In this document: positions 1 through 64,000 of the stretch, in pieces
Layout of the letters: each line of letters starts with the position of its first letter
Numbering within the stretch: the stretch's first letter is position 1
Assembly: GCF_037038585.1 (NCBI RefSeq)
Contig: NC_092541.1
Coordinates: 2,415,445 to 2,479,444, forward strand
DNA from: Patagioenas fasciata
Lineage: Eukaryota; Chordata; Aves; Columbiformes; Columbidae
Length of the DNA stretch: 64,000 nt
Reading direction: 5' to 3'
Translations under genes and position numbers: made by a program
The notes under the pieces: model-generated
The model's input: the letters and a program-made list of their open reading frames with translations, nothing else
Database searches by the model: none
Told to the model about the DNA's origin: nothing

Positions 1-1389
1 TGTCAGCGGAAGATGCAACCGCAGCAAATACATGAGCTCTACTGTGTTTTTGGGGAGGAGAGAGTGGAACAATTAGCTCAGGAAACAATACGCTAAATGG
101 GAAAAAAAGAGGGCATGAGGAGGGAGAGGGCAGGAGGAGAAGGCTGGAGAAGATGAGCGTGAAGCCAAGCAAAAACGCTGCAGAAATCAGCGCCTTCCAG
201 CGCGGGTTTGGCTGGTTTCGTGGTGCTTGGGAAGGAGGCCCGTGCTGCAGGAGCCAGCGCCAACCTGCCAAGACAGCACGGCGGCTTTGGCTGGGCTGAG
301 ATGGTGAAAACAGGAGGCGAATCCAGCCGAGAGCTTCACCGCGCTCGCTGAGCGCCCGGCCGGCACTGCCAGCCCCCATCGCTTTATCACCGCGCTCCCG
401 GCGTTCGGCAGCTCTGCTAAAGCCACCATCCCCACAGCTACAGCAGTTTACAAGAATGTCTGTTTTCTCTTTTTTTCCTCTTTAATACACATTTCCAGCT
501 TTGGCAGCGAAGCCTGAAAATGTGATTTCTACCAAGTGCCGAAAGACAAATTAAAATAACATCTTTAGGAAACCTAATAATGTTTTAAATACTTCAGGGC
601 TTCTCGTGCTGTAAACTCTAAGTCTCAAGGGCCTTCTAGGATGAGAAGATAAGGAAACCATGGTCCTGTTAGTTAAGCAGCTCGTCACACACCACGTGCA
701 CACCCGTGTTCATCATTCCAGTAGTAGTAACAATTTGCACCTGCCTAATAGCACACAGCAGAGGGTTTCAACAAGCCGAAGAGAGGTTTTTAATATCTAC
801 GTCTCGTTTTGCAAACGGGGAAACCGGGGCACAAGGGATGGGAGAACTGGCTATGATTTCACAGCGAGTCGTCCAAAGATTCAGGAAGGAAAATCAGCCA
901 CGTGCAGATGCTGCCGGTGCCATCATGGAAGCCAGAAATGGGAAACAGGAGCCAGACACCTCATCACAATCCATTTTGCCAAAGAACCGCAGAAACCCCG
1001 GTCCTTAAGCTTTGGGAATAGCTCAAAGCTCACTCTCTCATTTTCAGACCCAAATTCCAAATGCATTTCGATCACGAAGCTGCAACAGGAGGGAATAAGG
1101 TACAAAGCTGTGAATGCCAGCGAGACGGCGCTGTAATGATTTAATTTTATAGCTCGTGGTGGAGAAATGGCAGAGCCAAGCCGTTCTGGCTAATGACAAC
1201 CAACCTACACACCTACATACACACAAACGTGCACACGTGGGGGGAAAAGCAGAAACGCCCTGACTGGCACCGCGGGGAACCATGAAAACCTCCCATAGTT
1301 TCATTATGATGGCAGCCACCAAACTTGCGTCCTCCAGCTTCAAAATCCCGGCTGTCTCCGGTCTGAAATCCTCCCTTTGGTGTAGGTAG

Positions 1390-1457
1390 CACCGACTGTA
1401 CACCAGCACCGACTGTACACCAGCACCGACTGTACACCAGCACTGACTGTACACCAG
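1390..1457. repeat. 17-bp tandem repeat, four copies
   Basis: The unit CACCGACTGTACACCAG occurs at 1390-1406, 1407-1423 and 1424-1440 without change. A fourth copy at 1441-1457 has a single C-to-T difference. The near-perfect identity suggests recent expansion. It lies in the MLLT6 intron and is probably a polymorphic minisatellite. Confidence 0.95.
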
Positions 1458-2539
1458 CAAGCCGAGCGGTGCGCCGGGTCTATGTAGGAGTGTGGACATA
1501 TGTAGATATTCAGCAAGAACCCAGCCTGCACAATAGGGACCAGATTTCTGGAATGCCTTGGCTCCCATTTAGATGCTTGAATAAATGGTCAGGTTTTCCA
1601 AAACGCTAAACCCTGGGTATCGAGCTCTTTTGAAGATCTGGCCCTGACTACATGTGCTGAGCAACTGCGCCCAAACCATGGAGAAAATCTGCCCCGCAGA
1701 GTTTTCGTGCTCTGCTCAAAGGACTCGCGCTGAAACCAGAGCCAGCGCAGCCTGTCCCCTGCTCCTGGTCACCAAGCACTTGTCCTTGTCCCCCCAGCCT
1801 CCTCTGGGTCACTGCTGCCTGGGTTGAGCAGAAACCCCCTGACCTCTTTGGGCTGCACCCTTGGGTTTGCACAGTCGGGTGTTTGCTGCCTTTGCACACC
1901 CGGCTCCCACCCTCCAGTTATACTTTGGGGTACCCAGAAAGGCAACAGGATCTGACACCTTCTTCAGTGTCACTGCAGGAATGCAGTGCCCTGTGTCACA
2001 CAATTACCTCCGTCACCCCACGGAGGCTTTGCAGACGGGCCGGGCTGTCCCCAACCAAGGCACCGGTGCGAAGGCTCCGTCACCACCGGGACGGCCACGG
2101 CGCTCGCTCGCTCCCGGCTCTCTCACCCTGACAACCCGGGGTGTTCCCCGGCTTGCACCAGAACCTTTGAGACATTGGGGTTCCCTCCAGGAACCAGAAA
2201 GCTCCAAATCCTTCTTGCACAAGCAAAGGAGGGGAGGATGAGGTGATGGGGAGGCAGCACTGTCCCCACTGTCCCCACCTGCCTTTTCTGTGCCCAGCGC
2301 TTTGTTCCCTCCTCTGCAAACCCTCCTCCCAGGGAACTTCGCAGCCAACAACCCAGAGCTGGCTGGCGGTGCCATGGAGGAGTCAGAGGAGGAGGAGGAG
2401 GGCGGGTGGATGCGCTGGGAGAGCGGGAACCCATCCAACACCCCCGTCCCACGAGCCGTACCTTGCAGCCGGTGCTCCCTGCAGCGGGCTGGGCCAGCAG
2501 GGCCCGGGAACCTGCCCCCCGCCACCACCTTCACGGAAA

Positions 2540-3000
2540 ACCAACCCTCGCCATGGCGGAGCGAGCGGCCGGGCCTTGGCATGTGGGCACGGAGCAGGCC
2601 CGGCCGCGGCGGGGGGAGCGCGGCCGCATGGGGGGGCGTGCCGGAGCCACCATCTCCCTTCCAGCTCCCCAGCGCCAGAGCCACGCAACGGGGCCTTCTC
2701 GCTGCCAAAAAGGGTTGTTCCGCGGCTCCCCTCGCTCCCCCCGCCGCCATCTCCCCTTCCCCGAGCCCCCTTCTCCTCATCTGCTGGACACCGGCAATTG
2801 GGCCGTTAAAAGTAGCTTGGGAAGGAGGGAGGGGAAGGCTGGGAGAGCCAAGCGGGCTCTGCTGCTCCCTCCCTCTTTCCCAGGCTCTCTGAACTCGGAG
2901 GAGGAGGAGAAGCGGCTCCGGCTGCAGCCATGGCAGCCGCAGCCAGGAGGAAGGCAAAGGGGCGCTCGGCGCCTCGTACCGCGGCCATCCTGGGGGTTCT
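2540..3000. promoter_or_regulatory. Intronic CpG island in MLLT6 intron 7
   Basis: The block is dense in CpG and G+C, with runs such as GGCCCGGCCGCGGCGGGG and several GCGGCCGC-like sites. The surrounding intron is CpG-poor. A GCCGCCATCT motif near 2742-2751 resembles a YY1 site, which is typical of CpG-island promoters. On the plus strand, an ATG at 2930 in good context (GCAGCCATGG) opens a 73-codon frame that I do not recognise. It could be an internal or antisense promoter, or simply an intronic island. No exon can be assigned. Confidence 0.45.
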
Positions 3001-6000
3001 GCGGGTTTGCCTTGAGACACAGTCTGAGTGCGTAAGTGTTTTTACACCAGGAGCCACATCCAGCCCTCGCGGGGCTTTGCGTGCTCTCGAATTATCGCTG
3101 CACCCCCTGCTAATGGAGGGATTTGCTGGGGGCGGTGGAACACCCAGATAACGAGAGGCCACTGAAAGCCGGTCAAGGATGCTATAAAGCAAGGTTTCCT
3201 ACAGCGACATCAGAGATTTAGATTCAATACTCCTGCCAAAAAAGACCTGTGCTGGTCTTACACCAGCCACCTGCATCCCGCTTGACAAAACACATTCCAC
3301 TTTGCCCTTTGCTGCACAAAAACCCAAGAGCCAAACCTCTCATCAACTCAACTGCAAACACAAACCCCCTTGCAGGGCTGTTGGGTTTAGATCTGAGCCC
3401 AGCACAACTCCCCAAACCTTAGGAATAACTCCAGTCGGGCTTATTTGCTCCAAGTGCCTCTTTTCCTGTGTCGCCGGGCAGGGACCGTTCCTCTCATAAC
3501 AATGTCCCATATCCAAATTAAAAGTCCCCAGATTTCGCTTATGGGTTCCAGGTGTTCGCTAAGAATAACACTGGACGAGCGTCTCTCTCCACGGGGTATA
3601 TGGCTAAAAATGCAGTAGCACGTGTGCTCCCGGTGTGACAAATTTCATTCCACGGAGCGTGGTCATTTTATTTTCTGCATGTTTCAAGCAGACAATATAG
3701 GTGACAGAACATCTGCACTTCATTCAACCCCCGTGCGTCATCCAGCATTTTCTTGGTATTTAGCTATTGTTTTCTTTCTCGCTTTCTTCTTGCTTTCTTG
3801 AAAACAGACAAACCCACGGGGTAGAGCACACGCACTGCAATACCAACCCCAAAGAAATACACAGGGCTGGTTTTGCTAAGTGCTCTGTGTTCCGAGGAAA
3901 ACCCAAAGCCTGGAGCTTTCCCATTTTCGGGAGACCACAGAAGGGAATTCTTGGGCTGGTATCACTTGTGCCTGGAGGAGGCGGGGGTTGCCGACACAGC
4001 CCCACATCACAATTGTCCCTTGTTCCGCGGAGAACAAGCCTCTTCACAAATGCTGGAGTGTTTTACAGCAGGGCTTCGGAGTCCAAATCTCAAGTTTTTG
4101 CTGTCTTGCTGAAGCCTGTGCCACTCGGTCATTAACTCGGAGTTTTCCTCCATAAGTTCTAAGCAAACAGCCCCAGCCCTGCACTGGGAGCTGCTTCTGG
4201 AGCAGAGAGCACCTGCATCCGGGGACTCACGGACACGCTTTGCTCCATCGCCGAGCGATCGGCTCCTCCGCATCGCCCCCGGCTCCAGGGAGGCAGGACC
4301 AGGCGCTGCACAGCTGGCCGGGCTGGGGAAAAGCCGCTCTGCTCCAGGTCAGCGCAGCCGCACGCCCCGTTCCCCCGAAACACGTGCGATTAGATCATGC
4401 GCTGCCGGTCACGTACTCCAAAACCGTGTGGGAATGAATGGTTCAACCCCCTCTCGGGGTGTTCCCCCTTCCAGAGGTCCATGTTCCCACACCCCGTCCT
4501 TCCTCCATGCCTTTCTCACCCCCTTTCCCACACCCCTAAACCACCCAATGCCCCTGGGAGCCGGGAGCGCCGCCCTCCCCGTTGTCCCAGCCGCTTCGCA
4601 CCACCTTGTCCCCGCACCTTTTTGCGCCCTCTCTAAGTGGCAAGAGGTGATTTTGCACTCACGCCAAGCAATCCCAGCCCTGGACGGGGCCTCCATGGGA
4701 TCTCTGCTCACAAACCCCAAGAGCCACCGGGAGGGAAGAGCCGCGAGGCAGCAGCGAGACGGAGTCTGCACGTCCGCGAGGAACCCGGGGGCTCACAATA
4801 GCAGCAAGCGCCGCCGAGAAGCCTATAAATAAATCCATATCCCTCCTGTTTTCGCTTTCCCCCGGCGCTGACCTGCTTTCCAAGCACAGCCGGGAAGCCA
4901 AACCTCCCCTGCTCCTACCTGCCCGCACGTGACAGCGCTCCCAGCCCTGCCACCAAAAAGCTGTGCAAACAGAGAAAACCCCTCGGCCGGTGCCCCCCCA
5001 ACGCCTGTCAGTTATAATTACAGCCCAGCTCTCCAAAGCTGCCATCAATCACCCCCATCCTGCCCTCTCCCTCGCCTAAAAATAGCACGTTCCAGCACAG
5101 CCCTTCACCTTGTGCCAAGCGCCCGCTCCCCGGCCGTGCACAGATGCTCCTTCTCCCTCCTCCTCCTCCTCCTCTCCTCGCAGCAGCTGAACACACAAGA
5201 GGAGTAAATACTCCCCGGACGCTTTAGCCTTGTCGGCAGCAGCGAATTTACAGCCTCGGTGCTGGCGGCGGAGCCGGCACCGCTTTGTAAGCGAGGTTTG
5301 CCTTGTTTGCCCACATACCGGGTATGGTTTGGACAAGCTCCCCAAGCACGTAAGGGACGCGGTGGGCAGCGTTTCAAGCTGGATATTGCGGGATAACCTC
5401 TGTAAATAAAGAAGGGGATGGCTTTCCTGCCCACAGCATTTGCGGCTGGGCATGCCAGGAGGGCGGCAGGCAGAATTAACCGGTGGCCGTCTGCTCTGGA
5501 GAGCCTGGATGCCCTTGTCCCCTGGGATCGGGCTGAGATCCAGCAGACTTGGGCCACATAACCCACCGCAGCGTCATCGGGCTGCTTCTGGATGTGGGTC
5601 ACTATCATTGCCACTCAAAATCGTTTAGGCATAGTGAGGGTGACCATTGCAACACGAAAAAGGAGTAAACAGCCAGGTGCCCATGGCAGGACTTAAAAGA
5701 TGGGTGCTGCAATGTGCAGGGGTATCCCCAGTTGTGTTTGCACCACAAGGTAAATTGGGCTTTTGACTATAGTGCAATATATCCAGAGATTGCTTCGTAG
5801 AGTAATTCTGGATTTCTGCTAAGCAAAACCAGGATATGGCCCATAAAGTATTACAAATTCTCTCACCACATTGAAAGTATCCCTGTATAAGTTATTTCTG
5901 CTTCGGATTCTCCCCCCTGCTTTGGATAGCACTGTGTTCTGGATTCCTGATACTCCACAAGCTCTATCCATCAGGGGTAAGGAAGATTTCTGCTGCCAAT

Positions 6001-6748
6001 TGCCTTAGAACCTGAATCATCAAAAAACGCATGTCCTGTCTTTTAGGGCTATTTATTGTGATTAATAACAAACAGCTCCCAAGCCTCTGGCCTTCTCATT
6101 TCTTTTGGTACAGCCCCTGGATCCTGCCTTACACACTCACTGCTGCTTTTCCTTGAAATATGAGCATTCGTCACGTGAGTCAGCTGGTTAATTATGAACC
6201 TTGGTGTGCTGTTAACATGCCCCGTACCACTGCAGCAGTTTTGTTCAGTACATCTTAACCAGTAGAGTTAGATAAGTACCTATCACACCAGTCAGACATG
6301 CAGCGTTCCTCTAAATAATTGTTTAATGGAGATAAAGTGTTTTCCCAGGTAGACTTGTAGCAGGTGGAATCACCATGGCTGGTTAATCTACTAAAGTACT
6401 ACCTAGTTTATATGAATGACTGTTCTGGCCTGCAGTTAATTCTTGCCACAGCACAGATTGCTAAATCAGTGCCTTTTTGTCCTTCAAAACGTGGACTCTG
6501 GGATCTGAGGACAACGACCTCCAGTTTATGTTCTTGAGCTGCTGCATTTAAACCCACAGCCCTGACCATCTCCGTGCAGATCAGCTCTATTTGCACACAC
6601 GTTTCTAGAGGCCTGTTTAAAAACGCAGCTCTCTGTGCAACTCGACAGCATCGGGGCTCAACCGAGGAGCCACGGATGCTCTGCGCACCCTTCCCCTTCT
6701 CGCCTCCGTCCCACACGACTCTCCGGACCGACAAACCGCAGGTCTTAC

Positions 6749-6856
6749 CTTCTTTGGCCTCTCGTGGTGGGACACATGCTTCTCCTGAGCAGGGGACGTG
6801 GATCGACTCCTCCTTCCAGCGATGAAGGAGCCACCTCCAGAGTGACGCGAGGTCTT
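6749..6856 (-). CDS. MLLT6: MLLT6 coding exon 7 (basic Ser/Arg linker)
   Basis: The 108-nt exon encodes residues 185-220, KTSRHSGGGSFIAGRRSRST and SPAQEKHVSHHERPKK. It aligns with the human segment KTSRHSS...GRRSRSASPS...EKH..HHERG, but the long human glycine run is reduced to three glycines. The acceptor is CTCAG and the donor AAG|GTAAGA. The frame is phase 0 on both sides, so the exon could be skipped without a frameshift. Confidence 0.9.
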
Positions 6857-9800
6857 CTGAGGTAAGCGGGGACGGGGAGAGGATGTGCGGGACAGGAGAA
6901 AGAAAGAAGAAGAGAGAGGAAACAGCGTTAGAGAGCCCAGCTCTCACTGCTCCAGTGAGCAAAGCTATAGGAGATGGCTTCTCTACCCCATGCAGGACCA
7001 AACTCTCTTTGTACCAGATGCCCAGTCTGGTTCCTAACGCGGGGAGCACAGCGGACAAGTGCCAGCAGGCTTACAAACACATGGATCTAACTCCCCACAC
7101 TGTTCCTGGTGGCCTGTGCACGCTGACACTTGTCAGAACAGAAGCGCAGCTGCTGGGACACCGTTCTCTGAAGAACAGGCTAAAACGGAGCAGCAACATC
7201 ACTTCCACAAACCGGTAAACTCAACACAGAGCTCCACCTGAGTCAGGTCCTGAGGCCACCGGAGGTGTCCCCAGCGTGATGTTGAGGAGATGCTTGAGGC
7301 ATCAGTCACTGGATGTGACAGCACCGATAAGCAGGAAGGAAAGTGGGAAACGCCAGCAACAAAGGGGCCACTGAGACAGAAAGTGCAGCGAGAGGATCCA
7401 GTTTCCTTTTTGCTGGAGGGGGGAGAGCAGGTGTCTACTAATTATGCAGAACAGGGAAAAGGTTCCTCTCTCTCCTCTCGGTACCATTATTAATAGGGGA
7501 AAGCCCTTTGCCTCAAATGTCCCTCAAGCTGACTCATGTCTCCTGTGTCCCCTGGCGGGAGCTCTGGCAGTTCTGGGTCACCCCCCTGAGCTCCCCTTGA
7601 CCCCCTGGAGCATCCAACAGCATGGCTGCTCTGCTTTCCTGGGGCTGAATCCTCCAGCCACCCAGAGCCATAACAGATGGGAAGAACTCAACCTCCAGTT
7701 TCGACAATGGGTTTAAAGATGCTGGAGAAAGGCGAAATGAAAGTTCATCTTTATTCTGAAGTGACTCTGAATGGCTGGAAAGGGGAGCAGGCTGCAAACC
7801 GTGCTCATGTGTTCGCGGCGATTCTTACTGCTCTGAGCACAGATGCGATCTGGGATGAAATCGATGCCTTTTATGTGACCAAAAGGAAAAGATTTCCATT
7901 GCAGGGATGAAGGAACTCACCATTTTATTGAAGTGGTACTTGCAGTAGCCACAATATTTGACATTGTCGACTTCTAGGACTTCCTCTTCACACAAGAGAC
8001 CAGCCATCTGGGCACTGAAACACAGGCAATTAGGAGGAGGATAAAGCAAATCGTACAGCCAGACCACATTTCCCATCCAAGGGCAAAGAACAGTTCAGGA
8101 TACCCAGGCAGGGTCTTGAAGTTTCACGTTTTGCTTGGCAAACGGTTTGCAAGGAGCGGGGGAAAAGCTCAGCCTCTTCTAAACCCACATTAAGGTCTTC
8201 AAAATTGTCCGTACTTTTCTACCAGATTGCCTTGCAATTTTTGTTTTTAATTAGGGGAAACCAGTAACCATTGCAGCGAAAGATATATCACGAGCAAGGA
8301 ATCAGCGTGAAGCTGGGAATCTCCCCATTCTGCTGATAGGCAACGCTGTTTGCAGGTTGTGAGGGTACTGAGCACATCAGCCCTTCGAATCACATCATCA
8401 AGATGCTGCTCTTGCATGTGCTCTGCTGGAGAAGGCGCATTCCTGGGCTGGGACTCAGCTGTCTCCCCTTGGATGCCGCAGCCCAGGGAAATCCCCAGCC
8501 CTGCTCTCAGTTGGTGAAACCTCAGCCTTCCCAGGGCAGTTCCCCCCACCAAACTGCCCCTTGCAGAAAATCAAACCAGGATGCTGAGCCCGATCCCCCA
8601 GCCCAACGGCTTCAAAGCCAAAGCAGCAAAACTAAAATCTGGGGTGATTCTTGGGGTGATGCCGGGGGACTCACCAGGTGACGTGGAAAGCCTGTCGGCA
8701 GCCGTGCCGGTTACAGGCCATGCAGGCTCCCGAGGCTGCTTTGCTCTCCCGGCCCTGCTCCTCACAGATGTAGCAGGTCTGCAAAAAGAAAAAGAGAGAA
8801 AAACCAAGGTGTTTACTTGAATAAGCAGAAAATATGTCTGCTTTACTCCCACTGATCAGCAGGAAGCAAAACCTCCGAGGACTCGTAACTCCATGGCCGG
8901 TTACCTCCCTCCTGTGACAAGAGCTCTGGGCTGTTGCTCAGTGCTACGCACAAAACTCATGCATCTTTCCTCCCAAAATAACAACTGCGTCAGATCAAAA
9001 TGTGGAGTAACCACCACGCAGCTCCAAGGCAGAGCTTGCTCAAGTTGCAGAGGGTTGGGGAAGAGAGAACGGAGGACCAAAAGTTGTCTGCAAGAATAGG
9101 TATCGACTTTCTTAGTTATATGTAAAGGAATCTGAGTACCTGGAAGTTAAAATAAATGGGATGTGGGAGGATAAGATGACCCCAATAAGTCAAGGCGGCG
9201 CAAATAGACTTGGGCAGAGGGAGAAAGAGGTGGCCTTACCTTGTTGAAGCGGTCGTGGGGTACGTACTGCAGGACGATGGGCTCCATGGTGAGCACGTTG
9301 GCAAACTGCACCTCTGGGATGTACAGAGCACAAACAACGTGCGCCCACCCTGGGAAGGGGACGAGACAGAGCGGAGATTCACGTGGGGAAAGGCACAAGA
9401 GTCTCAAACCCAGGCAGGGCTGTGGGGAGCATGGGAGTGCAGGGAGGGACCCAGCTTAGGTCAGATGTTAGACTGGAAATCCTGCTTGTTGTAACTCGGT
9501 TAGCAAGCAAATCCTTTGTGGTGACAGACAGACAGGTGGCACCTCCAGGTTAAATAAGAAAGCAGAGATTTTTTTTGTGGGAAGAGAAATGTACAACGCT
9601 CATCATCCTCAAAAGCACCATCTCAAGACTTGCGACCCAGAGTTGAGGACTTAACCAAACCCAGGAAAAGCATCCAAGCTGTAAATTATGCCAAGGGGAC
9701 AGGTCTGACGGGCACTGGAAACAAAGCTCCCTTTATTGCCTGTTCTCAACACCTGAAGGCGGCTCTTTTTCAGCAAGCCAAGTTAGATTAAAATCTAAAT

Positions 9801-12800
9801 CCCCCAAGACACTTCTCAAATCAGGTGTGTAAGCTGAAATTCCAACTGGTCAGGACAGAACTGAGGAAGTTTGAAGGTCAGGAGCCTTTGGGGGCTGATC
9901 CACACCGGTACAGCTAATGCACTGGAAGGATTTAGCTGGAATTAGGATGGATTCACCTGAAGAGGCAGAACCAGACTCTGGGATTACAGAGTCATACAGC
10001 ACTGTAAGCACTTGAGCTCTACCATTCCATACAGTGCCATGGTGGTAGCACCTCTTGTGCCTGTGCACACACACCTGACCCAGCCACGTAACACATTTGG
10101 AAGATGCTCTGTTATCACAACCCAATCCCCACCACGACCCTTGGTGCTCACCTCCGTTGTCCGTCCGTTTCAGGGCTCCATCTTTGTGGGGACACAGTTC
10201 GCATCTCTAAAAATTAAACAGAAACAACAAGCTGAAGCTCAGTCCCAGCCCCGCGGGGCCGCAAAAGAGGTGATTCATTTACAACATGGTTAAGAAAGAT
10301 GGGGCTGCTTTCAAAGAGAGGAAGTGGAAGAAGGGCTGAAAGGGGTTTGGGTAGAAAAAGAGACTCTGACACAGCTCGATATCTGATGGGGATGTATTTA
10401 AAGCCTCAGCCCAAGAGCCACGGGGCTACAAGTGAACCCTGACTTTCACAGGGCTTTTTAAAATAAGCTTTGCGGTTGGGGAGTAAAACTGAAAACCATG
10501 ACTCAGAGAGCCGAAGGCAAATAAAGAGAAGCCATTATCTATCTTTGCCCCTCTCCTTCCTTCCTTCTCTCTTACTCTTGTGACATTTTTTCCAGTCTCA
10601 TGAGGCTGCTGTGATGTTTTGGCTGATGGGACGTGGGGGCCATTGGGGCCGTGCCCCCCACATCCCACCAGCAAAAAGCGGCACTGTTGTTATCGGCTGC
10701 CCATCTTGCTTTCCCTGTGACTTAGGTTGAAACACGGATGGATGGACGGATGGACAGATGGATGGATGGATGGATGCAGGAGTTTCTCACTGCCAGAGGG
10801 CTGGAGAGCTGCTCTCCCAATTACTATGGAAAGCCTGGCAGAGCCAAGACAGAATAAGAACTGGGTTAACTGAGACACTGTAATAAGAAATTTGCACTTG
10901 AAAAGGCCCCTCCGCTCTCCCCTCCACCCCTCAGATCAAAGCGGCTCTCCCACCATGCGATTAGCAAAGCTCTGATTGTAACAAGAGGGGTTAACAGCTC
11001 CATCGGCCCCACACAAGACTTTTAATAGCCCTGCCTCTAAATGACAGCTAAAGCCTTCACATGATCCCTCACATGAGTGCCCTCTGGCCATTGCAGCTCA
11101 CCGGGCTTCCCAGACAATTTGATTACAAAGTGGATGGGCTTTGGGTTGCTTACTGCAAGCACAGCAGCATCCTCAGCATCCTTGAGGGACCCGAGCATCT
11201 GAGAGGGGTTATGAGCAGGGATTAGCGCTACCTCTTCCTTTTATTCAACCCGCATAGACCAATGGGGTTTTTATTTCAACTCTGGGAAATAGAGCTTGGT
11301 TGCTTTAAAGCAAAGTTGGGATGGGTAAGGTTAGAGCTCCTGAACCCCTGGGGCTTCTAACTTTGGGGTCTTCCACCAAGTGACTCCAGCTGAAGTTGGG
11401 GTTCCTGCTCTCTTTCCAAAGCTGAAGAGGGAACTGAGACACAGAAATCAGGAGACATATGTTTTAAAGCACTCCCTAAGGAGTGTAATATTCCCCACGC
11501 CTCCATATCTCATTCGCAAAGCGAAAGTATAAATATTTAGCCAATAAATATGTTTGTTATGGACAAAGCCTGTAAACCTCTTTAAGATATTTCTGTGCAG
11601 GCAGATGTGGGAAGAAAAACATTGCTGTTTTTCAAAGGACTTTGCCACACAGTCATTGTGAAAGAGACACGGCTATCAGCTCGCCCTGCTGCTGCTGGCA
11701 GTGTGTTCAGCGCTCAAATAGCAGCATTGCTCCCTCAACATCCCCAAGGCAGCGTCTGCGGGCTGAAAACGCCCCTTTTACAGTTGGAGTGAGATGCAGG
11801 GAAGGAGTTGGACCCTCCAGCCTCGCTGGACCACGGGGCACAGATTCAAAGAGTTTCAGCAGCAGAGCCAAGCGCAGATCCCCTCAGACCTGCCTCATTT
11901 CCCTCACTCTGATCGCGCTGCTCTCTACATCAAAGAACGAGATTCTTTGTAAGCATTTACCCATCTGCATGTCTGTTGCTACGGACGGCTGGCGTTCAAC
12001 TGAAAAGGTGAGGGATTTAGATAGAAAATCATCCCCAGCTCTGCTTGGGAAGGAAGATTATCGCTGTTCAGTTATTCTAGGAGCACGGCTGAATGCACGG
12101 GGCTGAGCGGCATGACTGAGCCCACCACGCATTGTCCAACAGATTTCACTGAGGGCGACTTTAATAAGGAGCCACCTGCAGGGCCATTGTTTTTTGGATA
12201 CCTCGGGGGCAGTTTGAAGCACATAAGGTGCAAACGAAAAGTTACGGTCCTTGCAAGGAGCACAGGTGAGAAGGACTTGGGTGGACGTGTGTTTCTAGAG
12301 CTTACACTGAATTGCAGCTAATGCAGAAAAGGCTCCTCTGCCTGCACGGCTGGGGGAGCGGGGGAAGGAGGTCCACGAAACCCAAATTCCTTTCTTTGCT
12401 ATGAAACCATCCGCAGGATGTAAAACCGCTCAAAGACTGCATTTGATCTTCTTTACTGCAGCGCACATAAAAGCAGCATCTTACAATGGGCCAAGAGGCT
12501 CAGGTCTGGAAGTCTGGTCTTGTTTACACTCCGGCTTCCAAGGAGGAACGAGTTAACACACCGGGGAGAGCGTGGTACGGATACCTCAGCCCCCCTCCTG
12601 GCCAAGCTCTTTGCCCATCTGCGGAGCAGATTAAACGCGTGTCCTGCAGCGAGCGGGGAGCCGGGATGGGACGGGACACGCTGCGCAGGTCCCCAGCACC
12701 GCAGCACCTTCCCAGCTGGGTGCTCCAGAAAACATTCGGCTCAGAAGGCAGAGCAGGCACTAATAAATGTTGTTCGTGCTGACCGGGGCCTTTTGTATTC

Positions 12801-15800
12801 AAGGAAAGCCAAAGCTTCACTTAAATCCACCTTTAAGGAAGCAAACGGGGGCAGCTATGATGGATTTACCGTACGGCAAAAGCACCATCCATGGTATAAT
12901 ATGTAAAGATCGGCAGCCGGTGGGTGCCGCCGTATCCGACACCGGCTCTGCAGAGGAGCTGGTGGGCTATAAACCCGCAACTCATTTTACTGCGCAAATA
13001 CCTTTGCCACACAGAGGGAGCGAAGGGGCAGCCCTGGCCCGATTGTTTCCACCTTCCTGCCTCACCGGGAAATGCCAGAATTAATTAAGAACATTCGTAA
13101 AGTGTTCTACACTGCTAAGCTGCTACTTCGGCAGAAACTAAAGCCCTGATCCAGCTTCCTGTCATTTCCTCGGCTGCTTTACAGGCTCAGAAGACTTCAC
13201 GCAGGAGGCTGCTGCTGCGAGATGCGAATGCCAATCCCCCTGTCAGCCGGATGATAACTCTGACATTATAGCAGCGTCTCAGGTGATGCCAACATCCCTC
13301 CGCTCCAAAAACTCCTGAGGACTTGTATGGAGAAAGCAACACGGAAACCACCTTTTACCATACCATTAGTTTTTAGAAGATTGATGCCTCCAGACTCAAA
13401 AAAATTGATATTGATAACTTGCTTAAAAGCACCTCTGGCAGCATTTTTGTTGAAGCGGTTAATAGCGTCGTATAAAACCCTTTGATACAATTGTCCCTCT
13501 GCTCTAAACAAGCTATAGCTATAGGAGGTTCCAGGCTCCAGCACTGTGGCCAGGGGACCGCGAAGGGCATCGAACGGCCCCATTCGGTGCAAGCACAAGC
13601 GTGTCCGTACTCACCACCCGGGCGGCTCTTTCTTGAGATTCACATTTCCGACAGAACCAGGGCCCGGTAGGAACCTGCACAATTCCATAGCAAGCTGGAA
13701 GAAAAGCAGAGACAGTTCATTTCCACATCTTTACATCGGCTGTTGAATTTCTCAGGTGTATATAAAAGTTTATCAGAGTTGTTATCGATCACAGACGGGT
13801 CGCTAAGACAAAAATTACACCTGTAATGCACTTTATTTCCCCTTCTAGTTTCCATATCCAGCAGGCAGTCTTAATTTGGCCTAAGTGGGAATGGAGCACT
13901 TCATACACCGTGCCCAGCAAACACAATGGAGCAATCTCTTACCCCTTCACTTTTCGAGTGTCACCAGAGCTTTAAATATGAAATGGGTGGCTACGAAGCA
14001 CCTTAAGCATAAATAGGCCCAAGCTAAAAATCTCAGCATCATGAAGGAAATTGTATCTGTGAGAATTCAGACAGACACCAGGTGAAACTTCCATGTCCAT
14101 CAGCCACATCCAGCCTTTCACACATCCAAGATCGCAGAACCAGGGATCTTCAGGCCGCTCCCAGGGCTCTGTGTTAATACAAATCTCCAGCTGACAAGCC
14201 GATCAAACCGCTGATTTTATCCAGCTCTACCACGCGTCCCTCTTGCTTCCTGCATCGCTGCCGATGCTCCCAGGGTCTCCCTCTGCAACCTGCAGCTTCC
14301 ACTTCTTTACAATCAGCTCCTTCCTCTCATGGGGAGCTGTTGCTTGAAAACTGTTCACCTTCAGCAGTCTTCTCCCTCTAAACACCCCAGGTTGGTCTTT
14401 GTGAGTCCCGAAGGAAGCGTTTGTGACCCTGAACGGGCTCTTAACCACCAGGCAGGTGGGTTTAAAACAAGAGGTTGGTAACGATAAGAATAAATCTACA
14501 AACCTCAGAGAAGAGTATAGGAGTCTCCTAGGAAAGAACGAATTATATCTTCCTTATTCCACCTTCAAAGGCGAACTGGTGGTTGGAATAGAATCCCAGT
14601 CACTCGAGACATTTGAAACTAGGTTGGGCAAAGCATCTGAAAATATCCTGCTGGATGTTCCCCGAGGAACGGACCGGCCACCACCCACCAGACGTTCTCC
14701 CCGTCTCTCTAATGTCTGTTATTCGGCATCGGCCAGGAAAAGGAACGCAATTGTGGAGTTAAAGCCAGAGAGCTGACTGCAGGATGAGCCAAGGCGTCCA
14801 CATAAGCAAATAGAAACGACATGAAAGCCGGGACGGAGGAGCCGGCTTGGGTCCATCTTTAGCCGCGGGCTCCATGCCAAGGCGAGCGCTCAGCCGGAGC
14901 CAGCGCCAGCTCCTGCGCCCGCTGCTCCAACCAGGAAGAAAACAAGGAAAAATGCAGAGCATAAGTAAGGCAGAGTGGAAAATACAATTGGTGTTCTTGA
15001 CTATCTTATTAGAACCTTCATTTGCAATCAGATGTTTCTGTTAGTGTTTTGGAACGATTTCTAACCGTGGTCGCAGAAACAGTGCTGATATTTGTAAGAA
15101 TTGGTCCTAATGTGTAGCTATAACATAAGCTTAAAGAAAAATTACAGGATTCTCAACTTAACTGTACAATCATTTCAAAAGGTAACTTTGGTTTTGCGGA
15201 TGTTCAAGCAGTACATGAGAGACACCAAACCGACTGCACAGAGTGAGACAAGATGACCCAGATGATCCCCTACAGCGGTTTGTTTCTATTTAAGAAATAA
15301 AAGCCTCCCAAAACACGGCGCTACTACCCGGTTGACGAGCAGCCTTTAAAAAGAGATGGTTGAAGAACCTCCACTACACACTGCTACGCTCCTTATGAGT
15401 TATTATATCCCGAAGGACTCTTACAAGACCTAAATAGACAGTTGTGGTGCCAAACACTCCAGCGGTGCCCTGTGGGAGACTTTCCCAATGTGATGCAGCT
15501 CTACCAAACAACACTTGGTGCCACCTCCAAACCAAATACATCCAGCCCCCGGACCTGTGCGGGCCTACAAACAGCCAGCCTAAGAGATTCAAAGTATTGC
15601 ACCTATGAAACCCCTCCTGGCAGCAAACAAGTGTTTGTATCAATCTTCGGAGAGGGCTCGAGGATGCTGATGGCCTTTGTCCCCCTCTAAAACAAGACAG
15701 CAATGAAGAAATCTATGCGGTTTGATAAATAACGGGAAGAATGGAAGGGTTACACCAGCTAAATGAAAACAGAAAGGAGTGTCTGTCCAAAGAGACCCTT

Positions 15801-16961
15801 CCATGCTCCCGGGTCACCCGGAGCCACCCCGGAGAGGCTGCTCAATGACAGGAGACACCCAAACATCGCCTCGAATGATGAGAAATCCCCGGCCAGCTTG
15901 GCTTCCTCATTCAAATTCCCCTTTAGTCACCTGGTTGTAAGTGACTTGTTACCCAAGGCGTGAGCATGGATACACCAAACGTGCGCAAAGCAGAAGCAAA
16001 GCCCAACCTACAGACCCAGAGACCTGCGGCTGCCGGGCGGGCAGCGCGGGACACGTTCGCAGCCGGAGACGGGAGCGTGAACCGAGACACCGGGAGAGAG
16101 ATTGGCCGGGAAGATGTGCTGCTGGATGGAGAGGATAATAATAGATGGAAAAACAGACATGCCAGATGAGCCCAGAAACCTTCGAGTGATTCAAAACAAA
16201 CCGACCGGGATAATCACCCTGCCTTTCTGCTGCATCTGAGCGAAAGCAAATTTGGGGGTTTTCTTTAATTTTTTGTTGTTGTTGTTGGGAGACCTGAGGA
16301 CAAACTTTCCAGCCGTGTGTTAGGGGCGTGCTCCAAGTCATTTAAAATGCAAATAGCCCCTATCTCTAGGAGGAGAACGGCTGCCTCCCTCCCTCCCTGC
16401 CCTTGCAGGGGGCAGCCCGGGCCGGGGGGGGGTTACCCGGGGCCATGTGCGGCCGCGGGCCCAGCCCGGGGTACCGGAGCCCCGGGGGCGCCTGCGGTGC
16501 TGCGCCCGCCTCCCGACCCGGGGCACCGAGGGTGGGTGGCCTGGCTGCCTCCCCCACCCCGCGGTAACGAGCACCCCCCGGGAGGTGCGTGTCCCCCCCG
16601 GGTGGCAGCTGCTGGCCAACTCCTCTCCCCCCGTGGCCCCCGCCACACCGCGCTCCCCCCCGCCCCGGGCTCCTCCGGCGAGCCAGGCCAGCGGCGACAC
16701 CGTTATTTTGAACAATAGGGAGAAAACAAAGCCCTCCCCGCGCTCCCCCCGCCGCCTCCCCCGCACCCCCCTGGCCTCCCCGGGGCGGCCGGCGGGGGGG
16801 GAAGCGGCGGCGGGTCCCCGGTGGCGGCGGCGGGGCCGGGCCGGTCCCTTACCTTGGTGCACCGCCACATTGCAGCCGTGCCCGTCGCAGTACACCAGCG
16901 GGTTCTCCGCCCAGCCCCGCTCATCAGAACAGACACAGCAGCCTCCCACCATCTCCTTCAT
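6749..16961 (-). CDS. MLLT6: MLLT6 (AF17), 5' part: seven coding exons, residues 1-220
   Basis: The exons (minus strand) are 16961-16853, 13694-13615, 10206-10152, 9349-9240, 8778-8675, 8014-7921 and 6856-6749. Every junction is GT-AG and all phases agree, giving 220 residues. PHD finger ligands are C8, C11, C25, C30, H35, C38, C51 and C54. Zinc knuckle ligands are C65, C68, H85 and C88. The extended PHD spans about C120 to H180. This PZP module reads histone H3. The family's C-terminal coiled coil, which binds DOT1L and supports H3K79 methylation, is encoded off the left edge. Paralogue choice rests on VLTMEPIVLQYVPHDRFNK and EEEVLEVDNVKYC, which match MLLT6 as I recall it. MLLT10 has VST, SVPHDRYNK and GNGADNVQ at these places. 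In human, the gene is a leukaemia fusion partner of KMT2A. The start is the MKEMVGG methionine used by mammalian MLLT6. Confidence 0.95.
7921..8014 (-). CDS. MLLT6: MLLT6 coding exon 6 (extended PHD, second part)
   Basis: The 94-nt exon completes C153 and encodes AQMAGLLCEEEVLEVDNVKY then CGYCKYHFNKM, through residue 184. It supplies C161, C174, C177 and H180 and completes the PZP module. EEEVLEVDNVKYC is diagnostic for MLLT6. The acceptor is GTTTCAG and the donor G|GTGAGT, phase 0. Confidence 0.96.
8675..8778 (-). CDS. MLLT6: MLLT6 coding exon 5 (extended PHD, first part)
   Basis: The 104-nt exon encodes residues 119-152 plus two bases of C153: TCYICEEQGRESKAASGACM, then ACNRHGCRQAFHVT. It contributes C120, C123, C137, C140, C145 and H150 to the extended PHD. 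Residue 139 is Ala, where I recall Thr in the human protein; it lies between two zinc-binding cysteines. The acceptor is TTTGCAG and the donor TG|GTGAGT. Confidence 0.95.
9240..9349 (-). CDS. MLLT6: MLLT6 coding exon 4 (zinc knuckle and linker)
   Basis: The 110-nt exon encodes residues 82-118, beginning GWAHVVCALYIPEVQFANV and ending VPHDRFNK. H85 and C88 complete the zinc knuckle. The stretch VLTMEPIVLQYVPHDRFNK is the MLLT6-type rather than MLLT10-type sequence and is a main basis for the paralogue call. The acceptor is TTCCCAG and the donor GTAAGG. Confidence 0.96.
10152..10206 (-). CDS. MLLT6: MLLT6 coding exon 3 (zinc-knuckle start)
   Basis: The 55-nt exon encodes RCELCPHKDGALKRTDNG (residues 64-81) plus one base of codon 82. 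It contains knuckle ligands C65 and C68. The acceptor is TTTTAG and the donor G|GTGAGC. It is short enough to be missed by length-filtered gene finding. Confidence 0.94.
10207..13614 (-). other. MLLT6: MLLT6 intron 2
   Basis: This is 3.4 kb of intronic sequence between exons 3 and 2. It contains a short GGAT/GGAC tetranucleotide array at 10736-10776. Otherwise I see no coding similarity or recognisable element. Confidence 0.85.
10736..10776. repeat. (GGAT)n-type short tandem repeat
   Basis: About ten GGAT/GGAC/AGAT tetramers occur in an imperfect run inside MLLT6 intron 2. It is an ordinary microsatellite, complementary in composition to the CATC arrays at 24.1-24.6 and 26.6 kb. Confidence 0.9.
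13615..13694 (-). CDS. MLLT6: MLLT6 coding exon 2 (second half of PHD finger)
   Basis: The 80-nt exon completes codon 37 and encodes ACYGIVQVPTGPWFCRKCES and QERAARV, through residue 63 (phase 0 end). It supplies PHD ligands C38, C51 and C54. The acceptor reads TTCCAG and the donor GTGAGT. Confidence 0.95.
13695..16852 (-). other. MLLT6: MLLT6 intron 1
   Basis: This 3.2-kb intron splits the PHD finger codon for A37. It holds a degraded CR1 fragment near 14555-14680. The end next to exon 1 (about 16380-16852) belongs to the MLLT6 CpG island and is strongly C/G-rich. Confidence 0.85.
14555..14680 (+). mobile_element. Ancient CR1 LINE fragment
   Basis: Text such as CATTTGAAACTAGGTTGGGC followed by AAAGCATCTGAAAATATCCT resembles the 3' part of old sauropsid CR1 copies, where 'aaactaggttggacaaagc' is common. 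The copy is short and diverged, so boundaries are approximate. It lies antisense to MLLT6 in intron 1. Confidence 0.55.
16853..16961 (-). CDS. MLLT6: MLLT6 coding exon 1 (start codon; first half of PHD finger)
   Basis: The exon encodes residues 1-36, from MKEMVGGCCVCSDERGWAEN to the VAVHQ motif, and ends one base into codon 37 (phase 1). The donor is G|GTAAGG. It carries PHD ligands C8, C11, C25, C30 and H35. The frame stays open upstream to 17204, but that extension is Gly/Arg-rich, GC-driven and absent from known MLLT6 proteins, so I treat it as 5' UTR. A tiny upstream frame (ATG at 16969) stops on a TGA overlapping the main ATG. Confidence 0.95.
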
Positions 16962-16969
16962 ACTTCCAT
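16958..16969 (-). promoter_or_regulatory. MLLT6: Three-codon upstream ORF overlapping the MLLT6 start
   Basis: On the minus strand, ATG GAA GTA TGA runs from 16969 to 16958. Its TGA overlaps the MLLT6 ATG (16961-16959) in an ATGA arrangement. If the transcript includes it, ribosomes starting there would stop directly on the main start, a layout compatible with reinitiation or dampened translation. The function is inferred. Confidence 0.45.
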
Positions 16970-17204
16970 GAGGGTTTCCTTCCCCCCCCCCCCCCCGCCT
17001 CTCTACGCACACACTCCTCCCTCCTCCTCCTCCTCCTCCTCTCCCCCCTCCCCGCTCGCCGCCGCCTTTCACTCGGCCGCCCCGAGGGGCGCGGGGGTGC
17101 CCGACCCCCCGGGAGGGCGGCGCGGAACCGGGCGGTGCTCGGGTGGGGACACGGGGGGACACACACACAGGGGCGGTGCCCCCCCCTTCACCCTCCCCAT
17201 ACAA

Positions 17205-20200
17205 TCATGGCTGCGCCGCCTGTAAAATTTGAGGTTCAGGGATTGCGGGCTGGCTGGGTCGGGTGCATTTCTCTGCGTGCCTCTGTGCGTGGGAGATTCA
17301 TCTTTTTTCATTTTGTTTTTTAATTCCGGCCGCTTGGTTTTATTTTTCTTCTTCTTCTTCCTATTTTTCCTCCTCCCCACCCCCGCCCTCTCCCGAGCAA
17401 ACCGAGCAAGAATCCGAGTGTGCACCCGCGTGTGCAAAGCGCTGGATGAGCGCCCGAGCCACTCAACATGGATCGCTCCGGAGCGATGAGTCGGGACCGT
17501 TCCGCAAATCCCATTATCTCCGCAATTCCTCGCTGACAGATCGGGGCTCCGCCAGCGCCACCGCCTGTCCTGCGCTCCCAGGCTCCTTCTCGAGGAGTTT
17601 TTTTAACCCGTTGGCACCTGTTTTGTTATCTTTGCAGGGAAGGAGGAAAAAAGCCCCCTTTGGAGGTTTATGGCTGGTAGGGTGAACGGCAGAAATCAGC
17701 TGGGAAGCAGTAAAAATAAATAAGCTTAGGTTCTAATCAGTAATTCTGTATGGGATTGCACCTGCAAGTCCCAGAAGTCCACACGGTATCATAAGCCCCC
17801 CTGGTACATCATGAGGAACGACCCTTGCCTTGGGTCCATCATCCAGACAAGGAGAAATGAGGAAAACCCAAGCAAGGAGCACATCAGTAATTAAATCTTA
17901 GAAAAGAGGCCTAGGAGGAACCCAAAGAATTCATGTAACGTGTTCCTACGGCTCCAGCTCCACCTGAAATCCTCTGCCTGAGGCCACAGAGCAGCTCAGA
18001 GGGAGCAGAACCCACGTCTCACAGTCTCCATGTAGGTCCTTGCTCAGCCACCCCACTGTCTTTGGGATTAAAAGGAGGGGCCTGATGCCAGACCAGGCAA
18101 AGAAACAGTAGAAAATGTAGCAGTGAACATTATTTTGCCTGCATTGATAAAGAAAACTATGTCCTCTTCAGTTGTTATACTATTACAGCAGGGCTGATGG
18201 AGGATCGGTATCCAGAAATGGCAATTAAAAGGTGCATATGAAGGTGCCTGGCTTGCATTACTGCTTTTCAGCTCTGTTCCTGTAAATCCTCAGTGTTTAA
18301 AAAAGAAGTGTTGTAAACTAGATCAAAAGGAGCGAGTATTACATCTTGCTTGGCAGAGCTATGGGGTTCACAGAATCACTGCGCTACCTGAAATCTTTTG
18401 TCCCTATTCTTTGTGGGTCATGAGCGCTGAACAGAGATGGCCATGACAGTGAAGGGAACATCAATGGAAACAAATCAAAAGCTGTTCTCTCTGCCTCCAG
18501 GAGCAGGCACTTAAAATTGTTCTCAGATGCCGGCGTGTACGTGAGTAGCCAGGAGGCTGCATCTCTACTCGAAAGTCGCTCTTCAAAGCCATCAGCGTTT
18601 CTGCAGAAAGGTGCCGTCCCCAGAACGGGTCTGTTCTGCAGCCACATCGCTGCGGAGACTCCGCCAGAGCCATCTCTGGTTTACAGCATCTTAAATAAGG
18701 CCAGGAACAGCATCGCCGGCTTTTAGTCTGCTGACCCTCTTCTTACTCAATGTGCTTCCCTTGCGACAGGTAGTCTGAAAGGTTGGCATATCCCAACATA
18801 TAGCTCCAAAACCTTCTCATCGGAGAGGAAACCCATTCCAGCAGCCCTAATAATCCCCAGTTTAGCATCCTTTATATTGCACCTGTTCAAGCGTTGCGGC
18901 GAGGGGCTGGAAGGCAGACGGCGCCCCGAGAAGCTGCCTGCTGGGTCGCTGTCTTCCTTTTATTACATTCCTTTGAGAGTCACAGGGGCAGACAATACGT
19001 TCACCACATTGCTGGAAATTCACTCAGCCTTAGCTCACTTTTCTGGGAGGGTTTCCCCTCCTCTCCCCCTTTTTCTTCTTTTATCTATTGTGTTATGAAC
19101 TTGTTTAAAAGAAAAGGGGGGAAATCTGGCTGGTTGCCTTTGTAACCTGGAGGAGATCCTTGCGGTTTAAGATTGTCTTCGCCTACAGGACAAAACCCTC
19201 AACATCCGCCGTCCCCTGACGGTCTTGGTTCCAGTTGGCCATGCCAGCAGACACTTGGACTTGAACTGCAAATTTGCCTTTAGGGGATTAAGTTCCAATT
19301 TACATAACTAATCCCTGTGGTGAGGAAAAGCCAGGCCAGGGAGGAAAGGGCACGGCGGCTTCTTGAGAACAAAATTAGGGGAAAGTTACAACTGTGAAAA
19401 CCGAGACGGGGAGATATTTAATTGATATCACCCATTTGTTATTTTATTAGTCTTTCAAATCTGGCCGTGTGTGGGAAGCAGGCAAAATTAAAGGAGCATG
19501 TACAGACTCATGGGAACCGCTGCCCTTGTGCATCTCAGTCATAACTTCAAACGCAAGTTACAGAAGTTGTTGCTAAACTTAGTCATTTACTACTCTATCC
19601 AGAAAACTTTGGGTAGGGGAATTGGCCTCTTGGATGGCTCACACATCACAAACAGAGCTGTTCGCCTGATCTCTGTCTGCAGTGCTGCTGTTGCACATGA
19701 TCTTTCATCTTCTGGGGGATCCTTTGCATTTACTTGGTTAGTATTTAAAAATAATGTAAACTTCGTTATCATCCATGTGCCTGACATGGACGTTTTTGAG
19801 ACATAATAGATAAAATACTCTTATTGGAGTGTAAGGCCATACATTGCATTTTCCAGACTATTCATACTTCAGGTATTTTATTGATCAAACACATACATCC
19901 TATGTTAAATAATTTTTTTTTAAATTAAAAAACCAAGACAAATCATCTTTCTTATGATAACTCCACGTGCTCTCAGGAAATGTAAAGGCTGATGTGTGCT
20001 AGAGAAGCGCTTATGGCCTGGCTTGCACAAAGGGTCGATGCAAGGACCGCTGGGATGCACACATTAATGGCTCTCGGTGATAAATTGCTTCTTCATGCAC
20101 TATCCCAGGCTTTTCCAGCAGCTTCTCCAGGGAACGAAGACTCTTCCTTCCTCCATTTCTGGGCAAAGTGTCACTTGAGATCACCCCGAGTATGCACTGT

Positions 20201-20814
20201 CATTTATCTGGCTCCAAGTAGGGCTGAAACTTGCCTATTCATGGGCAGGCAAATCTGTGCCCCGTTTAACGAACCTGTTTGCTTCCTTGGGTTTTATCTC
20301 GCTCCGTTTGGGCAGGTTGGAGGGAATGGTGCCCACAAGAGCAATAATCCTCGCCAGGCAGTTGAATTCCTTTGAGTCACCAGCAAGAACCACTGTTTTA
20401 AAGCACAAATCTCTGTGATGGAGCCGCGGGATCGGTTGCACAGCCAAGTCACATCCTCTGTTAGCAGCAGCCGCCATGGAGAACGTGACATTATTGGACA
20501 ACTTGCCAAACCGTATCTCTTTTAGAAAGGTTTATTTCTCATTTTTGACCAAACTTTTCGTCCTTCTTACTGACATTTGTACATTGGGCCCTTTGCCTCT
20601 CCCACGTATAACGTTGCAAACCCATAGTTGTGGAGTTTTGCTACCTTCGCGATGGGGTTATAAAGGAGATAAACCTTTTCCCTTTCTCTCCACCATTAAT
20701 TGATTTCATTACTTAGCAACAAAAGAACCATATTCACCAGCTGGTGGGGCCAAGGGGTCAAAAGGAAGGCCAATGGTAGCTGGGGTGGGTTAGAAGGGGG
20801 TGGTCAGTAGGTCA
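17205..20814. other. Intergenic DNA between MLLT6 and EPOP, part 1
   Basis: No gene is supported here. A T-rich (CTT)n tract lies at about 17340-17380. The remainder is moderately AT-rich unique sequence with only short chance open frames. Upstream regulatory elements of MLLT6 may be present but cannot be recognised from one sequence. Confidence 0.6.
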
Positions 20815-21362
20815 GAGAGGTTCTCCTGCCCCTCTGCTCTGCCCTGGGGAGACCACACCTGGAATATTGTGTCCAGTTGTGGCCCCTCAGTTCCAGAAGG
20901 ACAGGGAACTGCTGCAGAGAGTCCAGCGCAGCCACCAAGATGCTGAAGGGAGTGGAGCATCTCCCGTGTGAGGAAAGGCTGAGGGAGCTGGGGCTCTGGA
21001 GCTGGAGAAGAGGAGACTGAGGGGGGACTCATTCATGGGGATCAATATGGAAAGGGGCAGTGTCAGGAGGATGGAGCCAGGCTCTTCTTGGTGACAACCA
21101 GTGACAGGACAAGGGGCAATGGGTGCAAACTGGAACACAGGAGGTTTCACTTAAATATGAGAAGAAACTTCTACCTGGTGAGGGTGTCAGAGCCTGGCCC
21201 AGGCTGCCCAGGGAGGTTGTGGAGTCTCCTTCTCTGCAGACATTCAAACCCACCTGGACCCCTTCCTGTGGAACCTCAGCTGGGTGTTCCTGCTCCATGG
21301 GGGGATTGACCTGGATGAGCTTTCCAGGGCCCTTCCACCCCTGACATTCTGGGATTCTGTGA
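20815..21362 (+). mobile_element. CR1 non-LTR retrotransposon, 5'-truncated, sense
   Basis: A well-preserved avian CR1 3' portion of about 550 bp. It contains CTCTGCTCTGCCCTGGGGAG, then GGAATATTGTGTCCAGTTGT, GGAGAAGAGGAGACTGAGGG, AACTTCTACCTGGTGAGGGT and CCCAGGCTGCCCAGGGAGGT. It ends in ATTCTGGGATTCTGTG, the CR1-type octamer terminus, at about 21346-21361. This is the best single indicator that the host is a bird. It lacks the 5' UTR and most of the reverse transcriptase, so it cannot move on its own. Confidence 0.95.
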
Positions 21363-24080
21363 AAATCAGGATATTTCTTTACACCATAGATGGGGAAATC
21401 CCAACAGCAACCACTCAGCTCTGCAGTGCACATTTTGCTACGGTTTAGGGCCTCTTAGCTCTCTTTTCCCATCACCAGACAAGTAAAAATCCCACTGAGC
21501 TCTACGAAAGCTTCTGGTACCGTGAGGACTGTGACCTGCAGAGGCAAAGTCTGTGTTTGAACAGCAGCTCCGGCGCCTCCGCAGCCGCTCGTGCTTCCCA
21601 AGGGAGTGAAACCGAGACCTTTGCCCCCACTCCTCGGTAACCACACCTTCCAAAGCCCCGCTTTGCCTCTCTGTTCTGCCCTGCTCGCATCCGCACAAGG
21701 AGCATTTCATCCAGGTATCTTTCCTTAAGAAACAGCTCTGCTTAGTGAAGGTGGTTGCCAAAGGGAAAGAAACGATCGGCTTTCGGAACAGATCGGTGAA
21801 TCAGCGCTCACTTTGTGCTTACTCCATTTGGGGCTAAATTCGGTGCTTCCCATGTACCAACGCACACATAACAATTCAGGGAATAAGGAAATGCAACCAC
21901 ACGTGGTCCCAGCTTTGCTGCCTCCGCGACTTTTTTGCCTTGGCCAAGTCCCTTCCGCCCTTTGTGCCCCATTTTCCCCCTTTGTCCCACCAGTTCCCCA
22001 CTTTGGGTTGTTTGTCTGAAAAAGCACGGTATAAATACAAGTGATTATTCATTAAACAATGTCATTAAGGGCTTTGAAAGGAAACACTGATGTCATCAAC
22101 AGCTTTGGGAGGAAATAGTGCTATTAATGACTTATAAAGGAAAAAAGTAGTGATTCAAATATCTCCTATGCCCGTCTTGTTTTTTTTCCTTCTAGCACCT
22201 TAAATCAAGTGAGACAGTGGCTCATATTTGTCTTCATGGTTTTGATGCATTCAAAACAGTAAAACTGATTAATATAGGAGGTCACTGTATGGGAAGATGA
22301 CAAATTCGCTTTTTGGTACTAAATTACTCGTTTATGAGTGGAAATATTTCGAAGGGATCGTTAGAATCGCTCCCTTGTCTCCCTGAAAGCCCAAACTCCC
22401 ACGCTTTCATGACATACCCGTAGTTTTGACCGCTTTCCAGCCCGCTCACCCCGCCGTCCTCTCCCACTGGGTGACGGGGATTCCTATGGGTCGCGGATTT
22501 AAAGTGCTTGCGCTATTTATTCACTTCTTCCTGCAAGAGCGAGAATGTGCTAGGGCTGAGGAACATCGAAACAAGTCCGGTTGAACAAACCTAATGGGAT
22601 AGTCGTAAAATCACATAAACATGGCTTTGGAAGGAACTTCAAGAGGCCAATTAGGCTAATTCCCTATGGGGAGGCAGATCCAAGGACTTATTAGTGCCAT
22701 ATTATTTTTATTGTTATTATTATTTACATTAGGTAGGGAAAGTACACAACAATTACCAGAGAAATAAATGATGTGGTCTATGTCCAGAAACCAAGAGTAT
22801 TTTTAAGGAGCCCGTACTTAGGCTTTCAAGCCCGTTCTTAGGAACCTAATCAGGCGCTTTGGCTTTGAAACCAAACCAAGCGCTGGAGCTGCTCCATCCC
22901 TCTGCTGATGCTCACGGAGCAGGACCAAGGCTTTGGTTTCAACTCTCCTGGGGTGCTTTGCCATGGAAAAGTGGTACGTACTTCATAGATTCAGGCCCTG
23001 ATTCTTCAGCCTCAGTCCTGATGTGAAAAGGGGGATTAATAATCACAAACAGATCCTTTTTTTAATGGGAGTTAGGCACCTGTTTCCCTTTGTGCCTTGG
23101 GATGTTTTCCTCACATTCCTGCGTTTTTAGCGCCTTTAAGAAAGACTTGGCAGTAATTGAAGCTTTGCCTCTACCCACCAGTTGCTCTCATTTAATTGGT
23201 TTGCAAACCGGTTTAATTAAACGCTCTGTTTTGACATCCTTGCATTGGTTCAGAGCGTTGCATCAGCTTAGCTTGCGATTGTGCATTCAACTCTTGGCGG
23301 CGCGATCGGAAACGGTCTTTAAGACAGGAAACCTGAGGTAAAAGCCTGAAGGTAACAGCCCTGCAGCGACTGCACCAAACCACGGCGTGTTTCCAGGGCT
23401 GAAAACACCCTGAGCCCCACGGGACGGCGAGATGTGGGGCAGCCGGTGGGACAGACCGCCCTTCACCGCCCCACGGCCAAGCCGAAGCTGCTAAACCTAC
23501 ACAGGGTCAGGCTTTCTTCTCCCTTCCTCCCAAATTACTCATATATATACTTAAATTTATGTGTATATAATGACTTCTCAAGCTGTTTTCCAGTATGCAA
23601 AAGCTTCCATTACAGAGTTCTGCAGGAAAAGTCCTGCATGGAGCTGCACAAGCTCTGCTGCACCTTCACCCCAGAGCACCCTGTGCTGGGGAGGGCTGCC
23701 GGCTCTCACCCAAACCCTCCTGCTCCCTAAAATGTATGCAAAAACATCTATACCCACAGCCCAGGGGTGTGCTGGGTGCTGCAGGCCTATGGGGCTGCCG
23801 AGCCCCTACTGCAGATGCTGCCCGGTGGCCGGTGCCCGGCTCCGGGTCCCAACCCGTGTTGGTGGGGCTGAGAAAGCCCCGTGAATATTGACAGGAAACG
23901 ATCGGTGGCTTTTTTGGTTGCGAGCTGCAGCGCTGAGGTTTAGGCAACGACATCCTGTCCCCGCTCGGCTCCCGGGGACCGGGCAGGAAGCGGGGGCGGC
24001 GGCGGGGGGGAGCAGAGCCCCGGACCGGGACTGGGTGGCCCCTCGCCCACCCTACGGAGTGCAGAGGCGAGCACGTCTGT
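21363..24080. other. Intergenic DNA, part 2
   Basis: No gene is supported. A diverged CR1 3' end is likely at 22604-22690. The stretch 23940-24060 is GC- and CpG-rich. The rest is AT-rich unique sequence with short TTATTATT runs near 22700. Confidence 0.6.
22604..22690 (-). mobile_element. Diverged CR1 3' end, antisense
   Basis: The sequence AAAATCACATAAACATGGCT followed by TTGGAAGGAACTTCAAGAGG and a 'ccaattaggctaattcccta' stretch matches the pattern of antisense CR1 3' ends (aatcatagaat..ggttggaaaggacct). It is short and old, so the family call is tentative. Confidence 0.4.
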
Positions 24081-24081
24081 C

Positions 24082-24600
24082 CCTCCATCACTCCCTGCAT
24101 CCCTCCCTACATCCCTGCATCCCTGCATCCCTCCCTACATCCATTCCTGCATCCCTGCATCCATCCCTCTATCAATCCCTGCATCCATCCCTACATCCCT
24201 GCATCCCTCCCTACATCCATTCCTGCATCCCTGCATCCATCCCTCTATCAATCCCTGCATCCATCCCTACATCCATCCCTGCACCCCTCCCTGCATCCCT
24301 GCATCCATCCCTACATCCATCCCTGCGTCCCTACATCCATGCCTGCATCCATCCCTCCATCCACCCCTCTATCAATCCCTGCATCCATCCCTACATCCAT
24401 CCCTCCATCCCTGCATCCATCCCTCCATCCATCCCTCTACCAATTCCTGCATCCATCCCTCCCTGCATCCCTCCCTACATCCATCCCTCCATCCCTCCTT
24501 CCATCCCTCTATCAATCCCTGCATCCATCCCTCCCTGCATCCATCCCTACATCCATCCCTCCATCAATCCCTGCATCCATCCCTCCATCTACCCATCACC
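24082..24600. repeat. CATCCCTC/CATC-rich minisatellite, about 520 bp
   Basis: The array is built from CATC, CCTGCATC, CCTACATC and CCTCTATCAAT variants. A higher-order period of 76 bp is visible: the ATTCCTGCATCC block recurs at 24143 and 24219. The plus strand is almost purely pyrimidine plus A. The long His-Pro-Ser-Leu/Ile-Pro frames it creates are artefacts. Confidence 0.95.
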
Positions 24601-24635
24601 TACCCATTGAGAGCAGCCCTGCACTGGTAGATGAG

Positions 24636-24785
24636 AAGCTGAGCATGACCCAGCAATGTGATCTTGCTGCCCAGAAAGCCAACTGCATCCTGGGCTGCAT
24701 CACTGGGAGCGTGCCCAGCAGGTCAAGGGAAGGGATTCTGCCCCTCTGCTCCACCCTGGTGAGGCCTCACCTGCACTGCTGTCCT
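24636..24785 (+). mobile_element. CR1 internal fragment, sense
   Basis: Reads AAGCTGAGCATGACCCAGCA, ATGTGATCTTGCTGCCCAGA and then CTGGGCTGCATCACTGGGAG to GAGGCCTCACCTGCACTG, the usual CR1 segment just upstream of that preserved at 20.8 kb. Both ends are missing, and it directly abuts the minisatellite. Confidence 0.85.
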
Positions 24786-26039
24786 CTTTATCTGTCAGAG
24801 GAAGCAGCTGTTTCCTTTACTGATAATTTCAGTGATTTATCATGGACTCTGCCAACCTGCCTTGCTGTTGGCATGTCCCTTTAATCATGTGTCTGTTTAG
24901 TGACTCTTACAGAATAGGTTAGATCCTCTTGCACACCCTATTACTCATCAGAAATTTTGAGGCTGTAACCTGTTAGTCATTGGTGAGTCATAGCTTGTCC
25001 CTCGGAAAATAAAAGATGGCCAAATGCTGACATCCTCGAGGCTTACCCCCAAAATAATGTGTAAAGTCACTGGCACCATTTCTGCGTGATGCTTTCCAAG
25101 GAGAGCTAAGGGATCAAAATTAGGCCGATGGTTTCAGTGTAACTCGTGAGTCATATCTGGAATAAATCAGTTTGGCCGTGATTCATATCTATCTATCTCG
25201 ATGCTCAGATATTTTTTCCCTTAACTTGAGAGACCTGGGAATGGGAATAATTTCTAAAACTGTCAAAAATCGGTGCATAAAGCTGAGGGCAAGGCCAGCA
25301 CAGGGTGCTTTGGTGCAAGGCTGTGGATGAGGGTTGTACTGAATGTTGTGCTGAGGAATTTCACAGGTGCAAAACCTATCCAGGTGCACTAAGCCCAGCT
25401 TTAATTAAGACTTACATTAATTTAATTCAACTGGTTGTTTGCTAAATTGAAATAATCTTTCATAAGTATAAAGTAGTAGTGGGGCTACATGAAAGCTTTG
25501 CACAAACACAGCAGCATATTTAGAGTAATTTCCTAATATAGACAAACCCACTCTGTTCTCTTCTTCCCCCCCCCCCCCCCCGTTTTGGCTGGTTGACAGT
25601 GCAATTACAAAAATAGTGAGAAGACCTGAAATTGAAAATGAGACTCGGTTTGCAGAACTGTGTCACTTAGCGAGGCAGAAAGAGTTGAGCTAATATGATT
25701 TTCTGAGTGTCAGCTCTGCCGTGGTGGGTTTTAGTGCTGGTTTTAGGCTGGTTTTCCCTTTCCGCGGGGGAATGGGTGTATTTTCCCCTGCGTGGTTCTA
25801 ATCCATCTCCCAAACCCAGCGGCTGTTTCCAGGTCCCTGCCCTGAATTTTGCTGCCCGTTTCTAGTCGGATAATCTCCCAGCGATCTCTGTCAAGTCAGG
25901 CGCTTGCTGTGTGCCCTGGCATGCAGGAGATGATAACGCATCTCTGCATGAAGTCTGTCGGGAAAAGGGGATTTTCCCTCCGCTGCTGCTCTCTCCCGTG
26001 CCAGGAGTTTCTATTTCTCCCGGGCAAACCAGCAACTTT
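24786..26039. other. Intergenic DNA, part 3
   Basis: AT-rich unique sequence with no supported gene. A pure run of 16 C lies at 25566-25581. Confidence 0.6.
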
Positions 26040-26430
26040 GCCGCTGGAGCCCGTGGAGGAGAAGAACTCCCCCTGGGGGGGGTCTGTACCAGCCCCACGG
26101 GGTCCCAAGGTCCTGAGACCGCCGGGACGTGATGCTCAGAGCCGGGGGGCTCAGCAGATGCCCCGGGGGTAGCGGGAGGGATCCCGGTGCTGCCGGGGGG
26201 TGCGGGCAGCGGGAGGGACAGAGCCGAGAGCCGCCGGCTGCTGCTGGGAAGGCAGCCGGGGACCTCTGCTGGGCAAAGCCTAAAAATGCCCTTTTTTCCC
26301 CCAAACGCGTGCCCTGCGGCCGGGCTGGCGCTGGGAGACCTCGGGAGGGCGCCAGTATCTCGCCTTTCCCCGTCGGGCCCGGGCCCCCCACCCCGGCTGC
26401 CCCGGGAGGGCGCTGAGCACGGGGGGGGGT
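26040..26430. promoter_or_regulatory. Intergenic CpG-rich block
   Basis: A G/C-dense segment with frequent CpG lies about 10 kb upstream of EPOP and 9 kb upstream of MLLT6. No open frame here is convincing. It could be a distal CpG-island element or an unannotated promoter; a second GC-rich stretch follows at 26.8-27.1 kb. Confidence 0.4.
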
Positions 26431-26590
26431 GACACCCAGCTCCCCCTAAACCCGCATCCTCCGAGAGGGAGAGGAGGTGGGAGTTTAGGGCTGAATCTGC
26501 TCCAGAGGAAGGATCGGCTTCTCTGGGGGTGTGAAACCTTTTAGAAATGGGAATGACCGCAAGAGACCGAACTATTCCTCGGCTATTTCT

Positions 26591-26632
26591 TCATCCATCC
26601 ATCCATCCATCCATCCATCCATCCATCCATGC
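26591..26632. repeat. (CATC)n microsatellite
   Basis: About ten perfect CATC units followed by CATGCATCCC and a short CAGC run. It shares its motif with the 24.1-kb minisatellite but is separate from it. Confidence 0.95.
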
Positions 26633-29600
26633 ATCCCTCCAGCCAGCCAGCCACCCACCCATCCATCTGCTCGGGTCTCACCTCTCCCCTGCCCCATTCC
26701 CTTCTCTCTCCACCGCGGGAACGTCCGGATTTAGCAGAGAAAAACCTCCCTGGGACCTTCCTCTTCCTCAGGGAGAGTCTGAGGGCTGAAGTTCCCCGGT
26801 TCCGAGTCCTTCCAGCCTAAATCCCCCGGGAAGAGCGGTGCAAGGGGGTGTCCGGGCTCCGCTACGGACACAGCCGGGGCAGCGGCGTGGAAGCAAACCG
26901 GCGGCACAGCGAACTCCCACCCCAAAAAACACGGCTCCTCCGGGGGCCTCAGGCACAGAACCCCCCGGGGAAGGAGCACCCAGGAAACATGAAAGCCGGT
27001 ACCGGGAGGTGCGGGCATGAGAAGAGGCTGGGGGGGCCCAGGAAAGCAGCGGTGGCAGCGCGGGGGAGCAGAGGGATGAAGAGATGGAGCCGGGGGACAA
27101 CGACGGCCGCTGTCACCGCTGGTTCGTGTCTCTGACCCTTTAGGTCTCAGTGTCTCCAAAACCGAGAACCATTTGGCAGCGGGGAGATACCACAGTGTTA
27201 AAAAAGAATAACAATAAAATAAAGGCGAGCAGATGCAACCTCCTCCCCTACACCTGGGGTGATGTGCTCCAAGTTCTCAGCCTTTCAATAGCTTTTCAAA
27301 TCCCGAATTCCCGGGTTTGACCCAGCTCGACAGCAGGTAGAGCAGCGCCTGCCCGGGTCCTGCTAGGCACGGAGACCCAGAGCTCTGTCTGTGTGTCCGT
27401 GTGTCCGTCAGGACGTGCAAAGACACGGGCTCACTCCGGTCTAGGACTCTTTGTGCCCCACGGGCGTTTGACGCGATCCTGTGCTCCTATCTCCCCGGGT
27501 TTGTGCAAATCTCTCCCATAGCCCGAGATTTAAATCAAAATTCATGCTATTTAAGAGCACGCACACAGGGTGTATCCCCCAATTCTGCTATTTATTTGCC
27601 TTTGGGTGCATGGGCACCACGAGTGGAGATTGCAAGAGGTTTTTCCCTTCGGATCTGCAGAGCTCTGCTGTGTTGCCCCTGCTTGAGATGTGCACAGAAA
27701 TGTGCATTTTCTATGGTGCATCACAACAACCATTTCGGCCGGGTTGAGCCCAAACCCCAAAGACCCGCCCGTACGGGGAGATTTTTATCATTATTATTGT
27801 TGCCGTTGCCAGAAAGCAGCAAACTTTACAATCCAGATGTTTTGAGAGTGTCAGAACAACTCGCTGCTGCCGTTGTTTTTATGGTGAAATCAAAAGGAAT
27901 CGCCGTGGTTTATAATCTGAGAGCATCCAGCCTCGCAAAGAATGCAGGTTGCTCTTTGCTTTCTACCTATCTAACCCAGATGCTCCGGGTATCTCCCCCT
28001 GTTGACAGTCGTTTTCTTCAAAGGCTTGTCTGCAGCGATCCATCAATTAGGATAAAAAATGAGCTCTCATTCTCCTGCATTTGTTTTGGGAAGAGGGAAA
28101 TTATTTAAACAACTGTATCTCCATTAAACGAGGGAGCGAGGGCGGGGAGCAGATCCCTTTGCTTTCTGAAATGGAGTGAAATGCTGCTTTGCAAAACATG
28201 TGCTTTCTGGGCCACATACGATCCCTCACCTCTCACAAATCATTATTAACTCGCCCGTAAACCCTGTACAGTAGCGAAGCAGAGGGGCTGCATTTCAGGG
28301 GCATGGAGAGGTGTCTTTCCCCTTCATTTCCTCACTTAGTGCGCAAAAAAAAACGACCCAAAGAGTGAATATTAGTGCCGAGATCCACTCTAACCTTCTT
28401 CATTCCCTTCGTCCCTGCTGATTACATTTTTTAAGGCCTTTCTTTAATTATACCAGCACCAGACCCAGCATCAAAAGAGGGTCCGGGTTCCCTCCTTCCC
28501 AGGGATGCTGGTGGGGAAGGACCCGGGTGCAATGGGCCCTTCCAGGGGGTTTCTCTCTTTCCGCCCCTCAAGGACCAAATTCGGTAACTTTCCGAAACCC
28601 AGCAATCCAGGGGACTCAGCAGAGCCAGTGTCAGCTTTTCTCCTTTTATTGTCACCAATTAGGCGTGTGTTGGGATAAAAGGGACTCCAAAGCTCCCAGC
28701 ATTTCCCCATCCCGAAGGTAACCGCGATCCTCCAGGACATGTTCCTTTAAACAGCCCCTTTGCCTTTTTTATTTACAATAAACACATTTTTGTTAATGAA
28801 ACCCACTTTGCAACCCCCTCCCCTCCCTTTTCCCCCTCCCCAAAAGCCCATAAAGCTCCAACTTTGCATATCTGAGCCCTGTTCCGTGGGGCTGGGTCCT
28901 TCGGGGGTCCCAGGGTCAGGCTGGGGGCAGCAGGGTCATTGTGTTGCCATCATGGGTCAATAAGCAACTGGTCAGGCTCTCAATCCACATCAGGCCTTGA
29001 AGAGGACTGGGAAATGGGAGAATCCATTCATAATAATAATAAACTTGTCAATCAATAACAGGCAGGAGAAATACTTTGTAAAAGGTAAAAAAAAATATAT
29101 ATTTTTAAAGTGTTTTTTCTTTTAAACTTGGGCAACACGAAACTTTCCGCAGTTTTAAAATGCTCCGAGGGTATTTGCTTGTGAAATCGTAATTGTATTA
29201 AAAATACAACGCTTTAAAAAATATTACATGGTTGATTCAAAAATCTAACGCTTAAAAATGAAGGAATTAGTGCTGTAGGTGTGCGTGCAATTTAAATCAG
29301 AATTGATAAATGTTTCCCCAAGAACATAAAATGCTCTGTGAGGGAAAAGGCGACATCCAAGGGAATTCTCTGTCTTATTAAAAGACACTGAAAGTTTGTG
29401 GCTTTCCTGCATCACCTTTAATTTCTGATACCAGCGCTTATTGAATAGCAGGGAAGAGCTTTAGTTCGAGCTTATCTTAGCAACAAAAAAATGTTTTTCC
29501 GGCATTCTTCTAATTCTGAACCGAACGAGCAAACAAAATCCCGCGTTAGTAGTAAATCAATGGGTTAGACATAATAAGAGACTTTCCCTCGTTTAGCTGG

Positions 29601-32289
29601 GCTGGATTTAAAGGGGAAAAAAACCCCGGGAATGGAGATTTCTTCAGATGAAATTGGGTAAAGCCAAAATGTCCTGGCTTTATAATTTATTAATCTGCAT
29701 TTTTTAAAATTAGGGGTTTTTTTTCCCGTATAAAAGGGGTAAGAGGAGGATTAAGCAAGAAGAGGGAAAACAACCAAATCGCAGCGTAATATGGGGAACT
29801 TCAAAAGGTGACAGAAGAATAATGCGAACTCTCTGCTGGCTTTAAGATGGAGGCATGAAATCTCCCCTCTCCAAACTCCATTTTCCTCTTGCTTAGAAGC
29901 CTTTCGGGTTTGTTTTATTTTGCTTCTCCCTCTCCCCACGAAAATAATCGGGGAGGGGGGAGGAAATAGGCTGGTTGAAGAGATGCCCTTCCAGCCTTGT
30001 GGCTTCACCAGGACCCTCCTCCGAGCTTCTTCACAAGGAGAATAAACCCTCTTGGAAGTATTGAGTTGTATTTGTTTAGGAAAACAAACAAACAAACCCC
30101 CCCCATCCCAATCCGCAGTGTTTATTACTGTATAATTCCCTTCAGCTGCTCTCGAGCAAAAACCTGCGGTTTCTTTGTTAGGGGATGGTGAAAGGCTGGT
30201 GATGAAGAAGGACAGAAATAAAGCAGAAAGTTCGCAGGGATGTCGATGGAAGGACGGGCGGGTTTTCCATTCCCTAAACTGGGAGCCCCATCCCGCCGCA
30301 ATAAAACCGCGGAGCGAACGCGGTTCCGCTGGTCACCAAACACCGACTGGTTTCTCTGTCCCTTCGGGACCGGCCCCGCTTTGCCTTAAATCCCTCGGCT
30401 TTACCCCAAGCAAAGCTCGAAAGCTTTTAAAACGTGCTCCGAGCGGCACCATTTGGTCTGATGCAATCTCTTGCTCTTCCCAGGCCTCTCCCGGAGTTTA
30501 AACCCCGCGGTTTTCATCAGATTGCACATTTTCAATTTTGTTTTGGTGCGTGTTAAAGATTGTTTTATCTTCCCTTCCAACCCGTGTTGTTTTATGGGGG
30601 GGAAAAAGGACCGAGAACCGCAGGCATCGCCCCGACCCACAGCCCCACAAGCCGAGCGCATTTCCCAAACTAACCCCACTTTTCTGCCTTTGTGTTTTGA
30701 AACAAAAGGAAACGCAGCGGGATTTACATCTTTCTAAATCGCCACCACATACTCCTTTTGTTTGTACCAGGTTAGCACCTAAAGAGGAAAAAGAGCCAGA
30801 AAGAATCCAACATCTACTAAAAGCAGCACAGATTTACTGCGAATTATCCCAGCCCGGTGCGCTCAGATCCGCGGCCTCTGCTGCTCTCAGCCGCTGCTTT
30901 TCCACAAACCTCTTAGAAACGCGAAAATTAAGAAGTAGCTAAATTAAACTATTAATTTCGGAGCAGCGGGATTTATTAAAATATTATTAATCAGTGAGGC
31001 AATGTGCTGGAAGTTTAGATGGAGGATGGGGAGACGTTTTTAAGGGGTTTCATTGAATAATCTTCACAAACTGGTCATGGAGAAGAAAGGAAAAATCAGA
31101 GGGAAACCTGAAAAAGGAGCCTGTTCCATGCGAGTGACAGGGAACATCTTTGTTCCTGAGCTCATCTAAGAGCATTTAGCAGCCCCAGCATCAAGGTGGC
31201 TCCTGGAGCAGGGGCTTCTTATTTTGAAGCCACCCACCACCCTAAAGTGAAGGAGATTTTTTCCCAGCAGGCTGGCCCTGGTTTGTCCGTCTGTCTGTCC
31301 TGCAGGCCAGGCCGGTGGGGTTTGGGTTTGCTTCTCTAGGTCGCCCCTGTAAAAGGTCCCAGAGGCGTCTAAAAAGCCAGTGCACCCACTGATTTGTAGC
31401 CATATATTCACTCCCAACAGTTGAAGTGCCTGTCAGGAGTAACTGATCAAAATATGAGGGTGCCCAGTGCCTGGAGCTGGGTGTCTTCCCATGGCACCCA
31501 GGTCTGCTTCGAACTGTTTGAAATCTAAAATAAAATCAGAATTTCCATATTTTGCCTTGAAAACACCGCTCATACTTGAGCCGAAGGGCTTTCCCACCCT
31601 CATCAGGCCCATCCTGCCCCAGTAAGCACTGGGAAGGTGGGAAGTTGCGGCTTCTCCACGCAGGTTTTGAGATGGGAACGGCCCTGGGGGAGCATTTTCT
31701 GTGTGCAGGGACACGGCCGGGCTGTCCCTTGCTGTCCCAAACATGGAGGGACATGGGCCTCATTTTGGCCACCTCATTCTTCTGGGATTTGTTTCTCACA
31801 AGAAAAGCAAGTCAATAAAATTATTCCCTGTGATTGAAATCATTTAACAGGGCCGATATTAATTTCTAATCCATTTTTCCGTGGTAAAGCTGATGTATCA
31901 CCCCTAAACTCTGTGAATTCCTCCCCATTGCTCCCACCACCAGCATCTCTCGTGTTTTCCTGTTGACACCTGCTTTTGTTTTTCATTATTTCCACGTATC
32001 TCCCCTCTCGCCCTCTCTCTGCCAGGGATGCCGAACGTGGGAGACCCACGGGTGAGATCTGAGCTGTCAGAGCAAACTCAAACCCCTCCAGCAAACAGAC
32101 CCCGCATAGAAAACACTCACAGAGGAGCCTCAGCCCCTCAAATGTCTCCCTAAATGGCTCAAGCCAAACTTATTCAGGGTTATCATTTTTTTTTTATTAA
32201 ATTATTTTAAATTATTATTTTATTTTTCCCCACCAAGATTTGATGTCCCTGCCCCAGGTCAAAGAGAAAATGAAGCACCGAGAAACCCC
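26633..32289. other. Intergenic DNA upstream of EPOP, AT-rich
   Basis: No gene is supported. The part from about 28,100 to 31,000 is AT-rich, repeat-free and full of TAAT/ATTA and TTTAAA motifs, a texture often seen in conserved regulatory DNA. Conservation cannot be judged from one sequence. Confidence 0.5.
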
Positions 32290-32560
32290 CGTGGAAATCC
32301 CACGGGAAGCCCCAGATGCGGGGGGGTTGCAGCGGCTCCGGTTCTCTCCCCTCACCCCGGTAGCCCCGGGACCCACGGAGCCGACCCCGACCCACGCAGG
32401 ACGAACCCCCCCCGCCCCGAGCCCGCGGGCACGCGTGGATCCCCCTCCTCTTCCTCCTCCTCCTCCTCTTCCTCCCGCGCCGTGTGCGCTGCCATGTCGG
32501 GCAGCACCGCAGCTCATTAAACCCGAGCCCACCCGGGGAGATGCGTGGGGATGAGTTTAG
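32290..32560. promoter_or_regulatory. Small CpG-rich block about 3 kb upstream of the EPOP promoter
   Basis: Contains GCGGGGGGGTTGCAGCGG, CCCGCGGGCACGCGTGG and a CTCCTCCTCC tract, clearly denser in CpG than its flanks. It is possibly an upstream promoter or Polycomb-type CpG element of EPOP. No exon can be assigned. Confidence 0.4.
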
Positions 32561-35309
32561 TGGAATGAGCTACCTGAGAAATCGTGTCCCTCCCCTTTTA
32601 TTTCGCTCCCAGTGCCCCCCCCGCCCCGTTCATCCACCTCTTCAGGGAAGGGAGAGGGGTGGGGGGGCGGGGGTCCTGATAATTTTTGTTGCGGAAACGA
32701 CCGGTCCTGACAGGTACGAAGGAGAAATCTCCCGGGATTGCCTCACGGGTGAAGATCCCCGCGGGGACCCCCACGTTATTGTCCTCTCCTCCCGGGGGGG
32801 TTGGAACCCCCCACTTGGGAGCTTCAGCTGGGCTGAGGTGCAAATATAGACATACAAATATATAGATACAGAGACAGAGACACCCATTTTCCGCAGCAGC
32901 ATCCCTGGGGATGGTGCAGCCCTGCTCCCCCCAGCACAGCCCCCCCGCGTCCCCAGCCCTTGCGTGGGACCCACGGAACAGCCCATTTCGTGGCCAGGTC
33001 CCCGCCAGGCCCGCAGCGACCCGACCGATGGACATAAAGAAGCGTAAAAACCGCCGTAGAGCGAGGAGAGTCTATACATTTACAAATGGGGGGTGACGGT
33101 GCTATAGCGGGGGACAGTGTGCGTGTGGTGAGGCAGCCGTGAGGACACCTATAGCGCAAATACAGGGCACTTTCGGTGCGACTAAATGCATTTGGTTATG
33201 AACCACCACCGTGGCCACCACTGTGTATATATATACATGTATGTATATACGGATTTGCGAAGTATCTGCGTGGCCCACGTCGAGCTGCCTGCGTCCGTAT
33301 AGACGCATCAACACACACACATATTCAACATAGAACTTTATCCATACCCTAAATATTGTCTATTTGTACTCCCATTGCCAGAGCTTTCCTGGGAAATGAC
33401 GTCTCCATACATTGCGCTGCTTCTGAGCCCTGTTTCCTATGGGTGGCGATCAGGGGGCTCCGGGTCCTTTTTAAAGCCCCACAAACGATCGGGAACAGTT
33501 TATTGCGCTGCTCGAACTTTCTTTACAAGTGTACCCCCCAACATGAAATCCCAGCTGCATCAGCCCCATCGCATAGGGATATTTTCTACCAGCTCCTTCT
33601 CCCCACCCCACTCTCCCCTCCTCCAGTCTGGCAAAGCTCAACCTATAGGTAAAATGGCTCTGGTTTTATGTGGAAAGAAAAATACCCGGGATCTCCCTTA
33701 TATTTGCGAAGGGAAACTCCGGGTTGGCCTCAAGCGGGACTTTTCGTGGTCCCTCGCACGACAGACACTGCGAGAAGCTGCAGAACCCCCTCACCGGCCA
33801 CTTTCCGTCCATCGCGATGCAAACTCTTCCCCTCCCCTCTGCCCAAACAAAGAGGAATTTGGTGTTTGTGTTGGCCGGCGGACCTTTACTCACAGGAAAC
33901 TCTCGCCTGTGGAAAACGAGGGTGAAATGTGGTGGTTTAACGTAGCCCAGAGTTGGAAAATGGGGTGTTTTTCTTTCCGCAGCAAGGCCGAGCGCTGGAG
34001 GGGGGTGCGCCCATGGGTGCTGGGGATGGGAAAAGCCCGGCGGTGATTCCTGGGATCAGGAACCGCGATTGGCATCGGGACGAGCCCTTCTCGTCAGCCG
34101 GCGAGGAGGTGAATGCAAATCAGGTGATCTCCGCTCCCAAATTAAAGGCGATGTTGGAGTTATTCGGAATTTTTTTACACGCTCGCTCAGGAATGCGCTT
34201 CCTCCTCCTCCTTCCTCCTCCTCTGGGACTGCTTCTAAATCGGGATCATTTGTGGTTGATTGTACATATAGTTTAACAAATTATTATTACCAAATCACTC
34301 GGATTTTGCCATTTGAACCACACACACACACCCCCCACAAAAAAAAGGCAGAGGAAGACTAAAAGCAACTTTGCATGTGGAAGACAGACGAAGCTTGAAA
34401 GGGAGCAGCGTGCGCTGCAGAGCTGCCGCTTCCCTTCCCCCAGAAAGGTTTCCGAGGTAACTGTTTCCCCAAAATTAGCCTCCTGAGCAGAGAGTTAAAA
34501 TCCCTCGGTCCAGCCTCCGCGGCTCCACTCGCTTCGCTCAAGTAGCTTCAGGTTTATAAAGAAATAGAGGAGCCGGGACAATGGAGCTCCGGCCTGGGTA
34601 AGGCTTTGGGGCTTTTTTAATGTTTTATTTTTAAATATACTTTCCCCCACCCGCTTGGAGATAGGAATCTGCAGCTCTGGTTTTTGGGCAAACATCGCCT
34701 GGTTTGTAAGGCAGGAGGGAGTTACAAAATGCCGAAGAAATCTTGGGACTTAAAGTTTGAAATAAAGTTAAGCAGCGCAAAGGCATGCAAAAGAATTTGA
34801 TTTGATTTGATTTTTTAAAGAAAGAGTTTGGAAGAAACAGATGCGAAGTGAATAAAGAACGTGTGTGAGTAAAAAGGAATATAAATATATTTGCATTTCT
34901 TTTATATTTGCACATATTGCCGATGTTATTGTTGATACCGCGCTCCAGCCCGTGCTCATTCCAGATAATAAATACAGTAATTGGCAATTAATAAGCATTC
35001 CACTCCGGGCTGAGGGATGAATTGTTGCGGAGTCAATCGTTTTGAACAACTCGGTGAGAGTAATATCTTTCACGCTTTATTAAATCTATACGAACACACA
35101 CCCATCCCAGAGGAATCCGGGCAGATTTGGGAAGGCGCAGCAACCTCTCACACAACAACCTACGTGAAAGAGAAATGAAGAAAGCTCAAACGCGGAAACA
35201 AAGCGGAGGAACCCGCTCTACCACTACCTCGAAAATACGGCAGAATTCGTAATATTTATTATTATTTTTTTTTTTAAGGAAAAAAACCCCTATCCCCCAG
35301 GCTGCCTCT
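32561..35309. other. Intergenic DNA immediately upstream of EPOP
   Basis: Unique sequence with no supported gene. It contains a TATATATATACATGTATGTA stretch near 33224-33250 and a CACACACACAC run at 34319. Long frames around 33.4-34.0 kb have no recognisable similarity. Confidence 0.5.
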
Positions 35310-35640
35310 ATTGTGTGCGCTGGAGCCGCAGGCGCGCCCGGGGCCGCGCTGCGCCGTGGGTGCGCGGTCGCTGCGCGGCCCGCCCAGGGGTTTCTGAGGG
35401 TTTTCGTGCGGGGGGTGTGCGTGTGAAATGTTGGGGTTTGATGACATCACGGGGCCGGAGTTGCCCAATCAGCTGGCGGGTGGCGGGGAGGGCTCGCTGG
35501 GGTGTTCCCGGGAATAAACCGGCCGCGGCGGCGGGGCCGCGAGTGCGGAGCCCGGGGAAGGTGGGACCGCACGGAGCTCCCCCGCCTCCAGACCCCCCCC
35601 CGCCGCCTCCGCTACCATTTTTCCATCCCCCCCCCCGCCT
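35310..35640 (+). promoter_or_regulatory. EPOP: CpG-island promoter of EPOP
   Basis: CpG-dense sequence follows an abrupt change from the AT-rich DNA before 35300. It contains a CRE-like TGATGACATCAC (35439-35450) and, 15 bp on, a consensus CCAAT box in CCCAATCAGC (35464-35473). Then comes GGCCGCGGCGGCGGGGCCGC (35521-35540). This CRE/CCAAT/GC order predicts transcription starts roughly 35520-35580 on the plus strand. There is no canonical TATA box. The start estimate is inferred. Confidence 0.65.
35465..35472 (+). promoter_or_regulatory. EPOP: CCAAT box (NF-Y type)
   Basis: CCAATCAG matches the NF-Y consensus in forward orientation, about 60-100 bp upstream of the likely start region and next to the CRE-like element. 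Confidence 0.6.
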
Positions 35641-36168
35641 CATCCCGCACCTTGTCGGTAGCTTTGTTTGCTTAAGCATCTCAGTGGCTTTGCACAGCAA
35701 AGTGTGTGTGGGGGGGGGTCTGTGCTTGTTGATTCCGCCCCCCCCCCCAAGAGATTATTTTTGAAGTGGAAGGTGGGGTGCGCGGCCGCGGGGTGGGAGT
35801 TGGCCGGGGGGAGCCTGGAGGATGCAAGATGTTTGACTTCTTTATTTTTCTTTCTTTTCTTTTTGCTGGGGAGGGGGAAGACGAGGAGTCGAGCCCCGGT
35901 ACAGGCGGAGGAACTGGGTGTTTGGAAGATGTTGCAAACCATTGACTGGAGCGTTTGAAAGGGAGATCGACTGCTTTGCCTTTTTTTTTTGCCTTTTTCT
36001 TCCCCTCCCCCCTTCCCCACCTCTCCGGAGGGGTAGGGATGTGTGTGATCAGGGAGTGGAAACAAATATGTCCTTATTTTCAATGCCCCCTTTGAAAGAG
36101 ACGAAGTAAATGCTCCTTGCAAAATGTTCCTGACCTGCGAAGGGACCTTCGGAATTGTTCCAGCCACC
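35641..36168 (+). other. EPOP: Probable EPOP 5' leader with hairpin-forming G9/C11 runs
   Basis: Sequence between the CpG promoter and the start codon. It has nine G at 35710-35718 and eleven C at 35738-35748, which could fold into a very stable stem with a 19-nt loop. Several upstream ATGs (about 35822, 35829, 35929, 36039, 36084 and 36110) would handicap translation, so the leader may be spliced. The T/C-rich tract at 35978-36025 could serve as an acceptor tract, but only a weak GAG follows it. Confidence 0.45.
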
Positions 36169-38325
36169 ATGGATTACAATGGGGAAGCCAGGCCGGGGGA
36201 TTTTCATGCTGGCTATCAAGAAATCGAAGGGATAAACTTGGGATACTTACAGATCAATGGCACCCAGATGTTTGCTTTGGCCCAGGTCCTCAGCGACCTG
36301 TTTAAGGATATCCCCAGGACCACCATCAGCAAGAAGATGGAAACCTTAAAGATAAAGAGCCGACGCTGCGATCTCAAAGAGCTCCGGACCCTCAAAGCCA
36401 TCAACTCGGTGCCCACCCGCGCAGTGAAGTGTTCCCTCATCTCCAAGGCGGACCTGGAGGCTCTTTGCACCTCCTGCAAGAGCCTCAGCCCCCGGAGGAG
36501 GAAGAGGAAAAGGAAAAGCAAGAGGAGGGAGCAGCTGCTGCTGCCGGACCCGGGGGAGCTCTTCCCCTGTCCCCGGCCCCAGCTGCTGCCGCCCTGCAGA
36601 GCCGGCGGCTGTTGCTCCCCCCCGGCCCCCGCCCGCCCCAAACTGCCCCCCGCTTTCCCCAAGCCGCGCTCGGCACCGGCCGCGCTGCTCCCGCAGCCTT
36701 TCCACAGGGCCTTCCCCGCCTTCGAGAAGCCGCCTCGGGGCCGGAGGGGTTACGCTCTGGCGGGTCGGGGGGGGCTCTTTGCCGGTGTCCTGGCCGGGTA
36801 CCCCCGCGACTTGACGCTGCTGCATCCCGCGGCCGCGCATCCCGCCGTGCATCCCGCCGCGCTCGCCCAGCCGGGCCGGCGCAAGCGGGGGCCCTGCTGT
36901 GCCAAGGGGCTCTTCCCGGCGGAGAAGGGGTCCGCGGCCTCCAGGAAAAGCCGCTCCTCCGTCTTCCCCGGCTCCAAGAGGCAGGGAACCTCCGCCGGCT
37001 ACTCCAGCGACTCGGACTCCAGCCTGGACTTCGGTGGGTCCAGCCCCGCCACGTCCAGCGACTCGTCGGAGGAGGAGGAGGAAGAGGAGGAGGAGGAGGA
37101 AGGGGACAGCTCGTGCAGCAGCGAGGAAGGCAGCTCCTCGGAGTCGGAGAGCAGCTCGCTGTGCAGCGGGGACTCGGTGCAGAGCACCCGGTACAGACAG
37201 GCGGCTCTGCCCCGCTTCCAGCCGCAGCCCCCCCGGGAGCCCCTCAGTGAGGAGCGCCCCGCCGAGCCCCCCCCGAGCGTGGGCAAAGCCCTGCGCCCCG
37301 ACCCCAACCTCCTCTTCCTCTCGCAGCAGCTCTGGGCCAGGACTTTGCGAGCATCAACTTTGGAAAGTTTGAGCCCGGTTCTAGCCCTAGGCTCAGGGGC
37401 TCAGCCGCTGCCGGAGCTGTACGCAAAGCAGGAGGCCTCCCCTTCCTCCTCCTCCTCCTTCTCCTCCTCCTCCTCCTCCCCCCCTCCCTCCCCGAGCAGC
37501 ACCCCTGGGGGGGCTCCGCAACAAAAGGAGGGAGGCTTTGGGGACGCGGAGCCCTGCGCCAAAGGGAAGGATTTGCACAAAGATGCCTCGAACAATAGAG
37601 CCTCGTTAGGCCCCAGTGACCAGGCAGAGAGGCAAAGCGGAGCTTTAACCGGGCGAGCGCTTTCCCCAGAGCCGGTGCCGGGCTCGGCCCCGCAGCCCCC
37701 GGCTCAGGAGCCGCCGGGGAACCTCGACCCGTCCCCAGCCGGGGAAACGGGGGAGCCCCGGCGGGAGCACTTTGACCGGCTGATCCGGCAATCCAAGCTG
37801 TGGTGTTACGCCAAAGGGTTCAACCTGGACGGGAAAAGTTTGCGGCACGGAGGGAGGACGGAGCCTTGTAAAGCCGCAGAGCTCAAATCCTCCGGCTCCA
37901 AAAGAGCAGAGAGCCCCAGCACCTTGTCAAACAAAGCTTTGAAAGGCAATGGCTCGGAAAGGAATGCCAAGCGCAGACGCCTTGCCAGAGGCGCTGAGGC
38001 AGAAAGGCAACAGAGCTCCTCTAAAGGGAGGCCACAAAAGACTCCGAGGAGAAATGCCAAAAAGGGAAACACTCACTGCAAACGCCTCGGCAGCGCCGGG
38101 CCCACCCCGCCTCGGAATTCCTTCAGCCTCATGGGCAACTTCCCCTGTATTCCCTCCCTGGTCGTGGGGGAAGATGGGGACCTGTGTCCAGCCTCCTCCT
38201 TGGGGGTTAAAAACTCCTGGGTCCTCTCCAAAACTCACCCGCTGTGGAGCTGGCACTTGGGGGGCAACGCCATCCCGGTGCCCCCCAGCCTCAAATTCCG
38301 GGGCTATAGCTTGGAGGATCTCTAA
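36169..38325 (+). CDS. EPOP: EPOP orthologue with an N-terminal SKI/DACH domain (718 aa, single coding exon)
   Basis: EPOP in mammals bridges elongin BC and PRC2.1 (through SUZ12) at CpG islands. The start at 36169 lies in a perfect GCCACCATGG; an in-frame ATG at 36124 has a poor context. Residues 13-104 form a SKI/DACH domain (GYLQINGTQMFALAQVLSDL; RTTISKKM; LKAINS; LISKADLEAL). A basic cluster follows at 109-120. An acidic/Ser tract at about 278-335 ends in SVQSTRYR (336-343), echoing SVQSIRFR in SKIDA1. The segment DPNLLFLSQQLWARTLRAS (378-396) lines up with the human EPOP elongin-binding region. EHFDRLIRQSKLWCYAKGF (533-551) is nearly identical to human EPOP. A C-terminal block (650-718) has VVGEDGDL, PASSL, HPLWSWHLGG and PPSLKF; this region binds SUZ12 in mammals. 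Human EPOP is about 379 aa and lacks the SKI/DACH half. SKIDA1 itself is the alternative name, but it lacks the EHFDRLI motif and sits beside MLLT10. Confidence 0.9.
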   Translation: MDYNGEARPGDFHAGYQEIEGINLGYLQINGTQMFALAQVLSDLFKDIPRTTISKKMETLKIKSRRCDLKELRTLKAINSVPTRAVKCSLISKADLEALCTSCKSLSPRRRKRKRKSKRREQLLLPDPGELFPCPRPQLLPPCRAGGCCSPPAPARPKLPPAFPKPRSAPAALLPQPFHRAFPAFEKPPRGRRGYALAGRGGLFAGVLAGYPRDLTLLHPAAAHPAVHPAALAQPGRRKRGPCCAKGLFPAEKGSAASRKSRSSVFPGSKRQGTSAGYSSDSDSSLDFGGSSPATSSDSSEEEEEEEEEEEGDSSCSSEEGSSSESESSSLCSGDSVQSTRYRQAALPRFQPQPPREPLSEERPAEPPPSVGKALRPDPNLLFLSQQLWARTLRASTLESLSPVLALGSGAQPLPELYAKQEASPSSSSSFSSSSSSPPPSPSSTPGGAPQQKEGGFGDAEPCAKGKDLHKDASNNRASLGPSDQAERQSGALTGRALSPEPVPGSAPQPPAQEPPGNLDPSPAGETGEPRREHFDRLIRQSKLWCYAKGFNLDGKSLRHGGRTEPCKAAELKSSGSKRAESPSTLSNKALKGNGSERNAKRRRLARGAEAERQQSSSKGRPQKTPRRNAKKGNTHCKRLGSAGPTPPRNSFSLMGNFPCIPSLVVGEDGDLCPASSLGVKNSWVLSKTHPLWSWHLGGNAIPVPPSLKFRGYSLEDL

Positions 38326-41300
38326 GGACAGCGCACGGCCCGGAGGAAAGGTTTACATGCAACAGATGAGAGCTGCAGGGGGGGCGGGAAGGGGTCCCGG
38401 CGGGGCGGCCGGGCCGGGGTGCCCCGGGGGCTGAGGGGGGGCCAGCGGACCCTCTGTCCCGCCGACCCCCGGGGCCACTCCCGCTGGGGGTGTCCGAGCG
38501 GGAGGTGTGGGTGCCCGGAGGAGCCTTGGGGGTCCCGGGGGGGGTGCGGAAGCGTTTCGGGGGGGGGGTGCGAGTGTATGCACGGCTTCGGCTGGGGGGA
38601 GGACGGGGGGTTTCCCCGCTCTGGGATTTGTTTTTGTCCGTGTGCCAGGGTCCGATGTTGTTTTCGCGATGAGTTTTAAGGGACGAAGTTAAAACACGCG
38701 ATCAAACCCGGGGTGGGGGGCGGACGGACGCCTTCCCACCCCCCTACATCCCCCCCCCTCTTCCCGCTCTACTGCCAAACGCGATGGGTTATTCCCAGGA
38801 AAGGGATTTGGGATGAACCGCAGCTCGGAGGGGAGGGAAGGGGCTCCCGGCCCCGCTCCCGCCGCCCCTTCTCCCCTCTCTCTTTAGATACCAAAAAAAA
38901 ACCCACAAAAAACGAGGGAAGAATAGGTCCAAATTCTCCCTTTTCCTCCATAAATACATTGGATTAAACTAATAATAATCCCACGCAGAGAGAAATAATG
39001 ATATCACGCAGCACAAACACTCCTTTTCGGTCCGACTCAATCCCGGCGAAATTGGGAGCAGCTATTCCAAATAACTATATTAATAGCGATGTAATGTTTT
39101 CTGTCTGCTTAAGAGCCAGGAAGAAAACACCGACTTTAAAAAGAGCAGGAAATTCTGTTTGTTAAAAGAAAACAGGAGGCTTTGAGGAGAAGTTATTTGA
39201 AACCGCTGCATGTATATTAAAAAAGGAAGAAAAAAAGAAAGAAGTGAGTTGTTTGCTGGATAATAACCCCAACTCTGATAGCCTAAAGGTAGCAGGCCTG
39301 TAAAAGCTTTACGGGCACAAGAAATGGGATCCAGGAGCATTAGCAATAGGGTACAGATGGACAATTTGATCCCTCCCGAGCTCCGGGGTGGAATGCGGGG
39401 AAGAATGCGGGGGGAATGTCCCTCTGCTCTGCAGAGGAAATCATATCCCAGTTTAACTTTTCTTGCAAACCAGTGGCTTTGTAACTGGCTCTTTTGACTA
39501 TTTCTGATGTGATTTCCACCCCACTTTGGCATCAAAGCCCGACGGGCTCTCTGAAGTCCGCTCTGTTTTGGAAACGTTGGGTAAATCAAAGCTGATTTCT
39601 TTTTTGGTGGGGGGGGGGGAATGTGGGGGAGGTTCTTTTTCGTTCCTCTTTGCAGCAGAAAACCTTCGCAGCCCACGGCCGGGGATCCCGCTCTGGGATT
39701 GCTCTTTTCTCCCCCAAATCTCTTCACAGCGCCCTTTTCTTCCCGTGGAAAGGGAAACGAAACGAGAATAATCGCAAAATTCGAAAGAAAATATTCAGAT
39801 CTGGCCCGGGCCGTTTTGATTTTTGTTTTGTTGGTTTAATTCCAAAAAAAGAGACATTTTTAAGGTCAAGCGTATTTTGCATCTATTAAGCGATGTTTTT
39901 CTTGGAGGTGGCGAATTGTTGCTAAAAGCGATGTTGGTTTTACTTGGGTTTTTAGCGGGTTTTTTGGTTTACTGCGTTTTCTTGTTTACTTCACCCGTCC
40001 CTCCCATGCTGAGCAAAAGAGGGGGATTTCTCCTGCCTCCCAAATATTCACGTTTTATATCCGCGGTTACCAACAAAATATTAAAGCCCAACAACCAAAC
40101 TGTGTAGGAGCCACAAAAGCCGATTTGGGGGAGTTTGCCCGTTTTCCGTGTTAATTGCGGAGCACGATCGCTCTCTCCCTTTCCCCCCGCGACTCCCCCA
40201 AATCCGTGTTGGGTTAAAAATGTATTTTCTAGGAAAAAACCAATAAAATGTAAAGGAAAGGCCGGTGGGACGGAGCGGTGCGGGAGGGACACTCGGCCGC
40301 ACAGAGCGGGGAGCGGGCAGGAAATAAACCCATGAGATCCGCGCTGGGAATAAACGCTAAAATATATTATATATATATATACACATATATATATATATTT
40401 AAAAATAAAGGAAAAAAGGCAGCAGACCGCAGCTCCGTCTGCCGCGGGCAGGACCAGCCAAATAACTCAGGACTATTTTCTAAAGGGTAGAAACACCTCG
40501 GGAAGGGCGTGCGGGGGGCGAGCGGCACCCACGCGTGTGCAGCTCCACCGACATTTCTCTCTGTGTGTATATCTATGCGTTTGTAGCAGTGGGTGTGTGG
40601 AAAACACGGCTTTTCACCCACGCTGCGTGTGCGGACGTTCAGGCTCGACACGCCCGGGCACATTTCTCTGCTCGCACATTCCGTGCGGGTTTCTGTGTAT
40701 AATGCGAGGGGGTTGTGAATACGATGTAAAATACCTCATAACTTTCCGCACAAACGCACCCCGAACGGCTCCCCCAGCAGCACAACCATCCCGTTCGCAG
40801 CGAGCAAGAATAATCCTAAACCAATAATAATCCCAAAACAATAATAATCCCCCATTTGTTTTTAAAGGCGTTGTAAGGAAATTAAGCGATTAAAAAGAAA
40901 GTAATCTTCCTAGCAACCCCCCAATAAGGGGCTGGAGAAGAGGGTGGCGATGCATCGAAAGTAAAATAAATAAGCATTAAAAATAATAAATAAGGAAAAG
41001 ACAAACTGTTATCTAAAATAGCGCGTTTTGGACTTAAAAAATGAGCAAGGCCAAGCGGCCGCTGGTTGGAAGAAGCGAAACCTCTGCGGGACACAATGAG
41101 CCGGGGGAGGGAGCGGTTGGAGCGAGCAAACTGGTTCTGGTTTGGAGTAAAAGATCGACTCGCATCTCCAGGACCGGATAAAGGGTAGAAAGACACCTTT
41201 ATAACGACATTAGTGACGTTGCTTGATTTCCAAACGGGTGCAAAAGAAGCAAAAACTGATTTTTTTTCCCCCATAATCATGTTGGTGTAGGTAGGACAAA

Positions 41301-41855
41301 ACGGAAAGTATCTTGTAAAAATAAAAAAATAAAGAAAACTTTTATTAAAAAGGTGCTGCTTTGAAAAATGCAGCCTGCTTTAGACTCAGGAAAAATCTCA
41401 GCTTGGATGCGGTGTGGTGCTTTGTAATCACGGTTTGTAAGGGTTTATTTGGGGGCCGGGGGGTTCAGGGACCTTTGCTCTCTCTTTGCGTTGCTGGATT
41501 AAAAATCCCCATGCAGTGGGTTGAAAAATGTGGGTCACTTCATGGGTGTTTCTGTGCTGGATCCCCGGCCCCACGGATGCTTCTCCCAGGGATAGTTTAT
41601 TTTTGGGGGGTGCTGTGGATGGGGAGGGAAGTTATTTCTCTGCTGCCTCCCCCCTCGGCCTCAAACATACATTGAGAAATAACCACCCAGGGGAGGAAAG
41701 AGCCTTTTCCAGCCATGTCTTGGGTTTTCCGTTTCGATTTACTGTACCTTTATTTATTTGAAGTTGTTGTAAGTATATGACGATGAAAGTGTTAATTCCT
41801 GCGTGCAATATGGAATCTAGGCTGAGAAATAAATACCTTTTCTTTTTCTTTTTTT
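38326..41855 (+). other. EPOP: Probable EPOP 3' UTR
   Basis: No other gene is visible between the stop codon and the AATAAA at 41828. The first 300 bases are very G-rich. AT-rich sequence follows, with a TA microsatellite at 40361-40400 and an ATTTA near 41752-41756. Earlier AATAAA hexamers, for example 40242-40247 and in the 40322-40355 region, could give shorter transcripts. Extent is inferred. Confidence 0.5.
40361..40400. repeat. (TA)n microsatellite
   Basis: Imperfect TA dinucleotides interrupted by ACACA, within the probable EPOP 3' UTR. Confidence 0.9.
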
Positions 41856-42010
41856 AAAGGACTGGTTGATATTGGGGTTGTTTGGAGGGGGGTGTGTGGG
41901 TTGGTTGGTGTTTGTGGGAGCTGGGGGGGTTCGCTTTGGGGGGGTTATTCATTTGTACACCCAGAGTGTGCGTGTGTTTGGACCCACGGCGGTTGTGCGG
42001 TGGGGGGGGT
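41828..42010 (+). terminator. EPOP: Candidate distal polyadenylation site of EPOP
   Basis: AATAAA at 41828-41833 is followed by a T-rich stretch. From about 41861 comes a long GU/G-rich run (GGGTGTGTGGGTTGGTTGGT and GGGAGCTGGGGGGGTTCG) reaching about 42010. A hexamer plus GU-rich downstream element, backed by G-rich pause-like sequence, is the classic vertebrate 3'-end arrangement. Use of the site is inferred. Confidence 0.55.
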
Positions 42011-45000
42011 GCGTGTCAGCCTGCGCCGCTGGGCTCTGTCCAGCTGTGGCTTCGCACATCTGGCTGTGCGTGTTTATTCGGATTATTCCGAACGCGCCCC
42101 CTCCGCCCACACCCCCCGTGTGGGACCCGCGTGGGCCTGTTCCGCGTCCCCACGTGTCTGTGGCCACGTCCTGAGCTCCGCACGTCTGTGACATGTGTGT
42201 CCTTCACCCGTACGAGTGGGTGCGCACGCATGTGCTTTGGGTTGGGTGGTACGCGCCCCAAATGAGCCCCTTTTCCCTGGACGTTTAATTGGAAATCGAT
42301 AGCTCCTTCCCTCTAATTTGGAGGCCGGAGACTGTTCCCCAAACATGTGTTTCTATTTTGAGGGCCTCAGGACTTAGTGCCCTTTATGGAAGGAGCACTT
42401 CGGGTTTATTTTTAAACCTCGACCCAAGGAAAACGGCCGAAGGCTCGAAGATCCCGCTGGAGCAGCATCGGTAGAACCAGGTTCAAACACAAACCCAACG
42501 TGGATCAGAGAAGCGACCCAAAGAAGTGGGGTTTTATCTGTGCAATGCGGGTTTTAAAGTCTGTTATTCTGGCTCTGGGTTGGGAAGGGTGAAATTCTGA
42601 CCTGGGGAGAATTTGCCCATGTCTTTCACAGCCAGAAAGATTCTCTCTCCAAACCGAGAAAACCGGAGAGAGAAACAAAACGCACCCCAAGTCAGGATCT
42701 CATTAGTTGTGATTAATAACCAGGTATTATTCGATTGCCACAAAATCGCGTCATGACCTCCCTTTTGCAGGTAAAAACCCCCTTAGAAATCAGAAATCTA
42801 AATCACACCAACATATCGATCTGCAAATGAGGAACGCGGCGCTTCAAACCCATTCGCTGCTTTTTAATTTCCCCCCTTGTTTTCCCCCCTTTCTCGCAGC
42901 GAGGAATCCGAATTTAAACGTAAAATGTAAACCAACATTTAACATTTAGAGAGGTAAATCCTGGGAGCAGCCAAAGCGACCCCAGCGGGGCCGCACCGGC
43001 TCTAATCGCAGCCAAATGACCCTGCTATTATTATTACTATTATCTTTTAAAGAAGGTAATTTAATAATGACGTTAATTATCTGCAGGGACCTGCCGGGCC
43101 CCCTCCCCACCCCGTAGATTTGCGGCTGTTTTCTGCCCCCCAAAACAATTTTAGGGACGGAATCTGTAGCCCCGGAACAAGGTGTGGGGGGAGTCGCTGC
43201 ATTTATTTAATGTAGTGTCAGGGTGTTAATGATAAATTAGATGGCAGGGGAGGGGCTCGGAGGAACAGCAAGCTGTGAGAAAAAAAGCAGCGTAACCCCC
43301 TCCCAGGGTTGGGCTGGGGGAGGGAGGGAGCGGGGGGGCCGGGGGGTGAGGGATTAAGTGTCACTAAAGGCCTTTCATTTACCATGTTTACATGTAGTCA
43401 ATAGAAGAGAATGGACAAGGGTTTATTGTGAGTTATGAGGCTCTTTCGAACTCCCATGTTATCAATATCTCCCTCTTTAAAAAAAGCGGGGAAAAAATAT
43501 ATATAATTTTTTTTTTTAAGAGAAAATTAATTTTTTAAGAGGAAATTCATTGCTTTTAGAGAAAAAACAAAGCGAACAAAAAAAAAAAAAAAACAACCCC
43601 GAAATTACCCGCCAACCTTTCGGGAAGGTGGGAGCCCGGGCCCCCCGGTCAGCCCACAAAGCTCTTTGGAGGATCCTTCAGCTGTTCCATATAAATCTAC
43701 GGGCTCAATAGGTGGAGTTTATGCTTTTAGCAATTGAAAGAAATTACCCTAAATGAGGCCATATGGGAAACTGTGCTCATCATCCTTCCCCCCCCCCGCA
43801 TCCCTCCTCCCCAAAACCGGGGGAGGACTTTGCGTGTCCTTTGTCAATAAAAGGAGGTTTTTGGGGCTGGTGCGTGGCTTCAGTTCTCGTCCCTTCCTGG
43901 GGCTGGGAGGAGGAAAATGCCCTTAAATCCTGACTTGGACCCGCCCCGCACCCAGGCTGCTCTTGTCCCTCTGACCCATTTTACCCCCATTTCACCCCAA
44001 TTGCCCCCCTGCGTGCTGGGGCCCTGCACACTCAGGGTGTTTACCTGGAATTCCATTTCCCCTGCACTTTTACACATTGGGCTCATCCAGCCTTTTAACC
44101 AGCTAGAAACCATCACCCGTCTGGACGACTGCTTGTAATTAACCATTCGTTACAGCGGTTTACCCCCCCCCCCAATAACTAAAGACCTTGCATAGGAAAC
44201 TTGGGATGAAAGCAGAAATGACCCATGGGGAAGTGCTGTGGAATGAATCCCCCCAACCAGGCTCAGCAAGGCCCACGCACTGTGGTTTCCAACACGGTGA
44301 AAACTCCTCCTCGACTCACGCAAAAGGGTTATTTTCCAACTGTTCTTCAACTTCTCATCAGAGGTGACTTTGGGGATTAAAGAAAAGGTAAAATAACAAA
44401 AATGCTGCTGTCAGGTTTATAATTTTATGTTCTTAGCTCTAATTCTACGTATTAGCATCTTGCTTGTGGATACTGGTGTTACCTTCCTGGCGCTGTGTAA
44501 ACAGGAACATCAGTAACAAGGGACAAAGGTGAATCCAAAGTATGGATTTTGGGAGGAGAAAACTCTGATTAATTGTGTGAGGGACCAATTCAGCCCCAAA
44601 AGGCAATGGGAGCGAGGGCAGGGATGCGGGTGCTGCTGTTTCCCCTCCCCAGCCCTTTACCAGCTGCTTCCAGGCTGGAAAACCCTGGATCAGTGCTTGG
44701 ATACTCCCAGCAGCAGAAATATTAATACATAAATATATGTGGAAGTGAATAACTTCCAACGGGGCAAATAACTCTCATTCTTTGCTCGTATATTTGTATT
44801 TTTCCTGTTAATTCCCATTTTCCCCCCCTGCATTCGTCAAGGTGGGATTCCCTGCTCTGAATGGTGCCCCAAGGAGCAAAAGCTCCTTATACCCCCAAAT
44901 CGACCCGGGGACACTGGGTGTCACTTGAGGGTGGCTGCTGGGCGCCCATCATGTGTCCTGAGTGGGGACAGGACCTGGCAGAGCTGGGGATGAGGGGGCA

Positions 45001-46927
45001 GGATGATGTTACAACACCCCCATTTCATTCCTTATTTCCATTATTTTAGGACTGGGAAAAGGAAACGGCACCGAGGGAGCTGGGGAAGGATGAGGCGACC
45101 GGGTGGGGAGCAGCATCCTCGGGAGAGCAGGACTGGGAAGGATGGAAGGGGGGTGTCACCTGGCTGTCCCCCCTCCCTGGGGCTCCCTAAGGAGGTGGCG
45201 GGGTCAGGGCGGCTGGTGGCCTGGCTGGGGGGGCACACCGGGTGTCAGTTTTCCCTATCTCGCCCGAAAATCTCAGCAGCCTGAACTCTGTGAACCCGGG
45301 GAGGGACCAGATGTGCTTCCCCCCCCAAGCTGTGCTCTCTCTCTCCAGCTGTGGCTCATCCAGCTGTGCTGCCCGGGGTGGGGGGGCTGGGGGAGAAGCC
45401 CCTTTCAGTTGGTAATGGGCTGCCAGCAGTGTCCTCACCCTGCGGTGTGGGGTGGGGGCACGGGGGGTGCAGGGCTGGATGTGGTGCCCAGGTTGGGGTG
45501 TAAGCACAAGGTATGTGGGTCCATGGGGTGCAGGTTGGGGTGAGGGTCCCTGGGTGCAGGTTGAGCCCCCAAAGGGGAGGTTTAATTTCACCACCGCACT
45601 TCGCAATATTGTACATTTGGTTTTGAATCAGGCGATTACAGGGGAGAGTCGCGGCTGTTGTGTGCTCCACATCCCATTATTTCCATTATTAATCCTTGCC
45701 GCTCCTGCAATAATAATGATAATTTCAGCACTTTCTTTCGCTAAAAATGCTGGTACTGAGACTTCGTAAAATACTTCCGTGGAGGAGAAAAAACCTCCAT
45801 TAATAGCAGTTTGTGACAGAAAATCGTTTGGGCTCTGCTGTCAGCGTGCCTGCTAATACCTGAATAATTAATGCCAGACTTTTCTCCCCCTCTTCAAATA
45901 TTAACATGTTTAGAATCCTTGTCAAAATCGAACGCCCCTCCTTGAAATTAATTGCCAGGAAAGATAAGGAGAGGCACGTGGTTTTCAAAATACCCTTTGT
46001 TTTTAAATGTGAGAAAGATTGAGGCAGGAAAGAGGGTATTGAGGAATCTGGTTGTGTTGTCCGCTTTATAACTTTTTAGGTGGGTAGAAATGCGTGCAGC
46101 TGCATTTGTGTGTGTTTTTGGGTGTATGCATGTCCATGTGTGCAAATATATGATATATAAAATAACCCCAGTTTGTGCTCCAGAGATCAGGGGGGAAAAG
46201 CGGGGTCGGTGGGATTGGAGCTGCTGTCGTGGAAAGTCGAATGACGCCACCCTGACCATCCTCCCCGTATATATATTTATAACGTCCCAAGGGTGCAGCT
46301 CTGTCTCTCTTGGTTTAAAACAAAACCAGCCAAGAGTCTTGAGGGTCAAAAGGGAGGTGGGGGAGGGCTTTTCTCTACCTACCCCCAGACAAAGATCCCT
46401 TTGAATCTAATCAAGCAGAAAAGAAACCCCTTTCCTGTGTGTTTTTGTACGAGGGGAGAGGGGTTAGGGCTGCCCTGGAAGGTAAAAGGAAAGGAGATCC
46501 CATTTTTCCTTTCAACAATGAGATCTTTATAAATGTTCTCAACCCCCCCACCCCCAATAAAACCCAACCCCAGGAGTGGAAGACGTTGCTGCGTGGACAA
46601 GGTGGGGTCAGGGCGATGCCCCAGCGGGAGGGGACATAGGGGGACACGCAGGGGACTGCAGGTGGAGGGGTGAGATGCGATTTGGTGGTTGGTTTTCTGC
46701 AGGGGGAGGGTTTCCAGTGCTCCCACCCTGTTCTGACACCCCCGGAGCCCTCGCGTCAGCTGTGACCAGCCAATGGCCTCCAGATTGTCCCTCGGCGGGT
46801 CTCATCCTGTCTCCATCCACATCAACTGCAAAACTTCCCCAAAGCCCAATTTCCTATTGTCTGTCACCACCAAAGCCCAGCGAGGAGCCCAAAGCCTGTG
46901 CTCGTGCTGGAGGAGTTTTCCTTCCAT
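42011..46927. other. Gene-poor DNA downstream of EPOP, part 1
   Basis: No gene is supported. It contains a 16-A run at 43578-43593, AT-rich possibly conserved sequence at 43190-43790, and G-rich sequence with quadruplex potential at about 45190-45560. Confidence 0.55.
43190..43790. promoter_or_regulatory. Candidate conserved non-coding element
   Basis: Unique, low-CpG sequence with TTAATGATAAATTAGATGG, CATTTACCATGTTTACATGT (a forkhead-like TGTTTAC), and two CArG-like motifs (CCATATAAAT near 43688 and CCATATGG near 43760). This motif-rich look is only suggestive, since no comparison species is available. Confidence 0.25.
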
Positions 46928-47490
46928 GATGAGGATCCCATCGGGATGCGTTGCAGGATGAGGATCCATCCCACCGGGATGTGCTGCTGTAGGATGAGGA
47001 TCCCACTGGGATGGTCTCCAGGATGAGGATCCCATCGGGATGTGCTGCAGGATGAGGATCCTGTTGGGATGCATTTCAGGATGAGGATCCCATTGGGATG
47101 GTCTGCAGAATGAGGATCCCATTCGGATGCGTTTCAGGATGAGGATCCCATCGGGATGTGCTGCAGGATAAGGATCCTGTTGGGATGCATTTCAGGATGA
47201 GAATCCCATTGGGATGGTCTGCAGGATGAGGATCCCATTCGGATGCGTTTCAGGATGAGGATCCCATTCGGATGTGCTGCAGGTTAAGGATCCTGTTGGG
47301 ATGCATTTCAGGATGAGAATCCCATTGGGATGGTCTGCAGGATGAGGATCCCATTTGGATGCGTTTCAGGATGAGGATCCCGTTGAGATGGATGCATTTC
47401 AGGATGAGGATCCTGTTGGGATGCGCTGCATGACCGGGATGCCATCAGGATCCTTCGCAGGACCAGGATCCCATTGGGATGCACTGTAGG
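46928..47490. repeat. 29-bp minisatellite with 116-bp higher-order structure
   Basis: About 19 copies of a 29-bp unit built around AGGATGAGGATCCCATTGGG. Four variant monomers, ending in GTGCTGC, GCATTTC, GGTCTGC and GCGTTTC, repeat in fixed order. The GCATTTCAGGATGA block sits at 47071, 47187 and 47303, exactly 116 bp apart. Most monomers carry GGATCC. The unit length is not a multiple of three, so the Trp-Asp-Pro-His frames on the minus strand are not coding. Confidence 0.95.
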
Positions 47491-49244
47491 ACTTGCAGCA
47501 TCACCCAGGGAACCTCCCCAGCCCGGGGGGGTCTTTGCCATGCTGGAGCTCATGGAATCCCCATACGGGGAGCACTGGGGTCCCAGCACGGGCGTGTTGG
47601 CAGCACCGCTCTCCACGTGCTTTTTATTAACATCATGACAAAATTATCGCTGTCCCCCCTGCAAAAAAACACCCCAATTTATCACCATACGTGCACTCAC
47701 CCCGGGTCCCCGAGGGCGTAGTGGTGGCAGGAGCCCGGTCGCTTCCTTCCAGCCCCATGAGCCCCACGCTGCAGCACAGACAAGGCCTCAGACGCTGCTT
47801 TTTACATCCTTCTAACTAATACCACATGACAGTGATTGAAGCTAATCAGCACAGCCTCCCCGTGTCAATGCAAGAATCCTCATAACCTCGCTGTTTACAT
47901 TAAGTACAGCAGCGTTTCAGCTATAAAAGCACTTTCAAACTGACATTAACTGCAGTGTAACGATGTTAGATTGACTGGAGTTGGGTCAAACACTTACCCA
48001 GAGCCTGCTAGAAAGAAGCTGCCGTCAATTTTATTGCACAAGCGTTAGCCTGGAGTCGTCCTTGCGAGGCCGGACTTCCCTGGGCTCACAGAAGCCGCTT
48101 TGCGCTTCCACGCCGATGTTCCGTACCGCTCTCCCTTGTCAATTTGCAGCCTTGTAGGACCTTTTTATTTAATGCTTTTGCTTGCAAACCTGGTTACTCA
48201 CGAGGTGCTGGAGGCGGCTGCAAAATCGCTTTGCTTCTTCTCCCTTCCTCGCTGCCGGAATTTGCCGTCACCGTCACAGCCCACGAGGCTGCTCCTGTTC
48301 CCGATTTCACCCCCCTGTGTGTGAACGGGAGCTGCAGCGCAGGGGAGAACCCCCAGGACCATAAGGTTTCTCCTCCCCAGAGACCTTCAGCTTCAGGGAT
48401 GGGGAATAAATCACAGCGCTTTGATTTCTGCCCGTGCGCGTCCACACCAGTGTGTGCATCACTTCGGCAGAAAATGTATTGTGGAAATAATTAAACCAAT
48501 ATAAAAGCGGTGCTTAGAAAACACTTTGGATGCACTAGAGTAATATATATATATATATATATATTTCTTTTTTAGAGGGTGGTGCAGCTTTTCTCCATAG
48601 CTGCAATTAAACAGGCTGGTAATGAACTTGGTTCCTTGTTCACCCTTCACAGCTGCCAACCCAGGGGTGCCCTCGCTGCCCCATCCCATCAGCGACCCCA
48701 GCAGGGGCTGCACAGCAATGACCCCCCGGCAGGAGGAACCCATTATCATTAAGAGTATAATTGTGAGTATTTTCCCAGAGCTGCTGCAGCTGGTGCTGCC
48801 CACACGGTGGCAATATCTGCCCGGGAGATGCTGGGGATGCCTGCACAGGTAAGGAGGGGGGGGTTTGCCTAGAATTTGGGGTCTTTTAACTCATTTTCCT
48901 CCCTTGTATTTTGACTGAGAAGCTTTGGTGTCTCCTACAAGGGACAGGACTTTTGAGCAGGGCCTGAGGGGGCGTTCGTTTTAAACTAGGAAGAGACCCT
49001 CACGGTCTCTCAGGATTATCCAACCCAACTCCAGCACTGAACCAGGTCCTAACTGGTTTAGGAGGCTTTAACCAATAAGTTTTTTATGCCTTTTTTTTTT
49101 TGCAGTTTGACTTTTATTTCTGTTAGTTTTGTAGTTCCTTTCTTTTGGGTGCATTTTTGAAGTTTGTGTTTATTTTTTATTTTGCAGTTTGGTTTTTATT
49201 TTTACAGGGTTTTTTCTGCGTTTTTTAAAAAGTCTTTGCATTTT
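47491..49244. other. Gene-poor DNA downstream of EPOP, part 2
   Basis: No gene is supported. There is a (TA)n microsatellite at 48541-48564. T-rich sequence at 49080-49230 includes two imperfect copies of TTTTGCAGTTTG (near 49097 and 49180). Confidence 0.55.
48541..48564. repeat. (TA)n microsatellite
   Basis: A near-perfect run of about eleven TA units. Confidence 0.95.
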
Positions 49245-49581
49245 TCCATCTTATTTTGTCATAGTTCCATATTTTTCGGTCCTGCTCATACCCTCAACAC
49301 CTGTCCCGTGTCACCGTTGTTCAAGGGGATCGGCCCCTTTCCAGTGTGGACCGTTCCTATTAGGATCGGCCCCTTCTGGGCTGCGCAGCACTGCCCCCTA
49401 TCGCTCGAGTCCCTGCATCCCCCGACCAGCGCCTCCTTCCCCGGGGTCACTGACCAGAGGCCACACTGCTGGGAGGGGGCGAGTGACCCGCCCGGGACTC
49501 GAACCCACGACCCCTGGCTTTGGAGCCCCGCGCCTTATCCATTGAGCCACTGGGACTCACTGACTGAGGTTTCCAAGTGGT
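49245..49581 (-). mobile_element. Candidate tRNA-derived SINE-like insertion
   Basis: On the minus strand, a tRNA-Arg-like head (49556-49484) is followed by about 240 bp of unrelated GC-rich body. The body contains a repeated AAGGGGCCGATCC (two copies, the second near 49323-49335) and ends in AT-rich sequence. The whole block is flanked by direct repeats TTTGCATTTT at 49235-49244 and 49582-49591, plausible target-site duplications. The flanks are T-rich, so a chance match is possible. I recognise no named SINE. Confidence 0.45.
49484..49556 (-). pseudogene. tRNA-Arg(CCU)-like pseudogene
   Basis: The minus strand reads CCCAGTGGCTCAATGGATAA (A-box region) and later GTGGGTTCGAGTCCC (perfect B box GGTTCGAGTCC). 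It aligns well with vertebrate tRNA-Arg-CCU (CCAGTGGCCTAATGGATAAG ... GTGGGTTCGAGTCCCACC). The anticodon loop reads CTCCAAA, which would be CCA. Both the anticodon stem and the acceptor stem have mismatches, so it is not a functional tRNA. Confidence 0.7.
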
Positions 49582-49591
49582 TTTGCATTTT

Positions 49592-52500
49592 CTGTTGGGA
49601 TGAAAAATCTGTGCTTTTCTTTTGTTTGTTTTTTTTTGGTGTTGTTCTTTTTTTGATTTTTGGTGTTTTGAGTTTTTTGTGGTTTGTTTTCTAAAGCCAG
49701 TGGAGGATCCGCAGAGCCGCCTGCTTACTGAAGCATTTTTCTTCCCTACTGCTTCAAAACATTGACTTGATCTCTCTTAACACTCTTTCCCTATAAATTA
49801 AATTGTGAAACGGAGTGTGTTATACTTTAAGGGGAGCAAAATCCCAACGTACATCTCAGTTCTTTTCCTTTAACTGGAAAACTTCTCCGCACCAATTATT
49901 TCAGGCGAACGAGTTCCATCTCAACCAGCTGGAATTTTCAATGAGAAATATTTAATCACAACACTCCCAAACAGCCCTACTGTTAGCAACCAACAGCTGC
50001 GTGCGTGTTCGTTAGCCCGGGTGCTGATGAGGTGCTGAGCAGCAGCCGGGGCTGAGTGTTCTTCTCCCATCCTGGGGATGTTTCTGGGAGAACAGGAGGA
50101 TTTTTGGAGCATGAGGGCTCAGGGTGGCCCCTGTGTTATCTTGTTGCACACAATATATGGTGGTTGGACTCTGTGTGTTGTGCTGGGTGCTTGGGGGTGG
50201 GTGCTTATATTTGGGAGGGTGCTGGAGGTGACATCTGCCCTGTGGGGAGGGATGGATGAGGAAAAGAAGGGGGTGGCAGCAGCTCGCTGGAGGGGAATTG
50301 AGGTTCTGGGGTGTTTCCCAAGGTCAGGGAGTGGGCGATGGGGTTCGCACCGACCTCCAGCCCATCAGCTCTAAGGGGGGAGCCCACCCTGCGATGGATG
50401 GGCAGCACCCCCATGTGTGCTACCCCAGGAGTACTCAATGGACCAAGCAAAGCTGCTCCTCCAGGAAGGCTGATATGGGGGGGATCTGGGTCCCCCTTTC
50501 CTCTCTGCAACCCCTCCAGATCCACTGATATTCCCCCTTTTCTCCCCCCAACCCATGAGGCTCCCGAGACAAAAGCCACATCAACCACTTTTATTTCAAA
50601 ACACGAAATAAAATTAACTAGGGGGAGAGGGGGAGCGAGCTCTTCTAAAGAGCACCAAATTGTGTTACCATGGAAACGGGAGGAGAAGCCCAGTAGCTGA
50701 TGCTCTCCTGGGGCTCAGGGCTGGCTGTACCAGCCGAGATGTTTTCTCATCTCTCATCCTTTCTTCTTCTTCTATTTTTTTTTTGCCTTTCTACCCTTTT
50801 GAATTTGTCTTGGTGACTTAGCACTGGCCAGCAGCCCTGGCTGCCGGCTCGGGGGCTCTGCCCTCTCCTTACCCGCAGGGCTGTGGGCAGGGAGGCTGTT
50901 CCGCACAATCTGCCCTTTGCCCGTCTCCTGTCTGTCTGGAGGTCGTGGGAGCTGTTTGGTTTCCAAAGCTGAATTTGGGGAAGGCAGGAGTTTGGGAAAG
51001 CACCCCCCACACCCTTCTGGCTCTGCCTCCTCTGCTCTTCAACACTCTTGCAGCTTTGGAAATCAAAACGTGTTGTTAAAAACCAACCCCCCAGTCCCGT
51101 CTCTGTGTGGAGCGATGGTTTCAGGCTTTCTGCACACTCTGGTGTGTGTGGAGCACGTTTAACTGGGGATAGTGCTGTGGCCCTGGGGGGCTCCTTGTGA
51201 TGTGTGAGACCCCAAAACTGGCTCAGAGAGGCTCTGGGGAGAGGACAAAGCTCTGGATGGACATGCGGCTCATGGCAGGGTTACAGCTGCCTGTGGCACA
51301 GGAACCTGTTGTCACCTGCTAACCCGGACAGGTGAGAATCTGCCACCCATCACTCCCCATCATCTCTCTGCCTGTATAATTCACAGCCTTGAAGCCGTTT
51401 CAGTCAAAGGAGGAGGAATTGCAAGCTCTTGACTTCAGGGAACCATTGATTGAAATCTCTGCAAGGCCAATTTGCTTCTTGATCGCTCCCAAATCAAATC
51501 ACTTCAGCCCACAGTAGAACTCAACGAGGGTGTGCGGATGCCGAGGTTCCTGCCCGGGTACCGGGGGGGTCCCCCCGTGCCGCGGCTGCTGCCCCAGGCA
51601 GCTGCGATGCTCCGGGTCTGGAAGTAGTTGGCGAAGTATTTAGGGGAGGGGAAAAAAGTGCTGTAGAAAGTAATACTTAATTAGCCCCAAGAGGAGCATT
51701 AATTGGCAGTCTTAATTTGAAGTCTTGCCACGGCCTGTTGTATTCCTACGCTATTTAGCATAAAATGGGGCTAGAAGCTAATTTGTAGGTCATGGTGATT
51801 TGGTGGCATATGGAGGGGCTGTGATAGCCGAGCCCGGGCAGCCGAGGGGAGGGGGCAATGGTAGCATATGCCACCTGCCCCGTGAGCTGCCCTTCCCCAT
51901 CCCTTGCCCCCTTTTCCTGCTTTAAAATGGTGCTAATGCCATCACCCTGCTCCTGGCTTTGCTCCTGTGGCTTTGTGATGAGCGGGGGCTGCATTCCCTG
52001 TCTCCAGGTTTGCTGAACTGCTCCACACCCCAGGCGGGGTGTTTCAGGCGCTCCTGGATACACCCCAAGTTATAACTGGGGAGGAAAAGGTTTGAGTTGA
52101 TGAGTTGTGTGTTCCTCTGTCACTGCTTTCTGCCCAAAGCCATAGAAGGCTCGTCCTGGGTGACTCTGCCACCCCGCAATGTACAACCCATCTCAAGCAA
52201 CTATCTGTGAATTTGTATTCTGAGCGACCTGGCAGGGAAAGGCCGTTATATTTTGCTACAAAGGTGAAGCTCCAAGGCTTGGAGAGGCTGAATAAGTCCC
52301 TGGGGAGCAGCAAAGCCTTGTCCCCATCCCTGGGCAAGCTGGGGGATTCCAAACCAGCATGGCTGGTGGGGACAGTCACCTCGGGGCCAGGGAAAGTCGC
52401 TGCTGCTTGGGGAAGCAGCGTGGTGTGGATCTGCACCCCATCTTCCTCCTCCTCCATCCTTCTGCTGCTGGTTTCTATAGCGACCGGGTACCTGCCTTTC

Positions 52501-54069
52501 CCCATGGTTTTGCTGGTGCCTGATTCTCATTCCCAGCATCACCCTCTGAAGGCGCAGGGACCCAAGCAGCAGCAGCCCCACAACCAGGGGGTGTATGTGG
52601 CTGCCAAGGGGTCCATGTGTTGCTGGGTGGAAGCACTAAAATGTTCTTGCACATGATCTAAAATGGTCTGTGTGTGTGCTGCTCCCTGCAGCAACCCCTG
52701 GGTGTAATTAATGTGTATCCCCAATCCTGCAGGTTGCTGGATTAAGCAGAAGCTGGTGAGACCCGTGAAGGTCCTGAGTAGCTTTGTCTTTTGCCCTGGA
52801 TCTGGGATCCCACCTGATGTGGGGCATCGCTGTTCCCTTACAGAGGCTGGAGGAGCTCGGAATAAACACAGATGCTTTTGTTGGGGTAGGGGCACACAGG
52901 AGCCTCCCTGGCCAGGATGGAGGTTTCTGCTAAATGCTGATTTTTGCCTCTTATCTCAGACCCAGGAGGAGGTTGGGCTGTAAGCCTGGGACAAGAGAGG
53001 TACCTGAGTTAGTGGCTGGGATGCAGTTAAGTCCCCGTCCCCCGCCCAGGTTCCCTGGCTCTCGTCAGGCTCCAGATTCGTTAGCAGGTCTCTGGGGAAG
53101 CCATGACCAACCTCTCCAGTGTCTGGGCCACCATCTCCAGAGAACGCTACAGATTTACGGGATGACGCCATCGCCGAGGCACCGAGCCCATCATTGCGGT
53201 CCCCCCGCGCTGGCCGGGCGAGAGGGGCTGGCTGCAGCCCCGCTGTCTGCAGCGCGCCCATAAACCACTCCAAAACACCCAAAAAAACAGCCAACCTGGA
53301 CCTCGTGCAGATACATCCCATGTTTTCCCCCCTGGGGAGGGTCAGGCGGCTCTTCCCTCGGCCCCGCATGAGATAACGCTCGCAGATAGAGTTACGTACC
53401 CATCAGCAAACAGCTGACAAGCGGCTCAGTGGGGAATAAAGGTTGCAGGAGGTAGGAGACGGGTCTGGCTCGCTTGTTCACTTTATGCTAAAGAGCTGAC
53501 ATGAGGAAAGAGCTCGTCTTTGAAAAGGAAGGGAAATCCTGTCACTGTTAGCATGATTTGATGCTCTAAACGGCAAATCAGTCCTGCTGGTTCCCAGGCA
53601 GCCTCTTCCTGCGTGTGGGTACATCTCCCAGGATAGAACTCGTCTGTAGCTTTAGATGCTCCTGGTGCGCTGGGGCAGAGCTCAGCCGCGGGAACCAAAT
53701 GCTCCCAAAATGTGCTAAAGAGCGGTCATGCGAAAAAAAAAAAAACCCCAAAGTCTTGCGTTATGCTGTTTCTTTTTCTTTTCCCCATCTGTCCAAAATG
53801 CTTTGCCAATCTCTCTTTTTCCCTCCTCTTCGCTTCAGCACCTTGCTGCCTGCCCAAGGATCTCGCGCTTGCTGAGATGTTCACCTCCCAGACCCCTTTG
53901 CAGGGAGTGGGTGCCCCAGCGCACGGGGTCGCCGATCAATCCCGCATCTTCGTCTGGGTCGCTGGGTCTTCACCTCTGCGCGCCGGCCTCGTTAGCTTTG
54001 CTAATGACGGCACTTTCCTGATGATAGATGTGCTTGTTTTCTCAGGGAGATGCTTTCTGCTTCAAGGCA
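49592..54069. other. Gene-poor DNA downstream of EPOP, part 3
   Basis: No gene is supported. The 183-codon plus-strand frame at 52105-52656 has no recognisable domain and ordinary codon texture for chance. A possible conserved element lies at 51630-51800. Confidence 0.55.
51630..51800. promoter_or_regulatory. Candidate conserved non-coding element with homeodomain-type sites
   Basis: ACTTAATTAGCCCCAAGAGG, GAGCATTAATTGGCAGTCTT and AGAAGCTAATTTGTAGGTCA form a compact cluster of TAAT/ATTA cores in otherwise unique sequence, surrounded by GC-richer DNA. It resembles developmental enhancers, but conservation is untested. Confidence 0.3.
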
Positions 54070-54480
54070 GCCTTTGGTGACAGGGCTCACAAGGAATCGC
54101 AGAAAGGGAGAGCTGGAGGGGGCCTTAAAAGGTAATTTACTTCATCCCCTGCCCCAAGGCAGGATCAACTATCCCTATATAATTTCTGACAGATATTTGT
54201 CTGTCTTGTTCTTAAAAGCCTCCAGTGATAGAGATCCCACTGCCTCCCCTGGCTGTCGCAGGGCTCTAATAGTCCTTATTATTCCAAAGTTTTTCTTACC
54301 ATCTAGTCAGAATCTCCCTTGCTGCACTTTAAGCCCATTATTTCTTGTCCTTTCCCCGGCAGACACAAAGAACAGATTATTCCCGTCCTCTGCCGCTGCC
54401 CTTTGAGGACTTTTCCATCACGTCTTCCTTGCTCTCGTCTCACTCAGACCAAACCAACCCTGGCGTCACCAGCGTCCCTG
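54070..54480 (-). mobile_element. Ancient CR1-type LINE 3' portion, antisense
   Basis: Reads in antisense CATCCCCTGCCCCAAGGCAG, CAACTATCCCTATATAATTT, CTGACAGATATTTGTCTGTC, TTCTTAAAAGCCTCCAGTGA and CTTTAAGCCCATTATTTCTT, then the old-CR1 'aaagaacagattattcccgtcctct' region. This matches ancient sauropsid CR1 families rather than recent avian ones. It is notably full for such an old copy. Confidence 0.8.
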
Positions 54481-57400
54481 CTGCCTCCCCACCTTCCCAA
54501 ACCCAGTGCTGACCCCCAACTCTGCTCTTCCTTAGGCTGCAGCTCCCACTTGCATGTTTAATATCTCATCGCAAGCCCGCCTGACAGTTCCCTTCCCTCC
54601 CATCAGCGGTTTGCAGCGTAATGACTGTTTTGTTCCTGCCTGTCAGCTTTGCGGGAGGCAGTTTGCTGATAATTTGGGAGAAGAAATTTGGAGTTTTGCC
54701 ACACCCACCCCGCCGTTCTTCTTCATTTCTTAAATATATGTATAAAGCGTGTATTTTTCAGGTGTAGTAATTATTGATATTTGAGAGGGTTGGCGTGCCC
54801 ACCCCTTCTCCCCACATCCCTGTGGTGATGAGCTTGGTTTACTGGGATTTGCGATATTTATACCCCGTGTTTGAGGCGTTTTATCCAAGTATCAGGTGGA
54901 GTGGATAGAGCCCCTGGTTCTTCTGCAGTTTGGCCCATTAATGGGAAAATGAGTTAGTTTGGGAGACGCAAGGAGTCGTGGCACCAGCGGAGATGAATGT
55001 TGGCCCATTAAGGTGGTTTACATGGTTTGTATGTGGTTATTTCCCTGGCTCCGTGGTGGGGAAGATCCTGGTTTCAATCCCTCAGAGTGTAGGAGCCGCT
55101 CGTACCGACTCCTCTTTGGCTCACGCGATCCACCACGATTTTGTGGTCCGACATCATGGTTCACCAAGGTTTTCATTAGGGAGATCAATGAGCCATATCA
55201 TCCTGGTGCTGTCTTGGTTATTGAAAACCCATAAATAACACTGAGCCCTGTTGTGTATCCAGGGCAACAGGAGCAACCATCAAACAGGGCTGGTTTCTGT
55301 GCAGAATACCTGAAATCTGTCATTCCGGCGAGTTCTGGGCTCGATAAACACCATCTCTCTGCTTCTTTGGGTTTGTGATCGTTAACACCTCTCCCTGCGA
55401 TCCTGGGGCTGGAAGGGACATTGATCCAGCTTTGCCACAGGGGCTGCAAGTTTGTTCACAACTTCTTTGGCCCCGGGGGAAAATACTCAGGGCTTTGCCA
55501 GCCAAAGGTTTAGGCAGTGACCTCTGCCGTGTGTAGCTGCTCTAGAGTAAATGGGTTTAATTTTTCCTTCTGTTAAGCCTGATAAAAATCCTTGACAGGC
55601 TCCTCGATCTGTGACTGCCTCTGGATCTGAGCTTGCTTGCAGCTATTAACACCTTTAATGGTGGATTTGCACCCATGCACTTGGTGGATGCTGAGATGCG
55701 GGTGGGTTCTGGAGCTGGAGGACACCACCGAGCACTGGAGTGGGTTTGGTGCCCAGCCTCGACCTCCTCTCCCACCTGCAGGTACCGTTGTGGGGCTCCT
55801 TGCTCCATTCCGGCGCCCCTGACACCACTTGTCCCCTCCTATCTCCATCCCTGCTGACAGGCTCTTTCCCCCCCCGCCTCAAGATCCACACAAATTGTTT
55901 TTTCTGTTAGAAAATTGTCAGCAATTCCACTCAGCGTGAACTCGGTAGCGAGGCATCTCAGGATTCCTCCTCCCTCCTCTCCTGCCGTCTCCAGCTGCCT
56001 CCTCTCCCTCGGGAGCTGTTTCCATCCCACTTTCTCCTCTGATTGGCAATGTTTGCCAAAGAGAAGGCACCTACGTGTGTGAGAGCGAGGATGACTCCGG
56101 CTCCTTCCCTTCTCCTTGGCTCAGCGCAGCCCTCAGCCCCGTGGGATGATGGACGAGGGAGAAGCAATGGGGCAACCAGGGATGCCTGTACTGGTGAGGT
56201 TGTTGCCCAAAAATCCTCAATACGGGCATGCACACCTTCTGCAGTGTGATTGTGGTCCAGTGTTTGTAGGTCTTCCATCGCCAGACTATGATTTATTTGC
56301 TGAACCTTCTGGACCTAAGTGGTATTGAATGGTCTTATTGGAGAGCTGGTTTCTGGACAGGTTGTATTAGGGTTGGGAGCATGTAAGCACTTTTAAATCT
56401 CCTCCTTGCTCTGAGCTTTTTAGGGACAATTTGCCCGGTCCTGGTGGCAGAGATGACAAAACCTGCTCAACCATGAGGCTCCAGCAGGTCCTGGTTTCTC
56501 CCTGTGCATCACACACCTCTCTGGTCTGCAGAACCCTTGGTGTCCACGATGCTGCTCAGCCCTTGTCCCCAGAGCTCACCCAGCCTGTGCTGAATGGACT
56601 CGTCTCAGGACGCCGCCGCCATCCAATTTACTCTGCAAATTGGGACCCAGCTTTCATAAGAAGACTTAAAAAAGCCCCGCGAAGCACGACAGCTTGTGAT
56701 AGCCTCCCCACCACCCACCTTCCCTTGCAGGCAGGCGGGGATGGGTTGCCCAAAAATAGACATGAAGATTCCCAGAGGAAGCGTATGGCAGATGGGACCA
56801 GATCCCCGGCTATCGGGTTTTTTACCAGTGCTTTAGCTGTATGATCATCCTCTCTCCTTTAGCGTTAAACCTCGTGCTCTTCCCTGCACCAAGGGGATGG
56901 ACTCTGGCTGATGGGTCAATGCCTGGAAGGGCTTCCTGGGACTGTGAGCACTTAGCAATATGGAATGTAAATTAGGGAGGTTTCCCCAGCATTTTTAAAG
57001 CTGTGGTGCCTTTTGAAGTCTCCTTAAAGCAGGAGCCACAGGAGGAGCAGGTGGGATTAGCTGGGGGAAACCACAAGAGAGACAACATGTTGCTGCACCA
57101 GAGCATCCCTGGATCTCAAACAGCAAATTCCTGTCCGGTAGTAAAGTTCTCCTATAAAAAGCACTTGTAACAGTCTTGGTGATTTCTTCCCTTTGCTTAT
57201 GGGTCACGGAAACTGGACATCCCCTGAGCCACGAGCCTTCATGGGAGAACCAGTGTGCCAGAAACTGGGGGCTCTGCTGGTGCCTCCATCTCTTTTAATT
57301 ACGTATTTTCCTTTGTTCAGCAGCTGCTGGAAGGTGTCTGGGGCAGGTTCAGGGTTAAGAGCTGCTTTTCCTGCCTGCTTTCTGCGAGCTGGAAGTCAAA

Positions 57401-57892
57401 ATAAATCTTCTTTTGTAGGTCTGAACCGAGTGTCTGGCTCTGCCAGCACAGCCGCCTCTCTTCAACCTAACATTGTGCTGTGCCTGACTTGTCACCCCTG
57501 GAGACAGCCCCTGCCTTTGGGATCCGCTTGTTTCTGCAACACCTTGTGCTGCAATAAAACACGCGATGCAAAGCTCTGGGGCTTCCCTGGGCTCTCATGA
57601 TGGATCTGGTGGCCACTGGTACCATCCTGGACCTTGTGACAGCCATGGAGCAGGTAGGACCGACGTGAGTTGGTTGTGGCAGATGTTCTTGCTAGATACA
57701 GAAAAGCCCAGGCTGCCTCCATCCTCGGCTTTGCTAGTGCAGGAAACCAACTTTAATTTAAGCAGCGACTGCATCCAGGATTTAATTAGCTCCGGCTGGC
57801 AAGCCCACCCCTGATAAGATCGCACCGAAGGGAAATGTGATTGGCATTTCTATCCTAAATAGCATTATATCAGGAAGTCCTTTGGGGCTTAA
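54481..57892. other. Gene-poor DNA downstream of EPOP, part 4
   Basis: Unique sequence with no supported gene, RNA or long repeat. A weak tRNA-promoter-like pairing of motifs occurs near 55048-55087 but is not convincing. Confidence 0.5.
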
Positions 57893-58140
57893 AATCATGG
57901 AATCATTTAAGTTGGAAGGGGCTTTTTTGATCAAGTCAAACCATTCCCCAACCCCTGGCACTTCCCCATGTTCCTGAGAACCTCATGTCCGTCTGTCCAC
58001 CCCTCCAGGGATGGTGACTCCAGCACTGCCCTGGGCAGCCTGTTCCAATGCCCCACAGCCCTTTGGGGGAGAAATTGTTCCCCACATCCAACCTCAACCT
58101 CCCCTGGTGCAACCCAAGACCATCTCTTGGAGCAGGTGGG
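57893..58140 (-). mobile_element. CR1 3' portion, antisense
   Basis: AAAATCATGGAATCATTTAA, GTTGGAAGGGGCTTTTTTGA and GGGATGGTGACTCCAGCACT to GCCCTGGGCAGCCTGTTCCA are the canonical antisense CR1 3' end. The similarity fades after AACCTCCCCTGGTGCAAC near 58110. Confidence 0.92.
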
Positions 58141-61100
58141 GGGGACTGTGCGAGCACCCACGCTCCAGCCCTGCTGTGGTGTTCCCACACTTTTCTGGGG
58201 TGCATCTGGGTTTAGTTTTCTAGCTCTGATGCTCCCCACCATTCTCTCCATCCAGGCTGTGTCCCCCTCGTCATGGTCCAAACCATGGAGCCCTGTGACA
58301 TCGGTCCTGGGTGTGCTGAGCTCGCCCACCCCTGCAGCTCCTTCTACATCAGGTATTTGGGGCTGAACATCAACTTTGCAGCCTCTCAAACACCCGTGGG
58401 CTCTGCTCTCTCAGCCGTTGTTTGCTGCTTCCCAGGGACCGCAGAGGCTCTTATCCCTGTCCAGCTGTGGATCTGCCCATTCCAGCTGTTGTCATTGCAA
58501 ATTCCTCTTAGGAATGGGTTCACCATCCAGGTGGCTTTGCCTTCCTCTGACAAATTCAGCTGGAAAGAAACTCCCTTGAAGGAGATGAGGGCAAGGAAGC
58601 TTGTTATTTGATCTATAAATCAAATGGAGAAAGTACCACGAGCACAGGAAGGTGCTGCTGCCTTTGTAGGGAAGAGGAGAGACACAGCCAACAAGCTTCA
58701 GCTTTTCAGGAAAGGGTTTTTTGTCTTTTTTCCCCCCATCCTGTGCATTTTTTGACTTTTCCAAAGTTCTCCTAATTTGTATTGGGATGGACCCAAGTTC
58801 TCTAGAAATCTTTGCCAAAAACCCTTCTTTCTTTTCTTGCTATGGCAGGAGAGATAATCAACAATATTTGAATTGCCAAATCCAAATCAGTGTGAGTCAG
58901 TGGGAAGCAAGAAGAACAACCTCATGCAAGGCTCCTGTTGCTTATCGATTGCCGTCAACGTGTCGTCCCAACCTGCCGCCTGTCCCCTCGCCCTCCTGGG
59001 GGGGTCACAGCATGGTGACAGGTGAAATGGACTTGAGGCATGCTCCAGCATCGACCGGCAACGTGGCTCCGGGCAGAATCGATCTGCCTCCGTCAACCCA
59101 GATGCAAAAGGCAGATCCCTGTAGCCTCCTTAGCTCTTCATCTGCTTTGTGGTTCCAGGGTGGTGCTGGAAATGGTAGAGGGTCCCTGACCCCCCCAGCT
59201 GGGGACACCCATAGTTGAGCTGCTGGCATTGGGGACCTCGTCCCCCAAGTTTGGAGAAACACATCTAGCAGCCCCCTGATGTGTCTCCTATCATCTGAGC
59301 CAGATTTCTGGTTCTTTCTGCTACATAAATAGCCTTCAAACTTGCTTTTTCTGGACATTCCACCCCCTGAGCTTTCCCAGTGTGCCTGGGTAATTTGGGC
59401 ACCCCCTCCTCACAGATGAGCCGATGCCTTGGGTGTCATGGGCAGCACAGGGACCCTCTCGCTCGAAGCAGAGAAAATCCCCTCAGGAGAGCGGGGACCT
59501 GGAGGAATCCAAATCATCACCACCTCCTATGTAATTCTTCATCATGTGCTCTCACTTCAGGGCACGGGGTCTGCTTGCTCCATCCCCTCTGCGGGCGGGA
59601 TTGCCTCTGTGCTGTCTCCTGGTAGCTGTCTGGCCATCAGCTCAAGCCCAGCCATGGTAAATAATATTTAATCCCTGTCTGCAAGCCCTCTACCCTTTTC
59701 CCTTCCTTTCTGGCTGCTGCAGCTGGCGCTGCTCCGCTCGGGCTGTGACATTTACCCGCTGCGAGGTGTCAGCTGTGACTCAGCTCTCTCTTTACCATCC
59801 TCTTCCATGGAGGCTTAATCTTAACAGCCCTTTTTAAAATTTCTTCAGCACAGGTTATTGCCTGAACCCCATTTGCCCTGTCCCCTTAAAGCCCATCACT
59901 GAGCTCTTCTGTTCCCCGCAGCGCAGGGCTGCCCTTGCCATACACAGTTTTGCCCCAAGCACGGGATGTTGCTGTGGATGCGGCTCTTCAGGCCTGATGG
60001 TTCTGCTGCTTTGCTCTTCTCTTTGCTCTTCTTCCTCCCAGCACAAAAACCACCAACAACAAATTAAATGTTCTGCTGCTTTTTGCTCCAATGGCTTCCT
60101 CTGCCTATTCCTTGCTTGCCCTGGCACGTCTCCTTCCCTTTGAACGGTCAGCCCGTGATAACTCATCTCCTTGTCCGGTTGCTGAACTTTGCAGTGAAGA
60201 GCTCGGTTTTCTCCTGAGCTTCCCCAAGGCTTTGGAGAAACCCCTGTGCCAGGAGGAGCTTCCCCATGGCTCCGGTTTCCCACAACCTTCACTAGACCCT
60301 GGTGATTCGTAAGATCCGAAGTCATTTCCAACCTCTGTACTAACGCGTCCTTGCTGTCCTCGCTGGGACCAGGCTCGTTGGTGGCTCTGCCAGCAGGTCC
60401 CAGGCTCAGGGATGTCCCACGCTGTCACCCAGGCAGGTTTTCCACCCTGTACCCACCTCTTGGCAGCTCCTACACCCCCAACATCACCCCAAGGCCATGG
60501 CCAACTCGGCACAGAGGGCTTTGGGGTGTTTTATCTCTCTGTTTGATGCAAGACTCTGCTATTGCCCCCCGAGCTGGGTCTGCTGGAGGCTGGGCTGATG
60601 GTATCTTGAGAATGAGGGATGGATGGAGTCAGCCAAGCGTGGGAGCCCCCAGCCTGCCCTCCCCCCAGGCCACCGCGGCTGGGAGCCAGCGCAGGGTTTC
60701 TTGCCTGGTTAGTGGAAATATCGGTCATCTCTGCAATCGGCAAAGCTGCCCCTTCTAAGGGGAAAATCCTCTTAGAGCTGCAAGGAAGAAATCAAACCTC
60801 AGAAAGCATCTGGCTTTTCATCCCTGGTGTCGTGTGGCTGCTGGGGTGACTCTGTGGGAAAGGGGACAGCTCGAACGGCTCTTGCGAGGATGCAGAGCTG
60901 TCTGTCCTGTGTGTAGGTCTGTCCTGTGGCTGGGGATGCTGTGCCACCACCTGACAATTGCTCACCCCCCAAGGACCAGCCCTGCAGGGGCTTTGTCCCC
61001 ACTTAAGTCTCAGCATGGCCAAAGGTCCCACAGAGCAATGACGAGGAGGGCAGGGGGTTTTGTGAGGCTTTAGGGACCAAAGGGTCCATGAATAGCAGCG

Positions 61101-64000
61101 CAAGATGCTAAATCTGGGGTGAAGAGAGAGCAGACCCCACTCTACCTCTTTTCCTTCCATTTCCTCTTCTCGTTCATCCTCTTGTCTCCATCCCCCTCCT
61201 GCTCAGATGTCCATACATTATGCATCAACAATTCTTTGCCCACACAGCACTTACGGAGAGAAACCTGGCTACCGGCTGATGAAAGATAGCGCCTCCTCTT
61301 TAACGCTAGCCCGGGAAGCTGGCCCCAACCTGCAAAAATTCGGTGTAAAATACAGCGCATCCCACCCTCCTCCTGACAACCTGCCTGTCAAACCCATGGG
61401 GGAGAGGGCAGCCCCAGCACCCCGGCTGAGCTGGGGAGACGGGGCTGGGGGTTAGACATGGGGGTCCAGCCCCTATTCCCACGTGTGACCTCGCCCAGGT
61501 TCCCTGCTGTAAATTTCGGCAACTATAAGTCACCCTTCCTTGGGTGGATGGCAGAAGACAGGTCTCCTTGCAGATGATTTGCAGCCCGTTTGGTACATGG
61601 GTGTCTCATTCAGCCCCAAAACGTGCCGGCTAATTAAAAGTCATGGTCACATCTGTCCTCGGTTACCATGGAGACTTTTCCTCTTCCGATGCCCAGAGGA
61701 AAGCAGCGGATACCGGCAGCGCGTGGAGCTGCCGCCGGAGCACATCACCTGCACGGCCGCTGCCGCCCGGCATCCCGGAGCACGTGAGATGCTGCATCCC
61801 CTCCCTGACCTCGGTCCAGCTCCCAGCAGCTTCGCTCTGACATTAATAGTGTGACAGCACAGTGGTTGATACACCCGGGTCACCCCCTGTGGATTCAGAC
61901 ACGCCATCCAGATGTGCAACGATAAGCACAGCTGTATAGCGACACCCCTGTGACCCTCGACCCGAGTGTGACCACAAGCGGCCGAGGACCCGGCTCAGAC
62001 CTCAGGATCTGGGTTTCCACATTAGGGCTGAATTACTTTTCCTAAGAAACAAGCCGGAGGTCCAAACTCCCTGACCAAGGCGACTTTTCTCTTTCACAAT
62101 TCAAATTTCCAGTTTCAAACCCTTCCCCTTCACGCTGCTGTGATTGAAGGTTGTCACCTACTCTGCTATTTTCCTCCCCATAATGGGGCTACTCAGGAGT
62201 GGGAAATCTGGGCGTTACAGGTAGGACCCTCAGGAGATTGTTTCTAAAGGAGAAATGGTGCTTGAAGAGAACATAAAGGCTTTCTCACGCTTTCCAGGTG
62301 GATTTTTGGAGCGTGCCTGGAGGGGGGAGAATGGGAAAGGCACATCCCCAACGCTGCGTGCGGAGGGGATGGAGCCGCGAGGGCTTGTGCGTGACTGGGC
62401 GCGTTATAAATGGCACCGTGCGGCTGCGTGGCCAGCGTGGGCGAGGGGCTGGGGACGCGGGTGACTGTGAGCCTGCGCCGAGGGGGGACAGATGTGTGTG
62501 GGATGGCTCCGTGTGAAGCTATATTAAAAAATATGAGCAAAGCAGGCTCTGGTGCTTCAGATGCTCAGGCTTTGCTTCAAAGTCTTCCCAGTCGAGGCGG
62601 CGAGGGGAGGGGGATGGTGCTGGAGCCTGAAATGGCTCAGATGTCAGATGGCAATGTCTGAAATGTCTCTGATCCATCCAGGGGGGGCTGTGACACTGAC
62701 CTCCCCATTCCGTGGGTGGCATTTGTGGCCGTTTGAAGGGTCAAGGAGCTCCCACTCCCCAAAAATCTTTCTCATCCCTTGGAGCAAGTGGTACAAGCTG
62801 GTCTGGGCTGCCCAGCAGAGGAGGGAGGATGAGGATGAGGATGAGGATGGTTTGGTTGGTGGGGAGGGCTAATTAAAGGCAAGGAACATCCAGATCTCAT
62901 CCTGTGACGGGCGCTTCAAAGGACTTTTCAGGCCAAGTCAGGCAAAAAAAGAAATGTACGATGAATAATTGAGAGCCAAGGCTCATCTTTCACATTCCTC
63001 ATGTCCAGCCTGGTAGCGAAGGGACCTTGAACCCCTTCTGCGGGGCTGGGGGGGTTTGGGGACAGAGGGTGACGTGGTGACTGCGTGAGGCTGCAGCCAA
63101 GCGGGCGAGAAGGGGAGGAGGTTTAGGGGCTTCTTTTCTTCCCTTTCCTTCTTTTTTAGGACAGGACCAAGGCCGCAGGTCTCTACAGCGGGGTGGGTGT
63201 TGGAGGTGTTTTGGGGTGCGCTGGGGGGGCAGCTGGTCCCTGCTGGGATCCCGTTCCCACGCGGGTCAGAGATGTTGGTGCTCGTGCTGAAGCGCCAGCT
63301 CCTGGAGTCGTGTGGTTTACATGCAATATCTGCTTTCCTCTCCAAATTAACTCCCTCTCTCATGCCTGCAGGACCTTCTCTCTCCCTCCCCCTTTTGTAA
63401 AGCCTCAGAAAACAGAAATAAAGAGACTCGTGCTCTCGCCGGCTTTCTGCCAAGGAGCCTGGGATGTTTTCAGGTCACTCCCTTGATGCTGGGTGTGGGC
63501 TGACTAGTGCCCCCCATGGTTTTGGCTGCTATAGGGGAGGCCCTGGGGGTGACAGTCACCCCATCCTGCCCTGCCAGCCCCCCAAAGGTCCCTGTGGGGT
63601 GTCAGCCCAGCTTCATCCCCAGGATCTCATGCATGTGTTTCTGATGGGGTTTGGAAAACAGGAGCTTTCCTCGTGGTATCTTGTGCACAAGGTTATTGGA
63701 AGGAGACCAGCAAAGGTCTATAACCTCTCTGCTGATGAGGATGAAGTGCTTGTTTAATACATTTTAGCTTCAAATATTTCTCCTTAATGTGTTTTTGAAA
63801 TGACTCGGAGCTCTGAAGGGAATATGTAACTTGTTAGAAAATAGATGTGCCGATTAGACGGCATTTGAGCTCGTTTAGAGACGTTTCACCGCCTCGCTTG
63901 GATCTGCCGTGATCAAAACCCCTGCGAGCGGAGAAGCTGGGGAGCTGTCAACCGGTGTCACCCCACGTTCTGCCCCGGGACCGGGTTTGCTTTTGCTGGT
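58141..64000. other. Gene-poor DNA, right edge of window
   Basis: No exon is supported. I looked for the N-terminal exons of SRCIN1 (MGNAPS..., RFSNVGLVHTSERRHTV...), the expected next gene, and did not find them. A short (GAGGAT)n run lies at 62825-62848. The final frame at 63464-63757 has no recognisable similarity. Confidence 0.55.

What the first reader, a model, noticed from the sequence alone, without database searches (positions are those of the whole stretch)
36169..38325. Bird EPOP carries a full SKI/DACH domain that mammalian EPOP lacks
One uninterrupted reading frame contains both a SKIDA1-like SKI/DACH domain (residues 13-104) and the EPOP signature EHFDRLIRQSKLWCYAKGF plus the EPOP C-terminal block. 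Human EPOP, as I recall it, is about 379 residues and starts near the elongin-binding segment, which corresponds to bird residue about 378. The bird protein thus looks like the undamaged ancestral form, and mammalian EPOP looks like its C-terminal half. Functionally, a SKI/DACH module would be joined directly to elongin BC and PRC2 recruitment.
Basis: partly seen in the sequence, partly recalled or inferred. Interest (0 to 1): 0.9.

Follow-up and report, generated by a model that had tools for sequence, protein, structure and literature searches.

The report
Bird EPOP keeps its SKI/DACH domain
The window's bird gene makes a long form of the gene-silencing helper EPOP that carries a SKI/DACH domain; EPOP of pouched and placental mammals is most likely the same gene with that domain lost, not a newly assembled one.

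Summary
One open frame (36124-38325, + strand; 718 aa from the ATG at 36169) holds a SKI/SNO/DAC domain (residues 18-104) and an EPOP C-terminal region (605-713). The architecture is in print as "SKIDA1-like" (Fischer, Weber & Liefke 2022), and databases already name bird, turtle, squamate and amphibian copies EPOP.

The useful result concerns origin. That review says mammalian EPOP shares only the C-terminal region with SKIDA1-like. With that region removed, a profile of 46 non-mammalian proteins still finds 9 of 9 marsupial and 33 of 33 placental EPOPs tested (E 7.6e-29 to 1.2e-17; best of their shuffles 1.0). The LWCYAKGF helix block is in 54 of 58 mammalian entries; a GTSAGYSSDSD block survives in 9 of 9 marsupials. 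MLLT6 lies in the same window. So therian EPOP is most likely SKIDA1-like itself, minus SKI/DACH.

Not supported: that the bird protein binds elongin BC, or that mammalian EPOP starts at bird residue 378. The mammalian BC-box segment found no counterpart in 67 non-mammalian N-terminal halves. Monotremes, transcripts and a true SKIDA1 were out of reach; the tree is only suggestive.

The parts
36124..38325 (+). Whole coding frame, 733 aa from the upstream ATG; stop at 38323-38325
   Evidence: relatives P0002 and P0008 start at the corresponding upstream Met
36169..38325 (+).
36220..36480 (+). SKI/SNO/DAC (Dachshund homology) domain, residues 18-104
   Evidence: Pfam PF02437 55.7 bits; AlphaFold and Foldseek to SnoN, SKI, Dachshund
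36481..36534 (+). Basic tract after the domain, residues 105-122 (11 K/R of 18)
36970..37218 (+). GTSAGYSSDSD - acidic run - DSVQSTRYRQAALP block, residues 268-350; the GTSAGYSSDSD part survives in marsupial EPOP
37279..37356 (+). DPNLLFLSQQLWARTLRAS motif, residues 371-396; well kept in turtle and lizard, partly in a caecilian, hardly aligned in mammals
37753..37827 (+). PRREHFDRLIRQSKLWCYAKGF helix block, residues 529-553
   Evidence: a mammal-built profile finds it in 54 of 54 non-mammalian bony-vertebrate proteins tested and 0 of 13 cartilaginous fishes; helix predicted at 530-541 and 545-548
38116..38322 (+). C-terminal region (PRC2/SUZ12-binding in mammals), residues 650-718
   Evidence: Pfam PF15223, 9xzi_D; SUZ12 binding from PMC4860827 passages
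6743..13695 (-). Coding exons of MLLT6 (AF-17), about 22 kb from the frame; the interval between was not annotated
   Evidence: tblastn with P0064 (named protein AF-17), 6 blocks, 82-100% identity

Best explanation
The gene is the avian EPOP orthologue, called SKIDA1-like in print. Its folded N-terminal SKI/DACH domain and the basic tract behind it probably act as a targeting module that touches DNA or a co-repressor. A long disordered, acidic linker and the LWCYAKGF helix lead to the C-terminal region, which docks on SUZ12 and so places the protein in PRC2.1. Therian EPOP is the same gene after loss of the SKI/DACH domain; its elongin-BC-binding BC-box is a therian-side gain. Shown here: the architecture, the predicted fold, collinear homology to mammalian EPOP outside the C-terminal region, MLLT6 in the same window. 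Inferred: PRC2 binding in birds (from conservation with mammals), the targeting role of the domain, absence of elongin BC binding, and the direction and date of the loss.
For: Domains; fold. Both domains together in 78 of 84 non-mammalian entries and 5 of 5 new ones. The C-terminal-free profile finds 9 of 9 marsupial and 33 of 33 placental EPOPs, against best E 1.0 in 660 placental and 5.1 in 180 marsupial shuffles; of 54 reversed controls one, a shark, was listed at E 1.9. A mammal-built LWCYAKGF profile finds 54 of 54 non-mammalian bony-vertebrate proteins at 35-68 bits; 670 shuffles reach at most 2.5. The GTSAGYSSDSD profile finds 9 of 9 marsupials at 14.1-23.7 bits; 750 shuffles reach at most 4.3. 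MLLT6 exons on the minus strand to the left; the joined peptide differs from AF-10 at 15 of 148 positions and from the finch AF-17 model at none. A penguin model joins this gene's domain to SRCIN1. Therian EPOP falls inside amniotes, support 91/84. The domain is strongly kept outside mammals: 82 of 92 residues shared with coelacanth against 44 of 69 in the C-terminal region.
Against: The tree is not decisive: the AU test does not reject mammals outside the bony-vertebrate clade (p 0.0605), nor outside other tetrapods (p 0.256); branches are long, marsupials come out paraphyletic, and the C-terminal region alone joins mammals to the long lungfish branch. No true SKIDA1 was in hand, so it is untested whether SKIDA1 also has the LWCYAKGF or GTSAGYSSDSD blocks; no monotreme was in hand. 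The human order SRCIN1-EPOP-MLLT6 is recalled; a paper search for it found nothing, SRCIN1 was not found in the window, and a finch model that fuses this gene to AF-17 in one protein (P0064) does not fit the opposite strands seen here unless it is a model or assembly error. Placental EPOP lacks the GTSAGYSSDSD block (0 of 33), and that profile also passes 12 bits in only 8 of 16 amphibians, 3 of 4 ray-finned fishes and 5 of 13 cartilaginous fishes. The first roughly 90 mammalian residues find no secure match, so a replaced N-terminus is not excluded. Mammalian EPOP gives PRC2 DNA-sequence preference without a SKI/DACH domain (PMC12890814 abstract), so the domain need not be the DNA reader.
Confidence: 0.78

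Rival explanations
1. The published view: EPOP is a mammal-specific protein that shares only the C-terminal region with SKIDA1-like, the N-terminal part possibly being replaced by new sequence of unknown origin.
For: Stated in PMC8864842 section 9. The mammalian N-terminus finds nothing above shuffles in 67 non-mammalian N-terminal halves and nothing convincing in 2008 six-frame segments of the window.
Against: Homology outside the C-terminal region in 42 of 42 mammalian proteins tested, with the LWCYAKGF block in 54 of 58 mammalian entries, the other 4 being shorter or partial models, and a further block in 9 of 9 marsupials. Only the first roughly 90 residues remain unexplained.
Confidence: 0.13
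2. The window gene is SKIDA1 itself, the paralogue, and the EPOP label is wrong.
For: Same two-domain plan; [quoted passage not shown] No true SKIDA1 was available to exclude it by tree.
Against: The neighbour is MLLT6/AF-17, not MLLT10/AF-10: 15 of 148 positions differ from AF-10 and none from finch AF-17; that SKIDA1 neighbours MLLT10 is recalled. It carries the LWCYAKGF block shared with mammalian EPOP.
Confidence: 0.05
3. The frame is an artefact: two separate genes or products read as one.
For: No transcript was available; some bird database models are fragments or join parts of this gene to neighbours.
Against: Unbroken frame with both parts in one model from birds to coelacanth; 95% identical full-length cluster of 39 members.
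Confidence: 0.02

Closest known systems
SKIDA1-like (zebrafish skida1l; sauropsid and amphibian entries named EPOP)
   Same: SKI/SNO/DAC domain, acidic middle, LWCYAKGF helix block (bony vertebrates), C-terminal region; published for some fish and most amphibians, reptiles and birds (zebrafish name)
   Different: No difference found; this is another member
Mammalian EPOP (C17orf96)
   Same: LWCYAKGF block (opossum 23 of 25 residues), C-terminal region (opossum 44 of 69), GTSAGYSSDSD block in marsupials; MLLT6 neighbour (human side recalled)
   Different: No SKI/DACH domain in 44 of 44 tested by profile; has an N-terminal BC-box segment with no counterpart found in the bird
SKIDA1 (C10orf140)
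   Same: SKI/SNO/DAC domain and C-terminal region
   Different: Separate paralogue; not retrieved here, so the comparison rests on the paper
SKI, SnoN, Dachshund
   Same: Fold of the N-terminal domain
   Different: 22-28% identity over that domain; EPOP C-terminal region not part of them (recalled)

Membership tests
EPOP / SKIDA1-like orthologue group | EPOP C-terminal region | tested here: met
   Pfam PF15223 86.1 bits; 9xzi_D E 4.9e-18. Shared with SKIDA1, so not specific.
EPOP / SKIDA1-like orthologue group | LWCYAKGF block shared with mammalian EPOP | tested here: met
   birds 7 of 7, 61.6-68.3 bits; whether SKIDA1 has it was not tested
EPOP / SKIDA1-like orthologue group | Locus next to MLLT6 and SRCIN1 | tested here: inconclusive
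   MLLT6 exons in the window; SRCIN1 not in the window; human order recalled
EPOP / SKIDA1-like orthologue group | Phylogenetic place with mammalian EPOP | tested here: inconclusive
   Amniote clade 91/84, not starred; AU p 0.0605 against the main alternative
SKI/SNO/DAC domain proteins | Dachshund homology fold | tested here: met
EPOP in the functional sense (elongin BC adaptor) | BC-box binding elongin BC | tested here: inconclusive
   No counterpart of the mammalian N-terminal segment above shuffles in 67 non-mammalian N-terminal halves. Loose pattern hits exist: SLISKADLEA inside the folded domain in birds and turtles and, with a wider pattern, TLESLSPVLA-like sites at residue 397 in birds. 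Binding itself cannot be tested here.
PRC2.1 accessory subunit | Binding to SUZ12 | not testable with these tools
   Inferred from the mammalian C-terminal region (PMC4860827 passages; PMC7000746 passages)
SKIDA1 | Groups with SKIDA1 in a tree | not tested
   No true SKIDA1 recognised among the hits; nine bony-vertebrate entries named SKIDA1 or SKIDA1-like that I checked carry the LWCYAKGF block

The most novel reading that the evidence does not exclude
Therian EPOP arose by truncation in place: translation shifted to an internal methionine of the SKI/DACH domain (bird residue 57, METLKIKSR; marsupial start METLxxxSR), the rest of the domain decayed, and an elongin-BC-binding BC-box formed in the remaining linker. 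A PRC2 targeting domain was thus exchanged for a link to the elongation machinery in the ancestors of therians. Evidence is thin: p about 0.002 for the Met-anchored 9-residue match of opossum to bird or turtle and about 0.01 at 12 residues (found after looking), whole-segment alignment from that Met under 0.05 in 8 of 20 pairs, profile-profile P 0.058, and no remnant in three placental upstream stretches.
Probability: 0.2. Interest if true: 0.7.

Novelty: already known. Interest (0 to 1): 0.42.

Why it matters
EPOP is described in print as a mammal-specific PRC2 partner whose N-terminus may be of unknown origin. If it is instead the therian form of an old vertebrate gene, the question changes from where EPOP came from to what its SKI/DACH domain did and why therians could lose one of the best-conserved parts of the protein. 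If the bird protein indeed lacks elongin BC binding, chicken cells would also allow EPOP-PRC2 function to be tested without it.

Tried and rejected
A true SKIDA1 was looked for among the hits and none was recognised; no sequence was supplied from memory. Searches scored only the 7981 and 7983 candidates sharing most words, so absences there are weak. Monotremes: none named in the listed hits (one search listed 120 of 148; names are cut short). SKI/DACH remnant in mammalian EPOP: a domain profile from 63 proteins gave no match in 44 mammalian proteins (best real domain iE 91). Mammalian N-terminus elsewhere in the bird locus: 2008 six-frame segments, best iE 0.14 at 14862-15005 (-); the best within the gene's span is antisense, iE 1.3 at 37707-37805. 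Remnant in mammalian upstream sequence: three placental in-frame extensions of 31-42 residues, p 0.28-0.66. BC-box in birds: loose pattern matches only. The apparent 11 of 22 identity of opossum EPOP to the SKI/DACH domain was gapped scatter around METL; it led to the truncation idea, which stays unproven. SRCIN1 in the window: no convincing match. Rfam: no match at gathering scores. Two papers opened for the word EPOP were irrelevant (a hoopoe name and a program).

Rows dropped: 46 of 55 proteins in the non-mammal set entered the profile; my cut pattern lost P0050 and P0073-P0079, and P0080, a SRCIN1 chimera put into the amphibian set by mistake, fell out in the same step; it was taken out of the set in later scripts. 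12 of 13 cartilaginous fishes entered. The placental set was 33 of 49 retrieved (short, extended or odd models left out). The trees used 40 rows chosen by me. After checking this report I lowered the main confidence from 0.80 to 0.78 (and raised the first two rivals by 0.01 each) because the finch fusion model does not fit the strands seen here and because SKIDA1 was not tested for the LWCYAKGF block.

Full report
Observation. The window carries one unbroken frame at 36124-38325 (+). Pfam finds Ski_Sno_DHD at residues 18-104 and EPOP at 605-713, both well above their cut-offs. Sequence search of solved structures gives EPOP chain 9xzi_D for residues 650-716 and SKI, SnoN and Dachshund for the N-terminal domain. 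An AlphaFold model from 52 aligned proteins is confident over the SKI/DACH domain and otherwise mostly of low confidence (474 of 718 residues under 50), with a helix at 530-541; Foldseek places the domain with SnoN and SKI first and Dachshund next.

Relatives. The first homology search listed 93 proteins. Of the 84 I take as non-mammalian, 78 carry both Pfam domains: birds, turtles, squamates, amphibians, lungfish, coelacanth, ray-finned fishes and sharks; the 6 others are P0013, P0040, P0069, P0080, P0084 and P0085, which are fragments, a chimera or models lacking one domain. A search with the coelacanth SKI/DACH domain added rays and a chimaera, 5 of 5 with both domains. A search with opossum EPOP added more mammals; over, 58 of 58 mammalian entries listed carry the EPOP domain alone. 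[quoted passage not shown] Two of the three searches were capped to the candidates sharing most words.

What is in print. PMC8864842 (section 9 read whole; passages) describes SKIDA1, SKIDA1-like and EPOP: SKIDA1-like, with the SKI/SNO/DAC domain, in some fish and most amphibians, reptiles and birds; EPOP in mammals; EPOP sharing only the C-terminal region with SKIDA1-like, the other parts showing no homology and the N-terminal part possibly being replaced by new sequence; the BC-box being mammalian-specific. PMC9916924 (passages) suggests that zebrafish skida1l could be orthologous to EPOP. PMC4860827 (passages) reports that the C-terminal region, tested as residues 285-379, binds the SUZ12 VEFS box in vitro and is 52% identical to SKIDA1. 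PMC7000746 (passages) states that the C-terminal region docks on the ZnB-Zn part of SUZ12 and that L40 in the N-terminal BC-box is needed for elongin BC association. These two accounts of the SUZ12 contact differ and I did not resolve them. The searches EPOP with SKIDA1 (4 papers), C17orf96 with C10orf140 (3 papers) and the wider one (5 papers) together list 6 papers; I read passages of all 6, and none of the passages states that EPOP and SKIDA1-like are homologous outside the C-terminal region. A search with birds and orthologues (4 papers; passages of 2 seen) added nothing. The held library is open-licence only, and one of the two original EPOP papers was tried and is not held.

Homology outside the C-terminal region. 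I cut that region off and built a profile from 46 non-mammalian proteins. It found 9 of 9 marsupial proteins (E 7.6e-29 to 9.1e-26) and 33 of 33 placental proteins (E 1.9e-21 to 1.2e-17); the best of 660 placental shuffles had E 1.0, of 180 marsupial shuffles 5.1, of 240 shark shuffles 0.26, and one of 54 reversed controls was listed, at 1.9. In the two placental proteins whose matches were printed it covers residues 140-290 and 201-290; the LWCYAKGF block itself sits at about residue 252 of the 379-residue form, before the published 285-379 region. In the two marsupial proteins printed, a second match covers residues 91-143 and 90-139, the GTSAGYSSDSD block. The 22 residues PRREHFDRLIRQSKLWCYAKGF are identical in 48 of the 184 proteins held, including the window bird, turtles, amphibians and 8 of 9 marsupials; the core SKLWCYA is in 54 of 58 mammalian entries, the four others being P0142, P0143, P0147 and P0148, shorter or partial models. 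A profile of the block built from mammals alone found 54 of 54 non-mammalian bony-vertebrate proteins, 0 of 13 cartilaginous fishes, and at most 2.5 bits in 670 shuffles. The GTSAGYSSDSD profile, built from 31 sauropsid and lobe-finned sequences, found 9 of 9 marsupials, 0 of 33 placentals above 12 bits, 8 of 16 amphibians, 3 of 4 ray-finned fishes and 5 of 13 cartilaginous fishes, and at most 4.3 bits in 750 shuffles. This contradicts the statement that only the C-terminal region is shared.

Locus. Six blocks of MLLT6 (AF-17) coding sequence lie on the minus strand between 6743 and 13695. The joined peptide differs from PDB AF-10, its paralogue, at 15 of 148 positions and from the finch AF-17 model at none. 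SRCIN1 was not found in the window. A penguin model that joins this gene's domain to SRCIN1 fits a SRCIN1 neighbour. A finch model joins this gene to AF-17 in one protein, which fits closeness but not the opposite strands seen here, so it may be a model or assembly error. The human order SRCIN1-EPOP-MLLT6 is my recollection; a paper search for it found nothing. I did not annotate the 22 kb between MLLT6 and this gene.

Tree. Forty proteins over 192 columns, rooted on the cartilaginous fishes, give the order ray-finned fishes, coelacanth, lungfish, amphibians, amniotes, with therian EPOP inside amniotes at 91/84 on a long stem (0.9) and marsupials paraphyletic. The support is not decisive: holding mammals outside the bony-vertebrate group costs 10.25 log units, AU p 0.0605; holding them outside other tetrapods is not rejected, p 0.256; the C-terminal region alone (76 columns, AU p 0.121) does not resolve the place and joins mammals to the long lungfish branch. 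No SKIDA1 row was available. Nine entries named SKIDA1 or SKIDA1-like from ray-finned fishes, coelacanth, turtle, lizard and a bird that I checked carry the LWCYAKGF block, and I took them as SKIDA1-like.

The mammalian N-terminus. The first roughly 90 residues, with the BC-box around L40, match no non-mammalian N-terminal half (67 tested; the 12 best hits were all shuffles) and no window segment convincingly (2008 tested, best iE 0.14). No SKI/DACH remnant is seen in 44 mammalian proteins or in three placental upstream stretches. One lead is that the marsupial start METLxxxSR resembles METLKIKSR inside the SKI/DACH domain: for opossum p about 0.002 at 9 residues with bird or turtle and 0.009-0.011 at 12; 0.003 with a caecilian, 0.009 with coelacanth, 0.014 with a lizard, 0.17 with a shark; for one placental 0.014 with bird or turtle. 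Whole-segment alignment from that methionine gave p from 0.010 to 0.42 over 20 pairs, under 0.05 in 8; profile-profile comparison gave P 0.058 at exactly this stretch, with 0.9% probability. I keep it as the novel case.

Mechanism. Conservation argues that the SKI/DACH domain mattered: 82 of 92 residues are shared with the coelacanth, more than in the C-terminal region (44 of 69) or the GTSAGYSSDSD-to-RYRQAAL stretch (57 of 81 aligned); with a turtle both the domain (89 of 92) and that stretch (77 of 78 aligned) are nearly identical. The domain is followed by 11 basic residues in 18. PMC8864842 calls it a putative DNA-binding domain. The likeliest reading is a PRC2.1 subunit with its own targeting module and without elongin BC. 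Against a simple DNA-reader role, mammalian EPOP gives PRC2 a DNA-sequence preference without the domain (PMC12890814 abstract), so the domain may instead hold a co-repressor, as SKI does (recalled).

Verdict. Real, already described in outline, and more interesting for what it says about mammalian EPOP than for the bird protein itself.

Noticed in passing
P0154-P0184 except P0158 and P0170: 29 listed bird entries named 'EPOP protein, partial' (228-296 aa) lack the SKI/DACH motif by pattern; they look like truncated models of this gene.
   Followed up: partly
P0064 and P0080: Two database models fuse this gene to neighbours: finch AF-17 and penguin SRCIN1. The finch one does not fit the opposite strands of the two genes in this window.
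   Followed up: partly
13 cartilaginous-fish proteins (P0063, P0065-P0068, P0070-P0072, P0095-P0099): They keep the SKI/DACH domain and C-terminal region but lack the LWCYAKGF block (0 of 13), so that block is a bony-vertebrate gain or a loss there, or these are a different paralogue.
   Followed up: partly
window 37279-37356: DPNLLFLSQQLWARTLRAS motif, well kept in turtle and lizard and recognisable in a caecilian, of unknown role and apparently lost in mammals.
   Followed up: no
P0062, P0059, P0060: Salamander proteins are 1061-1202 aa; the axolotl one has a repetitive linker (SGHSKSA-DPRS-like units) between the GTSAGYSSDSD and LWCYAKGF blocks.
   Followed up: no
P0073-P0079, P0081-P0083: Frog proteins are short (406-473 aa); the SKI/DACH domain of Xenopus P0081 is much diverged.
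   Followed up: no
window 46928-47491 and 24080-24589: Two minisatellite arrays: 29/58/116-base units and 12/32-base TCC-rich units.
   Followed up: no
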